From Plantibacter flavus (lineage in GTDB: Bacteria; Actinomycetota; Actinomycetes; Actinomycetales; Microbacteriaceae), in NCBI RefSeq assembly GCF_002024505.1, contig NZ_CP019402.1, positions 2,790,001 to 2,854,000 of the forward strand: DNA of 64,000 nt. The letters run 5' to 3'. Under the pieces are notes generated by a model that worked only from the letters and a program-made list of their open reading frames with translations, did not search any database and was not told the origin of the DNA. This document shows positions 1-64,000 of the stretch, in pieces. Position 1 is the first letter of the stretch. Each line of letters starts with the position of its first letter. The position numbers and the translations under genes are program-made.

Positions 1-86
1 ACGACGCGCTGGATGGCGGCGTATTCCGCGGCATCCCAGGAGGAGGTCGCGAGGGGGAAACCGGAGTCGAAGATGTCGTCGGTCAT
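1..86 (-). CDS. Partial ColD-like GDP-4-keto-6-deoxymannose 3-dehydratase (N-terminus only)
   Basis: Only the first 28 codons are in the window; the gene runs off the left edge. The ATG at 86 overlaps the stop of the preceding gene (ATGA), so it is the third gene of the gmd operon. The visible residues include FPLATSSWDAAEYAAIQRVV, which match the start of the E. coli colitose enzyme ColD (YPLASSTWDDLEYKAIQSVL, recalled) much better than typical perosamine synthases or RfbH. ColD is a PLP-dependent enzyme of the DegT/DnrJ/EryC1 aminotransferase fold that removes the 3-hydroxyl of GDP-4-keto-6-deoxymannose. Context (gmd and a GDP-fucose-synthase-like gene) fits. The catalytic region cannot be seen, so another DegT-family aminotransferase remains possible. 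Confidence 0.6.
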   Translation of the reverse strand, partial: MTDDIFDSGFPLATSSWDAAEYAAIQRV

Positions 87-1018
87 GGTGTCTGTGGCTC
101 CTGAGCTGCGAGGTAGGCGTGGTAGCTCGCGGCGACGCCGGTCGCGAGCGGGGTGGTGGGGTTCCAGCCGAGCGCGCGGGCGGCGGCTGAGTCGAGCAGG
201 CGCTGGTGGACACCGGAAGGCTTGGTGGCGTCGTATCGGAAGCGACCGGTGAAGCCGACGGCGCGACCGGCTGCCTCGTAGTACTCGGTGATGCTGTGGT
301 CGACACCCGGCCCGAGGTTGAGCGTGACGGGCCACGCGTCGAGTGCGCCGAGCTGCGTGACGAGCCAGGCCGCGAGGTCGGGCGTGTAGGTGAACTCGCG
401 TCGGGCGGTGCCGTCGCCCCAGACCTCGACCTCGTCGGAGCCGCTCGTCACGGCGGCGTGCACCTTGCCGAGGGCGGCCGCGACCAGATGCGCCTGGCCG
501 TGGGTGTAGTCGTCGCCCGGGCCGTAGAGGTTCGACGGCACGGCCGCGCGGTAGGCGAACCCGTACTGCCGGCTCGCGTACTCGCAAAGCTTCGTCCCGG
601 CGATCTTCGCGAGTGCGTAGCCCTCGTTCGCGCCCTCCAGCGTGCCGCTGAGGAGCGCGGCCTCACCGATCGGCTGCGGGAGTCCCTCGGGGTAGATCGC
701 CGCGCTCGAGACATAGAGCAGCTCGGGGACACCGGCGTCGATCGCGCCTCGGATGACCGAGGTGTCGATCAGGAGGTTGTCGAGCAGGAAGTCGGTGGGA
801 CGCTGGAGCTTCGCCTGGATGCCGGCGACCTTGGCCGCCGTGTGCACGATCGCGTCCGGCGCCGTCCGGCCGATGAGGCCTGCGACGGCGGCTCGATCGG
901 TGAGGTCGGCGTCCGCACGCGTCGCCACGATCAGCTCGTCGGCGGCGCGGAGCGTGGGCCAGACCTCGGCGATGCTCGAACCGAGCATGCCGGCACCACC
1001 GGTGAGGAGGACGCGCAC
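83..1018 (-). CDS. GDP-L-fucose synthase / GDP-L-colitose synthase-like reductase (extended SDR)
   Basis: This 311-aa cytosolic NADP-dependent extended SDR resembles WcaG/Fcl and ColC, which epimerise and reduce GDP-4-keto sugars. Visible features are the nucleotide-binding GGAGMLG near residues 7-13, the catalytic Ser105, the Tyr134 and Lys138 pair in EGYALAKIAG, and His177 in QAHLVAA, equivalent to the epimerising His179 of E. coli Fcl. The partner epimerising Cys109 of Fcl is replaced by Ala107 (SSAAIYP instead of GSSCIYP), so the epimerisation step may be altered or lost. It starts with GTG, 5 bases after gmd, and its stop overlaps the ColD-like start. The gmd and ColD-like neighbours favour a colitose-type role over plain fucose, which is an inference. 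Confidence 0.8.
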   Translation of the reverse strand: MRVLLTGGAGMLGSSIAEVWPTLRAADELIVATRADADLTDRAAVAGLIGRTAPDAIVHTAAKVAGIQAKLQRPTDFLLDNLLIDTSVIRGAIDAGVPELLYVSSAAIYPEGLPQPIGEAALLSGTLEGANEGYALAKIAGTKLCEYASRQYGFAYRAAVPSNLYGPGDDYTHGQAHLVAAALGKVHAAVTSGSDEVEVWGDGTARREFTYTPDLAAWLVTQLGALDAWPVTLNLGPGVDHSITEYYEAAGRAVGFTGRFRYDATKPSGVHQRLLDSAAARALGWNPTTPLATGVAASYHAYLAAQEPQTP

Positions 1019-1023
1019 CGCGC

Positions 1024-2073
1024 CTAGACCTCGGCGGTGTCGATGTAGGGCGTGCCCGACGCCTCGAGCTCGGCGACGTCCGAGTCGACCATGATCTGGG
1101 CGAGCCGGGGCGGGAGCACCTTGGGCGACCAGCCGAGGACCGACTCGGCCTTCGCGTAGTCGCCGATCAGCGCGTCGACCTCGGTGGGACGGAGGTAGCG
1201 CTCATCGAACTTGACGTACTGCTCCCAGTCGAGGTCGAGCCGTTCGAAGGAGAACTGGAGGAAGTCCTTGACGGTGTACGCGGTGTTGGTGGCGAGCACG
1301 AAGTCGGTCGGCTCGTCGGCCTGCAGCATCCGCCACATGCCCTCGACGTAGTCGGGCGCGTAGCCCCAGTCACGGACGGCGTCGAGGTTGCCCATGTAGA
1401 GGAAGTCCTGCTGGCCGGCGGCGATGCGCGCGGCGGCTCGGGTGATCTTGCGGGTCACGAAGGTGCCACCGCGACGCGGCGACTCGTGGTTGAACAGGAT
1501 GCCGTTGACCGCGAACATCCCGTAGGCCTCGCGGTAGTTGCGGGTGATCCAGTAGGAGTACACCTTCGCGACGCCGTAGGGCGAGCGCGGGTAGAACGGG
1601 GTCTCCTCGTTCTGCGGCGGCGGTGTCGCACCGAACATCTCGGAGCTGGACGCCTGGTAGAAGCGGCAGTGGAGACCGATCTGGCGGATGGCCTCGAGGA
1701 GTCGGACCGTCCCGATGCCGGTCGTGTCGCCCGTGTACTCCGGCTCGTCGAAGCTGACCCGCACGTGCGACTGCGCGGCGAGGTTGTAGACCTCGTCGGG
1801 CTGGATCTCCGCGAGCAGCGTCGCCAGGCGCGAGCCGTCGGCCAGGTCGGCGAAGTGCAACTGGAGCCTGGGCGAACCGTCGTGGGTCGCCTCGGGGTCG
1901 TAGATGTGGTCGATCCGCCCGGTGTTGAAGGTCGACGCGCGGCGGATGAAGCCGTGCACCTCGTAGCCCTTCGCGAGGAGGAGCTCGGCGAGGTAGCTGC
2001 CGTCCTGACCGGTGATACCGGTGATGACGGCCTTCTTGATGGGGGTCTGGGTCACGGGGTGCTGCTCCGTCAT
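1024..2073 (-). CDS. gmd: GDP-mannose 4,6-dehydratase
   Basis: Converts GDP-D-mannose to GDP-4-keto-6-deoxy-D-mannose, the entry step to fucose, colitose, perosamine and 6-deoxytalose. The protein is 349 aa, the normal Gmd length. It shows the NADP-binding [15 protein letters not shown] at the N-terminus, the ASSSEMFG active-site strand, the SPYGVAKVY catalytic Tyr-Lys pair and the NHESPRRG region typical of Gmd. The frame is open for 22 more codons upstream, but ATG 2073 was chosen because GGAG lies about 9 bases before it. It is the first gene of a three-gene minus-strand operon with the reductase and the ColD-like gene, divergent from the glycosyltransferase at 2194. A -10-like TAAGCT lies about 80 bases upstream. 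Confidence 0.93.
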
Positions 2074-2179
2074 GGGGTCCGCTCCGGATCGCTTCGCGCT
2101 GATCCTCGGTGAATGGTTCGTTCCTCTGCTGAGGCACATCGACCCGGCCGAGCTTACCGGAGTGGCCCTCGGCCCCCGC

Positions 2180-2185
2180 TATGCT
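2180..2185 (+). promoter_or_regulatory. -10 element TATGCT for the GT4 gene at 2194
   Basis: TATGCT ends 8 bases before the ATG at 2194. No Shine-Dalgarno sequence lies between them, so transcription probably begins at or very near the start codon (leaderless mRNA). No convincing -35 box is visible. Confidence 0.5.
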
Positions 2186-2193
2186 CAGACCTC

Positions 2194-3306
2194 ATGCCGC
2201 TGCTTGCCGTCGATCTCCTGTCGTTCACCGGGACGAAGGGCGGCATGGAGACCTACACCCGCGAGCTCTATCGTGCGATCGGTCCGCAGGCGGCGGAGTT
2301 CGACCTCGTCGGCCTGGCCAGCACGGAAGCGGTGCAGGGTGATCTCTCCTGGTTCCCGGGCGAGATCGTGTCCACCGGGATCAGTGGTGAGAACCGCTTC
2401 GTCTGGGCTGCCGGCGAACTCTGGCGGATCGCCGCGATCGCGAAGCGGAACCGTGCCGACATCATCCACGCACCCGCGACGCTCGGACCGGCTCGCACCA
2501 CGCTCCCACTCGTGGTCACCATGCACGATCTGCTGTACTGGAGCCACCCGGAGCTCATGTCGACACCGTTCTACACGGCACCGGTGAAGTGGATGGAGCG
2601 TCAGGTCGCTCGGGCGGCCTCCCGCATCATCACGATCAGCGAGGTCTCCAAAGCGGAGATCGTCAAGTACCTCGGGACGTCGCCCGAGGCGGTCGACGTC
2701 ATCCCCCTGGCCGCGTCAGCTCCGTGGACGGCCATCCGGGAGCCGGATCGCGACGACCCCTTCATCCTCGCCACGGGCAACCGCCGCCCGCACAAGAACT
2801 ACGACGGCCTCATCCGAGCGCTCGCCCTCGTCGAGGAACGCGTCCGCCCCCGACTCGTCGTGACCGGGAGCCACGGGCTCGACGATCCGCTGCGCGCCGT
2901 CGTGGCCGAACTCGGTCTGGAACGGTTCGTGGAGCTGCGGTCCTGGTTGTCCCCGGAGGAGCTGGGTGAGCTCTACCGCACGACGACCGCCCTGGCCGTG
3001 CCCTCATTCGCCGAAGGCTTCAGCCTGCCGCCACTCGAGGCCATGCTCAGCGGCGTTCCGGTGCTCGTGAGCGACATCGACGTCCATCGGGAGGTCTGCG
3101 GTGATGCGGCGTTGTTCGTCGATCCCCACGACCTCGCCTCGATCGCGGCCGGTCTCCGCACCCTGGCGACCGACACCGCCGAGGTGACGCGCCTCACCGA
3201 GCGCGGGCGGGCGAGAGCCGCCACCTTCAGCTGGGCCTCGACGGCCGAGCGGACGCTCGACGCGTTCCGTGGCGCACTCGACCCGACGGCGTCGCGACCG
3301 CGCTGA
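2194..3306 (+). CDS. Glycosyltransferase family 4 (GT-B fold)
   Basis: A 370-aa retaining GT-B glycosyltransferase, probably cytosolic or peripheral at the membrane, adding a sugar to a lipid-linked polysaccharide intermediate. The N-terminal acceptor half has the glycine loop GTKGGMETYTRELY. The C-terminal half has GNRRPHKNYDGLI, which opens the donor domain, and the nucleotide-sugar motif EGFSLPPLEAMLSGVPVL (E-x7-E). The longer open frame from 2113 overlaps the gmd promoter region and looks non-coding. ATG 2194 begins the family-like sequence and has a -10 box just upstream. Donor and acceptor cannot be read from sequence; the divergent GDP-sugar genes suggest a deoxyhexose donor, which is a guess. 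Confidence 0.88.
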   Translation: MPLLAVDLLSFTGTKGGMETYTRELYRAIGPQAAEFDLVGLASTEAVQGDLSWFPGEIVSTGISGENRFVWAAGELWRIAAIAKRNRADIIHAPATLGPARTTLPLVVTMHDLLYWSHPELMSTPFYTAPVKWMERQVARAASRIITISEVSKAEIVKYLGTSPEAVDVIPLAASAPWTAIREPDRDDPFILATGNRRPHKNYDGLIRALALVEERVRPRLVVTGSHGLDDPLRAVVAELGLERFVELRSWLSPEELGELYRTTTALAVPSFAEGFSLPPLEAMLSGVPVLVSDIDVHREVCGDAALFVDPHDLASIAAGLRTLATDTAEVTRLTERGRARAATFSWASTAERTLDAFRGALDPTASRPR

Positions 3307-3359
3307 ACCGCGATCGGGCCCTCGCGGCCCGGCGATCTCGGCAGCCGGTCGAAGCTTGC

Positions 3360-3365
3360 TAGCGT
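3360..3365 (+). promoter_or_regulatory. -10 element TAGCGT for the GT2 gene at 3372
   Basis: TAGCGT is followed by exactly six bases and then the GTG start at 3372, the spacing expected for a leaderless transcript. No Shine-Dalgarno sequence is present. Confidence 0.55.
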
Positions 3366-3371
3366 AGCCGG

Positions 3372-4259
3372 GTGACGCTCGACATCATGATGCCCTTCTA
3401 CGGCCGCTTCGACCACTTCCAGGCGGCGGTGGAGAGTGTGCTCGCACAGTCCGACCCCGATTGGACGCTGACGATCGTCGACGACGTCTACCCGGATCTC
3501 GCTCCCGGTGAGTGGGCCGTCGCCCTCGGCGACCCACGCATCACCTACCTCCGGAACGAGGTGAACCTGCGCCCGTCGAAGAACTACCGCAAGTGCGTCT
3601 CCCTCATGACCGGTGAGTTCTCCGTCATCATGGGTTGCGACGACGTGATGCTGCCGAACTACGTCCGTCGCGTGCGCGAGCTCATCGCCGACCACCCCGA
3701 CGCCTCGATCATCCAGCCCGGCGTGTCCGTCATCGACGAGCACGGCACGCCGTCCAGTCCGCTCGCCGATCGGATCAAGGCGAAGTACCGGTTCTCCGGG
3801 ACAGGGGCTCGCGAATACCGGGGTGAGCAGCTCGCCACGAGCCTGCTCCGCGGCAACTGGACCTACTTCCCGTCGCTCGTCTGGCGGGTCGAGGCGCTCC
3901 GCAAGCACCAGTTCCGGCTCGACCTCGACGTCGTGCAGGACCTCGCGATGCTCCTCGAGATCACGAAAGACGGTGGAAGCCTCGTCCTCGACGACGAGAT
4001 CTGCTTCGCCTACCGCAGGCACTCCCAGAGCGTGTCCGCGGTCACCGGGCCGGACGGATCGAAGTTCCGGCAGGAGCGGACGCTGTTCGCCGAGGCGCGA
4101 CGTGATCTCACGGCGATGGGGTGGAACCGCGCGGCACGAGCCGCCGCGAACCATTGGACCTCGCGTGCCAACGCGCTCAGCGAGCTGCCTGCAGCATTGC
4201 GGTCCCGCAACGCCGCAGGGCGTCGTGCCCTGCTCGAGCACGTGTTCGCCAGGGTCTGA
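3372..4259 (+). CDS. Glycosyltransferase family 2
   Basis: A 295-aa GT-A fold glycosyltransferase. The N-terminus shows the GT2 opening (MMPFYGRFDHFQAAVESVL), followed by a TIVDD strand and the metal-binding acidic motif in GCDDVMLPNY near residue 95. A later LDLDVVQDLAML segment corresponds to the acceptor/base region. No transmembrane segment is evident, so it should act on the cytosolic membrane face. The start is GTG, placed by the adjacent -10 box. It is one of three consecutive plus-strand glycosyltransferase genes, each with its own -10 element, so they may be transcribed independently rather than as one operon. The specific sugar is unknown. Confidence 0.88.
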   Translation: MTLDIMMPFYGRFDHFQAAVESVLAQSDPDWTLTIVDDVYPDLAPGEWAVALGDPRITYLRNEVNLRPSKNYRKCVSLMTGEFSVIMGCDDVMLPNYVRRVRELIADHPDASIIQPGVSVIDEHGTPSSPLADRIKAKYRFSGTGAREYRGEQLATSLLRGNWTYFPSLVWRVEALRKHQFRLDLDVVQDLAMLLEITKDGGSLVLDDEICFAYRRHSQSVSAVTGPDGSKFRQERTLFAEARRDLTAMGWNRAARAAANHWTSRANALSELPAALRSRNAAGRRALLEHVFARV

Positions 4260-4295
4260 CCACCCCGCCTCCCAAGCGCTCCGCCCTCCGATTGC

Positions 4296-4301
4296 TAGGA
4301 T
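4296..4301 (+). promoter_or_regulatory. -10 element TAGGAT for the GT2 gene at 4309
   Basis: TAGGAT is followed by seven bases and the ATG at 4309, with no ribosome binding site between. This is consistent with leaderless transcription. Confidence 0.55.
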
Positions 4302-4308
4302 TCCGCAC

Positions 4309-5046
4309 ATGACGACCTCCCTCGCCGGCACCCTCATCGTCATGCCAGCACTCAACGAAGAAGCATCCGTGGCTGCGGTCGTCCGCGAGGTCCACGAGAA
4401 GCTGCCCGGTGTGGCGGTGCTCGTCGTCAACGACGGCTCGACCGATGCGACCACCACCGAGGCGCGTGCAGCCGGAGCGATCGTCGCCGAGCTGCCGTTC
4501 AACCTCGGGGTCGGCGGCGCGATGCGTGCAGGATTCAAGTACGCGCTCGCCCACGGCTACCGCAACGTCGTGCAGGTCGATTCGGACGGCCAGCACGACC
4601 CCGCCGGTGTCATCCGGCTCGTCGAAGAGCTGCAGTCCGCCGACCTCGTACTCGGCGCACGCTTCGCGGGCGAGGGCGATTACGAGGTCCGAGGTCCCCG
4701 GAGGTGGGCGATGGTCGTGCTGTCCGGCGTCCTGAGCGGCGTCGCGAGGACGAAGCTCACCGACACGACCAGCGGATTCCGTGCCACGGGTCCTCGCGCG
4801 GTGCGCCTCTTCGCCGAGCACTACCCGGCCGAGTACCTCGGTGACACCATCGAATCGCTCGTCATCGCCGCGCGCGCCGGCTGCGTCATCCGTCAGGTGC
4901 CTGTTGCGATGCGTCCACGCGCCGGCGGTACTCCTTCGCACAATCCGTTCAAGGCTGCCCGCTACCTCGCCCGGGCCGGCCTCGCGCTCGTCTTCGCGCT
5001 GATCCGACCACCCGTCGCGCTCCACGAAGGGGTGGTGACGGCGTGA
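4309..5046 (+). CDS. DPM1-type GT2 polyprenyl-phosphate glycosyltransferase
   Basis: A 245-aa GT2 enzyme of the dolichol/polyprenyl-phosphate sugar synthase type. It shows the opening VMPALNEEASVAAVV, the VVNDGSTDAT donor-binding strand, and QVDSDGQHDP with the DxD-type motif. It lacks C-terminal membrane helices. The frame is open far upstream inside the previous gene, but the GT2 fold begins at ATG 4309, which also has a -10 box seven bases before it. It overlaps the downstream DUF2304 gene by four bases (GTGA), so the two are translationally coupled. GT2-DUF2304 pairs are common in polysaccharide loci, where the small membrane protein probably anchors or assists the transferase. Confidence 0.88.
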   Translation: MTTSLAGTLIVMPALNEEASVAAVVREVHEKLPGVAVLVVNDGSTDATTTEARAAGAIVAELPFNLGVGGAMRAGFKYALAHGYRNVVQVDSDGQHDPAGVIRLVEELQSADLVLGARFAGEGDYEVRGPRRWAMVVLSGVLSGVARTKLTDTTSGFRATGPRAVRLFAEHYPAEYLGDTIESLVIAARAGCVIRQVPVAMRPRAGGTPSHNPFKAARYLARAGLALVFALIRPPVALHEGVVTA

Positions 5047-5429
5047 TCCCCATCGGCACCTACATCCTCGGCATCGTCGCGGCCCTGTTCACACTCGGCC
5101 TCGTCGTCGAGATGCTCCGCCGGCGCCAGCTCCGCGAGCGCCACGCGATCTGGTGGCTGATCGCCGGCCTGCTGGCACTCGTCATCGGCGTCTTCCCGCA
5201 GGTCCTCGTCTGGGCCGCCGGGGTGATCGGCGTCGAGATCCCGACGAACCTGGTGTTCTTCGTCAGCATCCTCATCCTCTTCCTCGTGAGCATCCAGCAC
5301 AGCTCGGAACTCACGACACTCGAGAACCGCAGTCGCACCCTCGCCGAAGAGGTCGCGCTGCAGGACCTCCGCATCCGCACACTGGAGCAGCGGCTGGCCG
5401 ACACACGTCGAGGCGACCGCTCCTCCTGA
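5043..5429 (+). CDS. DUF2304 membrane protein
   Basis: A 128-aa protein with three predicted transmembrane helices (about residues 4-23, 35-56 and 63-84), a basic RRRQLRERH loop between the first two, and a C-terminal cytosolic coiled coil (about residues 88-120: SSELTTLENRSRTLAEEV). This layout is that of DUF2304. Its function is unproven; family members usually sit next to polyprenyl-phosphate glycosyltransferases, as here, where the GTG start overlaps the GT2 stop. It ends at a hairpin shared with the convergent flippase gene. Confidence 0.85.
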   Translation: MIPIGTYILGIVAALFTLGLVVEMLRRRQLRERHAIWWLIAGLLALVIGVFPQVLVWAAGVIGVEIPTNLVFFVSILILFLVSIQHSSELTTLENRSRTLAEEVALQDLRIRTLEQRLADTRRGDRSS

Positions 5430-5430
5430 G

Positions 5431-5452
5431 GCCGACGGCTCAGGCCGTCGGC
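5431..5452. terminator. Bidirectional hairpin between convergent genes
   Basis: A perfect 9-bp inverted repeat (GCCGACGGC and GCCGTCGGC, loop TCAG) begins just after the DUF2304 stop and overlaps the last codons of the convergent flippase gene. There is no T-tract, so it would be a non-canonical terminator for either strand. Confidence 0.5.
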
Positions 5453-6729
5453 GGCACCGGCGGGGCGTCCGCTCCGGCGACATCCGCTCTCGGCTGACGG
5501 AACAGCGCTGCGCTCTGCAGCAGCAGCCCCGCGATCGGGCCGACGGTCAACGCCAGGATCGTCCGCTCATGCAGGCCGAGGGGAAGGAGCAGCATCGCAA
5601 CCGTCACGACGGCGGCGAGGATCCAGCCGCCCGCGAACGCTCCGTGCTGCGCGCGGGACAGGGTGGCGGCACCGGTCACGCAGAGCACTCCGACGAGGCC
5701 GGCGGTCGCGACGAGCAGGCCGATCGTGCCGCCCGCGAGGACGTCGGAACGTCCGAAGAGGACCGAGAGCGCCCAGGGGCCGAGCCACCAGGCGAGGAGC
5801 GCGAGGAGTCCTGCACCGACGAGGACCAGCGCGGAGAGTCTGGCGGCCCAGCCGAGGACCGCGTCGGCATGGGATCGGAACACCACCACGAGATAGCTCT
5901 GCAGCGCCAGGACGACGATGACGATCGGTGCGCGGGTGAGGGTGATCGCGTACGTCAGCGAGCCGAACGCGTCCGGCGACACGGTGTCGCCCGTGGCCTG
6001 GATCATCAGCGGAAGGCCACTGACCATGACGCCGGTCGCCGCGGCCGCGACGACGGTCCGCAGCACGTTCCAGCTGAGTTCCCGCGGACCGACGTCGACG
6101 GCGAACCGTCCGACGACCCCGCTGCGGATGAACAGCCAGAGGACGACCGGAGTGACGGCGAACGGCACGGCGACGCCCCAGGCGAGGACGGCGGTGTCGG
6201 TGGTGACCAGGAGCAGGCCGCCGACGAGGGCGAACCGGAGGACACCGTCGATGACGGTCATCGCCGCCGCTGCGGCCCAGAACGACAACCCGTACAGCAC
6301 GCCCGAGACGGCAGCCACCACCAGGTAGGCGGAGACGCCGAGGATGAGCGGTGGCACGAGCGCCCAACCCTCGTCCGGGAACACCGCGCCGACCCAGATC
6401 CAGGCCGAACCGGCGAGGACCGCCGCCACCCCGACCACCGCCACGAGGGTGAAGTTCCGCACCACCGGGGCGCGTCGGGCCTCGCCGGGCGCCGCCCCGG
6501 ATCGTTCGACGGGGTGCGTCGCGCGGGCGATCTCCTGCTGTGCACCCGACAACGCGCTGACGAGCAGGTAGAGCGCCGACCAGAAGACCGCGAACGAGGC
6601 GTAGGCGGCTGTCCCGAGCGCCACCCCGGTGACGATCTGGAGCAGGTACCCCGCTCCCCCGCCGATGGCGGTGGCCAGCAGGATCAGGACGGCGCCGTTG
6701 GGCCCACGACGCACGACCTCGGGAGGCAC
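5440..6729 (-). CDS. Wzx-like polysaccharide flippase (MOP superfamily)
   Basis: A 429-aa protein made of about 12 hydrophobic helices with short loops, as in MOP/MATE-type lipid-linked oligosaccharide flippases. It should move a polyprenyl-linked repeat unit across the cytoplasmic membrane. N-terminal helix sequence such as GAVLILLATAIGGGAGYLL and the internal FGSLTYAITLTRAPIVIVVL are typical of the group, but no single diagnostic motif is available. The frame extends upstream into the preceding gene; GTG 6729 was chosen because AGGA lies eight bases before it and it sits just after the epimerase stop. Weak sequence conservation of Wzx proteins limits the assignment to the fold. Confidence 0.78.
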   Translation of the reverse strand: MPPEVVRRGPNGAVLILLATAIGGGAGYLLQIVTGVALGTAAYASFAVFWSALYLLVSALSGAQQEIARATHPVERSGAAPGEARRAPVVRNFTLVAVVGVAAVLAGSAWIWVGAVFPDEGWALVPPLILGVSAYLVVAAVSGVLYGLSFWAAAAAMTVIDGVLRFALVGGLLLVTTDTAVLAWGVAVPFAVTPVVLWLFIRSGVVGRFAVDVGPRELSWNVLRTVVAAAATGVMVSGLPLMIQATGDTVSPDAFGSLTYAITLTRAPIVIVVLALQSYLVVVFRSHADAVLGWAARLSALVLVGAGLLALLAWWLGPWALSVLFGRSDVLAGGTIGLLVATAGLVGVLCVTGAATLSRAQHGAFAGGWILAAVVTVAMLLLPLGLHERTILALTVGPIAGLLLQSAALFRQPRADVAGADAPPVPPTA

Positions 6730-6733
6730 GTCG

Positions 6734-7819
6734 CTATTCCTGGACGTCGGCACCACGCTGGGCGGCGATCCACTCCTGCAGTGCGGCGACGCCTCGGGTG
6801 ACGTCCCAGGCGGGGGCCCAGTCGAGACCGGCGAGCGAGTCCTCGATGCTGCACTCGGCGTGCCGGACGTCGCCGTCGCGGTACATGCCGTTGACCACCG
6901 GCGCCGGAGCGTCGTGGTATGCGGCGATCGCCTGGGCGAGTTCGAGGATGGTGGTGCCGACACCGGACCCGATGTCGAATCGTGACACGTCCGCCGAGGG
7001 CCCGGCCGTGATCACGGCTCGGAAGGACTCGGCGATGTCGTCGATGTACACGAAGTCACGGACGATCCGACCGTCTTCGTAGACCTGGATGGTGCCGCCG
7101 TCCATGGCGAGCTGGGAGAACAGGGACACGATGCCCGTGTAGGAGTTGATGAGCGACTGGCCAGGACCGTACACGTTCTGCAGTCGTAGGATCGTCAGCT
7201 TCGCGTCGTGGGCGGCCGACCAGGCGGACAGGATGTGCTCCTGCGCAAGCTTGGTCGCTCCGTAGACGCTCGTGGGTGCCGGCATCGTCACGGCGGCTCG
7301 GCTCGGCAACGGCTTCGCCGCCGGGAAGTCCCAATCGCCCCGCTCGAACTGGGCGTGCGAACGCTGTCCCGGCTCGAAGACGGTGCCGTCCTCCCGCTGC
7401 CACTGGCCCTCGCCGTAGACGGCGCGACTCGACGAGAGGACGAAGTGCGCGGGCACCTGACCGGCACGCCCCAGGGCGTCCAGCATCTCCGTCGTGCCGA
7501 CCACGTTCGCCTCGGCGTGACTCGTGGCGGCATGGAGGGACTGCGCGGTCCCCGTCTCAGCGGCCAGGTGCACGATGACGTCGGGCCGGACATCGGCGAG
7601 GAGCGCGTCCCACGCCGCGGCGTCGGTGACGTCGCCGACGACGAGTTCAGCCGCCTCGTGGAGGTCTGCCGGGCGCTCCGCGCTCGGGTGCACCTGCGGG
7701 TGCAGCTTGTCGATGACGACCCAGCGCTCCGCGGTCGCAGCCAGCTTGTGCGAGAGGGCGCAACCGATGAAGCCGGCGCCTCCCGTCACGAGTACGGTCC
7801 CGAGGGTTGATGCAGTCAC
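6734..7819 (-). CDS. NAD-dependent nucleotide-sugar epimerase/dehydratase (extended SDR)
   Basis: A 361-aa extended SDR acting on a nucleotide sugar in the cytosol. It has GGAGFIGCALSHKLA at residues 13-27, VIHLAAETGTAQS-type substrate-loop sequence, a serine strand SSSRAVYGEG, the catalytic Tyr-Lys in SVYGATKLAQEH, and a C-terminal RDFVYIDDIA motif typical of C4-epimerases. Overall layout recalls dTDP-L-rhamnose 4-epimerase-like and UDP-glucose 4-epimerase-like enzymes; the substrate is not certain. It starts with GTG at 7819, overlapping the stop of the acyltransferase gene (GTGA), and is followed after 4 bases by the flippase, forming a three-gene minus-strand operon. Confidence 0.82.
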   Translation of the reverse strand: MTASTLGTVLVTGGAGFIGCALSHKLAATAERWVVIDKLHPQVHPSAERPADLHEAAELVVGDVTDAAAWDALLADVRPDVIVHLAAETGTAQSLHAATSHAEANVVGTTEMLDALGRAGQVPAHFVLSSSRAVYGEGQWQREDGTVFEPGQRSHAQFERGDWDFPAAKPLPSRAAVTMPAPTSVYGATKLAQEHILSAWSAAHDAKLTILRLQNVYGPGQSLINSYTGIVSLFSQLAMDGGTIQVYEDGRIVRDFVYIDDIAESFRAVITAGPSADVSRFDIGSGVGTTILELAQAIAAYHDAPAPVVNGMYRDGDVRHAECSIEDSLAGLDWAPAWDVTRGVAALQEWIAAQRGADVQE

Positions 7820-9072
7820 GAAGCGGTGTCCTTAGCTGTAGGCGAGTCGACATTCGATGGTACTGGACGGCCGGACGAGGGCCCGACGGCGTCTGATCCC
7901 CGTCGTGGTGCGAGCCAATCGAGCCCGCGTCCCGGTCCCCGGTCCTTCAGCCCCATGGCCCGCTTCTCGATCCCGTGCCAACTCAGCCATGCGCATGCCG
8001 CGGTGACGAGGATCGTCAAGCCGACCCAGGGCCAATACCCCAGGAGGTGCCAGCCGAGGAAGGCGGTGAACTGCTGGACGAGGAAGCCGTACACGTACAT
8101 CCCGTAGGAGTAGTCGTTCTTGGCACCGATCCACCGGATGCGCTTCGGAAGACGCGCGGCGAGCCACAGGACGAAGTAGGCGAACGCGGGATAGCCGAGC
8201 TGCACCCACCCGCCCACCAGCAGCGTGACGACGACGACGAGCCCGGCGCCGACACCGAGCAGGTCGTTGAGTGGCACCTTTCGCGAGTACACCGCCAGCG
8301 ATGCGCCGATGAGGAAGACGAGCGTCAGCTTGATCTTGTTGGGGTCGGCCAGCGTCGGGGCGACCATCCCGACCACCTGCGGCGCCACGCTGAACACGAT
8401 CGACAGAATCCAGAACACACCGGCCAGTGCCGGCACGACCCACTTCGCGTGTCGGAGGACCCCGAGCACGAGGAAGGCTGCGACCAGCAGATAGCACCCC
8501 CACTCGAGTGCGAGCGTCCACAGCGATCCGTTGAAGACGCTGTATCCGACGGTCTCGCCGTACGGGGTGGTCGTGGCGAAGATGTCGTAGACACCCCATT
8601 GGCGGATCGTCAGGTCGGCGTTCTGGAAGACGTACATGATCGGACCTGAACCGAGGTACTCGCGCAGGCCATGACCCGACATCCGCCAGGCGATCGGGCC
8701 GACGACGAACGCACCGACGCAGAGGACCGCCCAGAACGCCGGCAAGATCCGGAGGGCGCGCCGCCACAGGAACTGCAGGATGTCCGATGAGGCGCCGCTC
8801 TTCGCGATGAGGTACCCGCTGATGGCGAAGAAGCCGACGACGGCGAATCCGCCGATCGTCTCCTGCCCCCGGGTCCACCCCTTCGACGGGTCCTCACCCC
8901 AGCCACCGGTCGGGAAGGCGTGCGAGAAGATGACCGCGGACGCGAGGACGAGCCGGAGGACGCCGAGCGCGTTGCGATGACCGGCGAGCCCGTCGCTCAG
9001 GGAGGTTCGTGACCCGGGACGCCGAGGAGGGCGGACCGGCTGATCGAACGGTACGTTCGTCGTCGACGTCAT
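7816..9072 (-). CDS. OafA/ExoZ-type membrane acyltransferase (acyltransferase 3 family)
   Basis: A 418-aa integral membrane protein with about ten helices. It carries the acyltransferase-3 signature: an N-terminal R-x10-H-like region (GVLRLVLASAVIFSHAFPTGG), then GFFAISGYLIAKS and the FLWRRALRILPAFW arginine motif. Such enzymes transfer acetyl or other short acyl groups to sugars of the surface polysaccharide. There is no C-terminal SGNH domain, unlike the gene at 38425. The start ATG 9072 follows a -10-like TATTCT on the minus strand near 9103-9108, although the Shine-Dalgarno match is poor. It heads the operon acyltransferase, epimerase, flippase, which suggests that an acylated repeat unit is made and flipped. 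Confidence 0.87.
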   Translation of the reverse strand: MTSTTNVPFDQPVRPPRRPGSRTSLSDGLAGHRNALGVLRLVLASAVIFSHAFPTGGWGEDPSKGWTRGQETIGGFAVVGFFAISGYLIAKSGASSDILQFLWRRALRILPAFWAVLCVGAFVVGPIAWRMSGHGLREYLGSGPIMYVFQNADLTIRQWGVYDIFATTTPYGETVGYSVFNGSLWTLALEWGCYLLVAAFLVLGVLRHAKWVVPALAGVFWILSIVFSVAPQVVGMVAPTLADPNKIKLTLVFLIGASLAVYSRKVPLNDLLGVGAGLVVVVTLLVGGWVQLGYPAFAYFVLWLAARLPKRIRWIGAKNDYSYGMYVYGFLVQQFTAFLGWHLLGYWPWVGLTILVTAACAWLSWHGIEKRAMGLKDRGPGRGLDWLAPRRGSDAVGPSSGRPVPSNVDSPTAKDTAS

Positions 9073-9214
9073 GCGGTCCGATCGGTTCTGCGGAAGGGTG
9101 GCCCCAGAATACCCCGCGACGGTCGGCCCAACCGGACTTCCACGCCCGCGCCAGTAGACTGACCGGCGAACGAACGGCGGCGACGCCCAGGATTCCGATT
9201 GGACCATTTCGCGC

Positions 9215-10852
9215 ATGGCAGTTCTCGCTCCCACAGTCCTCCCGACGCGATGGGAACGACGGAGGTGGCTGACGTTCCTCGTGTCCTTCGTAGCCCTGCT
9301 GCTCCCGATGTCGCTCTGGGCGCTCGCCTCCCCCATCGGTTCCGTCCCGGACGAACCCTCGCACGCCATCCGGGCCGCCGCGGTGGCCCGAGGAGAGATC
9401 ACCGCCGTCCCGTGGCCGAAGAATCCGACGCTCGCCGAGGCGACGGTGCCGGAGAACATCGCCAACGCCCACGACCTGTTGTGCTTCGCATTCGATGCGG
9501 AGGTGACGGCGGACTGTCAGACACCGCTCCGCAACACCGACGAGACGCTCGTCCAGACCGGCTCGTCAGCCGGACTCAACAGTCCCGCGTTCTACGCGCT
9601 CGTGGGCTGGCCGTCCCTGTACCTCGACGGGGACGCGGCGTTCTACGGCATGCGGCTGATGAGCGCGCTGTTCTGCGCGGCCGCGCTCGCCGTCATGTTC
9701 ATGCAGCTGACCCTGCTCCCGCGGTTCCGGTGGGCGATCGTCGCTGCGGTGGTCGGCATCACGCCCATGGTCCTGTATCTGGCGGGCTCCATCAATCCGA
9801 ACGGTCTCGAGGTGGCATCGGCGGGGGCGCTCTTCGCCACCCTGCTCACGACCTTCAGGAGTTCGCTCCGAGGGAGGCGCCTGGTGGAGCAGGCCGGACT
9901 CGCCATGGTCGCCGCGTCCGCGCTCGTCACCACCAGGAGCATCTCGCTCCTCTGGCTGCTGGTGATCGCCGTCGTGGCCATGCTCCTGGGGCGGCGGGAG
10001 CAGATCCTGCGCGTCCTCCGCTCCCCGACCGCTTGGGCACTCATCGCCGGCATCGGCGTGGTCAGCGCCCTGACGGCCCTGTGGTACCTCAATCCCCCGG
10101 ATCTCGGAGCGCCGACGCCGGTGAGCGCGGTGAGTCCGATCAGCCTCCTGTTCGTCTTCTTCTTCACCGAACTGCAGACGTTCGACTTCATGTTCGGCAT
10201 GATCGGGTTCTTCGGCTGGGTCGACACGAGTTCGCCGTCGTTGACGCTCGCAGCGTGGACGACCGGCATCGTCCTGATCCTCGCGGTCGCCTTCCTCTGG
10301 GGGAAGCGCAGCACGAAGTGGGCGCTGTGGGTGTTCCTCGTGGTGACCGTCCTCATCCCCGGGTTCACCCAGTTGGGTGTCTATGCGCAGTACGGCTACA
10401 TCTGGCAGGGCCGGTACACGCTGGCGATGCTGCTCTGCCTCCTCATCGTGGCCGGAGTCGCTCTGGACGATGCCGGCCTCGGTGCCGACGGTCGGGTCAG
10501 ACACTTCGTCACGGGTGGCTACGCGTTCCTGTTCATCGGCCATCTGCTGGCCTTCGTGATGGTCCTCCGGCGCTACATCGTCGGTGCCAACGGCAGCCTC
10601 TCCGAGATGTTCTTCAACGACGGCTGGGAGCCGCCCTTCGGCTGGAAGTCGCTCGCGCTCATCTACGCGATCGGTTCGGTCCTCACCGTCGTCCTGCTGC
10701 GGCGGTTGTTCCTCCGCTCCGAGGGGGCGGACATCACTCGCGACGACGTCCTGATCACTCCGGCCGAGCGGCAGGAGACGGCTGAGATCGAGCGACTCGA
10801 CCACGCCGACCGACAGCATGCCACCTCCTCACCCGTCGGCCGGCGCCGCTGA
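9215..10852 (+). CDS. DUF2142 multi-spanning membrane protein, probable GT-C glycosyltransferase
   Basis: A 545-aa polytopic membrane protein with an estimated 10-12 helices. After the first helix comes an extracytoplasmic loop with SPIGSVPDEPSHAIRAA, the hallmark of DUF2142, in which the acidic D-E pair sits where GT-C enzymes place catalytic acids. Further features include SAGLNSPAFYALVGWP and SINPNGLEVASAGALF, which are also typical. The family is uncharacterised in detail but is regularly found in cell-wall polysaccharide loci, where a polyprenyl-phosphate-sugar donor is assumed. A -10-like TAGACT lies at 9155-9160, giving a leader of about 50 bases. The gene is convergent with a second, related membrane protein gene, with only 22 bases between their stops. 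Confidence 0.83.
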   Translation: MAVLAPTVLPTRWERRRWLTFLVSFVALLLPMSLWALASPIGSVPDEPSHAIRAAAVARGEITAVPWPKNPTLAEATVPENIANAHDLLCFAFDAEVTADCQTPLRNTDETLVQTGSSAGLNSPAFYALVGWPSLYLDGDAAFYGMRLMSALFCAAALAVMFMQLTLLPRFRWAIVAAVVGITPMVLYLAGSINPNGLEVASAGALFATLLTTFRSSLRGRRLVEQAGLAMVAASALVTTRSISLLWLLVIAVVAMLLGRREQILRVLRSPTAWALIAGIGVVSALTALWYLNPPDLGAPTPVSAVSPISLLFVFFFTELQTFDFMFGMIGFFGWVDTSSPSLTLAAWTTGIVLILAVAFLWGKRSTKWALWVFLVVTVLIPGFTQLGVYAQYGYIWQGRYTLAMLLCLLIVAGVALDDAGLGADGRVRHFVTGGYAFLFIGHLLAFVMVLRRYIVGANGSLSEMFFNDGWEPPFGWKSLALIYAIGSVLTVVLLRRLFLRSEGADITRDDVLITPAERQETAEIERLDHADRQHATSSPVGRRR

Positions 10853-10874
10853 CCTCACGGATCAGCTGGCCCCC

Positions 10875-12230
10875 TCACTGCGGGATCGTCAGCACCGAGC
10901 AGTAACAGATCATGGCGACGATCGCGCCCGGTACCCGGAGCGCTCGCCGCTCGGCGAACAACAGTCCGGCGCAGGCGAGCGCGATGGGGAGGAGCGACAG
11001 GCCGTACCTGGGCACCAGCGCGATGTACTGTCCCGTGAGGATCGCGGAGACCACCGCCAGCACGGGCGCCGAGACCGTTGCGACGAGCAGCGTCGACACG
11101 GCGAGGTTGCTCTCCCTCGTGAATCCGCTCGACGATCCCCACAGTCCGATGACACCGCCTGCCACCAGAAGGGTCAGCACCCCCACCGGGATGATCGCCC
11201 CTCCGCCGGTCGACGCCGGGTCGAGCGCGCCCTCGGCGAGGTCCGGCAGGAATCGGAAGAGCTCCTGGGCGAGCGCGGCCGGCGTGAAGCTCGCCGACGC
11301 CACGAGTGCGCCGGCGTCTCCGACGGCGATCGACGACCGCACGACCATCCAGAGTGCCTGTGCGATGACAGCTGCGAGGACTCCGCCGACGGTGATCAGG
11401 ACCAGACGATCCGTCAGGACCGCCCTGACCGCTCGTGTCCGGTGCCGTACGGCACTGAACCGTTGCAGCAGGAAGAACACCGCGACGGCCGCGAACGGGA
11501 GGAGGAGCTGGAGCTTCAACACCGCCGCCACGACGGCGGCGGCGGCGAGCCACCAAACGGCTCGTCGGTGCTGATCGGTCCGGAGGGCGAGCAGCAGGGC
11601 GACCGCACCGGCTGCCATCGCCGGCGCATCCGTGCTGATGAAGGTGTTCGACCAGAAGGCGGCTGAGGAGCCGACCATCATCAGTGACAGCGACGCACTG
11701 AGCATGATCGGGATGCGGAGACGCCGCAACGCGAAGAACAGCGCCACGGCGGCGAGGGCCAACCAGAACATCCCGGTGAGTCGGGCGGCGCTGACGAAAT
11801 CGACACCTGCGAACAGGAAGGGCTGGGCGAGCACCCTCGTCACCGCGAAGTAGGCCGGTGTGTAGATGTCGGCACTCGTGGTGCCGCGGTTCGGGAAGCT
11901 GTTCGGGTCGGCGATGGCCTCGGGCGTACAGTGCGACTCCGGCCACCCGCCGACGTTGCGGACGTTGTGGCACGCCAGGTACTCCCGCGCGAACTCGCCG
12001 ACGCCCTCGCCCGTTCTGACGACACCCTGTGACGACACCTTGGCCACGTAGTCGATGTACATGTACTCGTCGATCGGCGAGACGAACTGGTGTTTCGGCA
12101 CGTGCACACCGACCAGCACCACGCTCGCGATCACCAGCAGCAGCGCAGCGACACGCTCCCAGAATCGTCCATCGCGCCGACGCAGCATCCCCACGACGCC
12201 GCCCTGCGCCCCACCCGTGTCTGCACGCAT
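10875..12230 (-). CDS. Polytopic membrane protein related to DUF2142 / GT-C transferases
   Basis: A 451-aa membrane protein with about ten helices. After helix 1 it has FVSPIDEYMYIDYVAKVSS, which resembles the acidic first-loop motif of DUF2142 and other GT-C glycosyltransferases, and a later TSADIYTPAYFAVTRVL segment that parallels the SPAFYALVG segment of the neighbour at 9215. The loop contains paired cysteines (ACHNVRNV and SHCTPEA) that could form an extracytoplasmic disulfide. The ATG at 12230 has a strong GGGAGG ribosome site seven bases upstream. It lies downstream of the secreted repeat protein on the same strand but is separated from it by a hairpin. A donor or acceptor cannot be predicted. 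Confidence 0.7.
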   Translation of the reverse strand: MRADTGGAQGGVVGMLRRRDGRFWERVAALLLVIASVVLVGVHVPKHQFVSPIDEYMYIDYVAKVSSQGVVRTGEGVGEFAREYLACHNVRNVGGWPESHCTPEAIADPNSFPNRGTTSADIYTPAYFAVTRVLAQPFLFAGVDFVSAARLTGMFWLALAAVALFFALRRLRIPIMLSASLSLMMVGSSAAFWSNTFISTDAPAMAAGAVALLLALRTDQHRRAVWWLAAAAVVAAVLKLQLLLPFAAVAVFFLLQRFSAVRHRTRAVRAVLTDRLVLITVGGVLAAVIAQALWMVVRSSIAVGDAGALVASASFTPAALAQELFRFLPDLAEGALDPASTGGGAIIPVGVLTLLVAGGVIGLWGSSSGFTRESNLAVSTLLVATVSAPVLAVVSAILTGQYIALVPRYGLSLLPIALACAGLLFAERRALRVPGAIVAMICYCSVLTIPQ

Positions 12231-12313
12231 GGTCGACCTCCCCCCTTCGGAGTGCCCGGTGTTGGTTCGTGACGCTGGTCCGGGCGGGCGATCTCGGTGC
12301 GTCAGCAGCAGAA

Positions 12314-12352
12314 CGGCCTCGCCACCGCGATCACGTCACGGCGGCGAGGCCG
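12314..12352 (-). terminator. Hairpin terminator after the secreted repeat protein
   Basis: A 10-bp perfect inverted repeat (CGGCCTCGCC and GGCGAGGCCG) lies 11 bases past the stop of the 12364 gene on the minus strand. The 19-base loop can form a further short CCG/CGG stem. No T-run follows, so termination is likely but non-canonical. Confidence 0.55.
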
Positions 12353-12363
12353 CATGCTCGCTC

Positions 12364-14556
12364 TCAGTAGGATACGGTCTTGCACCCCAGTGAGGTGTTC
12401 GCTCCGACGTTCGACCACGCCGTGCCGATGGCTATCGCACAGACCTGGTAGGTGCCCTTCTGGTCGAGCGTGATCTGCTCGGCGAAGCCGTGGTTGGACC
12501 CGGCCCAGGGGTACGCTCTGGCGACGTCGTTCCTCGTCTCGTCGGCGACGAAGGGGTACCCCTTGACCGTGGCGTCGGGCCTCGTCACGTAGAAGTGCAC
12601 CTGGATCGGCGATGAGGCGAGGTCCCGGTCGACCGCCCAACCCGACACGGACAGCGTGGCCTTCCCGTCGGCCGTCGGGGTGACGGACGCCGAATCGAAC
12701 GCCCCGGTCGGAGCAGTGGTCCCGAAGGTGACCTTCTGGCAGGGGAACGGCGTGTTCAGTCCGACGCTCAGGGACGAGACGGCGATCCCGTAGACGCACA
12801 CCGTGTAGGTGCCCTTCACCGTCACCGGGAACGACTCGCGGAACCCGTGTGCGCCGGAGATCCCGAACGCCCGGTTCACGTCGTCACGAGCCTTGTCGGC
12901 CTTCCGGGAATAGCCCGTGGTCACGCCGTTCGGATCCGTGATGTAGACGTGCGCACCGATCGACGACGCGGGCGCGCCGGCGTCATAGGTCCAGCCGCTG
13001 ACCGAGATGGCCGGGGCCGTGGGCGTCTGGTCGGCCACGATCGCGTCGACCTGACCGTTCGGGAACGCCTTGACGTAGTTCACCGACTGGCACTCGAGCA
13101 GGCGGTTCGCTCCGATGTTCTTCCAGTACGTCGGGATGGCGTAGGAACACACCTGGTAGATTCCGGGGGTCGTGACCGGAATCGACAGCTCGAAGCCATG
13201 AGCCGAGCCGGCTCCGGGGAAGGTCGCACCGATGTCCGGTCGGGCTTTGTCGGCGACGAGCGACGTCCCCACCACCTTGCCGCCGGGCTGCGTCACGTAC
13301 ACGTGGACCTGGGAGGAGACCGCCGAGGCGTCGGGGTCGAGCGCCCAGCCGCGCACCTTCATGGCGGTGGAACTGCCTGATCCGGTCGTGACGAACTCGT
13401 CGACCTTGCCCAGCGGTTCGTTCTGCGGCACGACGAGCGTCTGACACTGCAGGAGACGGTTGTTCCCGGACAGTCCGATCCCGTAGACGCAGGCTTGGTA
13501 CGTCCCGCCACGGGTGACCTCGAGATTGGCCGAGTACCCGTGTGCGTTGCCGGCACCCGGGTAGGCACCGCCGACGTCCGGCCGTGACTGGTTCGCGGTG
13601 AGGGGGGTCCCCTTGACGCTGCCGTCCGGTGAAGTGAGGTACACGTGGGCTTCGATCGCGCTCGACGAGCGGTTCATGTCGAGCGTCCACCCGCGGACCG
13701 TCAGGGTCGCGGTCTTCGCGCCGACCGAAGCGGTGAACTGGTCCAGCGACCCGATCGGGTTCGGCACGTCGGTCGGCGATCCGAACCAGTCCGAGTACAT
13801 GCGCCAGAAGTTCCGGTTCCCATAGGCTCCACAGGCGTCACCCGTCCCGTACAGGTTCGCGAGCGCCGAGGCGTTGGGCTGGTAGGGCGTGTAGTTGTAG
13901 AGTCCCGCGGTCGCCGCGTTCTGGATGTAGACCTGGCTGCTCCCGCACGCGGCGTTGGGGCTGAACCGCACCGTGTTCACGCGTCCTGGGACGTGGTTCC
14001 ATCGGGTCGGGTTCGCCTGGTAGTTCTTGAACTGGAGCGCGGCTGCGTACACCTGGTTGAAGAAGCCGTAGTAGGTCGAATCGCAATCGGCGGTGTCGGG
14101 GCAGCCGTATCCGGTCGCACTCCGGTACTGCCGGGCGCTCGGCCAGTCGTCCGTGATGATCCCCTGCTCCTTCTCGAGCAGGACGATCATCGCCTTCTGG
14201 CTGAATCCGCACGCCTGGCCGACCTTGGCGATGATCTGCGCTGCGGACTCGTTCGCCGCGCCGGCGTAGGCCGCGCACCTGCCGCTGACGGCGGCTCGGG
14301 TCGGGGTCGCCTGGCGGTAGTCCTTGAGGCAGGTGTAGCCCGAGCGGCAGCTCGGCACCGCGCTGTTCAAGAAGGACTGCACCTCGCCGGCCGACATCGC
14401 CGCCCCGTCGTAGAAGAGACCGTCGGAGATGATGTATCCGGGATTGAAGTTCCGGCCGTCGGCGGCGTTCGCCGGTTCAGCCGTGGGGATGACGGTGAAC
14501 AGCCCCGCGAGCAACGCGAGGACCGCGATCATGGCGGCTGGGAATCGTCGTCTCAT
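12364..14556 (-). CDS. Secreted protein with four tandem beta-rich repeats
   Basis: A 730-aa exported protein. MRRRFPAAMIAVLALLAGLF begins a Sec signal peptide, with likely cleavage after ANA near residue 33. Residues about 35-260 form a cysteine-containing domain with the helical segment KAMIVLLEKEQGIITDDWP, which recalls actinobacterial secreted proteins loosely annotated as hemagglutinins or wall-active; no catalytic motif is certain. From about residue 268 there are four repeats of roughly 110-118 residues, each with a GW-x-D strand, an HVY or HFY strand, a [RD]xDV...G..HG segment and a Cys pair in YxVC...LxCQ. The ATG overlaps the lipoprotein stop (ATGA) and GGAG lies six bases upstream. 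Role unknown; probably a cell-surface adhesin or glycan-binding protein. Confidence 0.75.
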   Translation of the reverse strand: MRRRFPAAMIAVLALLAGLFTVIPTAEPANAADGRNFNPGYIISDGLFYDGAAMSAGEVQSFLNSAVPSCRSGYTCLKDYRQATPTRAAVSGRCAAYAGAANESAAQIIAKVGQACGFSQKAMIVLLEKEQGIITDDWPSARQYRSATGYGCPDTADCDSTYYGFFNQVYAAALQFKNYQANPTRWNHVPGRVNTVRFSPNAACGSSQVYIQNAATAGLYNYTPYQPNASALANLYGTGDACGAYGNRNFWRMYSDWFGSPTDVPNPIGSLDQFTASVGAKTATLTVRGWTLDMNRSSSAIEAHVYLTSPDGSVKGTPLTANQSRPDVGGAYPGAGNAHGYSANLEVTRGGTYQACVYGIGLSGNNRLLQCQTLVVPQNEPLGKVDEFVTTGSGSSTAMKVRGWALDPDASAVSSQVHVYVTQPGGKVVGTSLVADKARPDIGATFPGAGSAHGFELSIPVTTPGIYQVCSYAIPTYWKNIGANRLLECQSVNYVKAFPNGQVDAIVADQTPTAPAISVSGWTYDAGAPASSIGAHVYITDPNGVTTGYSRKADKARDDVNRAFGISGAHGFRESFPVTVKGTYTVCVYGIAVSSLSVGLNTPFPCQKVTFGTTAPTGAFDSASVTPTADGKATLSVSGWAVDRDLASSPIQVHFYVTRPDATVKGYPFVADETRNDVARAYPWAGSNHGFAEQITLDQKGTYQVCAIAIGTAWSNVGANTSLGCKTVSY

Positions 14557-15020
14557 GGGATCTCCAAGGGGGAGCTGGCGGAGACGAGCTCCGAGAATGT
14601 GGGTGAGGAATAGCTGACCGTGGCGTCCCACGTTCCGGAGGTGAACTGGCCGATCGGCACCTGGACCGTGCCACAGCTGGTGGTGGCGCGGTCGGCGAGG
14701 CCGTCGGACGTCGTGGTGACCACTGCGTCACCCGCGGTGAAGGTGAAGGTGCAGACACCGTCGTTCTCGATGACGCCCGCGATGTAGGCGGATGCGGACA
14801 CCGCTGCGCCGTCAGCGTCGACGGAGGCGAAGACGAGCACGGCTTCGGGCGGCACCGGGCTCGGGTCCTCACCCTTCGCGGTGGACTCGTTCCCGGGAGC
14901 GAGGGTGGAGGTCGTGGGAGACGGCGATTCCTGAGCGGGGCCGGTGCAACCGACCAGGACGGAGCCCGCGATCAGGACTATCCCGACATATTGCCAGGTC
15001 GGCCTCGTACGGTCTCTCAT
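14553..15020 (-). CDS. Small secreted lipoprotein
   Basis: A 155-aa protein whose N-terminus (RDRTRPTWQYVG then a hydrophobic stretch) ends in the lipobox LVGC at about residues 22-25, so it should be lipid-anchored at the outer face of the cytoplasmic membrane. A low-complexity Ser/Thr/Pro/Glu linker follows, then a short beta-rich domain with two cysteines (GVCTFTF and TTSCGTV). The ATG at 15020 was chosen over an upstream in-frame Met because AGAGGA lies about nine bases before it and the signal sequence starts directly. It is translationally coupled (ATGA) to the secreted repeat protein, which suggests that the two work together at the surface. No family recognised. Confidence 0.75.
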   Translation of the reverse strand: MRDRTRPTWQYVGIVLIAGSVLVGCTGPAQESPSPTTSTLAPGNESTAKGEDPSPVPPEAVLVFASVDADGAAVSASAYIAGVIENDGVCTFTFTAGDAVVTTTSDGLADRATTSCGTVQVPIGQFTSGTWDATVSYSSPTFSELVSASSPLEIP

Positions 15021-15115
15021 CGACCTGTGTCCTCTCAACGGGTGGTTGTACCCCGAATCAGGGTAGCGGGCCGCGGGACCACTCTCGGACAATCGTTACC
15101 AGATCGGCGCGTCCC

Positions 15116-16051
15116 TCACCGCTCCGAGTCGCGCTCATGGAGGATTCCGTTCCACGTCGCGCGCACTCCGTCGTCGAGCGATTCGAACGTCGGACGCCCG
15201 AACTCCGTCGTGTAGCGGCCGATGTCGAGGACGACGCGGTCGACGAAGGTCACGGGCACCGGGCGCACGAGTTCGTCGAAGTCCACCCCGGTCACGCGGC
15301 GCAGCGACGCCAACACCTCGCTGACCGAGAGCCCTCGGCCACTGCCGAGGTTGTAGACGTCATGCCGGTGCGGTCGGTCGACCATCCTGGTGATCATGCG
15401 GACGACATCGTTCACATAGATGTAGTCGCGCACCATCGACCCGTCGCCGAATCGCACGATCGGTTCCCCGCCGGCGATCTGTCGGAGGGCGATCGGGATG
15501 AGGCCCTGCTTCTTGTTGTGATGCTGCCTGGTGCCATACGGGTTGGAGATGCGCAGCGCCGTCGAACGGAGCCCACGGACCGCCTGGAAGTACCGCAGGT
15601 AGTTCTCGATGGTCAGTTTGCCGATGGCGTACGGCGACACCGGGAGCGTCGGGTCGGTCTCGACGTACTCCGCCCGGTCCTGTGCCCCGTAGATCGCGCC
15701 TCCCGTGGAGGCGAAGTAGAAGTGCCCGACCCCGGCCGCAGCGCAGCTCTCCAGCATCTCGACGGTCTGGGCCACGTTCGTGCGGATGTCCAGCGTCGGG
15801 TCGTTCTGTGCCGTCGCGGGCGTCGTCGTCGAGAGGAAGTGGAACACCAGGTCCATGCCGTCGACAGCGGCATCGAGGTCGGCCCGGCTCAGGAACTCAC
15901 CGCGGACGACCTCGACACCCTCGGTGTCGAAACTGGGCTCACGCGAGCTGAACCGGTCGAACGCCCGGACCCGGTGCCCGTCGGCTCGCAGCGCGTCCAC
16001 CAGGTGGGAACCGATGAAGCCGTTCGCCCCGATGACGAGTGCGTCAGCCAC
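15116..16051 (-). CDS. NAD-dependent epimerase/dehydratase, UDP-glucose 4-epimerase-like
   Basis: A 311-aa extended SDR with IGANGFIGSHLVDAL near the N-terminus, FHFLSTTTPATAQNDP in the substrate loop, the strand ASTGGAIYG, the Tyr-Lys pair in SPYAIGKLTIENYL and the VRDYIYVNDVVRM motif found in GalE-like sugar epimerases. It probably interconverts a nucleotide sugar for the polysaccharide; the substrate is unknown. GTG 16051 overlaps the end of the upstream glycosyltransferase gene by eight bases; the longer open frame would overlap that gene further and adds residues before the Rossmann strand. It is in line with the glycosyltransferase genes 16044-19096 and is likely co-transcribed with them. 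Confidence 0.83.
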   Translation of the reverse strand: MADALVIGANGFIGSHLVDALRADGHRVRAFDRFSSREPSFDTEGVEVVRGEFLSRADLDAAVDGMDLVFHFLSTTTPATAQNDPTLDIRTNVAQTVEMLESCAAAGVGHFYFASTGGAIYGAQDRAEYVETDPTLPVSPYAIGKLTIENYLRYFQAVRGLRSTALRISNPYGTRQHHNKKQGLIPIALRQIAGGEPIVRFGDGSMVRDYIYVNDVVRMITRMVDRPHRHDVYNLGSGRGLSVSEVLASLRRVTGVDFDELVRPVPVTFVDRVVLDIGRYTTEFGRPTFESLDDGVRATWNGILHERDSER

Positions 16052-17279
16052 GCATCGCCCGCTCGAACGCCTCGACGAACTGCCGTCCACTGTCGTCCCA
16101 ACTCGTGTGCTCCAACGAGTCCGCCATCGCGATCGACCGCTCGACCGCGTCCTCGCGCGACACCACCTCGACGAGGCGCTTCGCGATCGCGCCCGGTGCG
16201 GGCTGCACGTACTCGATGTACGGGTTGTCCGAGACGAGACGGTTGTTGGGAGCGTCGTTCACCACCGGAGCGACGCCGCTCGCGATGAGTTCGAGCGGGA
16301 GGAGTGACATGTTCGACAGCGAGAGGACGAGCCCGGCGGCGCAACGGTTGTAGATCGGGTTCAGCTCCGAGATGGACAGACCGGAGAGGTTCTTGTATTC
16401 GAACGGGATGTCCCAGTCCGAGACGTCCCACCCGGCCATGTTGATCGTGTAGTCCGGTCGCTGTCGCGCGAACTCACCGAGCGCGATGACCCCCAGTTCG
16501 AACGCGCGTCGCGGCGTGACGGGCCGGGCGTAGAAGAAGATCTCCTTCCGCGGGCGCCGGTTCGTCAGACTGTAGTGGGTGCGGTCCACCGAGAAGTCGA
16601 AATGATCGGTGGGCATGCCGTATTCGTCGTGCAGCTTCTTCGAGAGCCAGCCACCGGCGGTGATGCCGTGGAACCCGAAGTGGTAGGTGTTCTCGGCGAG
16701 GATGGCTTCCGAACCGGAGGGGTAGAACGCGGGCTCGAAGTCCTGGACGAAGTAGAAACGGCGCGCTCGGGAACGATCCCGGAACACCGGGTACGCGGTC
16801 TCCCAACCCGTAGCGAAGATCGCGTCGACGTCGTCGGAGACCCCGCGTTCGTCCAGGTTGTGCACCCGGGCCTGTACGTTGGGGTACGCCGGCGACTCCC
16901 GGAGCAGCTGCTTGAGATCGGACTCCTTCACGATCACGCCGAGGCTGTTGTAGATGTACACACTGCAGGTGTGTCCCGCGCGCTCGGCATAGTCGATGAA
17001 GCGGAAGAGGTTCTGGTGACCGCCGCTCGTCGCGCTCGGCGGAGACATCACCCAGGCGATGTGGGACTTGCGATCCGTGACGACGATCGGCTCCGCGAGC
17101 TGCGGCCCGGGCTCCGTCCAGTCGACCGCGAGCGCGTCCTCGAGCTTGACGGGAAGGATGAGCTTCTTCCCGGCGAACCTCGACTTGATGTTCAGCTCGA
17201 CACGCTTCCAGAAGAAGCGGGGGCCCTCGTGCTTGAGGACCGACAGAGCGTTCCTGAAGGTGGTGATGACAGATCTCAT
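16044..17279 (-). CDS. WsaF-like rhamnosyltransferase (GT4 type)
   Basis: A 411-aa glycosyltransferase. The region HIAWVMSPPSATSGGHQNLFRF followed by CSVYIYNS, then ATGWETAYPVFRD, YFVQDFEPAFYPSGSE and the C-terminal YNRCAAGLVLSLSNMSLLPLELIASG closely match the layout of WsaF, the rhamnosyltransferase of Geobacillus S-layer glycan synthesis, and related enzymes found in O-antigen clusters (recalled, not searched). It should act in the cytosol on a lipid-linked chain, possibly using dTDP-rhamnose made by the rml genes at 27.9-33 kb. ATG 17279 begins the conserved N-terminus; the frame upstream overlaps the preceding GT2 gene. Confidence 0.8.
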   Translation of the reverse strand: MRSVITTFRNALSVLKHEGPRFFWKRVELNIKSRFAGKKLILPVKLEDALAVDWTEPGPQLAEPIVVTDRKSHIAWVMSPPSATSGGHQNLFRFIDYAERAGHTCSVYIYNSLGVIVKESDLKQLLRESPAYPNVQARVHNLDERGVSDDVDAIFATGWETAYPVFRDRSRARRFYFVQDFEPAFYPSGSEAILAENTYHFGFHGITAGGWLSKKLHDEYGMPTDHFDFSVDRTHYSLTNRRPRKEIFFYARPVTPRRAFELGVIALGEFARQRPDYTINMAGWDVSDWDIPFEYKNLSGLSISELNPIYNRCAAGLVLSLSNMSLLPLELIASGVAPVVNDAPNNRLVSDNPYIEYVQPAPGAIAKRLVEVVSREDAVERSIAMADSLEHTSWDDSGRQFVEAFERAMRG

Positions 17280-17295
17280 ATCGGCGGACCGACCT

Positions 17296-18831
17296 CTATT
17301 CCGGGAATGGCCAGTATTGCGGCTGGTGGAGTCGGTGGCGCCAACGCCGGCCGAGGGTCTCGAGCTCGTACGCACGGACGCGCGCGTCACGGGTCTTCGA
17401 CTCGAAGTGGTAGAGCTCGGCGCGCGGTGTCCAGTAGGCCTGGTAGCCGAGTTCCGCCACCTTCAGGCAGAAGTCGACGTCGTTGAACGCACCGGGCAAC
17501 AGCGTTGTCATGCCCCCGACCTCGAGGTACACCGAACGGGGGAACAACGAGCAGGCGGCCGTGACGCCCCCCACCTCACGCTCCACCTGGAACGCGTGCT
17601 GCGACCCGGCGGCACCACGAGGGACCTGTAGGCCGATGTGGGTCGGGCTCCCCATCCAGTAGTGATGGCCCCCGTGCTGGATCGTGTCGTCCTCGTAGTA
17701 CAGCATGCAGCCCGCCATCCCCGCACCGGGGAGCTGTGCGAGACGCAGCAGCGATTCGATCCAGTCGGGCGTGATGACCTCGACGTCGTCGTTCAACATG
17801 AGCACGTACTCGCCGACCGCGCTCAGCACGCCACGATTCGCCTTCGCCGCGAAGTTGAACGGCAGGTCGAAGTCGACGATGACGAGGCGTTCGCCGAGCA
17901 GTCTCGTGGCCTCGTCGATGACGGCGGGCTCAGGGTCGGTGTCGACGACCAGGACGACCTCGAAGTTCTGGTAGGTCGTGTGCTCGACGAGCCCGCGCAG
18001 GGCGTGCAGGAGGTAGCTGTGCGGTTCGCCTCCGGGTCGGAGCGGATCGCTGAGTCGCGCCTGCGTGGGGATGACGATGGACACGAGGGGCGCGCCGTGG
18101 AGGGGCCGCACGGTCGTGTGCACGCCGTCGGCGGCCACCGCCTCCACCGTTCCGCCGCCGGTCGCCGCGAGGTGGCGCTCGAGGACCGTCCGGACCTGCT
18201 CGAGCTGCGTCTCGGCGAAAGCCCCGATCGCGCGGGTCGACGGTGCGTGGAAGAGGACGCGCGGGATGTGCAGCGTGACGGCACCCGCCTGCACGCACCG
18301 CAGCGCGAGGTCGTACAGTTCGACGCCGTCCACGTCGTGGGAGAGACCACCGATCTCCGCGATCGTGTCCCGGCGGAACAGCAGGAGGTCGCCGTAGTAG
18401 AACTGGCAGCGCAGCCGCTCCGGCGCGGGGCCCTGCTTCGAGACCACCTCGATGCCGCCGTCCGGCCGCACGGCGGACTCGTCGGTGTAGACGACAGCGG
18501 CGTCGGGTGCGAGCGCGAGCCAGTCGACGAGGGTCGGGACCGCCAGGTCCACGGGGACACCGACGTCGGGCAGCACGCAGACGTACCGGCCGCTCGCTGC
18601 GGCGACGCCGTGCTCGATCAGCCGACTGGCGGGCGCACTCGTCTGCGCTTCCGCGCGCACGATCGCCGGGTGGGCCGCCACCGGGTCGATCGGAGCGACG
18701 ACCACGAGCTCCCAGTCACGCTGCGTCGTCAACGACGAGAGCAGCTCCTGGACACGGGCGCCGTCGGGGCGGAGGGCGAGGAACGAGACGAGCGGCGAAC
18801 CGGTTGCCCCTGGTGCGGATGGATTCGTCAT
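17296..18831 (-). CDS. Large two-domain GT2 glycosyltransferase
   Basis: A 511-aa protein. The first 250 residues are a degenerate GT-A-like domain (VSFLALRPDGARVQELL, then TDESAVRPDGGIEVV). The second is a canonical GT2 domain starting at VSIVIPTQARLSDPL, with LMLNDDVEVITPDWIE as the DxD-like motif and GAFNDVDFCLKVAELGYQ as the ED-x-D-type acceptor site. This tandem layout is common in rhamnan and O-antigen clusters. It lies 4 bases after a small coiled-coil gene (18836) that carries the TWK-type tail motif, an arrangement repeated at 28916-29290. It probably extends the lipid-linked chain in the cytosol. The sugar is not known. Confidence 0.85.
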   Translation of the reverse strand: MTNPSAPGATGSPLVSFLALRPDGARVQELLSSLTTQRDWELVVVAPIDPVAAHPAIVRAEAQTSAPASRLIEHGVAAASGRYVCVLPDVGVPVDLAVPTLVDWLALAPDAAVVYTDESAVRPDGGIEVVSKQGPAPERLRCQFYYGDLLLFRRDTIAEIGGLSHDVDGVELYDLALRCVQAGAVTLHIPRVLFHAPSTRAIGAFAETQLEQVRTVLERHLAATGGGTVEAVAADGVHTTVRPLHGAPLVSIVIPTQARLSDPLRPGGEPHSYLLHALRGLVEHTTYQNFEVVLVVDTDPEPAVIDEATRLLGERLVIVDFDLPFNFAAKANRGVLSAVGEYVLMLNDDVEVITPDWIESLLRLAQLPGAGMAGCMLYYEDDTIQHGGHHYWMGSPTHIGLQVPRGAAGSQHAFQVEREVGGVTAACSLFPRSVYLEVGGMTTLLPGAFNDVDFCLKVAELGYQAYWTPRAELYHFESKTRDARVRAYELETLGRRWRHRLHQPQYWPFPE

Positions 18832-18835
18832 CGGG

Positions 18836-19096
18836 TCAGGCGCGTCCGCGCTTCAGGACACGGAGCGGCGCGAGGACCGCGCGCCCGGCCTTCCAGGTGC
18901 GGGTCGAGTGGACCGCCGCCAGCTGTTGCCGAAGACCCTGCATCTCGCGCTCGAGGACGTCGAAGTCGTCCTTCGTCGGCGAGAAGTAGATCGATGCGCG
19001 TGCGAGCTCGGCCTCGAGCCCGATCACCCGGTCGACGAGTGCGAGCACTCGCTCCTCATTGGCCAGTTCGGCCGCCGTCGGACGTTTGGTCGTCAT
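18836..19096 (-). CDS. Small coiled-coil protein with a C-terminal TWKxG basic tail
   Basis: An 86-aa protein, not assigned to a named family. Residues about 12-60 are heptad-rich (EERVLALVDRVIGLEAELAR, then REMQGLRQQLAAVH), predicting a coiled coil. The C-terminus carries STRTWKAGRAVLAPLRVLK, a basic, partly amphipathic motif often seen at the ends of glycan-locus proteins. Its ATG at 19096 is preferred over the one at 19102 because GAGGGA lies six bases before it. It is 4 bases from the large GT2 gene. A membrane-associated scaffold for the GT2 is a reasonable guess. The paralogous arrangement at 28916 supports a conserved module. Confidence 0.7.
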   Translation of the reverse strand: MTTKRPTAAELANEERVLALVDRVIGLEAELARASIYFSPTKDDFDVLEREMQGLRQQLAAVHSTRTWKAGRAVLAPLRVLKRGRA

Positions 19097-19178
19097 GGTC
19101 ATTCCCTCGTTCGATTCCGGCGGGCGGATTAACCCGACGAGTCTAACATCGGCCCGGTTCCGGACCGCTGGTGGCGGA

Positions 19179-20123
19179 TCAGCGACGTCGGGCCCGGTCG
19201 ACCAGACGACGGAGCGGCGCCGTGGCCCGCCACACGGTGCTGCCGGTCACCTCGTCGAAACGGTTGCGCGACCGTTGCAGCTCGATCTCGAGCTGCCTCG
19301 CATGGAGGCCCACCGCACCGAGCTCCTCCTGCTGGCGCTCGACGGTCGCGAGCGCATCGATTCGCTCCTGCTCCTGGCCGGCTCTCGATGCGACGACCGC
19401 GCCGAGGCGGGCGTAATCGGCCCGCACCTTGCCTCCCGCCGCGCGTCCGGCCGCGAAGAAGTCGACGAGCGGCTGCGGGAGCTCGCCGATCCCCAGCACC
19501 CCGAGGCCGTGCCCGTGCTCGAACTGGAAGGTGGAGTCCGGGTATCGCTCGCAGAGCTCGGCCCAGAGCCGGTGGACGCCGAACCCTCGCTCGAACTCGT
19601 AGGTGTCGTGGAACACGACGACCGCCGTGGGAGCGAGCTTCGGCAGGTACGTCTCGAAGTCCTCGACCGCATCCTCGTAGCGGTGTCTGCCGTCGATGTG
19701 GAGCAGTTCGATCGATCCGTCCTCGAACCGGTCCACCGCGTCGCTGAAGTAGGCACGGATGAGCTGCGAGAAACCGGCGTAGGAGGCCTCGTTGATCTCG
19801 CTGACGGACCGGTACACGTCGTCCCCGTAGAAGCCCGCGTGCTCGTCACCCTCCCAACTGTCGATCGCCGCGCAGCTCGTCTCGAGGCCGAGCCGCTGGA
19901 CGGCCTCGCAGACGGCGAAGTAGGAGAACCCGTTGTGCGACCCGAGTTCGACGAAGCTGGACGGCCGGAGGGCGTCGACGAGCCAGAAGGCGAACGGCGC
20001 GTGTTCGTGCCAGGCCGACGGGACGACGTGTGTCGGCGACCAGTACGACGCCTTGCCCAACCAGGGGACGGGGGTCTCGGCCGTGATCTCGCCGAGTCCG
20101 AGCACCGAAGCACCTCTCACCAT
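19179..20123 (-). CDS. Class I SAM methyltransferase with C-terminal coiled coil and TVWR tail
   Basis: A 314-aa protein. Residues about 50-210 form a Rossmann methyltransferase domain of the Methyltransf_24 type: FVELGSHNGFSYFAVCEA is the SAM-binding motif I, IELLHIDGRHRYEDAVEDF is the acidic motif of sugar and macrocin-type methyltransferases, and VVVFHDTYEFERGFGV follows. The last 80 residues are a coiled coil ending in TGSTVWRATAPLRRL, the same tail type seen in the small proteins at 18836 and 28916. It probably methylates a sugar hydroxyl or a chain terminus. The ATG has AGGAG eight bases upstream. It heads the minus-strand cluster down to 12364 and is divergent from the ABC exporter. 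Confidence 0.82.
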   Translation of the reverse strand: MVRGASVLGLGEITAETPVPWLGKASYWSPTHVVPSAWHEHAPFAFWLVDALRPSSFVELGSHNGFSYFAVCEAVQRLGLETSCAAIDSWEGDEHAGFYGDDVYRSVSEINEASYAGFSQLIRAYFSDAVDRFEDGSIELLHIDGRHRYEDAVEDFETYLPKLAPTAVVVFHDTYEFERGFGVHRLWAELCERYPDSTFQFEHGHGLGVLGIGELPQPLVDFFAAGRAAGGKVRADYARLGAVVASRAGQEQERIDALATVERQQEELGAVGLHARQLEIELQRSRNRFDEVTGSTVWRATAPLRRLVDRARRR

Positions 20124-20266
20124 CGAACCGCTCCTCTCGTCGACCAGGTATCGGCGAAAGCCGAACGACTCCTCGCCGCATCCGCGATCAACCCTAGGCC
20201 ACCGCGTCGACCGGACGACGAGCCGCCCGGGACGCGCGGGTCCCGGGTCTCACAGGATCGCTACGG

Positions 20267-20272
20267 TATATT
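20267..20272 (+). promoter_or_regulatory. -10 element TATATT for the ABC exporter operon
   Basis: TATATT is the most A/T-rich hexamer in the 194-base divergent region before the permease gene and would start transcription near 20279, leaving a leader of about 39 bases with GAGG seven bases before the ATG. A short inverted repeat (CGGGT, loop TGCGC, ACCCG) overlaps the expected start site. No clear -35 box. Confidence 0.5.
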
Positions 20273-20317
20273 GTCCGGGTTGCGCACCCGTGTCACACGA
20301 ACCTAAATCGAGGCTCC

Positions 20318-21157
20318 ATGCAGTATCTCAGGGATCTGGCATCCGCCAGGGAACTCCTGGCGAATCTCACTCTCCGAGACATCCGTGGCCAGTACAAGCG
20401 GACCATCCTCGGTCGCCTGTGGTCGCTCGTGAGCCCGCTGTCGTCGATGCTCGTGTACTCGTTCGTCTTCTACTTCCTGCTCCGAGCCGAGCCGGCACCG
20501 GGCGACCCGAGTGGTCTCCACATCTTCGCCGTCTGGCTCCTGTGCGGTCTCCTCCCCTGGTCGTTCTTCTCCGGCGCGCTGTCCGCCAGCATGAACTCCA
20601 TCGTCGGTGGCGCGAGCCTCATCACGAAGGTGTACTTCCCCCGGGTGGTCCTCCCCATCTCCTCGGTACTGACCATGGGGTACAACTGGCTGTTCGAGAT
20701 GGGCGTCCTCGTGATCGTGCTGTGCGCGGTCGGCGGGTGGGGCGTCATCGTGTGGCTGCCGCTGGTCGCCGTGTTCATGGTCGTCCTCGCCGCCTTCGCG
20801 ACCGGCGTCGGCCTGATCCTCGCGATCGCGAACGTCTACTTCCGCGACACCCAGCACCTCGTCTCGATCCTGCTGCAGATCTGGATGTACCTCACCCCGA
20901 TCATCTATCCGCCGTCGCTCGTGCAGGTCCAGTCCGACCGGATCGGGGGGCTCTTCGGCACGAACGTGACGGTGATGAACATCTACGAGTCCAACCCGAT
21001 GTTCCACTTCGTCTCGGTCTTCCGGAACCTCATGTACGACCAGCGGTGGCCCGACCCCGCGGACGTCCTCGCCTGCATCGCATGGGCGCTCGTCGCACTC
21101 GTCGGCGGCTTCCTCATGTTCACCCGTAAAGAGAAAAGACTGGCCGAGATCCTATGA
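20318..21157 (+). CDS. Polysaccharide ABC exporter permease (Wzm/TagG type)
   Basis: A 279-aa integral membrane protein with six predicted helices in the ABC-2 arrangement. The N-terminal amphipathic segment LLANLTLRDIRGQYKRTILG followed by LWSLVSPL is the standard start of TagG/Wzm permeases, and a cytosolic FFSGAL and ITKVYFPRVVLPISS loop is the usual coupling-helix region. Together with the ATPase gene, which overlaps it by four bases (ATGA), it should export a finished lipid-linked polysaccharide across the cytoplasmic membrane. It is the alternative export route to the Wzx-like flippase at 5440. Confidence 0.93.
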   Translation: MQYLRDLASARELLANLTLRDIRGQYKRTILGRLWSLVSPLSSMLVYSFVFYFLLRAEPAPGDPSGLHIFAVWLLCGLLPWSFFSGALSASMNSIVGGASLITKVYFPRVVLPISSVLTMGYNWLFEMGVLVIVLCAVGGWGVIVWLPLVAVFMVVLAAFATGVGLILAIANVYFRDTQHLVSILLQIWMYLTPIIYPPSLVQVQSDRIGGLFGTNVTVMNIYESNPMFHFVSVFRNLMYDQRWPDPADVLACIAWALVALVGGFLMFTRKEKRLAEIL

Positions 21158-21894
21158 CCGAAACCGCCGTCCACGTCGACTCCGTCAGCAAGAAGTTCCG
21201 CCTCTACCACGAGCGCAACCAGAGCTTGAAGTCCGCCATCATGCGCCGCAAGATCTCGGTGCACGAGGACTTCTGGGCGCTGCGCGACATCACCTTCGAC
21301 GTCCCCGTCGGCTCGACCTTCGGACTGATCGGCAGCAACGGATCCGGGAAGTCGACCCTGCTGAAGTGCCTCGCGAAGATCCTCTACCCGGAACACGGGA
21401 GCATCAGCGCGAACGGCAAGGTCGCTGCGCTCCTCGAGGTCGGCTCCGGGTTCCACCCCGAGCTGTCCGGCCGAGAGAACGTCTTCCTGAACGGATCGAT
21501 CCTCGGGATGAGCCGCAAGGAGATCCAGCGGAAGTTCGACGACATCGTCTCCTTCTCGGGCGTCGAGCAGTTCATCGACCAGCCGGTGAAGAACTACTCC
21601 TCGGGCATGTACGTGCGTCTCGGATTCTCCGTCGCGATCAACGTCGACCCGGACATCCTGGTGGTCGACGAGGTCCTCGCGGTCGGTGATGCGGAGTTCC
21701 AGCAGAAGTGTTTCCAGAAGTTCGAGGACTTCAAGGCTGCCGGGAAGACCGTGATCCTCGTCAGCCACTCCATGGGGACGGTCAAGCAGATGTGCGACCA
21801 CGCCGCCTGGATCAACAAGGGCAACCTGGAGCAGGTCGGCCCGGCCGATCCGGTGATCGCCGCCTATGAGGCGACCTACCCCCACCAGAGCTGA
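21154..21894 (+). CDS. Polysaccharide ABC exporter ATPase (Wzt/TagH type, short form)
   Basis: A 246-aa ABC ATPase. Visible motifs are Walker A GSNGSGKST, the Q-loop region, VKNYSSGMYVRLGFSV as the signature, Walker B DILVVDEVLAVGD and the H-loop LVSHSMGTV. The N-terminal VSKKFRLYHERNQSLKSAI and the FWALRDITFDVPVG strand are typical of polysaccharide and teichoic acid exporters. The protein stops after the ATPase core, without the C-terminal carbohydrate-binding domain of E. coli O9a-type Wzt, so export should not depend on recognition of a chain-end modification. The start codon overlaps the permease stop. Confidence 0.94.
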   Translation: MTETAVHVDSVSKKFRLYHERNQSLKSAIMRRKISVHEDFWALRDITFDVPVGSTFGLIGSNGSGKSTLLKCLAKILYPEHGSISANGKVAALLEVGSGFHPELSGRENVFLNGSILGMSRKEIQRKFDDIVSFSGVEQFIDQPVKNYSSGMYVRLGFSVAINVDPDILVVDEVLAVGDAEFQQKCFQKFEDFKAAGKTVILVSHSMGTVKQMCDHAAWINKGNLEQVGPADPVIAAYEATYPHQS

Positions 21895-21924
21895 GTACGG
21901 CCGGCCGGAGCCGGGAAGGCCACA

Positions 21925-24819
21925 TCACCCGCCGGTCACGTCCCGAGGCCCCCGGCCAGCGATCCCCGTGCGTCGGACCAGTCGCATCACCTGGGTGCCC
22001 GCGACGATCAGCGCAGCGAGCACGCCACCGACGACACTCGCGGTCAGGCCCTCGTCCAACCCGGGCGTGCGGTAGGAGAGTTCGATCCGGTGCTCGCCGG
22101 GCCCCACGCTGACCGCGGCTCCCGCCTGCTCCGCGTCGACGAGCCGACCGTCCACCCCGTCGACGGTGACCGACCAGCCGGGGCGGCGGAGCGAGTCGGC
22201 GAACACGACCCATCCTGCTCCGTCGGCGGAGACGTCCACCACGGTCCGGTTCAGGTCCCATCCTTGATCGAGGACCCGGATTTCGGCGGTCGACGCGGGA
22301 GACCCGGAGCCGTCCGTCGCGACCATGGGGGTGTCGACCACCGTGAGGTCCTCGGAATCCTCGAGGAGCACGGTCGTCGGCGGCAACAGCGGATCATCCA
22401 TGAGGCTCACCCGGCGCGAGGGGTCGCGTTCGACCAAGCCCGCGGACGCCCATCGGACCCGGTCGAGCGCGGTCGCCCGCTCGACGACGGTCGCGTCTCC
22501 CGTGTGCGCGACGGTCAGACCGTCATCCATCGGGCGGTTCAGCGAGACTGCCGCGGCAGCCGAATCCGTCGCATCGGCGGCGATACGGCCTCGACCGTGG
22601 TCGACGGAGATCTCCGCTCGCCACGATGCGTCCGCGGCGATCTCGCGCCCGTCGATCGCGACGCTCCGCTGCCCCTCGATGGAGCGATACCACGTCGAGG
22701 TCGATGCCAGGACGCGATCGGTCACCGGATCGACGAGCGAGACCTTCAGGGTGCTCCCTTCGTCGCTGTCGGCCAAACCGTCGGGCACGGCGAACGACAG
22801 ACTCCGCACCGGGCCGGTGCGGACGGTCGAGACCGCGGTCTCCCCGCCGCCGACCGCCACCGTCTCCTCGGACGCCGGTGTCTCCTCGTACCGGCCCGGG
22901 ACCGGGAGGTTCGGCTCCATCACGAAGTACTTCACCGCGAGCCGATCCAGGATCGGGGAGTCGGTCGAGGAGACCAGCCCCGGGTAGGTCAGCGTCGAGT
23001 AGGTCGCCGACGCGAGTGACTCCCGGTCCAAACGGAGGAGGAGGGACTTCCACTCGACCGTCTGGAAGGTGTGTCCGCCGAGCGAGCGGACCCGGTACAT
23101 CGAGTTCGTGCCCGTGAGCATGGCGTGGTCGACCGCGGCGTAGCGGGACTCACCGAGGTGCCCCTGCAGGAACGTGGTGGTCGGCGTCTCCGGGTAGACA
23201 CTCGCTGCATCCGACTTCGGCCACCAGGTGTCGGCCACGACGACCGCCGGCGCGGTCACGAGCAACGGCACGAAACAGAGCGCGATGATCCGGATCGTCG
23301 CCCGCCGGGTGACGAGGGTCACGATGACGAGGATCGCGGCGGCGGCGAGGAGCACGACTGTGGCGAGCACCTGGGTCTCGAGGAGGGCGGCGAACCGCTC
23401 CGGTGCGGAGATGACGGCGCGCTGCAGCGCGAGAGCGAGGAGCACCGCGGCGGCGAGTCCCGAGCAGAGCGTCAGCAGGCCCCACAGCCACCGGCCGAGC
23501 GGGCGTCGTGGCGTCGCCGACACCGCCACCGGCTCTGGCCCGGCACGGTCGAGGAGTCGCGCGAACCCGACCGCTGCGAGGATGGCGATGAAGAACCCGA
23601 GCATGACCCGAAGGCGTCCGATCCGGTTGCTGTCGAAGATCGGGAGTTGCTGCGCGGCCCCGAGGACCGGACCGCCGAGGTACACCAGCACGGCGGACAC
23701 GATCAGTCCGACCGCCAGGAACACGCTCATGTCCCCACGGCCACGCCGCCAGGGGCGCACGAGGACGGCCAGGAGGGCGAGGACCACCGCCACCGCTCCG
23801 ACGTAGGACAGCCGCTCGACGGGCGAACTGCTCCCCCAGGTGTCACCGGTGCTCACCTCGCCGACGAGTCCCGGGACGAAGGCCGACAGGAGGTCGGCGA
23901 CGCTCAGGTGGTTCTCCGGACCCTGCCGGCGACCGCTGAAGTCGAGGACGGCGACGGCGTTCAGCGCGAACGGCAGTAGCGTCCAGGCCGACAACAGGAA
24001 TCCGAGTACGACACCGAGCGCACTGACGAGGCTTGCGAGGACCACCTTCCAGAAGCGACGATGGACGATGATCGCACGCACGAGGACGTACGCGGCTCCG
24101 GCGTACAGGGCGTACCCGACGATGGCCGGGAACCCCCCGAGCAGCATGCTCGCGAGCACCAGCCCGAGCGGCACGGCGTCGAGCAGTCGTCTGCGGACGG
24201 CCGCCCGGTCCAGTGCCCAGAACAGGAGCGGGATGAACGCCGCGACCCTGGTCTGCGGCCAGTTCGTCCACGAGATCATGAACCCGGAGGAGAGGAAGAT
24301 CACGCTGGCGATCGGCCACGCCGGGTGAGGCACGCCGAGCCGTCGCAAAAGGAGTGCGCAGCCGAGCGTCACGACGATCATCTCGACGAGCTTGGTGAAC
24401 CCTGGGGCGACGGCGACCGGGAGGAACCACCAGCCGAAGGAGATCGGCGAGTAGAGCCCGGAGTTCGGGAGCCCTCCCAGCTCGGAGCCGCCGGCCTGGT
24501 AGGGAAGCCATTCGGCGAAGACCCCGTGCCGGGCGGCCTCGACGATCGTCCACATCTGTGGGACGCCGGAGTCGATCGTGTCGCCGATCATGGCGTTGGT
24601 GCCGACCTCCGAGGAGCCGCCGGCCGACGCCCACGGCGCGAATCGGAACAGGATGTCGGTGCCCATGAAGGTACCGATCCCGATGATCGGGAGCCCGATC
24701 GACAGCACGACGAAGACGATGAGGGACGCCCAGGCGACGACGGCCAGGACACGCCGAGCCACGACCGGGACCGCTGAACGCCGGTGTGCGTGCGGGGCCG
24801 TGTCCGGTTGAGCAGTCAT
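21925..24819 (-). CDS. YfhO-like large multi-spanning membrane protein
   Basis: A 964-aa protein. Residues about 20-540 contain at least twelve hydrophobic helices, with an early acidic loop (IGIGTFMGTDILFRFAPWAS) and ISFGWWFLPVAVAPGF, as in YfhO/GT-C-type membrane glycosyltransferases. Residues about 560-930 form an extracytoplasmic beta-rich region, closed by a final helix (GLTASVVGGVLAALIVAG). Firmicute YfhO proteins glycosylate lipoteichoic acid; by analogy this one may transfer a sugar from a polyprenyl-phosphate donor outside the membrane. ATG 24819 was chosen over a much longer frame because AGGA lies about seven bases upstream. It is convergent with the ABC ATPase and divergent from a GT2 that could make its donor. 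Confidence 0.8.
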   Translation of the reverse strand: MTAQPDTAPHAHRRSAVPVVARRVLAVVAWASLIVFVVLSIGLPIIGIGTFMGTDILFRFAPWASAGGSSEVGTNAMIGDTIDSGVPQMWTIVEAARHGVFAEWLPYQAGGSELGGLPNSGLYSPISFGWWFLPVAVAPGFTKLVEMIVVTLGCALLLRRLGVPHPAWPIASVIFLSSGFMISWTNWPQTRVAAFIPLLFWALDRAAVRRRLLDAVPLGLVLASMLLGGFPAIVGYALYAGAAYVLVRAIIVHRRFWKVVLASLVSALGVVLGFLLSAWTLLPFALNAVAVLDFSGRRQGPENHLSVADLLSAFVPGLVGEVSTGDTWGSSSPVERLSYVGAVAVVLALLAVLVRPWRRGRGDMSVFLAVGLIVSAVLVYLGGPVLGAAQQLPIFDSNRIGRLRVMLGFFIAILAAVGFARLLDRAGPEPVAVSATPRRPLGRWLWGLLTLCSGLAAAVLLALALQRAVISAPERFAALLETQVLATVVLLAAAAILVIVTLVTRRATIRIIALCFVPLLVTAPAVVVADTWWPKSDAASVYPETPTTTFLQGHLGESRYAAVDHAMLTGTNSMYRVRSLGGHTFQTVEWKSLLLRLDRESLASATYSTLTYPGLVSSTDSPILDRLAVKYFVMEPNLPVPGRYEETPASEETVAVGGGETAVSTVRTGPVRSLSFAVPDGLADSDEGSTLKVSLVDPVTDRVLASTSTWYRSIEGQRSVAIDGREIAADASWRAEISVDHGRGRIAADATDSAAAAVSLNRPMDDGLTVAHTGDATVVERATALDRVRWASAGLVERDPSRRVSLMDDPLLPPTTVLLEDSEDLTVVDTPMVATDGSGSPASTAEIRVLDQGWDLNRTVVDVSADGAGWVVFADSLRRPGWSVTVDGVDGRLVDAEQAGAAVSVGPGEHRIELSYRTPGLDEGLTASVVGGVLAALIVAGTQVMRLVRRTGIAGRGPRDVTGG

Positions 24820-24870
24820 GGATGTCCTGGGTTTCGCATCTCGGGTGCACCGGTGCCGACCGATCGCACC

Positions 24871-24884
24871 CTCGATTATGCCTG
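24871..24884 (-). promoter_or_regulatory. Promoter core CAGGCATAATCGAG for the YfhO-like gene
   Basis: On the minus strand this reads CAGGCATAATCGAG, with CATAAT as the -10 element, about 55 bases before the ATG. The same 14 bases occur at the gtrA promoter (31531-31544), which suggests either shared regulation or a shared promoter class. Confidence 0.5.
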
Positions 24885-24922
24885 CTCGGTCCTTCGGAAC
24901 GAACTCGGCGGAGACGATCGGG

Positions 24923-24928
24923 GATAAT
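24923..24928 (+). promoter_or_regulatory. -10 element GATAAT for the GT2 gene at 24962
   Basis: GATAAT lies 33 bases before the GTG start, leaving room for the AGAGGA ribosome site. A -35 box is not obvious. Confidence 0.45.
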
Positions 24929-24961
24929 GGACAGCTGCGAGACGGCCAGCGAGAGGACGAC

Positions 24962-25903
24962 GTGCGACTGTTCATCCAGATCCCCTGCTTGAACGAGGAG
25001 GCGACACTACCAGCGGTCCTCGAATCCATCCCGAGTTCCATCCCCGGGGTCGACGAGATCGAGATCCTGGTGATCGACGACGGCTCGACCGACCGCACGA
25101 TCGAGGTCGCTCAAGCACACGGGGTCACCCATTTCGTCCGGCACGCGACCAACATGGGACTCGCCCGTTCGTTCCGGGACGGCGTGGACTACGCGCTGCT
25201 CCACGGCGCCGACATCGTCGTCAACACCGACGGCGACAACCAGTACCCGCAGGACCGGATCGGCGACCTCGTCCAGCCGATCCTGGCAGGGCAGGCCGAG
25301 ATCGTCGTCGCCGACCGTCAGACGGCGCTGATCGAGCATTTCTCGCCATTCAAGAAGGCCATGCAGCGGTTCGGGAGCTTCGTCGTCAACAAGGCGGCGA
25401 AGACCACCCTTCCGGATGCCGCGAGCGGATTCCGCGCGTACTCGAAGTACTCGCTCATCCGGTTGAACGTGGTGACGAAGTTCAGCTACTGCATGGAGAC
25501 GATCATCCAGGCGGGCAACAAGCGGCTGGCGATCACGAGCATCCCCGTCCGGACCAACCCCAAGACTCGTGAATCACGGCTGTTCTCGTCCATCGGCGAG
25601 CACATGTACCAGTCAGGCGTCGCCATCGTGCGCGCCTACCTCATGTACCGGCCGTACGTCGTCTTCGCCGGTCTCGGTGTCCTCCTCCTGCTCGCGGGTC
25701 TCACCCCGTTCGCGCGATACCTGGTTCTGATGCTCGTCGACGATCAGGGCAACCATCTCCAGAGCCTCCTGGTGGGTGCGACCCTCCTGATGGGGTCGCT
25801 GCTCTCCTTCGCCATCGGCGTCGTCGCCGACCTGACGCGGATCAACCGGACGCTGAACGAGGAGATGCTCGACTACCTGAAACTGCAACGGTATGGCGAC
25901 TGA
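24962..25903 (+). CDS. Polyprenyl-phosphate glycosyltransferase, GT2 with C-terminal membrane anchor
   Basis: A 313-aa GT2 enzyme. The catalytic domain has FIQIPCLNEEATLPAVL, LVIDDGSTDRTIEVA and VNTDGDNQYPQDRI (DxD-type), followed by DAASGFRAYSKYSLI. Two transmembrane helices occupy roughly residues 222-245 and 262-285. This is the layout of polyprenyl-phosphate glucose or mannose synthases. The GTG start has AGAGGA seven bases upstream; the longer frame reaching 24818 crosses the divergent promoter and is unlikely. It overlaps the downstream LPG-synthase-like membrane protein by 11 bases. The pair probably makes and translocates a lipid-linked sugar used by the GT-C proteins of the locus. 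Confidence 0.88.
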   Translation: MRLFIQIPCLNEEATLPAVLESIPSSIPGVDEIEILVIDDGSTDRTIEVAQAHGVTHFVRHATNMGLARSFRDGVDYALLHGADIVVNTDGDNQYPQDRIGDLVQPILAGQAEIVVADRQTALIEHFSPFKKAMQRFGSFVVNKAAKTTLPDAASGFRAYSKYSLIRLNVVTKFSYCMETIIQAGNKRLAITSIPVRTNPKTRESRLFSSIGEHMYQSGVAIVRAYLMYRPYVVFAGLGVLLLLAGLTPFARYLVLMLVDDQGNHLQSLLVGATLLMGSLLSFAIGVVADLTRINRTLNEEMLDYLKLQRYGD

Positions 25904-26828
25904 TCCGCTCGGCGCCGGTCGGCGTGCGTGGGCCTCGTTCACGGGTTCGGCGTTCGTCGGCTGGGTGAAGGCCCATCGGCGCGGCATCGGCGTGGCGGTG
26001 CTCATCGCATTCGCCGTCTTCCTGATCGTCTACGTCTGGCTCAACCCGGATGTGCTCGCGGACGCGCTCTCGATCGGGTGGGGCAACCTCGCGGTGCTGT
26101 TCGGCCTGTACGTCGTGGTGCTCCTGACACACTTCCTGATCCTCATCACCACCGTGCGACTGTGCGGGAAGCGCATCGCCGTCGGTCCGGGGGCGAGCCT
26201 GACGGTCTATTCGACGGTCGCGAACTTCTTCGGCCCGTTGCAGACCGGGCCAGGCGTCCGCGCCGTGTATCTGAAGACCACGGTCGGTGTGCGCCTCCGC
26301 GACTACACGTCCGCGACGTTGTTCTACCTGTTCGTGTTCGGCGCCGTGAACGCCTCCCTGCTGTTCCTGACGACCTTCCCGTGGCTCTCGGCACTCGGGA
26401 TCGCGATCGGTGCGGCCATCGTCGTCCTGGCGACCTGGAAGCTCGGTCTCGCCGACCAGGCCGGCACGGTCGCCGCGATCGCCGGGATCACGGTCGTGCA
26501 GGCCCTCGTCATGAGTGTGATCTACTTCGTCGAGGTGAACGCCGTCGCCGGCCCTTACGACTTCATGCACTCCCTCGTCTACGCGGCGAGCGCGAACCTG
26601 TCCCTGTTCGTCTCGCTGACGCCGGGAGCGATCGGCATCCGAGAGGGGTTCCTGTACTTCGCCCAGCACCTCCACGGCATCCCATCGGACACGATCGTCG
26701 CGGCCGGGATCGCCGACCGGGCGATCTACGCCGTGTTCCTGGGGGTGCTGTTCCTCATCTCAGGGGCACTCCACCTGCGGTCCGCCGTCCAGCAGCAGAC
26801 CACGGACCGCCTCGGCGACGCGGGCTGA
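25893..26828 (+). CDS. YbhN / LPG-synthase-TM family membrane protein
   Basis: A 311-aa membrane protein with about eight helices. SVIYFVEVNAVAG, followed by SANLSLFVSLTPGAIGIREGF, is the conserved segment of the flippase-like domain found in lysylphosphatidylglycerol synthase and the YbhN family. VANFFGPLQTGPGVRAVYLK is the other conserved block. Family members next to GT2 genes are thought to flip or handle lipid-linked sugars. It begins inside the end of the GT2 gene. Its 3' end overlaps the convergent glycosyltransferase gene by 69 bases, so the last 23 codons are coding on both strands. Confidence 0.82.
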   Translation: MATDPLGAGRRAWASFTGSAFVGWVKAHRRGIGVAVLIAFAVFLIVYVWLNPDVLADALSIGWGNLAVLFGLYVVVLLTHFLILITTVRLCGKRIAVGPGASLTVYSTVANFFGPLQTGPGVRAVYLKTTVGVRLRDYTSATLFYLFVFGAVNASLLFLTTFPWLSALGIAIGAAIVVLATWKLGLADQAGTVAAIAGITVVQALVMSVIYFVEVNAVAGPYDFMHSLVYAASANLSLFVSLTPGAIGIREGFLYFAQHLHGIPSDTIVAAGIADRAIYAVFLGVLFLISGALHLRSAVQQQTTDRLGDAG

Positions 26829-27878
26829 GGACCAGAGGCGTTCGTACAGCAGCCTGCCCCGGCTCCCGATCCGATCGAGCTCGTCGGGGTGGTCCGCCGC
26901 CCAGACGATCGTCTCGGCGAGGGCCGCTGGGTCGCGCTGCGATACGACGAGCGCGTCGACCCGATCCGTGAAGACGCCGGTCTCCTCGTTCTCGCCGACC
27001 ACCGCGGGTCGAGCACTCGAGAGGTACTGCATGGTCTTGCCGGTCACGACGAACCGGGACTGCACGGTCCCGCCGAACGGGCCACCGAGGAGCAGGTCGA
27101 CCTGACCGAAGAGCTCCGGTAGCGCCGCGTAGTCGACCCAGTCACGGTGGTCCGCGGCGGATCCCTGCGCTCGGGCCTCGGCGATGAGGTGAGCGGTCTG
27201 CTCCCCACCGCCCACGAACAGGAACCGGATCCGCTCGTCTGTCCGCAGCAGCGCCGCCGAGGCGACCACCGTCTCCAAGCCATGCAGCGGCAACATCGAT
27301 CCGTAGTAGAGGACGGTGAAGGGGTCCGAGACCGAGCGAGCCGATCCTGGGTGCTCCGGTCGCGGCAGGAACGTCGCCTCATCGCTCCCGACCGGCACGA
27401 CGCTGAACCGTTCAACGTCGAGCCCCATGCGGTCCGCCGAGTATCGCGCGTGCGACGCCGTGTCGCTGAGCACCCCGGCACACCGACGCATCATCACACG
27501 ATAGACACCGCGGAGCGCGCGTGCGCGGAGTGACCGCTCCGGGAACTTGTGGTGCTCGTCGACGAACCACTCCACCGGATTGATGAACTCGTCGTAGTAG
27601 ACCGGTCTGCGCCCGGCGAGCAGGAGCACGATCGGGAGGATCTCGTACCCTCGGAACGTCACCAGGTACGCGTCCGGCCGACCGGCCAGGCTGAGTCGGA
27701 CGAGCTGCCGAGCGACGTCGAGGTAGCGCAGCACCCCGCGGTGGGTGTTCTTGACGACGATCGTCTCCCCGACGACTCCGGAGTCGGCCACCCCCTGACG
27801 CAGCGTGATCGCCCGGATGTAATCGGGATGCCGGTAGCAGGTGACGACGGCGAGCCTCGCCACGGGCTGGCGGCTCAC
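26760..27878 (-). CDS. Glycosyltransferase, GT-B fold (GT4-like)
   Basis: A 372-aa GT-B type enzyme. The C-terminal donor half includes VLYYGSMLPLHGLETVV, FLFVGGGEQTAHLIAEA and VVTGKTMQYLSSARPAVVG, where the usual E-x7-E is replaced by a T-G-K-x-M-Q-Y-L arrangement seen in several GT4 subgroups. The N-terminal half has VVTCYRHPDYIRAI and VYYDEFINPVEWFVDEH. It starts with GTG at 27878, seven bases after rmlA, and is probably in the same operon, which hints at a dTDP-sugar donor. Its last 69 bases lie antisense to the YbhN-like gene. Confidence 0.8.
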   Translation of the reverse strand: MSRQPVARLAVVTCYRHPDYIRAITLRQGVADSGVVGETIVVKNTHRGVLRYLDVARQLVRLSLAGRPDAYLVTFRGYEILPIVLLLAGRRPVYYDEFINPVEWFVDEHHKFPERSLRARALRGVYRVMMRRCAGVLSDTASHARYSADRMGLDVERFSVVPVGSDEATFLPRPEHPGSARSVSDPFTVLYYGSMLPLHGLETVVASAALLRTDERIRFLFVGGGEQTAHLIAEARAQGSAADHRDWVDYAALPELFGQVDLLLGGPFGGTVQSRFVVTGKTMQYLSSARPAVVGENEETGVFTDRVDALVVSQRDPAALAETIVWAADHPDELDRIGSRGRLLYERLWSSARVAEAVRGLLLDGGPQVECP

Positions 27879-27885
27879 CGCCCGG

Positions 27886-28752
27886 TCACGCCTGCGCGAG
27901 GAGCGTCTGCAGGTACCGGCCGTAGCCGCTCTTCACCAGGGGCGCGGCGAGGGCGGCGAGCCGCTCGTCGTCGATCCACCCGGCACGCCACGCGATCTCC
28001 TCGATGCAGCCGACCTTGAAGCCCTGGCGGTCCTCGATGACGCGCACGTACTCGGACGCCTGCATCATCGACTCGAAGGTGCCGGTGTCGAGCCAGGCGG
28101 TGCCGCGGTCGAGCACCTGGACCTGGAGGTCACCCTGCTCCAGGTAGCGCTCGTTGACCGTGGAGATCTCGAGCTCGCCGCGCGCGGAGGGCTCGATCGT
28201 CTTCGCGATCTCGACGATCGAGTTGTCGTAGAAGTACAGACCGGGCACGGCGTAGTTGCTCTTCGGCTGCGCGGGCTTCTCCTCGATGGAGAGGGCCTTG
28301 AAGTCGTCGTCGAACTCCACGACGCCGTAGGCCTTCGGGTCTGCAACCTGGTAGGCGAAGATCAGCGCGCCGTCGATGTCGTTGTGACTGCGGAGGGCCG
28401 AACCGAGGCCGGTGCCGTGGAAGATGTTGTCGCCGAGGACGAGGGCGACGCTCTCGTCGCCGATGAACTCCTCACCGATGATGAACGCCTGCGCCAGACC
28501 GTCGGGCGAGGGCTGCACGGCGTACTCGAGCCGGATGCCGAGATCGTCACCGTTGCCGAGGAGGGCTCGGAACTGCTCGTTGTACTCGGGCGTGGTGATG
28601 ATGAGGATCTCCTTGATCCCCGCCATCATGAGCGTCGACAGGGGGTAGTAGATCATCGGCTTGTCGTAGATCGGCATGAGCTGCTTCGAGATGCCCTTGG
28701 TGATCGGCCAGAGCCGCGTGCCGGATCCACCGGCGAGAATGATGCCGCGCAT
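27886..28752 (-). CDS. rmlA: Glucose-1-phosphate thymidylyltransferase
   Basis: A 288-aa cytosolic enzyme that makes dTDP-glucose, the first step of dTDP-L-rhamnose synthesis. It shows the nucleotide-binding [20 protein letters not shown] at the N-terminus, the [16 protein letters not shown] loop, [14 protein letters not shown] and [20 protein letters not shown], all diagnostic of RmlA. The ATG is preceded by AGAGGAAAG about nine bases upstream. A GT-B glycosyltransferase follows after 7 bases. rmlC and rmlD lie 3-4 kb away in the same locus, while rmlB is not in the window. Confidence 0.96.
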
Positions 28753-28915
28753 CGGTCACTTTCCTCTGATGTCGTCGCCGAAACGGTGTCGGCTGGTCGG
28801 ACGGCGCTGCGCTGTCCAGCTCGCTGGGTGCCGTCTGTTCCTGAATGATCGCCGACGGACCGGTCGTATCGGTCCGATAGCCTGTCAACCGTAGCAAAGA
28901 CAAAAGGAGAACACC

Positions 28916-29293
28916 GTGAGCGACAGCGCTTCGGCACCAGTGGCCGAGACGAACGACGTGCGTGGACTGCGCGCCGAGATCCTGAGATTGCGCGATGCGC
29001 TCGCCGGGGCGACCGCTGAGGCGGAACACGCTCAGCAACGACTGGCGGCCTCCAAGCTCGACCTGGACGGACTGCCACTCGCGCAGGAGAACCTCCGGCT
29101 CCGGGACGAGCTCGCGCAGGCGAGGGTCGGTCAGCACTACTTCGAATCGCTCTACCTCCGCATCTCGGCTGAGCGTGAACGCGACCACGAGCGACTCGTG
29201 GGCGAGTTCACCGGGTCACGGACGTGGCGCATCGGCGCAGCAGTGATGAGCCCGCTCAGCGTCGTGAAGCGTCTCCGCGGAGGCCGCTCGTGA
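28916..29293 (+). CDS. Small coiled-coil protein with a C-terminal TWRxG basic tail
   Basis: A 125-aa protein without a recognised named domain. The region from about residue 15 to 95 is heptad-rich and charged (LRAEILRLRDALAGATAEAE, then SAERERDHERLVGEF), predicting a long coiled coil. The C-terminus FTGSRTWRIGAAVMSPLSVV is closely similar in pattern to the tail of the small protein at 18836. GTG 28916 has a strong AAGGAG site, and TAGCCT at 28878-28883 may be the -10 box. The stop overlaps the GTG of the following two-domain GT2 (GTGA), so the pair is translationally coupled, exactly as at 18836-17296. It is a likely accessory or scaffold for the GT2. Confidence 0.72.
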   Translation: MSDSASAPVAETNDVRGLRAEILRLRDALAGATAEAEHAQQRLAASKLDLDGLPLAQENLRLRDELAQARVGQHYFESLYLRISAERERDHERLVGEFTGSRTWRIGAAVMSPLSVVKRLRGGRS

Positions 29294-30834
29294 CCGCAGG
29301 CCCGACGGCATCCGAGGCTGGACCGCAGTTCTCCATCGTCGTTCCCCTGTACAACACGACACCGTTCCTCCTGCAGGAGATGGTCGCCTCCGTGCAGCTG
29401 CAGACCTACACCGACTGGGAACTGGTGCTGGTCGACGACGCGTCACCCGACCCGCGGACGCTCGAGACGGCTCGCGCGTGTTCCGCCTCCGACGACCGGA
29501 TCGTCCTCGTCGAACTCCCGGACAACCGGAACATCTCCGAGGCGTCGAACGCCGGCATCGATGCGAGCCGAGGCGTGTTCGTCGCGCTCCTGGATCACGA
29601 CGACACCCTCGACCCGCGCGCGCTCGATCTGGTGAACCGGGCGATCCAGCAGGGCGTCGACGTCGACTACGTCTACACCGACCAGGACGTGATGACCGAC
29701 AAGGGCCATTACCGCATCCCGTTCGCGAAGCCGGAATGGTCTCCCGAGCGTCTGCTCGGTCAGATGTTCACGTCGCACCTGTCCGTGTTCCGCACCTCCC
29801 TCCTCCGCGAGGTCGGTCCCTTCAACACGGATTACAACGGCTCCCAGGACCACGACCTCGTGCTGCGGTTCACCGAGCGGGCTCGGGGTATCGTCCATGT
29901 CCCCGAGGTGCTCTACCACTGGCGTGCCGTTCCCGGCTCCACGGCGCTGAACGGTTCTGAGAAGAGCTACGCCTGGGACGCCGGCCTCGCGGCTGTGACC
30001 GCCGCCGTCGAACGTCGCGGCATCGAGGCCGACGTCGCCTTCGGCCCCAATTTCGGAACGTACGCCGTGCGGCACCGACTCCGCCCTGACCGGACGATCT
30101 CGATCCTGGTCGCCGCCGACGCGCAGCGTCCGCGCCTCGACGAGCTCCTCGCCGAGCTCGACGCCTCGGATGCGGCCGGACAGGTCGTCGAGGTCATCGT
30201 CGCCCTGCCGGAAGGCCGGACGCCCCCCGAGGTCGCCCGTCCTCCAGGACGCTTCCCGGTCTCGTTCGTCCGCACGACCGCGTCGGAGCGGACCCGGCTG
30301 TTGCACGAGGCGTCCGTCGAAGCGCGTGGTGACCTGCTCGTCCTGTTGAGCGAATCCCTGTCGCAGCTCGGGCCCGACACCGTCTCGCGACTCGCCGGTG
30401 CCCTCGGCGAGCCCGACGTCGCCTTCGTCGGGGGACGCATCGTGTTCGCCGACGGCACGGTGAAGCACGCCGGCTATCGCAAGTCGCAGACCCATCTGCG
30501 CGATGCCTTCCGCGGCTGGCCCGCCGGAACGGACAGCACCTACGGCGCGCTCACGGTGAACCGCGAGGTCAGCGCGATCTCAGCGGAGTTCGCGGTGATC
30601 GAGCGGACCGTCTTCGAATCCGTCGGCGGGTTCAACGCCGAGCTCGACGAGTACTGCGCCGAACTCGACCTGGCCGCCAAGGTGTGGGCTCAGGGCAGCA
30701 GGGTCCTCACCCTCTGCGAACCGGTCGTCACGTCGCTCGACCACTCGATCGCCGCAGACGAACTGCCGAAGCGTCAGCGGAAGGTGATCTCACGCAGGTG
30801 GGGTTGGAAGGGCGTCGACCGCTTCACGCCGTGA
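29290..30834 (+). CDS. Large GT2 glycosyltransferase with a second degenerate domain
   Basis: A 514-aa protein. The first domain is a complete GT2: FSIVVPLYNTTPFLLQEMV, LVLVDDASPDPRTLE, VALLDHDDTLDPRALDLV (DxD) and GPFNTDYNGSQDHDLVLRF (acceptor base). The second half (from about residue 270, ISILVAADAQRPRLDELL) resembles another GT-A domain lacking a clear DxD, with a distal FNAELDEYCAELDLAAKVWA segment. Domain order is the reverse of that in the GT2 at 17296. The GTG start overlaps the small coiled-coil gene stop. The gene ends inside a perfect 14-bp hairpin shared with the convergent rmlC. Confidence 0.86.
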   Translation: MTAGPTASEAGPQFSIVVPLYNTTPFLLQEMVASVQLQTYTDWELVLVDDASPDPRTLETARACSASDDRIVLVELPDNRNISEASNAGIDASRGVFVALLDHDDTLDPRALDLVNRAIQQGVDVDYVYTDQDVMTDKGHYRIPFAKPEWSPERLLGQMFTSHLSVFRTSLLREVGPFNTDYNGSQDHDLVLRFTERARGIVHVPEVLYHWRAVPGSTALNGSEKSYAWDAGLAAVTAAVERRGIEADVAFGPNFGTYAVRHRLRPDRTISILVAADAQRPRLDELLAELDASDAAGQVVEVIVALPEGRTPPEVARPPGRFPVSFVRTTASERTRLLHEASVEARGDLLVLLSESLSQLGPDTVSRLAGALGEPDVAFVGGRIVFADGTVKHAGYRKSQTHLRDAFRGWPAGTDSTYGALTVNREVSAISAEFAVIERTVFESVGGFNAELDEYCAELDLAAKVWAQGSRVLTLCEPVVTSLDHSIAADELPKRQRKVISRRWGWKGVDRFTP

Positions 30835-30858
30835 GGCCTGCAGGCAGGCCTCACGGCG
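30827..30858. terminator. Perfect 14-bp hairpin between convergent GT2 and rmlC
   Basis: CGCCGTGAGGCCTG and CAGGCCTCACGGCG form a perfect 14-bp stem around the loop CAGG. The left arm includes the GT2 stop codon and the structure ends 8 bases before the rmlC stop. No T-tract follows on either strand; it probably works as a bidirectional terminator. Confidence 0.65.
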
Positions 30859-30865
30859 CGGGGCG

Positions 30866-31468
30866 TCAGCCCCGGAGCGTCTGGTAGAAGGCGCGGGCGT
30901 CGTCCCAGGTCGGCAGGAGGCCGGCGGCGGCCGCCTCGTCGAGGCCGGGGGCCTCGGTGTCCTTCGGTGAGAGCAGCGGGGTGCCTGCCTCCGGAGGAAT
31001 GACGAGACCGACCCGCTCGTCGAGCGGGTTGATGCCGTGCTCACGGTCGGGACGGTAGACGTCGGTCACGAGGTAGCTGACGGTGGCGTCGTCGGTGAGC
31101 GCCACGAAGCAGTGACCGAGGCCCTCGGAGATGAAGATGGCCTTGCGGTCGGTGTCGTCGAGCAGCACCGAGTCCCACTGGCCGAAGGTCGGTGAGCCCA
31201 CGCGGATGTCGATGACGTAGTCGAGGACGGCGCCGCGCGTGGCCGTGACGTACTTCGCCTGGCCGATCGGAATGTCCGCGAAGTGGATGCCGCGCACCGA
31301 GCCACGCTTCGACACCGAGGTGTTCGACTGAGCGAGCTTGATGGACCGGCCGGAGGCCTCTTCGAGCTTGTCGAAGCGGTACCACTCGAGGAAGACACCT
31401 CGGTCGTCGCCGAACTGCTTCGGCGTGATCTCATAGCTGTCGGGGACGTTCAGTTCGCGGATCTGCAC
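30866..31468 (-). CDS. rmlC: dTDP-4-dehydrorhamnose 3,5-epimerase
   Basis: A 200-aa cupin-fold cytosolic enzyme. It shows DDRGVFLEWYRFD, the catalytic-His block SVRGIHFADIP, GAVLDYVIDIRVGSPTFGQW, LGHCFVALTDDATVSYLVTD with the active-site Tyr, and YRPDREHGINPLD, all matching RmlC. The C-terminal 30 residues are longer and acidic. The start is GTG at 31468, six bases after a TAGACT -10 box, so the mRNA is probably leaderless. It converts dTDP-4-keto-6-deoxyglucose to the L-rhamnose configuration. Divergent from gtrA-rmlD. Confidence 0.93.
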   Translation of the reverse strand: MQIRELNVPDSYEITPKQFGDDRGVFLEWYRFDKLEEASGRSIKLAQSNTSVSKRGSVRGIHFADIPIGQAKYVTATRGAVLDYVIDIRVGSPTFGQWDSVLLDDTDRKAIFISEGLGHCFVALTDDATVSYLVTDVYRPDREHGINPLDERVGLVIPPEAGTPLLSPKDTEAPGLDEAAAAGLLPTWDDARAFYQTLRG

Positions 31469-31474
31469 CCGGGG

Positions 31475-31480
31475 AGTCTA
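31475..31480 (-). promoter_or_regulatory. -10 element TAGACT for rmlC
   Basis: On the minus strand TAGACT is followed by six bases and the GTG start at 31468. No ribosome site is present, consistent with a leaderless mRNA. Confidence 0.55.
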
Positions 31481-31530
31481 CCAAGACGATGCCCTGCGGA
31501 GGGATGCCGTGGTCCGGTTGCCGGTCGCCT

Positions 31531-31544
31531 CAGGCATAATCGAG
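31531..31544 (+). promoter_or_regulatory. Promoter core CAGGCATAATCGAG for gtrA-rmlD
   Basis: The -10 element CATAAT lies 30 bases before the gtrA ATG. The surrounding 14 bases are identical to those at the YfhO-like gene promoter (24871-24884, minus strand). Confidence 0.5.
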
Positions 31545-31568
31545 TGTCCGCGCACAGAACGGCCCGCC

Positions 31569-32162
31569 ATGATCCCCCTGCTCCGCCGCCTCTGGGACGG
31601 CGTCGCCGCGTACGCGGTGAAGTTCGGCGTCGTCGGACTCATCGGCTTCGGCCTCGACGTCCTCGTGTTCAACCTGCTGCGGGTCGGCGTCTTCGGGCAT
31701 GACCACCTCGCCCAGTCTCCCATCGGCGCCAAGGTCATCAGCGTCTCGGTCGCGATCGTCTTCAATTGGATCGGCAACCGGTACTGGACCTTCCGCGAGC
31801 ACCGCCGGAAGAACTTCATCCTGGAGCTCGGCGAATACGTGATCGTCTCCCTGGGCGGGATGGCCATCGCGGTCGGGTGCCTCTCCATGAGCCACTACGT
31901 GCTCGGCTTCACCTCGCTGCTCGCCGACAACATCGCGTCGAACGTCATCGGACTGGGCCTCGGAACCCTCTTCCGCTTCTTCCTCTACCGGTTCTGGGTG
32001 TACGGGCACCACCGGGCGGACGGCCTGGCCAACCTCGCCCGTGTGGAGGAGGCCCAGCGGACCCTGTTCGAGGAGCCGCCGGCCGACGCCGCCCGGTCAG
32101 CGACCTCCCCGACCGAGCCGGGTACGATGAACGGGCCACTCCCGAGAGGACCCCTATCTTGA
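31569..32162 (+). CDS. GtrA family membrane protein
   Basis: A 197-aa protein with four predicted helices: about residues 15-36, 45-66, 82-105 and 115-137. KFGVVGLIGFGLDVLVFNLL, VFNWIGNRYWTFREH and the final FRFFLYRFWVYG are the conserved GtrA motifs. GtrA proteins are believed to move polyprenyl-phosphate-linked sugars across the membrane. ATG 31569 starts the conserved domain and lies 30 bases past a -10 element. The C-terminal tail is long and hydrophilic. Its stop overlaps the TTG start of rmlD (TTGA). Confidence 0.88.
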   Translation: MIPLLRRLWDGVAAYAVKFGVVGLIGFGLDVLVFNLLRVGVFGHDHLAQSPIGAKVISVSVAIVFNWIGNRYWTFREHRRKNFILELGEYVIVSLGGMAIAVGCLSMSHYVLGFTSLLADNIASNVIGLGLGTLFRFFLYRFWVYGHHRADGLANLARVEEAQRTLFEEPPADAARSATSPTEPGTMNGPLPRGPLS

Positions 32163-33010
32163 CGTACCTGATCACCGGCGCTTCCGGCATGCTCGGCCAC
32201 GACCTGCAGGAGGCCCTGACGGGTCGCGAGGTCACCTCCCTCGGTCGCGCCGAGCTGGACGTGACCGACCTCGAGGCCGTCCGCGCCGCTGTCGCGGGTC
32301 ACACCGCCGTCATCAACGCCGCCGCCTATACGAAGGTCGACGACGCCGAATCGCATGAGGCCGACGCAGCCGCCGTGAACGCTGTCGGCGCCCGCAACCT
32401 CGCGGTCGCCGCCCGGGAGGCCGGCGCGAAGCTCGTCCAAGTGTCCACCGACTACGTCTTCGACGGCTCCGCCACCTCGCCGTACCAGGAGGACCACCCG
32501 CTGGCCCCGATCAGCGCCTACGGCCGGACGAAAGCCGACGGGGAACGAGCCGTCCTCGCCGAGCACCCGAACGGCGGCTACATCGTCCGGACGGCCTGGC
32601 TGTACGGCAAGAACGGACCGAACTTCGCCGCGACCATGGCGAAGCTGGCTGCGAACGGCGTCGACCCGGCCGTCGTCACCGATCAGCTGGGGCAGCCCAC
32701 ATGGACCGCCGACCTCGCTGCGCAGATCGTCGCGCTGCTCGACGCCGACGCACCCGCCGGTATCTACCACGGCACCAACGCCGGGCAGGCCTCCTGGTAC
32801 GAGTTCGCCCAGGCGGTCTTCACGGCGGTCGGCGCGGATCCGGCACGGGTCTCCCCCACCGACAGCTCGGCCTTCGTCCGCCCCGCCCCGCGCCCCGCCT
32901 ACTCGGTGCTCGGTCACGACGCCTGGTCCACCGCCGGTCTCGCCCCGATGCGTGACTGGCGGGAGGCCTTCGAGGCAGCGACGCAGCACGGCGTCGTCAC
33001 GGCGCCGTGA
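32159..33010 (+). CDS. rmlD: dTDP-4-dehydrorhamnose reductase
   Basis: A 283-aa NAD(P)H-dependent SDR performing the last step of dTDP-L-rhamnose synthesis. It has LITGASGMLGHDLQEAL, NAAAYTKVDDAESH, the STDYVFDGSATSPYQEDHPL block and SAYGRTKADGERAV with the catalytic Tyr-Lys pair, followed by RTAWLYGKNGPNF, all diagnostic of RmlD. The start is TTG at 32159, supported by GAGAGGA nine bases upstream and by the four-base overlap with gtrA. TACGAT at 32123-32128 could be an internal promoter. The stop overlaps the next glycosyltransferase (GTGA). Confidence 0.94.
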   Translation: MTYLITGASGMLGHDLQEALTGREVTSLGRAELDVTDLEAVRAAVAGHTAVINAAAYTKVDDAESHEADAAAVNAVGARNLAVAAREAGAKLVQVSTDYVFDGSATSPYQEDHPLAPISAYGRTKADGERAVLAEHPNGGYIVRTAWLYGKNGPNFAATMAKLAANGVDPAVVTDQLGQPTWTADLAAQIVALLDADAPAGIYHGTNAGQASWYEFAQAVFTAVGADPARVSPTDSSAFVRPAPRPAYSVLGHDAWSTAGLAPMRDWREAFEAATQHGVVTAP

Positions 33011-34143
33011 CCACCCTGCGCGTCGTCGTCGACCAGATCGTCGCGCCGGTCGCCGGTGGCGTCGGTCGATACTCCGAGGAACTCACCCGGGAACTCATCG
33101 CGAGCGCCCCGGCGGGATGCGACGTCGAGGGCATCGTCTCGGCGGTGCCGAAGGAGAAGATCGACCTCCTGGAGTCCAAGCTCCCCGGACTGGCGGCGCT
33201 GCATCGCACCACGCTGCCGCGTCGCGAGCTCAGTGCCGCCTGGCAGCTCGGCATCGTCGCACCCGGGACGGCGAACGGCATGGTGCACGCCCCGGGGCTC
33301 CTCGCCCCACTCAACCGCCACGATCGCATCAACGACGGCAACCAGATCGTCGTCACCATCCACGACACGCTCGCCTGGTCGCACCCCTCGTCACTGACGC
33401 CGATGTCGGTGGCCTGGCAGAAGGCGATGGTCAAGCGGGCGCGGAAGCACGCGGACGCCATCGTCGTCCCGACGCATGCGGTCGCCGACGAACTGCGCGA
33501 CATCGTCGATCTCGGCGATCGTGTCCGGGTCATCGGCGGCGCGGCCGCGACGACACTCACCATCCCCACCGACGCAGACGGGCGCGCACGGACGCTCGAC
33601 CTCCCGTCCGAATACCTCGTGTCGGTCGGTTCGCTCGACCCCCGCCGCGGGATCACGGAGCTCATCACCGGCCTCGGCCGCCCCGGCGCCCCCGACCTCC
33701 CGCTGCTCATCGTCGGCACCGACAGCTGGGGCGACGTCACCCTCGCCCAGGTGGCCGATGAAGCCGGCCTGCCGGAGGGGCGGGTGCGTGCACTCGGATT
33801 CCTCGACGACGCCGACCTCGCCGTCGTCCTCGACCGCGCGACCGCCTTCGTCTACCCGAGTCTCGCCGAAGGGTTCGGGCTCCCGCTCGTCGAGGCGTTC
33901 CGCTTCGGCACGCCCGTCATCCACTCCGACGTGCCGGCGCTCGTCGAGGTCGGCGGTGGAGCCGGCGTCGTGGTCGAGTCCGGAGCCAAGGGGTACGCCG
34001 ATCGTCTCATCGCCACCATCAACGACGTCATCGGCGACAGCGAACGCCTCTCCCGCCTGCGCATCCTCGGCATGGACCGCGAGCAGGCCTTCAGCTGGCG
34101 CGATTCCGCAGAACGCGTCTGGCAGCTGCACGCGGAGATCTGA
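33007..34143 (+). CDS. Glycosyltransferase family 4 (GT-B fold)
   Basis: A 378-aa GT4 enzyme. The N-terminal VAPVAGGVGRYSEELTREL is the acceptor-side glycine loop, VVTIHDTLAWSHPSSL follows, and the donor half has VGSLDPRRGITELI, RVRALGFLDDADLAVVLDRA and the E-x7-E motif in SLAEGFGLPLVEAFRFG. Its GTG start overlaps the rmlD stop, so it is translated with the rhamnose reductase. This strongly suggests, but does not prove, that it is a rhamnosyltransferase. It acts on the cytosolic side. Confidence 0.9.
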   Translation: MTTLRVVVDQIVAPVAGGVGRYSEELTRELIASAPAGCDVEGIVSAVPKEKIDLLESKLPGLAALHRTTLPRRELSAAWQLGIVAPGTANGMVHAPGLLAPLNRHDRINDGNQIVVTIHDTLAWSHPSSLTPMSVAWQKAMVKRARKHADAIVVPTHAVADELRDIVDLGDRVRVIGGAAATTLTIPTDADGRARTLDLPSEYLVSVGSLDPRRGITELITGLGRPGAPDLPLLIVGTDSWGDVTLAQVADEAGLPEGRVRALGFLDDADLAVVLDRATAFVYPSLAEGFGLPLVEAFRFGTPVIHSDVPALVEVGGGAGVVVESGAKGYADRLIATINDVIGDSERLSRLRILGMDREQAFSWRDSAERVWQLHAEI

Positions 34144-34188
34144 GCCGGCCGGAATGCTGACGATCGGCGTCGATCCACACCGCTGAAC

Positions 34189-34211
34189 CCGCCCGTTCGT
34201 AACGTGGGCGG
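34189..34211 (+). terminator. Weak hairpin after the GT4 gene
   Basis: CCGCCC then GTT can pair with AAC then GGGCGG across a 3-base loop with a two-base bulge. It lies 46 bases after the GT4 stop and just before the methyltransferase promoter. No T-tract; low confidence. Confidence 0.3.
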
Positions 34212-34230
34212 ACGAGCGATCCGACACTCG

Positions 34231-34236
34231 TAGGGT
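34231..34236 (+). promoter_or_regulatory. -10 element TAGGGT for the methyltransferase at 34243
   Basis: TAGGGT is followed by six bases and the GTG at 34243. There is no ribosome site, so this is another leaderless-type start; it also rules out the upstream TTG at 34240. Confidence 0.55.
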
Positions 34237-34242
34237 TGATTG

Positions 34243-35061
34243 GTGACCTCATCGACCGCTCGCGAGCGCTACACGCTCGGCCACCACCCCAGTGTCCTGC
34301 GCACCCATTCCTGGCGCACCGCCGAGAACTCCGCAGCGCACCTGCTCCCCCATCTGCACGCAGGCCTCCAGGTCCTGGACCTCGGCAGCGGGCCGGGCAC
34401 GATCACGCTCGACCTCGCCCGCCTCGTGGCGCCCGGCAGCGTCATCGGCGTCGACGCCTCGGACGAGGTCACGGCCGACGCCCGAGCCCGCGCGGCCGCC
34501 GCCGGCATCGGCAACGTGAGCTTCACCGTCGGTGACGCCTACGCACTCGACCTCGCCGACGACAGCGTCGACGTCGCGCACGTCCACCAGCTCCTCCAGC
34601 ATGTGGCCGACCCGGTCGCCGTGATCCGCGAACTGCGGCGGGTGGTCCGACCGGGCGGCGTCATCGCCCTGCGCGAGATCGTCTACGGCGGAGCGGTCTG
34701 GTACCCGCTGTCCCCCGGACTCAGCCGCTGGATGGAGGTCTACCAGGAGCTCGCCAGGGCGAACGGCGGTGAACCGGATGCCGGGAGCAGGCTCAAGTCC
34801 TGGGCGATGGAAGCCGGGCTCGCGGACATCCGGAGCAGCGCGAGTGTCTGGTCGTTCGAGACTCCGGAGGACAGGGAGTGGTGGGGAGGCGCGTGGTCCG
34901 AGCGGGCGCGAACCTCCAGTTTCGCCACCCAGGCGCTCGAGACCGGGATCGCGGACGACGCCGACCTCGCGCTGATCTCGACAGCGTGGCGGGACTGGGT
35001 CGACGCGGACAACGGATGGTTCGCCGTCCCGCACGGTGAGATCATCGCGACCGTGCGCTGA
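34243..35061 (+). CDS. Class I SAM-dependent methyltransferase (UbiE-like)
   Basis: A 272-aa cytosolic methyltransferase. Motif I is LQVLDLGSGPGTITLDLARL, motif II/III VIGVDASDEVTADARA, motif IV NVSFTVGDAYALDLADDSVD and post-IV HQLLQHVADPVAVIREL with RRVVRPGGVIAL. The pattern is that of UbiE/Methyltransf_11 enzymes with a C-terminal extension containing the WGGAWSERARTSSFA region. The substrate is unknown; its position at the end of the glycan locus allows a sugar or lipid role but it has its own promoter. The gene is convergent with the LCP gene across the dispersed repeat. Confidence 0.88.
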   Translation: MTSSTARERYTLGHHPSVLRTHSWRTAENSAAHLLPHLHAGLQVLDLGSGPGTITLDLARLVAPGSVIGVDASDEVTADARARAAAAGIGNVSFTVGDAYALDLADDSVDVAHVHQLLQHVADPVAVIRELRRVVRPGGVIALREIVYGGAVWYPLSPGLSRWMEVYQELARANGGEPDAGSRLKSWAMEAGLADIRSSASVWSFETPEDREWWGGAWSERARTSSFATQALETGIADDADLALISTAWRDWVDADNGWFAVPHGEIIATVR

Positions 35062-35153
35062 GCCCTTCGACAGGCTCAGGGACCGATAAAGCGGCGCAGG
35101 GACCGCCCTTCAACAGGCTCAGGGACCGGGAAGCCGCCTCAGGGACCGGGCTC
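35062..35153. repeat. Dispersed intergenic repeat, two and a half direct copies
   Basis: Two near-identical 24-base copies (GCCCTTCGACAGGCTCAGGG then ACCG at 35062-35085; one mismatch at 35105-35128) and a partial third (35135-35153) fill the space between the convergent methyltransferase and LCP genes. The same unit occurs at 54108, 60021-60188 and 61557. Confidence 0.75.
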
Positions 35154-36525
35154 AGCCGGCGTCGGGCTCCGGGCTCGGCGACGGCGGGAACAGCTGATCC
35201 TGCACCATCTGGTGGATGAGCGAGTAGTCGGGCTCTTCCGGATCGATCGTCGGCGGGACGAACTGCAGGGAGTTGATCGGCAGCTCGCGCGTCTTGAGCG
35301 CGAGGTTCACGAAGTAGCCGAGCATGCCCTGCGGCACATCGGTCTTGACGACGTCGCCGCCCGCGGCTGCCACGTCCTGGAAGCGCGCCAGGACGTTCGC
35401 CGGGTTGAACTGTTTGAGCATCGCCGTCTGCAGGATGTGCTGGCGCTCCATGCGGTCGTAGTCGCTCGTCGAGTGCCGCGACCTGGCGTACATGAGCGCC
35501 GTCCAGCCGTCCATGTGCTGCTGACCGGGCTCGATCCACGCCGTGACGTTCTCGAGGTCGGCGTCGCCGTCCATCGGGAGCCGCTCCTTGACGTCGATGT
35601 CGACTCCACCGAGCGTGTCGATCAGCGTTGCGAAGCCGTACATGTCGATGAGGACGTACCACTGGATGTGCAGCCCGGTGATGCCCTCTGCGGCCTGCTT
35701 CATCGCCTCGATGCCGGGCTCACTCGCCTCGGACGTCGCCTTGGGGAACAGTTCGGGGTTCTTCAGCTCGATCTCGGTGTAGATCGAGTTGAGCTGACAG
35801 ACGTCGACATCGCAGGAGTCGTCGTAGCCGTCCGGGTACAGGGACGCCATCTCGCTGCCCGCGGGGAACGGGACGTCGACGAGGTCGCGCGGCATGGACA
35901 TCGTCGTCGCCTGCCCGGTCTCGGCGTTGATGCTGACGACCGACATGCTGTCCGGCCGCATGCCGTCGCGGTCGGGGCCGGCGTCGCCACCGAGCAGCAG
36001 GATGTTGTAGTAGCCGTCGACCGGCGGCTCCGAGGGACCCGTGTTGCCGAAGATGGAGGAGATCGAGCCGCGCGTGGCACCGGCGACGACCGCTCCGTAC
36101 CCGGCGCCACCGGCGACCAGGACCATGGCGAGGGTCGTGAACAGTGCGACGCCGAGCCTGGCGTTCGGTGAGGCCTTCACGAGGCGGACGAGCCGCAGGG
36201 TGTCGAGCGTCAGCACGACCCATAGGATCGCGTAGGCGACGAGGAGGACCTGGGCGACGGTCAGCGCGATCGGGTTCGTCGCGAGGGTGAAGAGCACCTC
36301 GCGGGCGAGGAACATCGTGGCGATGCCGACGACGACGAGCAGCCACAGGAAGAGGGTGAACCCGAGGCCGAACCGGCCGAGCTTCCGGTTCCCGGCGAGC
36401 ACCTGTGCGGAGCCGGGGATCAGGAGGTTGAGGACGACGAGCCACCAGGCACGCTTCGTCATCACCTCGCGTGAACGGGTGTCGGGATACCGCATCGGCT
36501 TCGCGGCGGTGGCTGCACTCGTCAT
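35152..36525 (-). CDS. LytR-CpsA-Psr (LCP) family protein, glycopolymer-peptidoglycan ligase
   Basis: A 457-aa membrane protein. Four hydrophobic helices lie in the first 155 residues (including [20 protein letters not shown]), an arrangement of several actinobacterial LCP proteins. The extracytoplasmic LCP domain follows: [21 protein letters not shown] with the polyprenyl-phosphate-binding Arg/Asp region, [29 protein letters not shown] and [20 protein letters not shown]. These are the canonical LCP blocks. The enzyme should transfer the lipid-linked polysaccharide made by this locus to peptidoglycan. ATG 36525 overlaps the purE stop (ATGA). The C-terminus is Pro/Ser-rich. Confidence 0.93.
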
Positions 36526-37043
36526 AGCTGCGCTTTGAGGTTCCGGTTCTTCTCCTCGACCGAGTCGGCGAGGGCTTCGGCGTAGGCGACGAGCGCCTGG
36601 TGCAGGGCGTCGTCGGCCGTGGCGAGGATCTTGACGGCGATCAGTGCGGCGTTCTTCGCGCCGCCGATGGACACGGTCGCGACCGGCACCCCCGCGGGCA
36701 TCTGCACGATCGACAGGAGCGAGTCGAGACCGTCGAGGCGGGAGAGCGGCACCGGGACGCCGACGACCGGCAGGGTCGTCACGGAGGCGAGCATCCCAGG
36801 AAGGTGCGCCGCGCCGCCGGCTCCGGCGATGACGACCTTCACGCCACGGCCATGGGCGGCCTTGCCGTAGGCGATCATCTTCTCGGGCGTGCGGTGGGCC
36901 GACAGCACCTCGACCTCGAACGGCACGCCGAATTCGCGGAGCACCTGCGCCGCATCGCTCATGACGTTCCAGTCGGAGTCCGAGCCCATCACGACGCCGA
37001 CGAGCGGCGGGGCGTCAAGGGACGGGGCGGAGTTCTCGGGCAT
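36522..37043 (-). CDS. purE: N5-carboxyaminoimidazole ribonucleotide mutase
   Basis: A 173-aa enzyme of purine synthesis that converts N5-CAIR to CAIR. It has the PurE signature [16 protein letters not shown], the [11 protein letters not shown] active-site loop, [14 protein letters not shown] and [20 protein letters not shown]. Two ATGs are in frame; 37043 is preferred because a TACGAT -10 box lies exactly seven bases before it and contains the upstream ATG, implying a leaderless mRNA. Its usual partner purK is 17 kb away, in the same orientation. The stop overlaps the LCP start. Confidence 0.96.
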
Positions 37044-37050
37044 GAGCACC

Positions 37051-37056
37051 ATCGTA
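37051..37056 (-). promoter_or_regulatory. -10 element TACGAT for purE
   Basis: On the minus strand TACGAT is followed by seven bases and the ATG at 37043. It overlaps the alternative in-frame ATG at 37052, which therefore cannot be the start if this promoter is used. Confidence 0.6.
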
Positions 37057-37177
37057 GATCGCGGCGGCTGAAGATCAGCTCATGACGCACCGCAGGTGGC
37101 GGACAAGCGCTCGCCGAGGCGGCCCCGGTCCGGGGACGCCTCCGGACCGCGCAGCGCCCCGATCGACCGGTGTCTGG

Positions 37178-37183
37178 GAGAAT
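37178..37183 (+). promoter_or_regulatory. Possible -10 element GAGAAT for the ferritin-VIT1 gene
   Basis: GAGAAT (A at position 2 and T at position 6 conserved) is followed by six bases and the ATG at 37190. GGGAG at 37176-37180 could instead serve as a ribosome site, so the call is tentative. Confidence 0.35.
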
Positions 37184-37189
37184 CGGCGG

Positions 37190-38293
37190 ATGAGCACGTC
37201 GACCGCGGACGGATCCGCAGCACGCCATGAGCCACCGAGCCAGCGCGAGCTGCGGCGGTGGCGCGGGTACCTCGCCGACGAACGCGCCGAGGCCGCCGTC
37301 TACCGGGATCTCGCTGGCCGGCGGAGCGGAGAGGAGCGCGACATCCTGCTCGCGCTCGCCGAGGCCGAGAAACGCCACGAGTCGCACTGGATCGCCCTGC
37401 TCGGCGACGACGCCGGCAAGCCACAACGCGGTGACCTGCGGACCCGACTGCTGGGCTGGCTCGCGAGGCGGTTCGGATCCGTCTTCGTCCTGGCGCTCGT
37501 CCAGCGAGCGGAGTCGCGCTCGCCCTATGCGACCGAACGGGCGGCCACCGAGCGGATGGCCGCCGACGAGCAGATCCACGAGGAGGTCGTCCGGGGCCTG
37601 GCCGCCCGTGGACGCAACCGCCTGTCCGGAACCTTCCGGGCGGCCGTGTTCGGAGCGAACGACGGACTCGTCTCGAACCTCGCTCTCGTCATCGGCATGA
37701 GCGCCACCGGGGTCGGCAACGGCGTCGTCCTCGCCGCCGGGCTCGCGGGCCTCCTGGCGGGCGCGCTGTCGATGGGTGCCGGTGAGTACGTCTCGGTCCG
37801 GTCGCAGCGCGAGCTGCTCGAGGCGTCCAGCCCCAACCCGGCGGCCGACGACGCCCTCCCCCACCTCGACGTCGACGCGAACGAACTCGCGCTCGTCTAC
37901 CGGGCCCGTGGCATGGAGGTCGGCGAGGCCGAGGCACACGCCGCGGACGTCCTGGCCCGCGTCGGTGCAGGGACCTACGAGCGCGAGGCCCGTGCGGCGA
38001 TGGAGCACGAGGCCATCGGGACCGGGCTCGGAGCCGCGCTCTCGAGCTTCTGCTTCTTCGCATCGGGCGCCGTCATCCCGGTCCTGCCCTACCTGTTCGG
38101 GCTGCAGGGTGTCGCCGCACTGCTCGTCGCCGCACTCCTGGTCGGGGTGGCCCTGCTCGGAACCGGCGCCGTCGTCGGGCTCCTCTCCGGCGGTCCACCG
38201 CTCCGCCGGGCACTGCGACAACTCGCGATCGGATACGGGGCGGCCGCGGCGACCTACGTGCTCGGCCTGCTCTTCGGCGCGAACGTCGGCTGA
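37190..38293 (+). CDS. MbfA-like ferritin-like/VIT1-CCC1 fusion, probable iron or manganese exporter
   Basis: A 367-aa fusion. Residues about 20-145 are a ferritin-like diiron domain with E-rich helices (YLADERAEAAVYRDLA, LAEAEKRHESHWIAL, ERMAADEQIHEEVV). Residues about 150-367 are a VIT1/CCC1 transporter domain with five helices, including AAVFGANDGLVSNLALVIGM, GALSMGAGEYVSVRSQREL and a C-terminal YGAAAATYVLGLLFG. The same fusion is known as MbfA in rhizobia, an inner-membrane iron exporter. It likely protects from excess Fe or Mn. Divergent from purE, with a short promoter region. The long open frame from 37082 is not favoured. Confidence 0.88.
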   Translation: MSTSTADGSAARHEPPSQRELRRWRGYLADERAEAAVYRDLAGRRSGEERDILLALAEAEKRHESHWIALLGDDAGKPQRGDLRTRLLGWLARRFGSVFVLALVQRAESRSPYATERAATERMAADEQIHEEVVRGLAARGRNRLSGTFRAAVFGANDGLVSNLALVIGMSATGVGNGVVLAAGLAGLLAGALSMGAGEYVSVRSQRELLEASSPNPAADDALPHLDVDANELALVYRARGMEVGEAEAHAADVLARVGAGTYEREARAAMEHEAIGTGLGAALSSFCFFASGAVIPVLPYLFGLQGVAALLVAALLVGVALLGTGAVVGLLSGGPPLRRALRQLAIGYGAAAATYVLGLLFGANVG

Positions 38294-38424
38294 CCCGATC
38301 GTCGGCCGTCCGCCGTCGACACCCGAAGCCGAAGCGAACCGGTCATCTGCCGTCCACGAGTGCGTCACCGGCGTTCCCTACGCTGAGCCCGCCGTCCGTC
38401 GACCCGGACGGCGGAGGAGACCGC

Positions 38425-40518
38425 GTGAGGCAGGTGCAGGAGCGGACCGGCGCGTCTCCCCTCCTCGGAGCGGTTCCGCGCACACAACCCGACATCCAGC
38501 TGCTCCGCGCGATCGCCGTCCTGTCCGTCGTGGTCTTTCACCTGTCGTCGAGCCTCCTGCCCGGTGGGTACGTCGGCGTCGACGTGTTCTTCGTCGTCAG
38601 CGGCTATCTGATCACGAGCCACCTCGCACGCCAGGCCACCGAGACGGGCCGCATCGACCTCCCGGCGTTCTGGGCCCGCCGCATCCGGCGACTCCTGCCG
38701 GCCGCCCTGCTCGTGCTCGCCGTGACCGCCGTCCTCATCTGGCGGCTGGCTCCGCCGAGCGCCTGGACGCAGTTCTTCACCGAGACCGTGGCGAGCGCGA
38801 CCTCCTGGGAGAACTGGTTCCTGGCCGGGAGCTCGGTGGACTATCTCGCACAGGGCAGCGCCGCGTCACCGGTCCAGCACTTCTGGTCGCTCTCCGTCGA
38901 AGAACAGTTCTACCTCGGCTGGCCGCTCGTCGTCGTGCTGTGCGTGTGGCTCGCCAGGCGTCGACCGTCGGACCTCCGCCGCACCCTCGGTGTGGCGCTC
39001 GGGATCATCGGTGCCGCCTCACTCCTGTGCTCGATCCTGTACACGGCGGCGGATCCGGCGCCGGCGTACTTCGCCACACCGACACGTGCCTGGGAATTCG
39101 CGGCCGGAGGGCTGCTCGCGCTCCTCGGGCCGGTCGTGGTCGTGCACCGCACCCGGTGGCGGACGGCCTCCGGCGTCCTCGGCGTCGTCCTCCTGGCGGT
39201 CGCCCTGGTCGCCTTCACCGAGCGGACGGCGTTCCCCGGGATCGCCGCCGCCCTCCCGGTGCTCGGGACGCTCCTCGTGATCGTCGGTGGATCGTCGACC
39301 CACCGGTGGTCCGTGACGACCATTGCGCGCACACGTGCGTCGCTCCTGCTCGGCGATCTCTCCTATTCGCTGTACCTGTGGCACTGGCCGCTCATCGTGG
39401 TCGCGCCGTGGGTGCTCGGCGTGCCCGTCGCGCTCGGCGATCCGCTCGGGTGGGCGGTCGCTACGGCACTCCTGGTCATCGCCGTGGTCTTCTCCGCGCT
39501 GACGAAACGGTTCGTCGAGGACCCTGTCCGACGAACCCCCGTCCTCGCGCACGCCCGCTCCGCACGAACCGTCCTGCTGGCGGGCGTGGCGACCGCACTC
39601 GTGCTCTGCATCCCGACGGCGGGGTTGCTGACCGTCGCCGCCGAGGAACGCACCCTCGCGAGCACCGTGGACACCTACGTCACGGATGGTGAGCCGTGTT
39701 TCGGTGCCGATGCGGCCGTGTCGGACTGCACCAATCCGGCGTTGGCGGATGAACTCCTGCCGCCGCTGTCGGTGCGGACCGAGGACACGGGCGACACCTT
39801 CCGGTGTTCCGCAGCCGCCGACGCGCCGGACTTCCCCGGCTGCACCTTCGGTTCGGATCGCCCGGACGCCACGCGGGTCGCGCTCACCGGGAACTCGCAC
39901 GCCACGATGCTCATCCCAGGCCTTGTCGACCAGCTCGAGGCACGCAACTGGCGGCTTGACGTGTACGTCGGCAAGGGCTGCGAGTGGCGGGCACCGGGAC
40001 CCGACGACTCGGCGGCCTGCGACGCCCGGCGGACGCTCATGCAGGAGGCGTTCACGGGTGGGCGGCCGTACGACATCATCCTGGTGACCTCCAAGAGTCC
40101 GGACGAGACCTCGGTGGCCGAACAGGCAGCGATCCGAGGCGCGACGCTCGCCGCGTGGGGACCGGTGCTCGAGCAGGGGACGTCGATCGTGGTGCTGCGG
40201 GACAATCCCCGCGTGCCGACCGAAGCCGCGGCCTGCGTCGACCGCGCGAGCGCCGCCGAGCTCATCGCGGGGGCGTGCGCCTTCCCCGTGGCCGAGGCGT
40301 ACCCGACGTTCGACCTGAACACCGCTACGGCGGCGATGACCGACGGCGCCGTGCCGGTCGTGGATCTCGGCGAGCTGTACTGCGCCGCCGGGACCTGCCC
40401 GCTCGCCGTCGGGAACGTGCTCGTCTATCGCGATCTGCACCACATCACGGCCACCTGGTCGCGGACCCTGGGCCCGTTCCTCGTCGACCGCATCCGAGCC
40501 GCCACCGCCCGGGGGTGA
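38425..40518 (+). CDS. OafA/YrhL-type acyltransferase with C-terminal SGNH domain
   Basis: A 697-aa protein. Residues about 20-400 are the acyltransferase-3 membrane domain (QLLRAIAVLSVVVFHLSSSL, GGYVGVDVFFVVSGYLI, FWARRIRRLLPAALL, and FWSLSVEEQFYLGWPL). After a final helix, residues about 420-697 form an extracytoplasmic SGNH-hydrolase-like domain with TGNSHATML (Ser491; the usual GDSH has Asn here) and VYRDLHHITA (Asp670, His673 as the D-x2-H pair). Such enzymes O-acetylate surface glycans. The GTG start has GGAGGAG five bases upstream. TACGCT at 38379-38384 is a possible -10 box. Several cysteines in the outer domain may form disulfides. Confidence 0.93.
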   Translation: MRQVQERTGASPLLGAVPRTQPDIQLLRAIAVLSVVVFHLSSSLLPGGYVGVDVFFVVSGYLITSHLARQATETGRIDLPAFWARRIRRLLPAALLVLAVTAVLIWRLAPPSAWTQFFTETVASATSWENWFLAGSSVDYLAQGSAASPVQHFWSLSVEEQFYLGWPLVVVLCVWLARRRPSDLRRTLGVALGIIGAASLLCSILYTAADPAPAYFATPTRAWEFAAGGLLALLGPVVVVHRTRWRTASGVLGVVLLAVALVAFTERTAFPGIAAALPVLGTLLVIVGGSSTHRWSVTTIARTRASLLLGDLSYSLYLWHWPLIVVAPWVLGVPVALGDPLGWAVATALLVIAVVFSALTKRFVEDPVRRTPVLAHARSARTVLLAGVATALVLCIPTAGLLTVAAEERTLASTVDTYVTDGEPCFGADAAVSDCTNPALADELLPPLSVRTEDTGDTFRCSAAADAPDFPGCTFGSDRPDATRVALTGNSHATMLIPGLVDQLEARNWRLDVYVGKGCEWRAPGPDDSAACDARRTLMQEAFTGGRPYDIILVTSKSPDETSVAEQAAIRGATLAAWGPVLEQGTSIVVLRDNPRVPTEAAACVDRASAAELIAGACAFPVAEAYPTFDLNTATAAMTDGAVPVVDLGELYCAAGTCPLAVGNVLVYRDLHHITATWSRTLGPFLVDRIRAATARG

Positions 40519-40534
40519 CCAGTCCGCGATCGGG

Positions 40535-40715
40535 TGGAGTGCCGGCGCGGTCCGCTGACGCGAGCGTGTCGAACCCGGCGTCGGCGCGGTGCGCTGAGGC
40601 GAGCGCGGGGGAACCGGCACGACCGCGGGGCACACGCGTGAGCGCGCCCCTCTCGAGACCCGCGCTCACGTCCCCGACCCGCGGTGACGTCAGCGCACCG
40701 CGCTGGCGACCACCC
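40535..40715. repeat. Short direct and inverted repeats between the acyltransferase and mvaS
   Basis: The 213-base gap contains two direct copies of a GC-rich unit (GGCGCGGTCCGCTGACGCGAG near 40549-40569 in 20-base core, GGCGCGGTGCGCTGAGGCGA near 40582) and an inverted relative (GACGTCAGCGCACCGCGC near 40686-40703). No coding frame is convincing here. Confidence 0.45.
40637..40670. terminator. Hairpin between convergent acyltransferase and mvaS
   Basis: CGTGAGCGCG and CGCGCTCACG form a 10-bp stem around a 14-base loop. It lies between two convergent genes and could end transcription from both sides; no T-tract. Confidence 0.5.
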
Positions 40716-40731
40716 AAGACAGCCGGAGCGG

Positions 40732-41925
40732 TCAGGCGGAGGTGGGCTCGTACTGCCGGCGGTCGCCGACGACGCCCGCGAAACGGAACGGCGCACCCGT
40801 CTCGCGCGGACGGTCGGAGTCGTGGACGTCGGCCGACGCCGCGTCCTCGAGGAGCTGCAGGTAGCGGGCGTCGTCGACGACCGTCCGCGCATCGAGCTGC
40901 GCACGGTTCAGGTCGCTCCGCAGAGCCGAGCGGTAGCCCGGACGCACGATGCCGCTGAAACACTCCGCGACCGCACCCGATCCGTAGCTGAGGAACGCGA
41001 TGCGCCGACCGGTGAGGTCGTCGTCACCGTCGAGCAGCGCGAGCAGCGCGAGGTACACGGAGGCCGTGTAGCTGTTCCCGATCCGGCGGTTGTACCCGGT
41101 CGTCGGCTCGATCTGTGCGTCCAACTCCTCCTGGGTGCGCCCTGCGCCGAGCGACTTGGCCAGGTGCCGGTGCGCCTTGATCGCCATCTTCGTGAACGGC
41201 TGGTGGTAGCAGAAGTGGTCGACCTCGGAGAAGTCCGCTCCGCCGCGTGACCGGTAGTCCGCCCAGGCCCCCTCGATGGCGTCCTGGTAGGCGGAGATGG
41301 ACAGCTTGCCGTCGACGATCGCCGTCGCGCTGTGGTTCGGGCGCCAGAAGTCCATGACGTCCTGCGTGTAGACGCCGGTCGCGGTCTCGAGCTCGAGGAT
41401 GGCCGGATCGGCGGCAACGAGCATGGCGACGGCCCCGGCACCCTGCGTCGGCTCGGCGTTGGAATGCAGTTCGTACCGCGCGACGTCGCTCGCGATGACG
41501 AGCACGGTCTCCTCGGGGTTCCGTGCCACGAGTGCAGCCGCGAACTGCAGCGCCGCGGTGGCCGAGTAGCAGGCCTGCTTGAGCTCGACCACGCGGACCG
41601 CCTGCGGCAGGCCGAGCAGCCGGTGCACATAGACGCCCGCTGACTTCGACTGGTCGATCCCGGACTCGGTGGCGAACAGGACGGTCCGGAGCCGGTCGCT
41701 GCCGTGCCGTTCGATGATCGGCGCTGCGGCTGCGGCGGCCATCGTCACGATGTCCTCGTCGGCGGCCGGGACGCTCATCTCGCTCTGGCCGAGACCGACG
41801 TAGTACTTGGCGGGCTCGACGCCGAAGCGCCCCGCGAGCTCGGCGAGGTCGATGCGGTTCGCACCGGTCGCGAAGGCGATGTCGTCGATGCCGACGGCGG
41901 GGCTGGTGGTCTGGTTGGTGTTCAC
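40732..41925 (-). CDS. mvaS: Hydroxymethylglutaryl-CoA synthase
   Basis: A 397-aa enzyme condensing acetyl-CoA with acetoacetyl-CoA to HMG-CoA, the first committed step of the mevalonate pathway. Catalytic residues are visible: Glu87 in FATESGIDQSKSAG, the acylated Cys119 in LKQACYSATAAL, and the His of FCYHQPFTKMAIKAH. PTTGYNRRIGNSYTASVYLALL is the conserved C-terminal block. The start is GTG. It is the last gene of the five-gene mevalonate operon, 59 bases after mvaA. The C-terminus is about 10 residues longer than that of typical bacterial enzymes. Confidence 0.95.
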   Translation of the reverse strand: MNTNQTTSPAVGIDDIAFATGANRIDLAELAGRFGVEPAKYYVGLGQSEMSVPAADEDIVTMAAAAAAPIIERHGSDRLRTVLFATESGIDQSKSAGVYVHRLLGLPQAVRVVELKQACYSATAALQFAAALVARNPEETVLVIASDVARYELHSNAEPTQGAGAVAMLVAADPAILELETATGVYTQDVMDFWRPNHSATAIVDGKLSISAYQDAIEGAWADYRSRGGADFSEVDHFCYHQPFTKMAIKAHRHLAKSLGAGRTQEELDAQIEPTTGYNRRIGNSYTASVYLALLALLDGDDDLTGRRIAFLSYGSGAVAECFSGIVRPGYRSALRSDLNRAQLDARTVVDDARYLQLLEDAASADVHDSDRPRETGAPFRFAGVVGDRRQYEPTSA

Positions 41926-41984
41926 GTGCGGAGTGCTCCGTTCGAGCGTCGACGATGCACCGGTCCCCCGGTGCGGTGGGAGGG

Positions 41985-43052
41985 TCAGGCGGGCGCGCCG
42001 GCCGCGGTCTGCGCGCTACGTTCGAGCTTCAGGTGGGCGGCCATGAGCTCACCGGGGTTGGTCTGCGCGGCGAGGAGTGACAGTTCGCCGCACCAGACGG
42101 CGGCAGCACACAGGACGGCGAGTCGCCGGGCGTTGGCGCCGGGTTCACGGTCCTCTCGGCACCCGAGGCGGGTGAGGTTCTCCTCGACGAAGCCGAGCCC
42201 CTTGCCGTTGCCGACCGTGCCGACGATGAGGTTCGGCAGGGTGCAGGAGAAGTAGAGGTCGCCGTCGTGGACCTCGGCGTGCGTGACGCCCTGCGAGCCC
42301 TCGACGATGTTCGCGGCGTCCTGGCCGGTCGCCAGGTAGAACGCGAGCAACATGTTGGCGTAGTGGGCGTTCGCGCTCCGCAGGCCACCGGCGAGGATCG
42401 TCCCGACGAGGTTCTTGCGCACGTTCAGCTGCACGATCTGCTCGGGCGTCGTGTGCAGGAACCGCTCGACGATCGCCCGCGGGATCGTCATCTCGGTGAC
42501 GACGTTCTTGCCACGACCCAGGATGCCGTTGACCGCGGTCGCCTTCTTGTCGGAGCAGAAGTTGCCGGAGATCGAGCCGTACCGGAGCATCGGCCAACGC
42601 TCCATGATGTACGGCATGAGACGGTCCGCCGCGAGCGTGACCATGTTGTGCCCGGACGCGTCACCCGTGCGGAACTCGAGGCGCAGGAAGAGCAGGTTGC
42701 CGGCGATCTGCGAGTTGATCTCGATGAGTTCTGCGAAGTGGCTCGACTGGGCGACGACGGCCTGCAGCTCGGGGAGGCTGCGCTCGATCTCGCGGAGCGC
42801 CTGCAGGGCGTCGCCGGCGGAGTCGACCTCGAACAGCACGGAGCGGCTCATCCGCTCGTCGACGAGCGTCGCGCGGATGCCGCCGGGGACCATGGAGGAG
42901 ATGCGGGCGCCCCGACGGACCGACGGCCAGAGCGGGCTCTCGTAGGTGGCGAGCGGGACCTCCTGCTCGCCCTCCATGACGTTGCCGCTCAGGTGGAGCG
43001 GACCGATCCACTTGAGTGGGACCGGTGCGACGCCGTCGGGTTCGTTGCTCAT
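41985..43052 (-). CDS. mvaA: Hydroxymethylglutaryl-CoA reductase, class I
   Basis: A 355-aa soluble enzyme reducing HMG-CoA to mevalonate. Sequence features are those of class I (NADPH) enzymes: the catalytic Glu38 in ATYESPLWPSVRRG, ISGNFCSDKKATAVNGILGR with the catalytic Lys near 169-170, the Asp in ATGQDAANIVEGSQG, and the C-terminal catalytic His in NPGELMAAHLKLERS. There is no membrane domain, as expected in bacteria. ATG 43052 overlaps the mvaK2 stop (ATGA); the longer open frame above it is antisense-like shadow. In Streptomyces CL190 the gene order is the same but a type 2 IPP isomerase precedes the reductase; that gene is missing here. Confidence 0.95.
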   Translation of the reverse strand: MSNEPDGVAPVPLKWIGPLHLSGNVMEGEQEVPLATYESPLWPSVRRGARISSMVPGGIRATLVDERMSRSVLFEVDSAGDALQALREIERSLPELQAVVAQSSHFAELIEINSQIAGNLLFLRLEFRTGDASGHNMVTLAADRLMPYIMERWPMLRYGSISGNFCSDKKATAVNGILGRGKNVVTEMTIPRAIVERFLHTTPEQIVQLNVRKNLVGTILAGGLRSANAHYANMLLAFYLATGQDAANIVEGSQGVTHAEVHDGDLYFSCTLPNLIVGTVGNGKGLGFVEENLTRLGCREDREPGANARRLAVLCAAAVWCGELSLLAAQTNPGELMAAHLKLERSAQTAAGAPA

Positions 43053-44266
43053 GCGTGGTGTTCCGTTCCGCCCCGGAGGACGTCGTGCTGCTCGGCGAAG
43101 GCACGAGCGTAGGTGGATCTGATGGATTCGACCGCGTCGTCGTCGGTACGGCTGATCTCCGACGGCCCCCACGGGCTGTGGGCGGCGTCGATGAGTCCGG
43201 TCGGCGGGTGCACCGTGAGCGGGAGCCGCTCGATGCCGTGCGCCGACCAGTCGTCTTCGAGGGCGGCGGTGGAGACGGACTGGCCGATGAACGCGATCCC
43301 GCAGTCGCCACCACCGGCACCGGACGACTTGGCCGCCCCGCCGAGACGCTCGGCGGCGTCGCAGAGCTGAGCAAGCGCGGCGGTCTCGATGTCGACGCCG
43401 GCGTCGCGTCCGAGACCGGCGAGCGTCGCGCGCGCGGAGCGGACGGCACCGAGCACGAGGGCCGGGTCCTCGTCGTTCAAGCCGATCGTGAGGGCGTCGA
43501 CGGCGGCGCGACTGGCCCCGAGGAACGAGGTGTAGTGGGCGGTCTCCGCCCATTTGCGGGACTGCAGTTCGTCGACGAGACGCGTGGTCGAGGCGGGCTC
43601 GCCGGTCCAGCCGACGAGGAGCCGGAGCGAGGTCGGCGGTGACAGTCGCTCGAGTCCCAGCTCGGCCCAGGGGTCGCGGAGGGCGGCGAGCACCCCTTCT
43701 CGGTGGCGCACCTCGCGCAGCCGAGCCCGATCGGGTGAGGTGTAGCGGAGCCAGCCGCCGAACATGCTCGCCGCGAGGTCGCCACCGGAGGCTGCCGGCG
43801 CGACGTCGATGGTGGCGAGGATCGCGAGCTTGAGCATCTGCGTCCGGGTGAGGTCGAGCTGGTAGAACTCGTCGAGGGCGCGGATGGTGGCGGTCGTCAC
43901 GGCGGCACTCGAGCCGAGGCCGAACTTCCTGCCGCTCGCGTCGTCGAGCTCGCTGGTGATGGACAGCGCGGAGAACCGCTGCGCCACGCCGAGCTCGGCG
44001 ACGAGGGTCTCCATCGTGCTCACGGCGGAGAGGACGTGGTCGAGCGGGCGTTCCTCGTGCTCGACGACGACCCCGTTGCGGTTGCGACGCCAGATGATGG
44101 GCGCTCGGCCGTACTGGTCGGAGAAGATGCGGCCCTCGTGCTCGCTCGCTTCGAGTCGGACGGTGACGCACCGGTCGACCGCGACGAGGATGGAGGGGTG
44201 CCCTGGTTCGACGACGGCGTACTCGCCGGCCACGAAGAGCTTGCCGGGCGCCTTGATCTCGATCAT
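43049..44266 (-). CDS. mvaK2: Phosphomevalonate kinase
   Basis: A 405-aa GHMP-family kinase that phosphorylates 5-phosphomevalonate. It starts MIEIKAPGKLFVAGEYAVVE, the classic phosphomevalonate kinase N-terminus, has the ATP-binding KFGLGSSAAVTTATIRAL and the C-terminal SSGAGGGDCGIAF glycine loop. Length is slightly greater than in Firmicutes (about 360-370 aa). ATG 44266 has GGAAGGAG four bases upstream and overlaps the mvaD stop. Part of the operon mvaK1-mvaD-mvaK2-mvaA-mvaS. Confidence 0.95.
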   Translation of the reverse strand: MIEIKAPGKLFVAGEYAVVEPGHPSILVAVDRCVTVRLEASEHEGRIFSDQYGRAPIIWRRNRNGVVVEHEERPLDHVLSAVSTMETLVAELGVAQRFSALSITSELDDASGRKFGLGSSAAVTTATIRALDEFYQLDLTRTQMLKLAILATIDVAPAASGGDLAASMFGGWLRYTSPDRARLREVRHREGVLAALRDPWAELGLERLSPPTSLRLLVGWTGEPASTTRLVDELQSRKWAETAHYTSFLGASRAAVDALTIGLNDEDPALVLGAVRSARATLAGLGRDAGVDIETAALAQLCDAAERLGGAAKSSGAGGGDCGIAFIGQSVSTAALEDDWSAHGIERLPLTVHPPTGLIDAAHSPWGPSEISRTDDDAVESIRSTYARAFAEQHDVLRGGTEHHA

Positions 44267-45321
44267 CGCGCTCCTTCCGTTGTCTGCTCGCCCGCCGATC
44301 CGCCGGGCTCCGAGGTGATGAGCCTCGCGCCCCGTCCGGCTCTGGCGGGGATGACGCCGATGTCGGGCTGCGCCTCGAGGATCCGAGTCGCGAGCTCGTC
44401 GACCGCGTCGGCTCGACACAGGATCTTCACGTTCGGGCCGGCGTCCATCGTCGCATAGCATTCGAGGCCGTCGCCTCTGAGGTTTGCGACGAGATCGAGC
44501 AGTTCCACGCTCGCCGGTCCCCAGTACCTGACCGGCGGCTCGGCGCCGAGCATCGTGGCGTGCATCCGCATCGCGTTCCGCTCGGCGATCGTGCCCACCG
44601 CGGTGAAGTCGGCGCGGGCGATCGCGGCGAGCATCTCCTCGAGTTCGACGGGGGTGCGTTCGACCCAGGCGGGGTAGTACGGGGAGGTGTCGACCGTGCG
44701 CCGCATGCCGTCGCGACTGGAGACCGACTTGGCCCGGGCGTCGAGGACGGTGAGGACCATGCCGAGCTCGAGTCCGCGCGCGGGCACCGCCTCGGCGAAG
44801 GAGCTCTCGTCGTCGTGCCCGGCGTGCCAGACGGCGATCCCGTCGAAGATCGAGCGGGAGGCCGATCCCGAGCCACGGCGCGCCAGCCGGGAGAGGGCAC
44901 GGCGATCGAGGTCGAGTCCGAACGCGGTCGATGCGGCGAGCGCCAGTGCAGCGAAGCCGGAGGCCGAGGAGGCGAGGCCGGCGCCCGTGGGGATCTCGTT
45001 GTGGGAGTCGACGGTGACGCGCTCGTCTCGGTCGGCGAGCGCGCGCACGAGGTCGATGAAGCGTGTGACGCGGGAGCGGGCGGTGCCCTCGAGGGCTCGT
45101 CCGCCGAGGAGCACGACGTCGTCGGGTGCGTCCGTCAGTCGCACCGTCGTCGTCGTGGGCGCTGCGTCGAGGGTCAGTGAGAGGCTTCCGGTCCACGGGA
45201 GGATGAGCGCCTCGTCCCGCTTGCCCCAGTACTTGACGAGGGCGATGTTGGGGTTGGCCAGCGCGGTCGCGGCGCCGTCGGCCGACGCGGTCTCGGCGTG
45301 CTGCTGTGGGGTCGGGGTCAC
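44263..45321 (-). CDS. mvaD: Diphosphomevalonate decarboxylase
   Basis: A 352-aa GHMP-family enzyme that converts diphosphomevalonate to isopentenyl diphosphate with ATP. It carries NIALVKYWGKRDEALILPWT, the Ser/Thr-rich TGAGLASSASGFAALALAAS phosphate loop, RRGSGSASRSIFDGIAVWHAG and the catalytic Asp region, and the C-terminal TMDAGPNVKILC, all diagnostic of MvaD. GTG 45321 overlaps the mevalonate kinase stop (GTGA); the frame upstream is not used. Second gene of the mevalonate operon. Confidence 0.95.
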   Translation of the reverse strand: MTPTPQQHAETASADGAATALANPNIALVKYWGKRDEALILPWTGSLSLTLDAAPTTTTVRLTDAPDDVVLLGGRALEGTARSRVTRFIDLVRALADRDERVTVDSHNEIPTGAGLASSASGFAALALAASTAFGLDLDRRALSRLARRGSGSASRSIFDGIAVWHAGHDDESSFAEAVPARGLELGMVLTVLDARAKSVSSRDGMRRTVDTSPYYPAWVERTPVELEEMLAAIARADFTAVGTIAERNAMRMHATMLGAEPPVRYWGPASVELLDLVANLRGDGLECYATMDAGPNVKILCRADAVDELATRILEAQPDIGVIPARAGRGARLITSEPGGSAGEQTTEGAR

Positions 45322-46256
45322 GCGTAGTCCTCCGCGTCGATCGTCCAGGTGCCGAGTGCTCCGGCCTCGAGGAGGGCTTGCGAGATGCGTCGGGCTGACG
45401 CGGGGTCCGCGGCGAGGGTGATGATGCATCCGCCCTGCCCGCCGCCCGTGAGCTTCGCGCCGAGGGCGCCGTTCGCCGTGGCGACCTCGATGAGCGCGGT
45501 GATGGCGGGGTGGCCGGCACCGAGTTCGTCGAGGACGACCTGCGCCGTGTTCATGCGGGTCCCGAGGTCGTCGCGGCGGTCCGCGGCGAGGTCGGCGACG
45601 CCCGCCACGGTCCCGCGTTCGAGCTCGGCCAGCAGCGCCCGGCCACGCTCGGGGTGCAGCTCGACGAAGGCTCTGACGTCGGCGACCGCCTTCCGGGTCG
45701 ACCCGCGCGCACCGGTGTCGGCCACGACGAAGCTGCCGCCGAAGCGGATCGGCGGATGGTCGACCCGGCCGGCGGTGAAGAGGATGGGTGTCGAGGCGCT
45801 CGTGGCCCGGGCGTCGAGACCGCTGGGCGTCCCGTGGGCGACGCGTTCGCCGCGCTGCACGAGCTCGAACCGGTCGGCGTCGTCGAGCGCCACGCCGTGC
45901 AGGTCGGCGACGGCGTCCACGATCGCGTTGGCCGCTGCGGCGCTCGAACCGAGGCCCCGTCCGATCGGCAGCGTCCCGCGGACGACGACCTCGACGCCGG
46001 CCGGGGCCGCACCGACGTGCGCGAGGGTCTCGAGGACGGTGGTCCCGAGCGGATCGGAGGCGTCGAGCGGGCCGAGCGAGATCTCGGTGTCGAGGACCGA
46101 GGCCCCGTCGATGCGCCGGGCGGTCGCCTCGACCCGGAGCGACGGGATGGGCAGGGCGACGGCTGGAGAACCGTAGACGACGGCGTGCTCGCCCAGCAGG
46201 ATCGCTTTGGCGTGCGCGAAGCCGCGACCGGTCGCAGCCGTGTGCTCTGTCGTCAT
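45318..46256 (-). CDS. mvaK1: Mevalonate kinase
   Basis: A 312-aa GHMP kinase phosphorylating mevalonate. Motifs: AKAILLGEHAVVYGSPAVAL at the N-terminus, the ATP loop PIGRGLGSSAAAANAIVDAV, HGTPSGLDARATSAS and the C-terminal AKLTGGGQGGCIITLA. It is the first gene of the operon. ATG 46256 was chosen over a frame extending to 46433 because a -10-like CAGAAT ends six bases before it and the family N-terminus begins here. It is divergent from gltB, with a 14-base palindrome 25 bases upstream of the start. Confidence 0.94.
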   Translation of the reverse strand: MTTEHTAATGRGFAHAKAILLGEHAVVYGSPAVALPIPSLRVEATARRIDGASVLDTEISLGPLDASDPLGTTVLETLAHVGAAPAGVEVVVRGTLPIGRGLGSSAAAANAIVDAVADLHGVALDDADRFELVQRGERVAHGTPSGLDARATSASTPILFTAGRVDHPPIRFGGSFVVADTGARGSTRKAVADVRAFVELHPERGRALLAELERGTVAGVADLAADRRDDLGTRMNTAQVVLDELGAGHPAITALIEVATANGALGAKLTGGGQGGCIITLAADPASARRISQALLEAGALGTWTIDAEDYA

Positions 46257-46262
46257 CTCACC

Positions 46263-46268
46263 ATTCTG
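46263..46268 (-). promoter_or_regulatory. Possible -10 element CAGAAT for mvaK1
   Basis: On the minus strand CAGAAT is followed by six bases and the ATG at 46256, with no ribosome site, matching the spacing of the other leaderless-type starts in the window. Confidence 0.4.
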
Positions 46269-46280
46269 GTCCGAAAAACA

Positions 46281-46294
46281 TGCAGCTGGCTGCA
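46281..46294. promoter_or_regulatory. Palindrome TGCAGCTGGCTGCA, possible operator
   Basis: Two 6-base arms (TGCAGC and GCTGCA) flank a 2-base centre. It sits about 13 bases upstream of the proposed mvaK1 -10 element, in the spacer/-35 region, where a repressor would block the mevalonate operon promoter. Confidence 0.4.
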
Positions 46295-46471
46295 CATCGG
46301 TCGTCCGGTCGCGATCCGATCCACCACGGGCCGGCTCGTGAGCCGCCCCGCAGCGCATCCGGGCGCTGCGCGATGGGCCGTCGACGGGAGCCGCCGGAGC
46401 GCTCACGGCGTGTCCCATACGTACCGGAAACACCCAGCCTACGCCGATCGGCCGGGTTCGGCTCGTTACGG

Positions 46472-46500
46472 TTGAGTGGGCGGGACGGCCCGGTTAGGAT
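46472..46500 (+). promoter_or_regulatory. Vegetative-type promoter for gltB (TTGAGT, 17 bases, TAGGAT)
   Basis: TTGAGT at 46472-46477 and TAGGAT at 46495-46500 are separated by exactly 17 bases, the best -35/-10 match in the window. The expected start is near 46507, giving a leader of about 140 bases if translation begins at GTG 46646. Confidence 0.65.
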
Positions 46501-46645
46501 CGGAACACCTCCATTCATGCAGACGACGGCCGCCGCACCCAGCGCCCGCGTCGACACGGACCCAGCCTCCAGCGACGTAGATCCGGTCCCGTCATCTCAC
46601 CGTCTCCGGGCCGTCCAGCGCCCGCATTCCGAGGGGTACCCCGTC

Positions 46646-49600
46646 GTGATCTCGTCTTCCGTTCCACCGCGCCCGCGCACCGCAGCACCATCGCCCCTGC
46701 CCGACCTCGTCGATCGCCAGACCGACAAGAGCGACTGCGGCGTCGGCTTCATCACCCGTAAGGACGGCGTGCAGAGCCACGACGTCATCGCCCTCGGCGA
46801 CACCGCCCTGTGCGCCATCCCCCACCGCGGCGGCATGTCCTCCGAGGGTGTCGGCGACGGAGCGGGCGTGCAGATCGACCTCTCGGTCGACTTCTTCAGC
46901 TCCCTCGTCGGCAAACCACTCGTCGCCGGGCGGTTCGGCGTCGCGAACGTCTTCCTCCCGGTCGACCACGGTCGGATCGGCGACGCCGAGGCGCTCATCG
47001 AACGCTCGCTCGTCGAGGCCGGCTTCACCGTGCTGCTCGCCCGTGCCGTGCCGACGGTCGACGCCGTCCTGCGCCCGAAGGCCGTGCAGTACCAGCTGCC
47101 GATCCGGCAGTGGATCTTCGAGCCGTCGGACGACGCCTCCACGGAGGACCTCGACCGGCGCGCGCACGCGGCCCTGCTCGCGATCGAGGCCACCGCCTAC
47201 ACGGACCTCACCCTCGACGGCCTGTACCCGCTGTCGCTCAGCACGCGCACCCAGGTCCTGAAGGGACGCCTCAACTCCGGCGAGGTCATCCCCTACTTCG
47301 CCGACCTGGCCGACCCCCTGCACCGGGTGCGGACCCTCGCCTTCCACACCAGGTTCTCGACGAACACCGCTCCCCACCCGTCGATGGCGCAGCCCTTCCG
47401 CCTCATGGCGCACAACGGCGAGCTCAACACCGACCGCAAGAACCGTCTGTCCGAGACGGCGCTGGCGGCATCGCGGGGCCGGAAGATCATCCGGGCCAGG
47501 GGCCAGTCGGACAGCTCGCGCCTCGACCAGACGCTGCACAGCCGCGTCGTCGAGGACGGCCTCGAACTGCTCGAGGCGGTCGTATCGGTCATGCCCCCGG
47601 CCTGGGAGAACGATCGCACGCTGAGCCGCGAGGTTCGGGCGATGCTCGAGTACTTCTCGCTCGTCGAGGAGAAGAACGACGGCCCGGCCGCCCTCATCTT
47701 CAACGACGGCACGACCGTGGGCGCCCGGCTCGACCGCCTCGGCCTGCGCCCGCTGCGCAGCGTCGAGACGGCGGACTACCTCTGCGTCACCTCCGAGGCG
47801 GGGCAGCTGCCGTTCCCGGACGACGAGGTGGTCCACCGCGGTCGCATCGAGGCCGGCGGCATGCTCGCCTACGACCACCGCACGGGCACGCGTCTCCGAA
47901 CGGGCGAGGCGCTCGAGCTCCTCGCGGCACGCAAGGACTACCCGGCGATGCTCGCCGCATCGGCCACCGACCTCGACGCGCTCGAGGACCGGGGCGTCCC
48001 GGTGTCGGCACCGACGGCCTCGGCGGACGACGCGTTCGCCTACCGCGGTGGGCTGAGCCAGGTGCAGCGCTATGTCGCCTACTCCCTCAACCAGGAGAGC
48101 TTCCGGTTCATGACGGACCCGATGCTCGCCTCGGGCAAGGAGCGGATCTCGGCGATGGGCTACGGCAACGCCATCAACGCCCTGTCCGACCAGGAGGGCG
48201 GCCTGGCGAAGTACTTCTCCCAGCGCTTCGCCCAGGTGACCAACCCGCCGCTCGACAGCATCCGTGAGGCTGACGGCATGACCCTGCGGGTCGCGCTCGG
48301 TCCGAAGCCCGGTAGCGGCACGGTCGGCACGAAGCAGCTCGTCCTCCGATCCCCCATCGTCAGCGAGGACGAACTGCGGCGCCTCAGCGCTCAACACGAG
48401 TCGCCGGTCGCGTGGTTCGACATCCTCTACCGGCCCGAGGTGGACGCGCAGGCGAACGCCGACGCGCTCGAGGCCGCCGTCGAGCGCGTGGCCGCGGAGG
48501 TCGCCGGGTTCGCCGCAGAGAACGGCGGTATCGCGATCCTCAGCGACCGCGGCGTCCACGCGGAGGGTGCCGCCCTGCCGCTCATCCTCGTCGTGGCGGC
48601 CGTCAACCAGCGACTCATCGACGACGGCCTCCGGCTCCGCGTGTCGCTCGTGGTCGACAGCGGCCAGCTGCCGTCCTCGCACCACGTCGCCTCCGCCCTC
48701 GGCTTCGGTGCGTCGGCGGTGCACCCGCTCGCGGTCCGCCTCCGCGCCGAGCAGCAGCACCCCGACGAGGTGGAAGCCGCGTTCCGACGGTTCGCGTACG
48801 CCGCCGAGAAGTCGCTCCTGAAGACCATGGGTCGGGTCGGCCTGTGCACCGTCGAGAGCTACATCGGCGGCGAGTTCTTCGAGCCGAACTACCTCGACAC
48901 GAGCGACCCCGTGCTCGCGCGCGCCTTCCCGCACCTCCGCGCCCCCGTCGGCGGCGTCGGGTTCGCCGGGATCGCCCGGACGGCGAGCGCCTGGCACCAG
49001 CGCGCCCTGACGACGTCGAGCGACGCGGACGTCCCGCTCCTCGGCCTGTTCAAGGAACGCGCCGAGGGCGCCGGCCACTCCTACGGGACGACCGCGGTCC
49101 GCGGCTTCGTCGACCTCACCGAGGAGCCCGTGCAGCTGCCGCGAGCGGGCACGACCGCCGTCGACCGCGACGGCGGCACGCTCGGCGACGACCCGCTGCG
49201 CCTCCACACCATCGGGAACCTCGAGGACGCGTTCGGGATCGACGACGACGCCTACCAGCACACCTCCTTCGACGCCCTCGACGACGACGAGATCGACGCC
49301 TTCACCATCACGCCCGGCTACCGCTCCTTCGTCCAGTCGATGACCACCGAGCGGCGCCGTCGCCCGGCCGCCCTCCGCGACGTGCTCGTGCTGCCCGAGG
49401 ACATCACCCGGCTGACCACCCCGGAGGAGTTCGCGCGCGAGCTCGATCGGCTCGGCCCCGTCGGCAACTCCTCGATCGTCGTCCGCGGCCTGCGCGCGAC
49501 GCGGACCGAGCATGGTCGGCACCGGCTGCAGCTCACGGGACCGCTCGCGGGCGACCTCACCCGGGTCTCGGCGCTCGGCGAGTACTACGTCCACCGCTTC

Positions 49601-52228
49601 GGCGGCGAGGTGACGGGGCACTGGATCTCCGGTGGCGACCTCATCGTCGAGGCGACGGGGTCCGCCGACGACTACTTCTCGATGCTCGTCGAGGGTGCCG
49701 AGAGCATCTCGACCGACCTCGTCCAGCCGGCGAGCGAGATCACCCGATCCCTCGCGTCCGGGGCGATGAGCCACGGCGCGCTCGTGGCGACCGCGCACGA
49801 GGCGGTGGCCCACGGCACCAACATGGTCGGCGGGATGTCGAACAGCGGCGAGGGCGGCGAACACCTGTCCCGCTACGGGACGATCCGCGGCTCACGCATC
49901 AAGCAGTTCGCCTCCGGGCGCTTCGGCGTCTGGGCCGGCTACCTCGCCGACCCGATGCTGCAGGAACTCGAGATCAAGATCGGCCAGGGCGCCAAGCCCG
50001 GCGAGGGCGGTCAGCTCCCGGCTCCCAAGGTGACGGTGGACATCGCCGCCGCCCGGGGTGGCACGCCCGGCATCGAGCTCGTCTCGCCGCCGCCGCATCA
50101 CGACACCTACTCGATCGAGGACCTCGCGCAGCTCATCCACGACTGCAAGGCGGCACGGGTCCGCGTCGTCGTCAAGCTCGTCTCCTCCGAGGGCATCGGC
50201 ACGATCGCCGTCGGCGTCGCCAAGGCCGGTGCCGACGTCATCAATGTGGCCGGCAACACCGGTGGGACCGGCGCAGCCGCCGTGACGAGCCTCAAGTACG
50301 CCGGACGCAGCGCCGAGATCGGCATCGCCGAGGTCCACCAGGCCCTCAGCGCGAACGGTCTGCGGTCGAAGGTCACCCTGCGCTGCTCCGGCGCGCACCA
50401 GACCGGTCGCGACGTCGTCATCTCCGCCCTGCTCGGCGGCGACAGCTTCGAGTTCGGGACCACCGCGCTCATGATGCTCAAGTGCGTCATGGCGAAGAAC
50501 TGCAACGTGAAGTGCCCGGCCGGTCTCACGACCAACCCGGAGACCTTCGACGGCGACCCACGCGCGCTCGCGCAGTACCTCCTGAACATCGCGCACGACG
50601 TCCGCGAGCGGCTCGCCATCCTCGGCCTCCGCTCGCTCCGCGAAGCCCGCGGTCGCACCGACCTCCTCCACCTCGTCGACCACCCGGCCGCCGTCGCGGA
50701 CCTCGACCTGCGGGCCATGCTCGCGGTCGTCCCCGAGGTCGTCGTCACCGACCCCGTCTACCTGGAGAAGGACTTCACGCTCGACGACGCCCTCATCGAG
50801 CGGGTACGGGCAGGACTCTTCGACGACGGCCGGACGACGCTCGACCTCGGAGCCGAGGACGCCGACGGCGGGATCCGCCTCGGCAACCGCTGGCGTTCCG
50901 TGGGCGGGCAGCTCGCGATCGACCTCGAGCGCATCCTCAACCACGAGCTCGACGACGCCCAGGCGGTGGCGATCCCGTCCGTCGTCACCGACGACCGCGG
51001 CCACCGTTCGCTCGCCGCCGACACCGTGACCATCCGCACCGAGCACTCCGCGGGGCAGTCGTACGCGGCGTTCTGCGTCGACGGCCTGCACTGGCGGCAC
51101 ACCGGCACCTGCAACGACGGCGTCGGGAAGAGCGCCTCCGGTGGCACCATCGCGATCCTCTCCCCCGGCGGCGGCAGCTCGGAGGACGGCGGCAACGTCC
51201 TCATCGGCAACTTCGCGCTCTTCGGGGCGACCGGCGGACGCACCTTCGTCCAGGGCGAGGCCGGCGACCGCTTCGCCGTCCGCAACTCGGGCGCCACCGC
51301 GGTCGTCGAGGGCGTCGGCGATTACGCCTGCGAGTACATGACCAACGGCGCCGTGCTGAACCTCGGCGGCTTCGGTATCGGCTTCGGCAACGGGATGAGC
51401 GGTGGCTTCGTCTACCAGTACGACCCGCGGGGCGAACTGCCGAGCAAGGTCAGTGCGGACTCGCTCCTCCTCGGATCGATCACCGAGGGCGAGCAGGCCG
51501 CGTTCCACGAGGCCGCCGTACTCCTGCTGCTGGAGTGGCACGTCGAGGCGACCGGCTCGCCGCTCGCCTCCCGGTTGCTCGCCGAGTGGGACACGGCGAG
51601 GCACCAGTTCGTGTTCGGCATGCCCCGCGCGCTGCTCCTCTACCAGGACAGCGACGCGATCCTCGCGGCCAAGAGCCGGAAGGAACTCCTCGACGAGCTC
51701 GGCGCGGCCCTCGCGGCACAGCAGCTCCGCACCTTCAAGCTCGACTACCGCGACCGCCGGCCGGTCCGCGGCGGTCGTGCCCCCGGACTCGGCGAACCGG
51801 CGGCGGACCCGCAGGACGTCTACGCACTCCTCACGAGCTACACGGTGCTGAAGCTCGCCCAGGAGGTCGCGCTGTCCCGCACACCCGGCGTCGACGACCC
51901 GTCGCACCCGCTCGTGCAGGCGAGCGTGCGCACGCTCATCCTCACCGAGGACTTCTTCGTCATGCAGCGGGTGCAGCGGGCGGCTCGAGAGCTGCTCGAA
52001 CGGTACGACGACGGGGCGCTCGCCGCCATGATCGCGGCGAAGCGACTCCACGACTACACGGAGGCCCTGCGGCTGCGGAACGTGCGGTCGATCGACCACC
52101 CGGGCACCACGGGGTGGATCATGCACCAGCACGCCAAGAACCGTGCCCGATCCGCAGCGACCGGTGGCGCCGAAGCACTCCTTGCATCGGCCGCTCTGGC
52201 CGAACTGACGCTGGCGGGTGGCCGATGA
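46646..52228 (+). CDS. gltB: Glutamate synthase large subunit, long variant
   Basis: A 1860-aa protein (usual GltB about 1500 aa) converting glutamine plus 2-oxoglutarate to two glutamates. Cys31 of KSDCGVGF would be the class II amidotransferase nucleophile after a 30-aa propeptide. The glutaminase and central domains extend to about residue 910. A roughly 108-aa insertion (about 915-1022) precedes the FMN synthase domain, which begins SGAMSHGAL at about 1039 and contains MSNSGEGGE. The cluster cysteines 1280, 1286 and 1290 are spaced x5 and x3 rather than x5 and x4. The GXGXG beta-helix lies at about 1490-1595, followed by an extra 260-aa tail with helical segments. GTG 46646 has GAGGGG nine bases upstream; ATG 46517 would add 43 residues. 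No gltD follows; a diflavin reductase gene overlaps the stop. Confidence 0.9.
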   Translation: MISSSVPPRPRTAAPSPLPDLVDRQTDKSDCGVGFITRKDGVQSHDVIALGDTALCAIPHRGGMSSEGVGDGAGVQIDLSVDFFSSLVGKPLVAGRFGVANVFLPVDHGRIGDAEALIERSLVEAGFTVLLARAVPTVDAVLRPKAVQYQLPIRQWIFEPSDDASTEDLDRRAHAALLAIEATAYTDLTLDGLYPLSLSTRTQVLKGRLNSGEVIPYFADLADPLHRVRTLAFHTRFSTNTAPHPSMAQPFRLMAHNGELNTDRKNRLSETALAASRGRKIIRARGQSDSSRLDQTLHSRVVEDGLELLEAVVSVMPPAWENDRTLSREVRAMLEYFSLVEEKNDGPAALIFNDGTTVGARLDRLGLRPLRSVETADYLCVTSEAGQLPFPDDEVVHRGRIEAGGMLAYDHRTGTRLRTGEALELLAARKDYPAMLAASATDLDALEDRGVPVSAPTASADDAFAYRGGLSQVQRYVAYSLNQESFRFMTDPMLASGKERISAMGYGNAINALSDQEGGLAKYFSQRFAQVTNPPLDSIREADGMTLRVALGPKPGSGTVGTKQLVLRSPIVSEDELRRLSAQHESPVAWFDILYRPEVDAQANADALEAAVERVAAEVAGFAAENGGIAILSDRGVHAEGAALPLILVVAAVNQRLIDDGLRLRVSLVVDSGQLPSSHHVASALGFGASAVHPLAVRLRAEQQHPDEVEAAFRRFAYAAEKSLLKTMGRVGLCTVESYIGGEFFEPNYLDTSDPVLARAFPHLRAPVGGVGFAGIARTASAWHQRALTTSSDADVPLLGLFKERAEGAGHSYGTTAVRGFVDLTEEPVQLPRAGTTAVDRDGGTLGDDPLRLHTIGNLEDAFGIDDDAYQHTSFDALDDDEIDAFTITPGYRSFVQSMTTERRRRPAALRDVLVLPEDITRLTTPEEFARELDRLGPVGNSSIVVRGLRATRTEHGRHRLQLTGPLAGDLTRVSALGEYYVHRFGGEVTGHWISGGDLIVEATGSADDYFSMLVEGAESISTDLVQPASEITRSLASGAMSHGALVATAHEAVAHGTNMVGGMSNSGEGGEHLSRYGTIRGSRIKQFASGRFGVWAGYLADPMLQELEIKIGQGAKPGEGGQLPAPKVTVDIAAARGGTPGIELVSPPPHHDTYSIEDLAQLIHDCKAARVRVVVKLVSSEGIGTIAVGVAKAGADVINVAGNTGGTGAAAVTSLKYAGRSAEIGIAEVHQALSANGLRSKVTLRCSGAHQTGRDVVISALLGGDSFEFGTTALMMLKCVMAKNCNVKCPAGLTTNPETFDGDPRALAQYLLNIAHDVRERLAILGLRSLREARGRTDLLHLVDHPAAVADLDLRAMLAVVPEVVVTDPVYLEKDFTLDDALIERVRAGLFDDGRTTLDLGAEDADGGIRLGNRWRSVGGQLAIDLERILNHELDDAQAVAIPSVVTDDRGHRSLAADTVTIRTEHSAGQSYAAFCVDGLHWRHTGTCNDGVGKSASGGTIAILSPGGGSSEDGGNVLIGNFALFGATGGRTFVQGEAGDRFAVRNSGATAVVEGVGDYACEYMTNGAVLNLGGFGIGFGNGMSGGFVYQYDPRGELPSKVSADSLLLGSITEGEQAAFHEAAVLLLLEWHVEATGSPLASRLLAEWDTARHQFVFGMPRALLLYQDSDAILAAKSRKELLDELGAALAAQQLRTFKLDYRDRRPVRGGRAPGLGEPAADPQDVYALLTSYTVLKLAQEVALSRTPGVDDPSHPLVQASVRTLILTEDFFVMQRVQRAARELLERYDDGALAAMIAAKRLHDYTEALRLRNVRSIDHPGTTGWIMHQHAKNRARSAATGGAEALLASAALAELTLAGGR

Positions 52229-52251
52229 ACGCGCCCGGCCCGGAGGAGATC

Positions 52252-54084
52252 ATGACCGAGACACGGACACCGACGGCGATCGGATCGAGCCCGGTGCTCT
52301 TCGAGGCGCTCGCCGCGCTCGGCAGCAGCGCCGACGACCCGTTCATCCCGGCGGACGCACCGTTCAGCCCCGAGCAGCGTGTCTGGCTCGCCGGTTTCCT
52401 GGCCGGTGTCCGCTCCAGCGCGATCGACGCCACCGACGCAGGTGGCCGCACGCCGCAGCTCGCCCTGCACGTGCTCGTCGGGACGCAGACGGGCACCGCG
52501 GAGGCCATCGCGGAGGATCTCGGCCGAGCCGCCTCCGGCTACGGCGTGGCGGTGACGACGATCGGGCTCGACGACGTCGAGGTCGACCGGCTCCCGACGA
52601 TGGGACACGTCGTCGTCATCACCTCCACGTACGGCGAAGGTGAGATGCCCGACAACGCCGAACTGTTCTGGGAGACGCTTCAGGCGAGCACCGCACCACG
52701 CCTCGACGGCCTGAAGTTCTCCGTGCTCGCGCTCGGCGACTCCGGATACGACGGGTTCTGCCAGGCGGGCAAGCTCATCGACACGCGCTTGGAGCAGCTC
52801 GGCGCGGAACGCATCCTCGCCCGCGTGGACTGCGACGTCGACTACGAGGAGCCCGCCGCGGCGTGGACCACGCAGGCGCTGTCGCTGTTCGGCGCCCTCG
52901 CCCCGACGGACGCCGATGCGGCACCCGCTCCCGCGCCGGCGGCCAAACCGGCGAAGAAGCCCGGCCGCACGCGTTCACCGTGGACCCGCAAGACGCCGTA
53001 CGGCGCGACCCTCGCCGTCAACCGCGTCCTGTCCGGGCCCGCCTCGTCGAAGGAGATCCGGCACTACGAGTTCGACCTTGGCGACAGCGGCATCGAATAC
53101 GCGGCCGGCGACGCCCTCGGCGTCATGCCGAGCAACGACCCGGCGCTCGTCGACGCCATCATCGCCGAACTGGACGCGACCGCGGACGAGTCGGTCGACG
53201 GCTCGACCCTGGCGGACCGGCTCACCAACGGGTTCGAGATCCGCACCCCGTCGAAGGACCTCGTGGCCGAGCTCGCCGACCGCGCGCCGGGCTCGGAGCT
53301 GGCGGGGATCCTCGCGCTCGCCCAGGCGGAGACGCTCGACTCCTGGTTGCGCGACCGCGACATCCTCGACCTCCTGCGCTCCACCGCGGTCCGGTTCGAC
53401 GCCGCCTCGCTCCTCGACGTGCTGCGTCCGCTCCAGCACCGCGCGTACTCGATCTCGTCCAGTCCGCTGGCGGCCGACGGGCGCGTGCACCTCACCGTCG
53501 CGAGCGTCCGGTACGCGGTCGGCGACCGTCTGCACGGCGGCGTCGCGTCGACGCATCTCGCCGACCGGGTCGCGGAGGGTGCCACCAGCGGGATCTTCGT
53601 CTCCGCGAACGCTGGCTTCCGGGTGCCCTCGGACGACGATGCACCGCTCATCATGGTCGGCCCGGGAACCGGGATCGCGCCGTTCCGCTCGTTCCTCCAG
53701 GAGCGCCGCGAGCGCGGGGCGACGGGTCGGAACTGGCTGTTCTTCGGCGACCAGCACCGAGCGCACGACTTCATCTACGAGGACGAACTCGGCGAGCTGC
53801 TCACCGGAGGGGTGTTGGACCGTCTGGACCTCGCGTTCTCCCGCGACCAGCGCGAGAAGGTGTACGTCCAGACCCGGATGCGCGAGAACGGCAAGGAGCT
53901 CTACGCCTGGCTCGAGGAGGGCGGCCACTTCGCCGTCTGCGGTGACGCCTCACGGATGGCGAAGGACGTCGACCAGGCGCTGCACGAGCTCATCGCCGAA
54001 CACGGCGGACGTTCGACGGAGGCCGCGGCCGAGTACGTGCACACGCTGAAACGCGAGAAGCGCTACATCCGCGACGTGTACTGA
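52252..54084 (+). CDS. CysJ-like NADPH diflavin reductase, probable partner of the GltB variant
   Basis: A 610-aa soluble diflavin reductase. A flavodoxin (FMN) domain covers about residues 65-205 (LHVLVGTQTGTAEAIAEDLG, TSTYGEGEMPDNAELFW, ALGDSGYDGFCQAGK). After a Pro/Ala/Lys linker come the FAD domain with HRAYSISSSP (Arg397, Tyr399, Ser400), and the NADPH domain with MVGPGTGIAPFRSFLQERRE, GDQHRAHDFIYEDEL and VQTRMRENG. It ends KRYIRDVY, the CysJ-type C-terminal Tyr. In sulfite reductase this protein feeds CysI, but no cysI is present; it lies directly behind gltB. An ATG at 52225 overlaps the gltB stop (ATGA); ATG 52252 was chosen for GGAGGAG just upstream. Role as electron donor to GltB is an inference. 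Confidence 0.88.
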   Translation: MTETRTPTAIGSSPVLFEALAALGSSADDPFIPADAPFSPEQRVWLAGFLAGVRSSAIDATDAGGRTPQLALHVLVGTQTGTAEAIAEDLGRAASGYGVAVTTIGLDDVEVDRLPTMGHVVVITSTYGEGEMPDNAELFWETLQASTAPRLDGLKFSVLALGDSGYDGFCQAGKLIDTRLEQLGAERILARVDCDVDYEEPAAAWTTQALSLFGALAPTDADAAPAPAPAAKPAKKPGRTRSPWTRKTPYGATLAVNRVLSGPASSKEIRHYEFDLGDSGIEYAAGDALGVMPSNDPALVDAIIAELDATADESVDGSTLADRLTNGFEIRTPSKDLVAELADRAPGSELAGILALAQAETLDSWLRDRDILDLLRSTAVRFDAASLLDVLRPLQHRAYSISSSPLAADGRVHLTVASVRYAVGDRLHGGVASTHLADRVAEGATSGIFVSANAGFRVPSDDDAPLIMVGPGTGIAPFRSFLQERRERGATGRNWLFFGDQHRAHDFIYEDELGELLTGGVLDRLDLAFSRDQREKVYVQTRMRENGKELYAWLEEGGHFAVCGDASRMAKDVDQALHELIAEHGGRSTEAAAEYVHTLKREKRYIRDVY

Positions 54085-54107
54085 GGCGCTCCGGGGTCGA
54101 GGGCGAG

Positions 54108-54219
54108 GCCCTTCGACAGGCTCAGGGACCGGTCATCGGTCCCTGAGCCCAGCCCTCGGTCCCGGAGCACCACATCCAGTCCCTGAGGCCCTCACCCGGC
54201 CCTGAGCTTGTCGAAGGGC
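54108..54219. repeat. Dispersed palindromic repeat element next to purK
   Basis: A 112-base element bounded by an inverted pair of the dispersed unit: GCCCTTCGACAGGCTCAGGG plus ACCG (54108-54131) and CGGCCCTGAGCTTGTCGAAG plus GGC (54197-54219). Inside, GGCTCAGGGACCG and CGGTCCCTGAGCC (54119-54149) form a 13-bp hairpin with a 5-base loop that may terminate the gltB-reductase transcript. It ends two bases before the purK stop. Confidence 0.75.
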
Positions 54220-54221
54220 GG

Positions 54222-55367
54222 TCAGGCGTTCTCGGCTCCGAGCAATGCCGCGGCGGCCCGTGCCTCGTACACGACGTCGTCGAGATCGTCGCCCGCGACG
54301 TTGACGTGGCCGACCTTGCGCCCGGGGCGGGGGTCCTTGCCATAGTTGTGCACCTTCGCCAGCGGGTGCGCACCGAGGACCTGCGGGTAACGGTCGTCGA
54401 GCGTCCCTTCCGCGGGCCCGCCGAGGACGTTCACCATGACGGTCCAATCGCGGTGGCAGCCCGTCCAGCCGAGGGGCAGGTCGAGGACGGCGCGCAGGTG
54501 CTGCTCGAACTGGCTCGTGACGCTACCGTCCTGCGTCCAGTGCCCGCTGTTGTGCGGACGCATGGCGAGTTCGTTGATGAGCAGGCGGTCGTCGTCGGTC
54601 TCGAAGAGTTCGACGGCCAGGACGCCCGTCACCCCGAGCGCGGTCGCGACGGTCACGGCGATCTCCTCCGCGGTGTCGGCGAGCCGACCGGCCGAGCCGG
54701 GCGCCGGAGCGATGACCTCGCTGCACACCCCACCGAGTTGGACGGTCTCGACGACGCGCCACGGCACCACCTCGCCGGACGGGCGCCGGGCGACGAGCTG
54801 GGCGAGCTCGCGCCGGAACGACACCAGCTCCTCGACGAGCAGTGCTCCGCCGTTGGCGTCCTCGGAGAGCGCTGTGAACCAGTCGTCGACCTCGTTCGGT
54901 CCGTGGACGACGCGGACGCCCTTGCCGTCGTAGCCACCACGTGGCGTCTTCACGACGCCCTTCCCGCCGTGCTCGGCGAGGAAGGCGGCGAGCTCCTCCT
55001 GATCGTGCACGCGCGCCCAGTCGGGCACCGGCAGTCCGAGCTCCGTGAGGCGTTCGCGCATGAGCAGCTTGTCCTGGGCGACGGCGAGCGCGTCCGGTCC
55101 CGGGTGTACCTGCACACCGGCATCGACGAGCGCCCGCAGGACGTGCTGTGGCACGTGCTCGTGGTCGAAGGTGATGACGTCGACCGTCTCGGCGAAGGCG
55201 AGCACCGTGTCGGCGTCGCGGTAGTCGCCCACCTCGACGGTGGCGAGCCGGGCGGACATACCCTCCTGCTCGGCGAGCACCCGGATGTCGAGTCCGAGGT
55301 TCACGGCCGCGGGCACCATCATCCTGGCCAGCTGACCACCGCCGATCACTCCGACGCGAATGCTCAT
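54222..55367 (-). CDS. purK: N5-carboxyaminoimidazole ribonucleotide synthase
   Basis: A 381-aa ATP-grasp enzyme that makes N5-CAIR from AIR, bicarbonate and ATP in purine synthesis. It has VGVIGGGQLARMMVPAAVNL at the N-terminus, ITFDHEHVPQHVL, the ATP-grasp segment KGVVKTPRGGYDGKGVRVV, LLVEELVSFRRELAQLVAR and LINELAMRPHNSGHWT, all PurK hallmarks. ATG 55367 has GGAG eight bases upstream; the longer frame is not conserved-looking. purE, normally adjacent, lies 17 kb downstream on the same strand, with the dispersed repeat immediately after the purK stop. Confidence 0.96.
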   Translation of the reverse strand: MSIRVGVIGGGQLARMMVPAAVNLGLDIRVLAEQEGMSARLATVEVGDYRDADTVLAFAETVDVITFDHEHVPQHVLRALVDAGVQVHPGPDALAVAQDKLLMRERLTELGLPVPDWARVHDQEELAAFLAEHGGKGVVKTPRGGYDGKGVRVVHGPNEVDDWFTALSEDANGGALLVEELVSFRRELAQLVARRPSGEVVPWRVVETVQLGGVCSEVIAPAPGSAGRLADTAEEIAVTVATALGVTGVLAVELFETDDDRLLINELAMRPHNSGHWTQDGSVTSQFEQHLRAVLDLPLGWTGCHRDWTVMVNVLGGPAEGTLDDRYPQVLGAHPLAKVHNYGKDPRPGRKVGHVNVAGDDLDDVVYEARAAAALLGAENA

Positions 55368-55496
55368 GGGTTCACTCCAGCTCTCCGGCGACCGGCCGGC
55401 GGGTCTCGTTTCGGCAGGCGGGACGGGCGGATCCGGAGGCGGATCGGCGGGTGCCCCGACTCGAACATCGTACCGGCCGGGCGCGCCCCGCACCGG

Positions 55497-56054
55497 TCAG
55501 CGTCGGACCGGTGGCTGCTGCATCGGAGGCGGTGCTGCCGGGTACGGCGCGGCGATGCTCTGGTTCTCCGCGACGAGCTCGTGCAGGGCGTTCTGCACGA
55601 GGACAGCACCGGGGACGTCCCGCAGGACGACGGGCACCTCGCCACCGCTCGTCACCCGGACGTTGCCGCTCCCGAAGGCGCTCTGCACCCAGCTCTTGTG
55701 CACCGTGATGCCGTAGCCGCGGGCGTGGTAGAGCTCCTGGCGCGTCCGCACGAAGAACCCGCGACGGACGATCAGCCGCCGGGTCGTGATCACGTAGCGG
55801 ACCGACAGCCAGGCGATGAACGGCAGGACGCAGGCGACCAGCACGATCACCCCGCCGCCGACGAGGACGGCCCAGTTCTGCCACTCGAGGTCGAACGAGC
55901 CGAAGAAGTACGCACCGGCGCCGCTCACCGCGATGAGCAGGAGGGCGGGGAGCAGGAGCCGCCGGGCATGCGGACGCAGGCGTGCGACCACACGTTCGGT
56001 CGCCGCCGCGGGAGGAGCCGGCCTGCCCGGCCCCGTCATACCGGGATCAGCCAT
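55497..56054 (-). CDS. PH-domain (bPH2/YdbT-type) membrane protein
   Basis: A 185-aa protein with two helices (about residues 31-50 and 59-82), then a bacterial PH-like domain: VRYVITTRRLIVRRGFFVRT, RQELYHARGYGITVHKSW and FGSGNVRVTSGG, the pattern of bPH2 (DUF304) proteins. The C-terminus is Pro/Ala/Gln-rich. Function is unknown; the gene is commonly placed between birA and purK in related actinobacteria. ATG 56054 lies six bases after AAGAAT (56061-56066, minus strand), a possible leaderless start. Confidence 0.82.
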   Translation of the reverse strand: MADPGMTGPGRPAPPAAATERVVARLRPHARRLLLPALLLIAVSGAGAYFFGSFDLEWQNWAVLVGGGVIVLVACVLPFIAWLSVRYVITTRRLIVRRGFFVRTRQELYHARGYGITVHKSWVQSAFGSGNVRVTSGGEVPVVLRDVPGAVLVQNALHELVAENQSIAAPYPAAPPPMQQPPVRR

Positions 56055-56060
56055 ACTCCC

Positions 56061-56066
56061 ATTCTT
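56061..56066 (-). promoter_or_regulatory. Possible -10 element AAGAAT for the PH-domain gene
   Basis: AAGAAT on the minus strand is followed by six bases and the ATG at 56054; the only SD-like string (GGGAG) is too close to the ATG to be used. Confidence 0.4.
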
Positions 56067-56143
56067 AGCAGTCGCGGCAACCCGCCGCCTGCTCCCACCC
56101 CGCCCGTCGGCGATCCCGAGCATGCGTGCATCGGCCGCCCGGC

Positions 56144-56149
56144 TAGCAT
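56144..56149 (+). promoter_or_regulatory. -10 element TAGCAT for the EI24 gene
   Basis: TAGCAT is followed by six bases and the GTG at 56156. Leaderless-type arrangement. Confidence 0.55.
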
Positions 56150-56155
56150 GAAGGC

Positions 56156-56968
56156 GTGAAACCGGCCGACAGCACCGCACCGACGGCGCAGCACCCCGGC
56201 GTCGTCGGGTCGTTCCTCGAGGGGATCGGCATCCTCTTCGGCGGGTTCCGCCTCTGGGGTACCTCGCCGAAGCGCATGCTGCTCGGCATGGTCCCCGCCG
56301 CGATCGTGGGCGTCGTGTTCATCGCGCTGCTCGTCCTCCTCGGCGTCAACGCCGCCACGATCGTCGACTGGGCGACACCGTTCGCCGACACCTGGGACGA
56401 GCCGTACCGCTCGTCCATCCGGGTGGCCGCAGCGGTGGCATTGGTGGCCGTCGCCGTCGTGGTGATGCTGTACGCCTACGCCGCAGCGACGCTCCTCGTC
56501 GGCGACCCCTTCTACGAGCGGATCTGGGCCGACGTCGAACGCACCCTCGGCGACGCTCCTCCGGAGTCGGGTGAGTCCGCCTGGCGCGGACTCCTCACCG
56601 GTGTCACCCGGGCACTCGGCCTGCTCATGCTCACCATCCCGACGGCGGCCGTCCTCTTCCTCCTCGGCTTCGTCCCGGTGATCGGCCAGACGGTGGTCCC
56701 GGTGCTCGGGCTCGCCGTGAGCGGTTGGTTCCTCGCCCTCGAGCTGACGGGCTACGCGTTCGACGCGAGGGGATTGTCGTTGCGCGACCGCCGCCGGACC
56801 CTCGCGAGGAGACGCGCCCGCACCCTGGGCTTCGGGATGACGGTCGCGGTCCTCTTCCTCGTGCCGGTCCTGTCCGTGCTGGTCATGCCGGCAGCCGTCT
56901 CCGGCGCGACGGTACTCGCACGCCGGTCCCTCACCGAACAGGCGGGAACGCTCAGCGCACGTGCGTGA
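56156..56968 (+). CDS. EI24/CysZ-like membrane protein
   Basis: A 270-aa membrane protein with four to six helices. GVVGSFLEGIGILFGGFRLW, the DPFYERIWADVE loop and FVPVIGQTVVPVLGLAVSGW are typical of the EI24 domain family, which includes the sulfate transporter CysZ. The C-terminal part includes LGFGMTVAVLFLVPVLSVLV. Its substrate in actinobacteria is not known. The GTG start is placed by the -10 box six bases upstream. The last 17 bases overlap the convergent birA gene. Confidence 0.83.
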   Translation: MKPADSTAPTAQHPGVVGSFLEGIGILFGGFRLWGTSPKRMLLGMVPAAIVGVVFIALLVLLGVNAATIVDWATPFADTWDEPYRSSIRVAAAVALVAVAVVVMLYAYAAATLLVGDPFYERIWADVERTLGDAPPESGESAWRGLLTGVTRALGLLMLTIPTAAVLFLLGFVPVIGQTVVPVLGLAVSGWFLALELTGYAFDARGLSLRDRRRTLARRRARTLGFGMTVAVLFLVPVLSVLVMPAAVSGATVLARRSLTEQAGTLSARA

Positions 56969-57743
56969 CGTCGCCGGCCGCCACCGCGACCGGCGCACCA
57001 CCGTCGGTCGGTCGGACGACGAGCCGCCCGTCGGCGTCGATCCGCTCGGCCGTCCCGGTCAGGACGTCGCCGCCGGGGAGTTCCACCCGCACCGAGCTGT
57101 CCAACGTCACGCATCGCTCGGTGACCGCAGCTCGGAGCCCGCTGGCCTCGGCGTCACCGGACGCCGCCAGGTAGGCGTCGTACAGTGTGCCGCACGCGCG
57201 CAGGTAGCCAACGAGGACGGTGTCCGGGTCAGGATCGACGAGACCGGCGAGCGCGAGCGAGGTGGACCGGTCGGTCGGCAGTTCCTCGGCACGCTGACGG
57301 AGGTTGACACCGGTCCCGAGGATCACCGCGTCCCCACTCGGCAGCAGCTCGGCGAGGATGCCGGACACCTTCCGACCGCCGATGAGCACGTCGTTCGGCC
57401 ACTTCACGTCGGCGGGCACCCCGAGCTCCCGGAGCGACTCCGCGAGCGCCGCACCCGCGAGGAGCGGGAGCCAGCCGTAGGCCTGCAGCGGGAGCGGATC
57501 ACCCGACGGAGTGACCGGCCGGAGCAGGACCGAGACGGCGAGTGACGTGCCGGGTGGCACTGTCCACACGCGACCGAGGCGGCCTCGTCCCCCGCGCTGA
57601 TCGTCGGTGACGACGACCGCGCGGTCCGGCCACGCGTCGCCGCCGTCCTCGCGCACGCGTCGGGCGAGTTCGTCGTTGGTGGAGCCGGCGTGGGCGAGGA
57701 TCTCGAGGCGTGGGACGAGGGCGGCGGTGAGGGGCAGATCCAT
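56952..57743 (-). CDS. birA: Biotin-[acetyl-CoA-carboxylase] ligase
   Basis: A 263-aa cytosolic enzyme that attaches biotin to the carboxylase carrier protein. It shows the biotinyl-AMP-binding GRGRLGRVWTVPPGTSLAVS, KWPNDVLIGGRKVSGILAEL and GTGVNLRQ, all diagnostic. There is no N-terminal winged-helix domain, so it should not act as a repressor. ATG 57743 lies six bases after TAGGGT on the minus strand. It is divergent from the acyl-CoA carboxylase beta gene, an obvious functional partner. Its 3' end overlaps the EI24 gene by 17 bases. Confidence 0.95.
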   Translation of the reverse strand: MDLPLTAALVPRLEILAHAGSTNDELARRVREDGGDAWPDRAVVVTDDQRGGRGRLGRVWTVPPGTSLAVSVLLRPVTPSGDPLPLQAYGWLPLLAGAALAESLRELGVPADVKWPNDVLIGGRKVSGILAELLPSGDAVILGTGVNLRQRAEELPTDRSTSLALAGLVDPDPDTVLVGYLRACGTLYDAYLAASGDAEASGLRAAVTERCVTLDSSVRVELPGGDVLTGTAERIDADGRLVVRPTDGGAPVAVAAGDVTHVR

Positions 57744-57749
57744 GGCACA

Positions 57750-57755
57750 ACCCTA
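57750..57755 (-). promoter_or_regulatory. -10 element TAGGGT for birA
   Basis: On the minus strand TAGGGT is followed by six bases and the birA ATG. No ribosome site; leaderless-type start. Confidence 0.55.
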
Positions 57756-57870
57756 CTGAGGCCGGTCGTCGGTGCCCGCGTCACCCACCGGCATGCTTGG
57801 ACGATGCCGACAACGGATCAGCGCGCCGCTTGTACCCGATCGTCAACGGGTCGGCCGGGGGACCACCGGG

Positions 57871-57876
57871 TAAGGT
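57871..57876 (+). promoter_or_regulatory. -10 element TAAGGT for the carboxylase beta gene
   Basis: TAAGGT is followed by GAAAGC and the GTG at 57883, the six-base spacing seen repeatedly in the window. Confidence 0.55.
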
Positions 57877-57882
57877 GAAAGC

Positions 57883-59484
57883 GTGACCGACGAAACCACC
57901 TCCGGCCCTGACCTGTACACGACGGCCGGGAAGCTCGCCGACCTCAAGAACCGCTATCACGAGGCCGTGACGGCGAGCGGCGAAGCCGCCATCGAGAAGC
58001 AGCACAAGAAGGGCAAGCTCACCGCACGGGAGCGCATCGAGCAGCTGCTCGATCACGGCAGCTTCGTCGAACTCGACGAGTTCGTGCGCCACCGCACGAC
58101 CGCCTTCGGCATGGACCGCTCACGACCGTACGGCGATGCCGTCGTCACCGGAACCGGCACCATCCACGGCCGCCAGGTCGCCGTGTACTCGCAGGACTTC
58201 ACCATCTTCGGCGGTTCGCTCGGTGAGGTCGCCGGCGACAAGATCATCAAGATCATGGACCTCGCGTTGAAGACGGGCGTCCCGATCATCGGCATGCTCG
58301 ACTCCGGCGGGGCGCGCATCCAGGAGGGTGTGGTCGCGCTGGGCAAGTACGGCGAGATCTTCCGACGCAACACCCAGGCCTCCGGGGTCATCCCGCAGAT
58401 CTCCATCATCATGGGTCCGGCGGCCGGCGGCGCCGTCTACTCCCCCGCACTCACCGATTTCGTCATCATGGTCGACAAGACCAGCCAGATGTTCGTCACG
58501 GGCCCCGACGTCATCAAGACCGTCACGGGCGAGGACGTCGGCATGGAGGAGCTCGGCGGCGGGTACACGCACAACACCCGCTCGGGCGTCGCCCACTACC
58601 TCGCGAGCGACGAACCGGACGCGCTCGACTACGCCCGGACCCTCGTCGGCTTCCTGCCCGACAACAACCTGTCCGAGGCCACGGTCTTCGACGTCGAGGT
58701 GGAGCTGGAGACGACGGACGAGGACCGCCGACTCAACACCCTCATCCCCGACTCGCCGAACCAGCCCTACGACGTGAAGACCGTCATCGAGCACGTCGTC
58801 GACGACGCGGACTTCCTCGAGGTCCAGCCGCTCTTCGCGCCGAACATCGTCATCGGTTTCGCGCGCGTCGAGGGACGGTCGGTCGGTGTCATCGCGAACC
58901 AGCCCTCCCAGATGGCCGGGACGCTCAACATCGAAGCGGGCGAGAAGGCGAGTCGGTTCGTCCGGTTCTGCGACGCGTTCAGCATCCCGATCCTCACCCT
59001 GGTCGACGTCCCCGGCTACCTGCCCGGCACCGACCAGGAGTGGACCGGCGTCATCCGCCGCGGCGCGAAGCTCCTCTACGCCTACGCCGAGGCCACGGTG
59101 CCCCTGGTGACCGTCATCCTGCGCAAGGCCTACGGCGGCGCCTACATCGTCATGGGCTCGAAGCAGCTCGGAGCCGACATCAACCTCGCCTGGCCCACGG
59201 CCGAGATCGCGGTCATGGGCGGCCAGGGCGCCGTCAACATCCTGTACCGCGGCGAGATCAAGCGGGCCGAGGAGGCCGGCGAGGACGTCGCCGCCGTGCG
59301 CACGCGCCTCGCGAACGAGTACACCTACAACGTCGCGAGCCCGTTCCTCGCCGCTGAACGCGGCGAGCTTGACGGTGTCATCGAGCCGGCGGCCACGCGG
59401 GTCTCGGTCATCAAGGCGCTCCGCGCACTCCGGACGAAGCGTGCGAGCCTGCCCGCCAAGAAGCACGGGAACATCCCGCTGTGA
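57883..59484 (+). CDS. Acyl-CoA carboxylase carboxyltransferase (beta) subunit, AccD/PccB type
   Basis: A 533-aa subunit that transfers carboxybiotin CO2 to acetyl- or propionyl-CoA. It has the N-terminal [20 protein letters not shown], the oxyanion/CoA loops [16 protein letters not shown] and [17 protein letters not shown], and [20 protein letters not shown] with [19 protein letters not shown] in the C-terminal half. This is the actinobacterial carboxylase beta layout. It is followed by the epsilon subunit (GTGA overlap) and lies next to birA. The biotinylated alpha subunit is not in the window. Acetyl versus propionyl specificity cannot be fixed by eye. Confidence 0.95.
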
Positions 59485-59732
59485 GCACCGGCACCGAGCC
59501 GAGCACGACCGAGGCGTCGTCGATCGATCTGCGGATCGTGCGCGGTGCGCCCACAGACGAGGAACTGGCTGCGCTGACCGCGGTGCTGAGCGTCGCGATC
59601 GCCGAACAGGCGCTGCGCGACGCCGACACCGCCCCGGCGCCCCGTGTCCCGTCGACGTGGGAGCGGACGAGGCGGAACCTCCGTACGGGGATCACCGCGG
59701 GCCCCGGACACTGGCGCGCGTTCACGGGCTGA
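59481..59732 (+). CDS. Acyl-CoA carboxylase epsilon subunit
   Basis: An 83-aa protein of the small actinobacterial carboxylase epsilon family. [20 protein letters not shown] is the characteristic N-terminal segment and [21 protein letters not shown] the usual Trp/Arg-rich C-terminus. Epsilon subunits stabilise the alpha-beta complex. The GTG start overlaps the beta-subunit stop, so the two are coupled. It is the last gene before a 527-base region without protein genes. Confidence 0.9.
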
Positions 59733-59906
59733 GCCGCCTGGGCGGACGACCCGCCGGTTGCCCCTCGTGGCGCGCGGTGCTGTCCCCCGTTCGTGTCCTC
59801 CATAGTGCCGACTGTCGGGGGTACCCCTGATGGGGGATGATCATTCTCGACAGTTGAGTCTCATCGAGACCACTTCACCAGCTCCTGCTCCATCTAGGGT
59901 AAGCGG

Positions 59907-60003
59907 GCAGGAGTTCGGGGGCGGGTCAGAGCGGTATTCGGGTTACCGCTCTGACCCACGAACGTCACGGAGGGCCAGCATCGGGTGCTGGCCCTCCTTT
60001 CGT
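59907..60003 (+). ncRNA. Candidate small RNA, about 95 bases, with its own promoter and terminator
   Basis: TAGGGT at 59895-59900 would start a transcript near 59907. It folds into a perfect 14-bp hairpin (59923-59936 with 59944-59957, loop TTCGGGT) and ends at a 12-bp terminator stem followed by T residues. No open frame with a start and ribosome site fits inside. It does not resemble a family I can name; an attenuator for the downstream gene is less likely because 250 bases separate them. Confidence 0.5.
59969..60003 (+). terminator. Rho-independent terminator
   Basis: GGAGGGCCAGCA (59969-59980) pairs perfectly with TGCTGGCCCTCC (59986-59997) across the loop TCGGG, followed by TTTCGTTCGTT. 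This is the most canonical terminator in the window. Confidence 0.8.
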
Positions 60004-60020
60004 TCGTTCAGGACCAGGCA

Positions 60021-60188
60021 CGTCGACAGACTCAATGACCGGGCGAGGTGCGCTCAGATGTATCCCCGTCCGTGCGCTCGCCGAGGGGCACAGAGAGAAC
60101 CCCCGCTCTGCTGACCTCTCCCGCCCCCTGCGCGACTTCCCCGGGTCCCTGAGCACCCCTGTCCCGGTCCCTGAGCTTGTCGAAGGGC
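60021..60188. repeat. Dispersed repeat copies upstream of the HNH gene
   Basis: A degenerate forward copy (CGTCGACAGACTCAATGACC, 60021-60040), a half copy (CCGGGTCCCTGAG, 60141-60153) and a near-perfect reverse copy (CCGGTCCCTGAGCTTGTCGA then AGGGC, 60165-60188) lie between the terminator and the HNH gene. The layout is the same inverted type as at 54108-54219. Confidence 0.7.
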
Positions 60189-60259
60189 ACACGAGGAGAC
60201 TTCCACATCCGAGACGACTCAGCATCTGGAATGTCAGTGGTCCATGGTGAACTTGTCCC

Positions 60260-61531
60260 ATGACCGAGACCACCACTTCCGCAGTTCGAGCTGGCGACGA
60301 CTTCGCCGCGCAGCTCGCGGAGTTCTCGGACCGCTACGCGGAGATCCAGCGTCGGCGTGCTGCTCTGGACGCCGAGGAGGCCCGGCTCCTGGCCCGTTCC
60401 GCCGCTTACGCGGACGCTTTCGCCGACGCCATGGTTCCGGCGATCTTCCCGCCGGCGGAACGGCAGGCCCTCTCCCGTCGGTCGACGTGTGCGGCCCTCG
60501 CCATGGCGACGCGGACGCCGGAGCGGACGGTCCAGCGCGCGACGAACGACGCGGAACGGCTCGTGAACGAAGCACCCGCGGTACTTGAATCCCTTGAAAC
60601 CGGCCGCATCTCGGCCCGGCACGCGCAGACGATCATCGACCAACTCAGTGACGTGCCGGCAGCAGGGCGGGCGGTGTTCCTCGCTGCGGTCCTGACGATC
60701 GCGGAGGAGTCCACCAACGCGAACCTCCGGAGGCGCGCCCGCGTCCTGCGCGAGCGCCTCCATCCGGAATCGATCACCGCCCGAGCGGTCCGCTCTGAGG
60801 CCGACCGCCGGGTGGAATTCGAGCCCGCCGCCGACGGCATGGCGTGGGTGCATCTCTTCACGACGGCGCCGATCGCGCAGGGCATCGCCGAGCGGGTCGA
60901 AGCGGCCGCCGCCGAATCGCGCGATGCCGGTGACACCCGCACCTGCGGACAACTGCAGGCCGACGCGCTCGCGGCCCTCGCCCTCACCGGTGTGACACCC
61001 GACGACGTCAGGTCCAGCGCGGTCCTCCCGCACCCGATCGAGGTGCAGGAGCACATCAAGCCGACCGTGCAGATCACCGTCCCGGCGCTCACGATGGCCG
61101 GCGTCTCAGAGGCCCCGGCCACGCTGGACGGCTACGGCCCCATCGACCGTGAGACCGCCGCCCGCATCGCGGTGAACGCACCGAGCTTCACCCGGATCCT
61201 GGTCCAGCCGGAAACGGGAGCCGTGCTGTCCGTCGGGCGGAACCAGTACCGGGTCCCGGCTGACCTGCAACGCGCGGTGCGCCTGCGAGACGGCACTTGT
61301 CGCGCACCGGGCTGTGGCAGGCGCGCCAGAGCGTGTGACCTCGATCATTCGGTCGCGTGGGAAGACGGCGGGACGACAGACATCGGGAACCTCGCCTGCC
61401 TGTGTCGACATCACCACCGAATGAAACACCTTCCCGGGTGGAATCTCGACCATGGGCCCGGCGGGGTGCTCGAGTGGACGACACCCGACGGCAGACACCA
61501 CCGGACCGAACCCGATCCCGCGCCGTTCTGA
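60260..61531 (+). CDS. DUF222-HNH endonuclease-like protein (13E12 repeat type)
   Basis: A 423-aa protein of the DUF222 plus HNH family that is highly expanded in actinobacteria. Residues about 30-270 are helical DUF222 (RTPERTVQRATNDAERLVNE, ALESLETGRISARHAQTI-type segments). The C-terminal HNH domain has RDGTCRAPGCGRRARACDLD then HSVAWEDGGTTDIGNLACLC and RHHHRMKH: the zinc-type Cys pairs and catalytic His are all present. The biological role of the family is not established. It is bracketed by dispersed repeat copies on both sides. The start ATG 60260 has no clear ribosome site; a longer frame is not available. Confidence 0.88.
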   Translation: MTETTTSAVRAGDDFAAQLAEFSDRYAEIQRRRAALDAEEARLLARSAAYADAFADAMVPAIFPPAERQALSRRSTCAALAMATRTPERTVQRATNDAERLVNEAPAVLESLETGRISARHAQTIIDQLSDVPAAGRAVFLAAVLTIAEESTNANLRRRARVLRERLHPESITARAVRSEADRRVEFEPAADGMAWVHLFTTAPIAQGIAERVEAAAAESRDAGDTRTCGQLQADALAALALTGVTPDDVRSSAVLPHPIEVQEHIKPTVQITVPALTMAGVSEAPATLDGYGPIDRETAARIAVNAPSFTRILVQPETGAVLSVGRNQYRVPADLQRAVRLRDGTCRAPGCGRRARACDLDHSVAWEDGGTTDIGNLACLCRHHHRMKHLPGWNLDHGPGGVLEWTTPDGRHHRTEPDPAPF

Positions 61532-61556
61532 CCCCGCCGACGAAGGGGTTCCTCGT

Positions 61557-61628
61557 GGGCACTTCGACAAGCTCAGTGACCGGAAGAAGTCCACCCGGAA
61601 CACCTCGGTCGCTGAGCCCGTGGACGGG
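61557..61628. repeat. Dispersed repeat copies downstream of the HNH gene
   Basis: A forward copy (GGGCACTTCGACAAGCTCAG then TGACCGG, 61557-61583) is followed by a degenerate reverse copy (GGTCGCTGAGCCCGTGGACG, 61607-61626). Together they form a palindromic element in the gap between the HNH gene and the convergent membrane protein gene. Confidence 0.65.
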
Positions 61629-61649
61629 TACTGCCCTCGTCGGAGCGGT

Positions 61650-62711
61650 TCAGTCCTCGTCGGACACGCCGACCGCGCCCACGTCGGCACGGGAGCCGTC
61701 GCGCGGGATCTCGAGCCAGACGTCGAGTTCCTCGTCGTCGTCGTCCGGACCCGCAGCCACGCCCGGTTCCCGGTGCACCGCACGCAGGCCGACCACGGTC
61801 ACCGCGACGCGCTCGTCGTCCGGAACGCTCCGCACGATGAGGCGCGTCGCGTGCGAGGCGGCGAGCGCTTCGGCGATCTGCTCGTGGATCGCGTCGAGGA
61901 CGCCGGCGTCCAGCTCCTCGAGGCCACCTTCGTCCAGCATGTTCACGATCGCGCCGCGCCGCCGGGCCGCGAGCACCTCGGACCGGACCGGGTCGCTCAG
62001 GAGGTGGCGGCCACGGATCTCGTCGCGGAGACTGGCCTCGAGCGTCCGGCACTCCGTGCGATCGGCCACCGACAGCCTGCCGCCGTTGGCGATGATCGTA
62101 CGGAGCATCGGGGTCGCCAGTCGGCCCGTCTGGCTGAGGCGTCGTCTCCGCTCGTGCACGTGCGCGTACTGCGCAGCCTGCCAGTCCGAGGTCGCATGCT
62201 CCGCCTGCGTCAGCCGCTCGGCGTCATGCTGCGCCCCGGCGATCGATCGGGTGAGCACACTCGCGAGGACGACCCAGATGAGGCTGCCCGTGACACCCAT
62301 CCCGAGCGCCAGTCCCGGACCCGCCCAGAGGAGCGACTGGACCGTGAGGAAGACGATCCCGATGTAGGCGACCGCCTCCCGCTGCCGGACCACGGTGATC
62401 GTCATCAGTGTCCCGATCGACGCGACGTGCCAGGTGGCGTACCCGTTGTTCCGCGTGGGGTCGAGCTGGCTGGTCACGAGCAACGGGACGACGATCGCGG
62501 TCGCGAGGTTGATGCTCGCGAGCCACGACGGCATGCGCGTCGTGCCCATCGGCCAGAGACTCAGGACGCTCGCGACGGCGTAGACGAGCATCGCGATGAG
62601 GACCGGGACGACGTCGCGGGGTGTCTCGAGCGTCAGCGCCGCGCGGAGCAGGTGGTACGCCGAGAACAGGGCGGCGAGGATGACGAGGGCGTACCGCGGT
62701 GCCGGGGTCAC
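61650..62711 (-). CDS. Membrane protein with degenerate kinase-like cytosolic domain
   Basis: A 353-aa protein with about six N-terminal helices (residues about 8-175) followed by a soluble region. The latter has ERLTQAEHATSDWQAAQYAH, LRTIIANGGRLSVADRTECR and a C-terminal VRSVPDDERVAVTVVGLRAV strand, which recall the DHp-ATPase layout of sensor kinases, but no phospho-accepting His block or G-boxes are visible. GTG 62711 overlaps the stop of the histidine-kinase-like gene (GTGA), so the two are coupled. It could be a non-catalytic partner of that kinase. Not assigned to a named family. Confidence 0.65.
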   Translation of the reverse strand: MTPAPRYALVILAALFSAYHLLRAALTLETPRDVVPVLIAMLVYAVASVLSLWPMGTTRMPSWLASINLATAIVVPLLVTSQLDPTRNNGYATWHVASIGTLMTITVVRQREAVAYIGIVFLTVQSLLWAGPGLALGMGVTGSLIWVVLASVLTRSIAGAQHDAERLTQAEHATSDWQAAQYAHVHERRRRLSQTGRLATPMLRTIIANGGRLSVADRTECRTLEASLRDEIRGRHLLSDPVRSEVLAARRRGAIVNMLDEGGLEELDAGVLDAIHEQIAEALAASHATRLIVRSVPDDERVAVTVVGLRAVHREPGVAAGPDDDDEELDVWLEIPRDGSRADVGAVGVSDED

Positions 62712-63958
62712 GAGTCGTGCTCCGGTGACCACTCGATGCGGATCACGGCACCCTCACCCGGACGGGAGATCACCGTCGAGCGACCGCCGACCGCGGCGAC
62801 CCGCTCGACGATCGAGACCTTCAGCCCGAGCCGCTCCTCGGCGACCTGCTCGGGGCAGAACCCGACGCCGTCGTCGCCGACGATGACGCAGACGCCGCCG
62901 GAGACCGTGCCCTCGATGGACAGGCTCCGCGCCACTCCCGAACCCGCGTGCTCGACGCTGTTGACCATCGCCTGCACCGTCGCCCAGTAGACCGCGTTCG
63001 CGACCGTGACGGGCAGGACCCGGCCGGACGCCCCCTCGACCGTGACGGAGAACGGTTCACCGAGCATCGACGCGGCCGCACGCAGCCGTTCGATGAGTTC
63101 GGCGAGACCGGTGACCTCGTCCTCGTTCGTCATCGGCGCTCCGACACCCTCGAGCTGTTCGATCGCGACCCGCGCCATCATGACGGCGAGCGCCTCCGAC
63201 TTCGGGGTCAGCGCCCGATCCGCGGCGAGCAGGGAGGCGAGGACGCTGTCGTGGACGATCGAATCGACCTCGACGCGCTCCACCTCCGTGGCGTGCTGCT
63301 TGACGGCCGCGTCGTAGGTGGCGAGGGCGGCCGCCCTTGCGATGTCGACCCGACCGGCCAGCACACGGAACAGCCCGACGAGGACGACGATGAGCCCTCC
63401 GATGATCGTCGCGTACGAAGCGTCGAGCGCACCGATCTCGAAGGACGCCGGCGCGAAGTCGGCGTCGATGACGCGGTTGACGCCGTACATGACCGAGGTC
63501 ACGACGAGGTACACGATGGCCCCCCGCAACTGCAGCGGGATGCAGGCGAACGCGACGGCGATCGTGCAGAGGTACCAGATCCAGGGTTCCTGGTTGATGT
63601 CCGCCGACGCCTGCGCGTTCACCGCCGGCCAGATGAGGAGGGCCACGAAGAACACGGCAGCGAAGACGCCGGAGGCGATGCGGTGGTGCCACAGGAAGAG
63701 GCAGCAGATGATGGCGCCGAACATCGTCCCGAAGACGAGCGAGACGTAGACGACGCCGAACCAGCCGGTGATCTGGACGCCCTGTCCGAGCGTGGTGAAT
63801 GCGGTCTGCAGTCCGAAGACGAGTCCGATGATCGCGACCGATCGTCCGAGGAGGCGTTCGAAGTTCGCGGTGTTCAGCATCCGGCGCTGAACCTGGACAT
63901 CTCTCGTGGTCGCGGGGATCGCGGGATGCCTGGTCGGTGCCCGGAAGCTAGGAGACAT
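62708..63958 (-). CDS. Sensor histidine kinase-like protein
   Basis: A 416-aa membrane protein. Five to six helices span about residues 40-215. A cytosolic helix contains VDSIVHDSVLASLLAADRAL with a candidate phospho-accepting His near residue 235, as in NarL-partnered (HisKA_3-like) kinases. A HATPase_c domain follows: VQAMVNSVEHAGSG (N-box), VIVGDDGVGFCPEQVAEERL (G1) and VISRPGEGAVIRIEW (G2). The likely response regulator would lie beyond the right edge. ATG 63958 is used, though ATG 63880 could also serve. The stop overlaps the GTG of the degenerate partner. Confidence 0.78.
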   Translation of the reverse strand: MSPSFRAPTRHPAIPATTRDVQVQRRMLNTANFERLLGRSVAIIGLVFGLQTAFTTLGQGVQITGWFGVVYVSLVFGTMFGAIICCLFLWHHRIASGVFAAVFFVALLIWPAVNAQASADINQEPWIWYLCTIAVAFACIPLQLRGAIVYLVVTSVMYGVNRVIDADFAPASFEIGALDASYATIIGGLIVVLVGLFRVLAGRVDIARAAALATYDAAVKQHATEVERVEVDSIVHDSVLASLLAADRALTPKSEALAVMMARVAIEQLEGVGAPMTNEDEVTGLAELIERLRAAASMLGEPFSVTVEGASGRVLPVTVANAVYWATVQAMVNSVEHAGSGVARSLSIEGTVSGGVCVIVGDDGVGFCPEQVAEERLGLKVSIVERVAAVGGRSTVISRPGEGAVIRIEWSPEHDS

Positions 63959-64000
63959 CCGTCCCGCCTTGATCGAGGCCGGGGAGGATCCCGTCCTCGA

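Follow-up and report, generated by a model that had tools for sequence, protein, structure and literature searches.

A CysJ-like diflavin reductase gene beside a long gltB in Plantibacter and distant bacteria points to a predicted alternative NADPH glutamate synthase

What delivers electrons to a glutamate synthase large subunit whose gene is followed by that of a CysJ-like diflavin reductase instead of gltD? The question arises from a gene pair of Plantibacter flavus, within the 64,000-nucleotide stretch of DNA analysed here (the window). A sequence-only reading had proposed a two-component glutamate synthase, in which NADPH electrons pass through FAD and FMN to GltB. Judging from comparisons of genes and genomes, we consider it very likely that the pair is an NADPH glutamate synthase with the reductase in place of GltD, and the whole explanation, an alternative enzyme that would serve as an iron-sparing stand-in for GltBD, appears probable.

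The first gene encodes a long GltB-type large subunit of 1,860 aa (46646..52228, forward strand, as for all features below), with a GTG start at 46646 and a stop at 52228. Four Pfam domains were identified: GATase_2, Glu_syn_central, Glu_synthase and GXGXG. The glutaminase domain (GATase_2, residues 31–432, 46736..47941) starts at the Cys nucleophile, residue 31 (CGVGF), and its active-site Cys, Arg, Asn and Asp are kept in all 79 aligned long GltB sequences. The central domain (Glu_syn_central, residues 475–746, 48068..48883) is followed by the FMN/synthase domain, defined by Pfam and alignment (Glu_synthase, residues 1019–1328, 49700..50629), and a GXGXG β-helix domain (residues 1441–1616, 50966..51493). 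Three Cys of a predicted [3Fe-4S] cluster (50483..50515) are spaced C-x5-C-x3-C, not C-x5-C-x4-C, and are likewise present in 79/79 sequences, while the IKQ-ASGRFG stretch and the FMN-domain motifs are conserved. The glutaminase, FMN-site and three-Cys residues of the window protein are all intact.

Two regions are specific to the family. An insertion precedes the FMN domain (approximately residues 813–1020, 49082..49705, from alignment coordinates) and spans about 207 aa, compared to about 47 aa in A. brasilense GltB. It has no relative in the PDB at E ≤ 0.001 and no fold match, and its predicted structure is weak overall (pLDDT 63.9). The C-terminal extension (approximately residues 1664–1860, 51635..52225) is all-helical, a candidate docking region, and gave no PDB fold match at E ≤ 0.001. 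In the leader of the window gltB, a strict scan revealed no sigma-70 promoter, and the only two matches to known riboswitches were both below their gathering scores.

The second gene (52225..54084) encodes an NADPH-FAD-FMN diflavin reductase. Its start is either ATG 52225 (619 aa), within an ATGA that overlaps the gltB stop (52225..52228), or ATG 52252 (610 aa), which is preceded by GGAGGAG and would leave a 24-nt gap from gltB. The protein comprises an FMN-binding flavodoxin domain (Flavodoxin_1, 52471..52860), an FAD-binding domain (FAD_binding_1, 52978..53553) and an NADP-binding domain (NAD_binding_1, 53653..53973), and terminates in KRYIRDVY with the stop at 54084. Thus, the ORF coordinates and Pfam bear out the earlier description of a complete diflavin reductase that starts at or near the end of gltB. 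The flavin and NADPH motifs are conserved among 81 reductases, with exchanges at a few positions. Long open frames that surround the reductase gene in the window run through gltB in another frame, and were rejected as a gltB–reductase fusion. No fusion was seen among the 120 GltB relatives listed of 206, the longest being 1,924 aa.

We compared the pair to the rest of the genome, a single 4.21-Mb contig. The canonical gltB (1,551 aa) adjoins gltD (485 aa) about 640 kb from the pair, and its product shares 31–45% identity with the window GltB over aligned blocks. There is no GltD relative in the window, and the only NIR_SIR match of the genome, in a 907-aa frame, lies about 1.1 Mb away, which confirms that neither gltD nor cysI is near. 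The genome holds no second full-length relative of the diflavin reductase.

The arrangement is not due to chance. The reductase gene is directly 3' of a long gltB in 80/80 named loci (the best 80 of 235), which come from actinobacteria and from alpha- and betaproteobacteria, so the adjacency that the sequence-only reading proposed to look for is borne out. In family-wide samples (299 genomes in one search, 298 in the other) long GltB and the reductase occur in the same 17 genomes and are adjacent in all of them. Four annotated plasmid records have the reductase gene directly 3' of a long gltB, each time with different flanking genes. The distances of the two proteins co-vary, with a correlation of r = 0.974 (79 pairs), a value reached by 0 of 2000 permutations. 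The reductase tree does not establish an exclusive clade of GltB-paired sequences: 6 unpaired reductases fall within the group that unites the 81 paired ones, at a node support of 0.24. Rhodococcus groups with proteobacteria in both trees, with node support of about 0 for GltB and 0.997 for the reductase.

Absence of gltD from such genomes holds for a few. Canonical GltD is present in 76/80 genomes with the pair, as it is in that of the window, whereas neither gltD nor canonical gltB was found in the other 4, whose completeness is not given; in one of these (G715), scoring covered only 29 of the 83 candidates from the first look. These 4 genomes keep the pair as the only full-length GOGAT found, and each also has a glutamate dehydrogenase-family match. 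They make it unlikely that a standard GltD serves the long GltB, a candidate that is thus not supported. No GltD is directly beside the pair in any of the 80 loci, and part of a GltD is found about 8 kb away in two. Adjacency, co-occurrence, correlated distances, the genomes lacking gltD and the CysI search described below all argue for the two-component enzyme that had been proposed.

In such an enzyme the N-terminal Cys of GltB would hydrolyse glutamine, the ammonia would be channelled to 2-oxoglutarate at the FMN site, and iminoglutarate would then be reduced there. Electrons would travel from NADPH to the FAD and FMN of the reductase, on to the three-Cys cluster and finally to the FMN of GltB, bypassing GltD, and the two proteins presumably form a complex. 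The large subunit of GltBD (PDB 6s6x, 2vdc, 7mft) has the same glutaminase, central, three-Cys FMN synthase and GXGXG domains. However, its electron input is GltD, here replaced by the diflavin reductase, and the long GltB differs by an insertion of about 160 aa, a C-terminal extension of about 150–180 aa and the C-x5-C-x3-C cluster motif. GltD holds two [4Fe-4S] clusters and the diflavin reductase none; the diflavin-fed form would therefore need about 3 Fe per protomer, compared to 11 in GltBD.

The surroundings of the pair in relatives bear on this iron economy. An IdeR/DmdR-type iron box matching at least 16 of 19 positions lies upstream of gltB in 20/55 actinobacterial loci, with none elsewhere in the same loci (1,089,339 bp); at the looser threshold of at least 15/19 the numbers are 24/55 versus 2 elsewhere. 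No box at that threshold was found in the Curtobacterium, Rhodococcus or Mycetocola loci, and the proteobacterial loci have none (0/24). The Plantibacter loci also lack one (best 12/19; zero in the window at up to 3 mismatches), the 6 iron boxes of the Plantibacter genome at up to 2 mismatches being away from the pair. Fur boxes are not enriched upstream of the pair (mean best score 10.06 versus 9.75 in shuffles). A HemS-like gene directly follows the reductase gene in 32/86 loci; it was not found there in Plantibacter, Curtobacterium, Mycetocola, Rhodococcus, Methylobacillus or Rhizobium/Agrobacterium/Shinella. A flavodoxin gene occupies this place in 6/7 Rhodococcus loci, and a TonB receptor gene lies upstream of the pair in 5/5 Methylobacillus loci.

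Separate genera show three kinds of iron-linked context: IdeR box with HemS, flavodoxin, and FecR/TonB receptor. This context, like the canonical gltBD elsewhere in the genome, lay beyond the reach of the sequence-only reading.

An iron-sparing role of the pair in these relatives seems reasonably likely, with the enzyme standing in for GltBD directly under IdeR/DmdR-type control in several actinobacterial genera. Canonical GOGAT is down in iron-limited Caulobacter, as reported in an excerpt of PMC3751524, and GltB is down in a metal-stress iron-starvation response (excerpt of PMC9938188). The predicted targets of IsrR include gltB2, whose mRNA stability was not significantly altered by IsrR, according to the passages at hand of PMC9410917. 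Most genomes with the pair keep GltBD, so a role other than iron sparing can be envisaged: the same two-component enzyme might be kept because its kinetics differ, because it suits redox stress or tolerates O2, or because it supplies glutamate during a particular phase of growth, and the iron boxes would then be a lineage-specific extra. The missing boxes and HemS genes in Plantibacter, Curtobacterium and Rhizobium/Agrobacterium/Shinella and the variable plasmid neighbourhoods agree with this view, but three unlike iron-linked contexts in separate genera do not, and we regard it as unlikely.

The Rhodococcus flavodoxin raises the question of whether GltB is fed by free flavodoxin or ferredoxin, which the reductase would mainly serve to reduce. 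Fd-GltS (PDB 1ofd, 1llw) is similarly a large subunit without GltD that takes electrons from another protein, although it has no counterpart to the dedicated NADPH reductase gene found here. Residues 915–932 of the 1llw chain fall between two blocks that adjoin in the window GltB, which thus lacks the stretch between residues 914 and 933, an Fd-GltS-specific insertion in the FMN domain with a role in ferredoxin binding. The reductase, moreover, carries a flavodoxin domain of its own, and no relative of the Rhodococcus flavodoxin was found directly after it in other genera. The large subunit alone does resemble Fd-GltS in cofactor content (PMC8097209, in part), but with the other observations against it a free carrier is quite improbable.

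Could the pair instead be a glutamate synthase relative of changed chemistry, making another product from a different 2-oxo acid or amine donor? The window GltB scores below its NCBIfam equivalog cut-off (974.5 versus 1047), and its large insertions, altered Cys spacing and the canonical GltD in most of the genomes would suit such a change. We find it very improbable, given the conserved glutaminase residues, IKQ-ASGRFG stretch and FMN-domain motifs, and given the 4 genomes in which the pair is the only full-length GOGAT found, although each of these also has a glutamate dehydrogenase-family match.

Finally, we considered the reductase as a sulfite reductase subunit. It shares with CysJ (PDB 6efv) the NADPH-FAD-FMN architecture, the motifs and the C-terminal RDVY, whereas its gene partner is GltB, not CysI. 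It scores above the cut-off of the more permissive NF004859 (479.2 versus 432), a model named 'sulfite reductase subunit alpha', and misses the curated CysJ model TIGR01931 (597.6 bits versus a cut-off of 668.15). Linkage to cysI, named earlier as a counter-indication, was addressed as CysI presence in 40 of the 80 relatives' genomes: none had a match above the cut-off, 24 had weak matches, 14 had none and 2, both Methylobacillus, had near-cut-off matches on contigs other than that of the pair. A sulfite reductase subunit placed beside gltB for regulatory reasons is thus extremely improbable and was rejected, since the best-named matches being CysJ and the two Methylobacillus genomes are outweighed by the CysI result, the missed cut-off, the single distant NIR_SIR match in Plantibacter and the strict pairing with GltB.

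NasN is a fused molybdoenzyme. This mycobacterial diflavin NADPH nitrate reductase, which is described as monomeric, likewise has diflavin NADPH input for a nitrogen-assimilation enzyme (excerpts of PMC11001197 and PMC7816997), while the present system has two genes and a glutamate synthase. Long frames of about 1,270–1,540 aa would, from their length only, be NasN-like. The part of a 2021 review at hand (PMC8097209) gives GltD, ferredoxin or a fused NADH-type arrangement as GOGAT inputs and names no diflavin-fed form there. We recognised no paper on a GltB–diflavin reductase pair in a search of open-access literature, and iron sparing is added here as a probable reason for the pair. The plasmid records mostly name the two products 'glutamate synthase-related protein' and 'sulfite reductase subunit alpha', and therefore the two genes will probably be misassigned in models built from genomes.

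On balance, we favor the view that a GltB with added docking domains and its own diflavin reductase makes up a further type of glutamate synthase, next to GltBD, Fd-GltS and fused NADH-GltS. It may have evolved as an iron-economy isozyme that replaces GltBD in low iron, passes between distant bacteria as a unit of two genes, and serves as the sole full-length GOGAT in a few genomes. Glutamate synthase is a central step of ammonia assimilation, and a diflavin-fed form would mean that the module for electron input to GOGAT can be exchanged, a parallel to the diflavin nitrate reductase NasN. An iron-repressed, iron-poor stand-in would be a direct and testable answer to how glutamate is supplied when iron limitation lowers canonical GOGAT.

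The long gltB gene (46646-52228, forward strand) encodes a 1,860-residue protein with GATase_2, Glu_syn_central, Glu_synthase and GXGXG domains, and is followed on the same strand by a diflavin reductase gene (52225 or 52252 to 54084) with flavodoxin, FAD and NADP domains. The reductase may start in an ATGA overlap with the gltB stop codon, or at an ATG 24 nt past this stop with GGAGGAG ahead of it. A candidate start codon with the 4-nt overlap is present in the reductase frame in 66 of 86 loci (the window, 80 named loci and five plasmid stretches). The domains, together with the overlap or 24-nt spacing, confirm the arrangement described in the sequence-only reading, a gltB-type gene followed by a complete diflavin reductase, and its statement that there is no gltD nearby was also borne out, as no GltD relative was found in the window. 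The Plantibacter genome, a single contig of 4.21 Mb, encodes a second, canonical GltB of 1,551 residues elsewhere, followed by a GltD of 485 residues. Thus, the pair is an extra system besides GltBD. The genome has no other full-length relative of the reductase, the second match being a 156-residue frame, and its one NIR_SIR match lies within a 907-residue frame taken for a putative NirB. Directly upstream of gltB and divergent from it is a mevalonate-pathway-like gene run (40732-46433, reverse strand), in which HMG-CoA synthase, HMG-CoA reductase, kinases and a decarboxylase were read by eye from the translations; ORFs similar to this run flank the Curtobacterium pair.

Scanning a contig collection with the aligned C-terminal extensions of long GltB gave 235 confirmed stretches. 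Adjacency of long GltB and a CysJ-like gene, which had been proposed as a check, was found in 80/80 of the best 80 of these 235, the reductase directly following GltB, with a few loci cut by contig ends or frame-broken. These best 80 come from Microbacteriaceae (Plantibacter, Curtobacterium, Pseudoclavibacter, Herbiconiux, Mycetocola, Arenivirga, Microbacterium and others), from Streptomyces, Rhodococcus, Nocardia and Mycobacteroides, and from Rhizobium, Agrobacterium, Shinella and their kin, Hyphomicrobium and Methylobacillus. Nine plasmid records contain long GltB (H1-H9), of which five were examined. In all four annotated ones the next gene is named 'sulfite reductase subunit alpha', 'sulfite reductase flavoprotein subunit alpha' or cysJ, and the other neighbours vary; the reductase is present on the unannotated fifth too. 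Within Microbacteriaceae, the C-terminal extension occurs in 17 of 298 genomes and a reductase of at least 56% identity in the same 17 (299 genomes searched). The two genes are side by side in 16 of the 17, and in the last (G257) a contig end truncates the reductase, whose first part directly follows GltB. The three strongest other reductase matches in the family (L025-L027, 36-47% identity) have no gltB within flanks of about 1.5 kb. A phylum sample of 396 genomes added two adjacent pairs, and three stand-alone reductase relatives (49-53% identity) with no gltB in the flanks examined. Related stand-alone diflavin reductases with no gltB directly adjoining are found at L127 (232-2061, reverse strand), L136, L040, L041 and L042; for the Mycobacteroides one, the distance is about 1.2 kb to a universal stress protein gene and about 3 kb to the gltB pair. 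At L061 (G583:C1:1530234-1531397), the pair is followed by a second reductase-like protein, a 416-residue frame without the flavodoxin half.

The distance matrices of GltB and reductase correlate with r = 0.974, a value reached in 0 of 2000 permutations, across the 79 pairs with full-length frames (seven of the 86, L069, L071, L074, L087, L094, L116 and L119, were cut or broken and dropped). Since shared descent by itself raises such a correlation, the telling part of this co-evolution comparison, another proposed check, is the odd placements common to both trees. Streptomyces and a Tsukamurella plasmid copy group with Microbacteriaceae (support 1.0 for GltB, 0.97 for reductase), and Streptomyces groups with Curtobacterium (1.0 and 0.91); these are FastTree values read after re-rooting. 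From these matching placements, the pair seems to move as one unit. A grouping of Rhodococcus with proteobacteria appears in both trees and is supported in the reductase tree only. The 81 paired reductases did not form an exclusive clade, as six unpaired ones fall among them and their common node has a support of 0.24.

The nucleophilic Cys and the counterparts of the Azospirillum glutaminase-site residues Arg31, Asn231 and Asp273 are invariant in 79/79 long GltBs, and the same holds for the Lys, Ser and Arg in IKQ-ASGRFG. The three cluster Cys (50483-50515) are likewise invariant in 79/79, with a C-x5-C-x3-C spacing one residue shorter than the C-x5-C-x4-C of solved glutamate synthases, and judging from this motif the cluster type may differ. 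The residue counted as Met479, which according to a review may form a gate between the cluster and FMN (PMC8097209), is conserved in a pairwise alignment, and a stretch of the Fd-GltS FMN domain has no counterpart in long GltB. Compared with solved enzymes, long GltB has an insertion of about 160 residues ahead of the FMN domain and a C-terminal addition of about 150-180. Neither region has sequence relatives in the PDB, the two matches to the insertion (E about 0.2) both being designed proteins, and neither model gave a fold match: the C-terminal extension is predicted all-helical (pLDDT 76.5) and the insertion contains one confident alpha/beta block within an otherwise weak prediction. Our guess is that these regions dock the reductase.

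The CysJ motifs for FMN, FAD and NADPH are retained in the 81 reductases, apart from exchanges at a few listed positions. These proteins contain 2-7 Cys, mostly 3-4, whereas there are eight in the Plantibacter GltD, of which seven form two N-terminal groups. The review gives GltBD one [3Fe-4S] and two [4Fe-4S] clusters (PMC8097209), which sum to 11 Fe; the pair would have 3 Fe if its cluster is [3Fe-4S], and replacing GltD by a flavin-only reductase would save 8 of the 11.

We then considered other partners. CysI (TIGR02041) scored above cut-off in none of 40 of the 80 pair genomes: 14 gave no match, 24 gave weak matches and two Methylobacillus came nearest (636 and 657 bits against 756.55). 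The proposed test for absence of gltD where the pair occurs found none in 4 of 80 genomes; GltD (TIGR01317) was found in the other 76 (36/40 and 40/40). It was not found in Mycetocola reblochoni, Methylobacillus rhizosphaerae, Methylobacillus arboreus and Streptomyces sp. GQFP, whose completeness is not stated, with 29 of 83 first-look candidates scored for the last. No canonical GltB frame was found in these four, only long GltB, with a short stand-alone synthase domain in two; three control genomes have both canonical and long GltB. Because neither canonical gene was found in the four, canonical GltB and GltD appear to have been lost together, and GltD seems dispensable for long GltB. A glutamate dehydrogenase-family match is present in all seven genomes, so the pair need not be essential in them. 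The short FMN-synthase-domain proteins (G712:C15:172076-172834 and G715:C1:4245423-4246196, in 440-450-residue frames of genomes without canonical GOGAT) are possibly methylglutamate synthase-like, and such proteins also occur in control genomes G707 and G716.

Upstream of gltB we searched for TWAGGTWAGSCTWACCTWA, the IdeR/DmdR/DtxR iron box consensus, up to 300 bp ahead of the mature N terminus of GltB at 79 of the 86 loci (seven cut or broken ones dropped). Candidate boxes matching at least 16 of 19 positions precede gltB at 20 of 55 actinobacterial loci, from six genera with related loci non-independent, and the other 1,089,339 bp of those actinobacterial loci contain no match at this level. 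At a threshold of 15, there are 24/55 upstream versus two elsewhere. The 20 comprise Streptomyces (14/19), Pseudoclavibacter (2/3), Herbiconiux, Tsukamurella and Nocardia (1/1 each) and, from three other Microbacteriaceae, Microbacterium indicum; two Mycobacteroides loci score 15. Shuffling the 420-bp upstream stretches of the 20 loci 60 times each, with base but not dinucleotide content kept, gave best scores of 12-14. The box is missing in Plantibacter (best score 12), Curtobacterium (12), Rhodococcus (13) and Mycetocola (11), and scores of at least 15 occur in 0/24 proteobacterial loci. The Plantibacter genome has six boxes at up to two mismatches (reversed control, zero), none at the pair operon, and the window has none at up to three.

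Box-less pair loci contain palindromes that are candidate operators of other regulators: TCTATAC-N7-GTATAGA at L129 and GGTATACC at the Curtobacterium locus L108, 228 and 191 nt, respectively, ahead of the mature GltB N terminus. About 45-165 nt ahead of the mature N terminus, Streptomyces and Curtobacterium (for example, L088 and L108) share a conserved GC-rich core in the leader, GCCCGCGGCGAGCGCU-CA--G--GCAGCCU, with a consensus fold energy of -11.9 against -0.3 for shuffled columns. It is possibly an RNA element or leader peptide, and its conservation may be recent since the GltB tree places the two as sister genera.

In 32 of 86 loci the reductase is followed by a HemS-like gene (tblastn E <= 1e-6, within 900 nt), and among actinobacteria these loci belong largely to the genera with an iron box. 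The copies from Hyphomicrobium, Tsukamurella, Mycobacteroides franklinii and Ketogulonicigenium, and one from Streptomyces, served as queries in this search. The scanned Mycobacteroides, Hyphomicrobium and Streptomyces proteins passed the Pfam HemS model, and the Ketogulonicigenium protein fell below its cut-off (14.6 versus 24 bits). A flavodoxin gene follows the reductase in 6/7 Rhodococcus loci, a siderophore uptake cluster follows on the Ketogulonicigenium plasmid, and 5/5 Methylobacillus loci have a TonB receptor no more than 6 kb upstream, with FecR in four; in one of these Pfam identified a sigma-70-like factor, FecR and TonB receptor. No iron theme was seen around the examined rhizobial and Plantibacter loci, except a weak Shinella TonB-receptor match (27% identity, L138).

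Published accounts describe canonical GOGAT as lowered when iron is limiting. Both canonical GOGAT chains are lowered in iron-limited Caulobacter (PMC3751524), and GltB is lowered under a metal mix inducing an iron-starvation response, for which the authors cite Bacillus subtilis as a precedent (PMC9938188). The iron-sparing RNA IsrR is predicted to target Staphylococcus gltB2, but the stability of this mRNA did not change significantly (PMC9410917). The review describes GltBD, Fd-GltS, fused NADH-GltS, an NADH-dependent Synechocystis form and archaeal single-domain frames, and a diflavin-fed enzyme is absent from the forms named in the first part of its GltS section (PMC8097209). We recognised no description of a GltB and diflavin reductase pair among the open-access papers that our searches listed. 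Enzyme anatomy, boxes and neighbours are best brought together by reading the pair as an iron-sparing isozyme that stands in for GltBD at low iron. This reading is unproven for Plantibacter, where the box is absent, and has good support in Streptomyces and a number of further actinobacteria.
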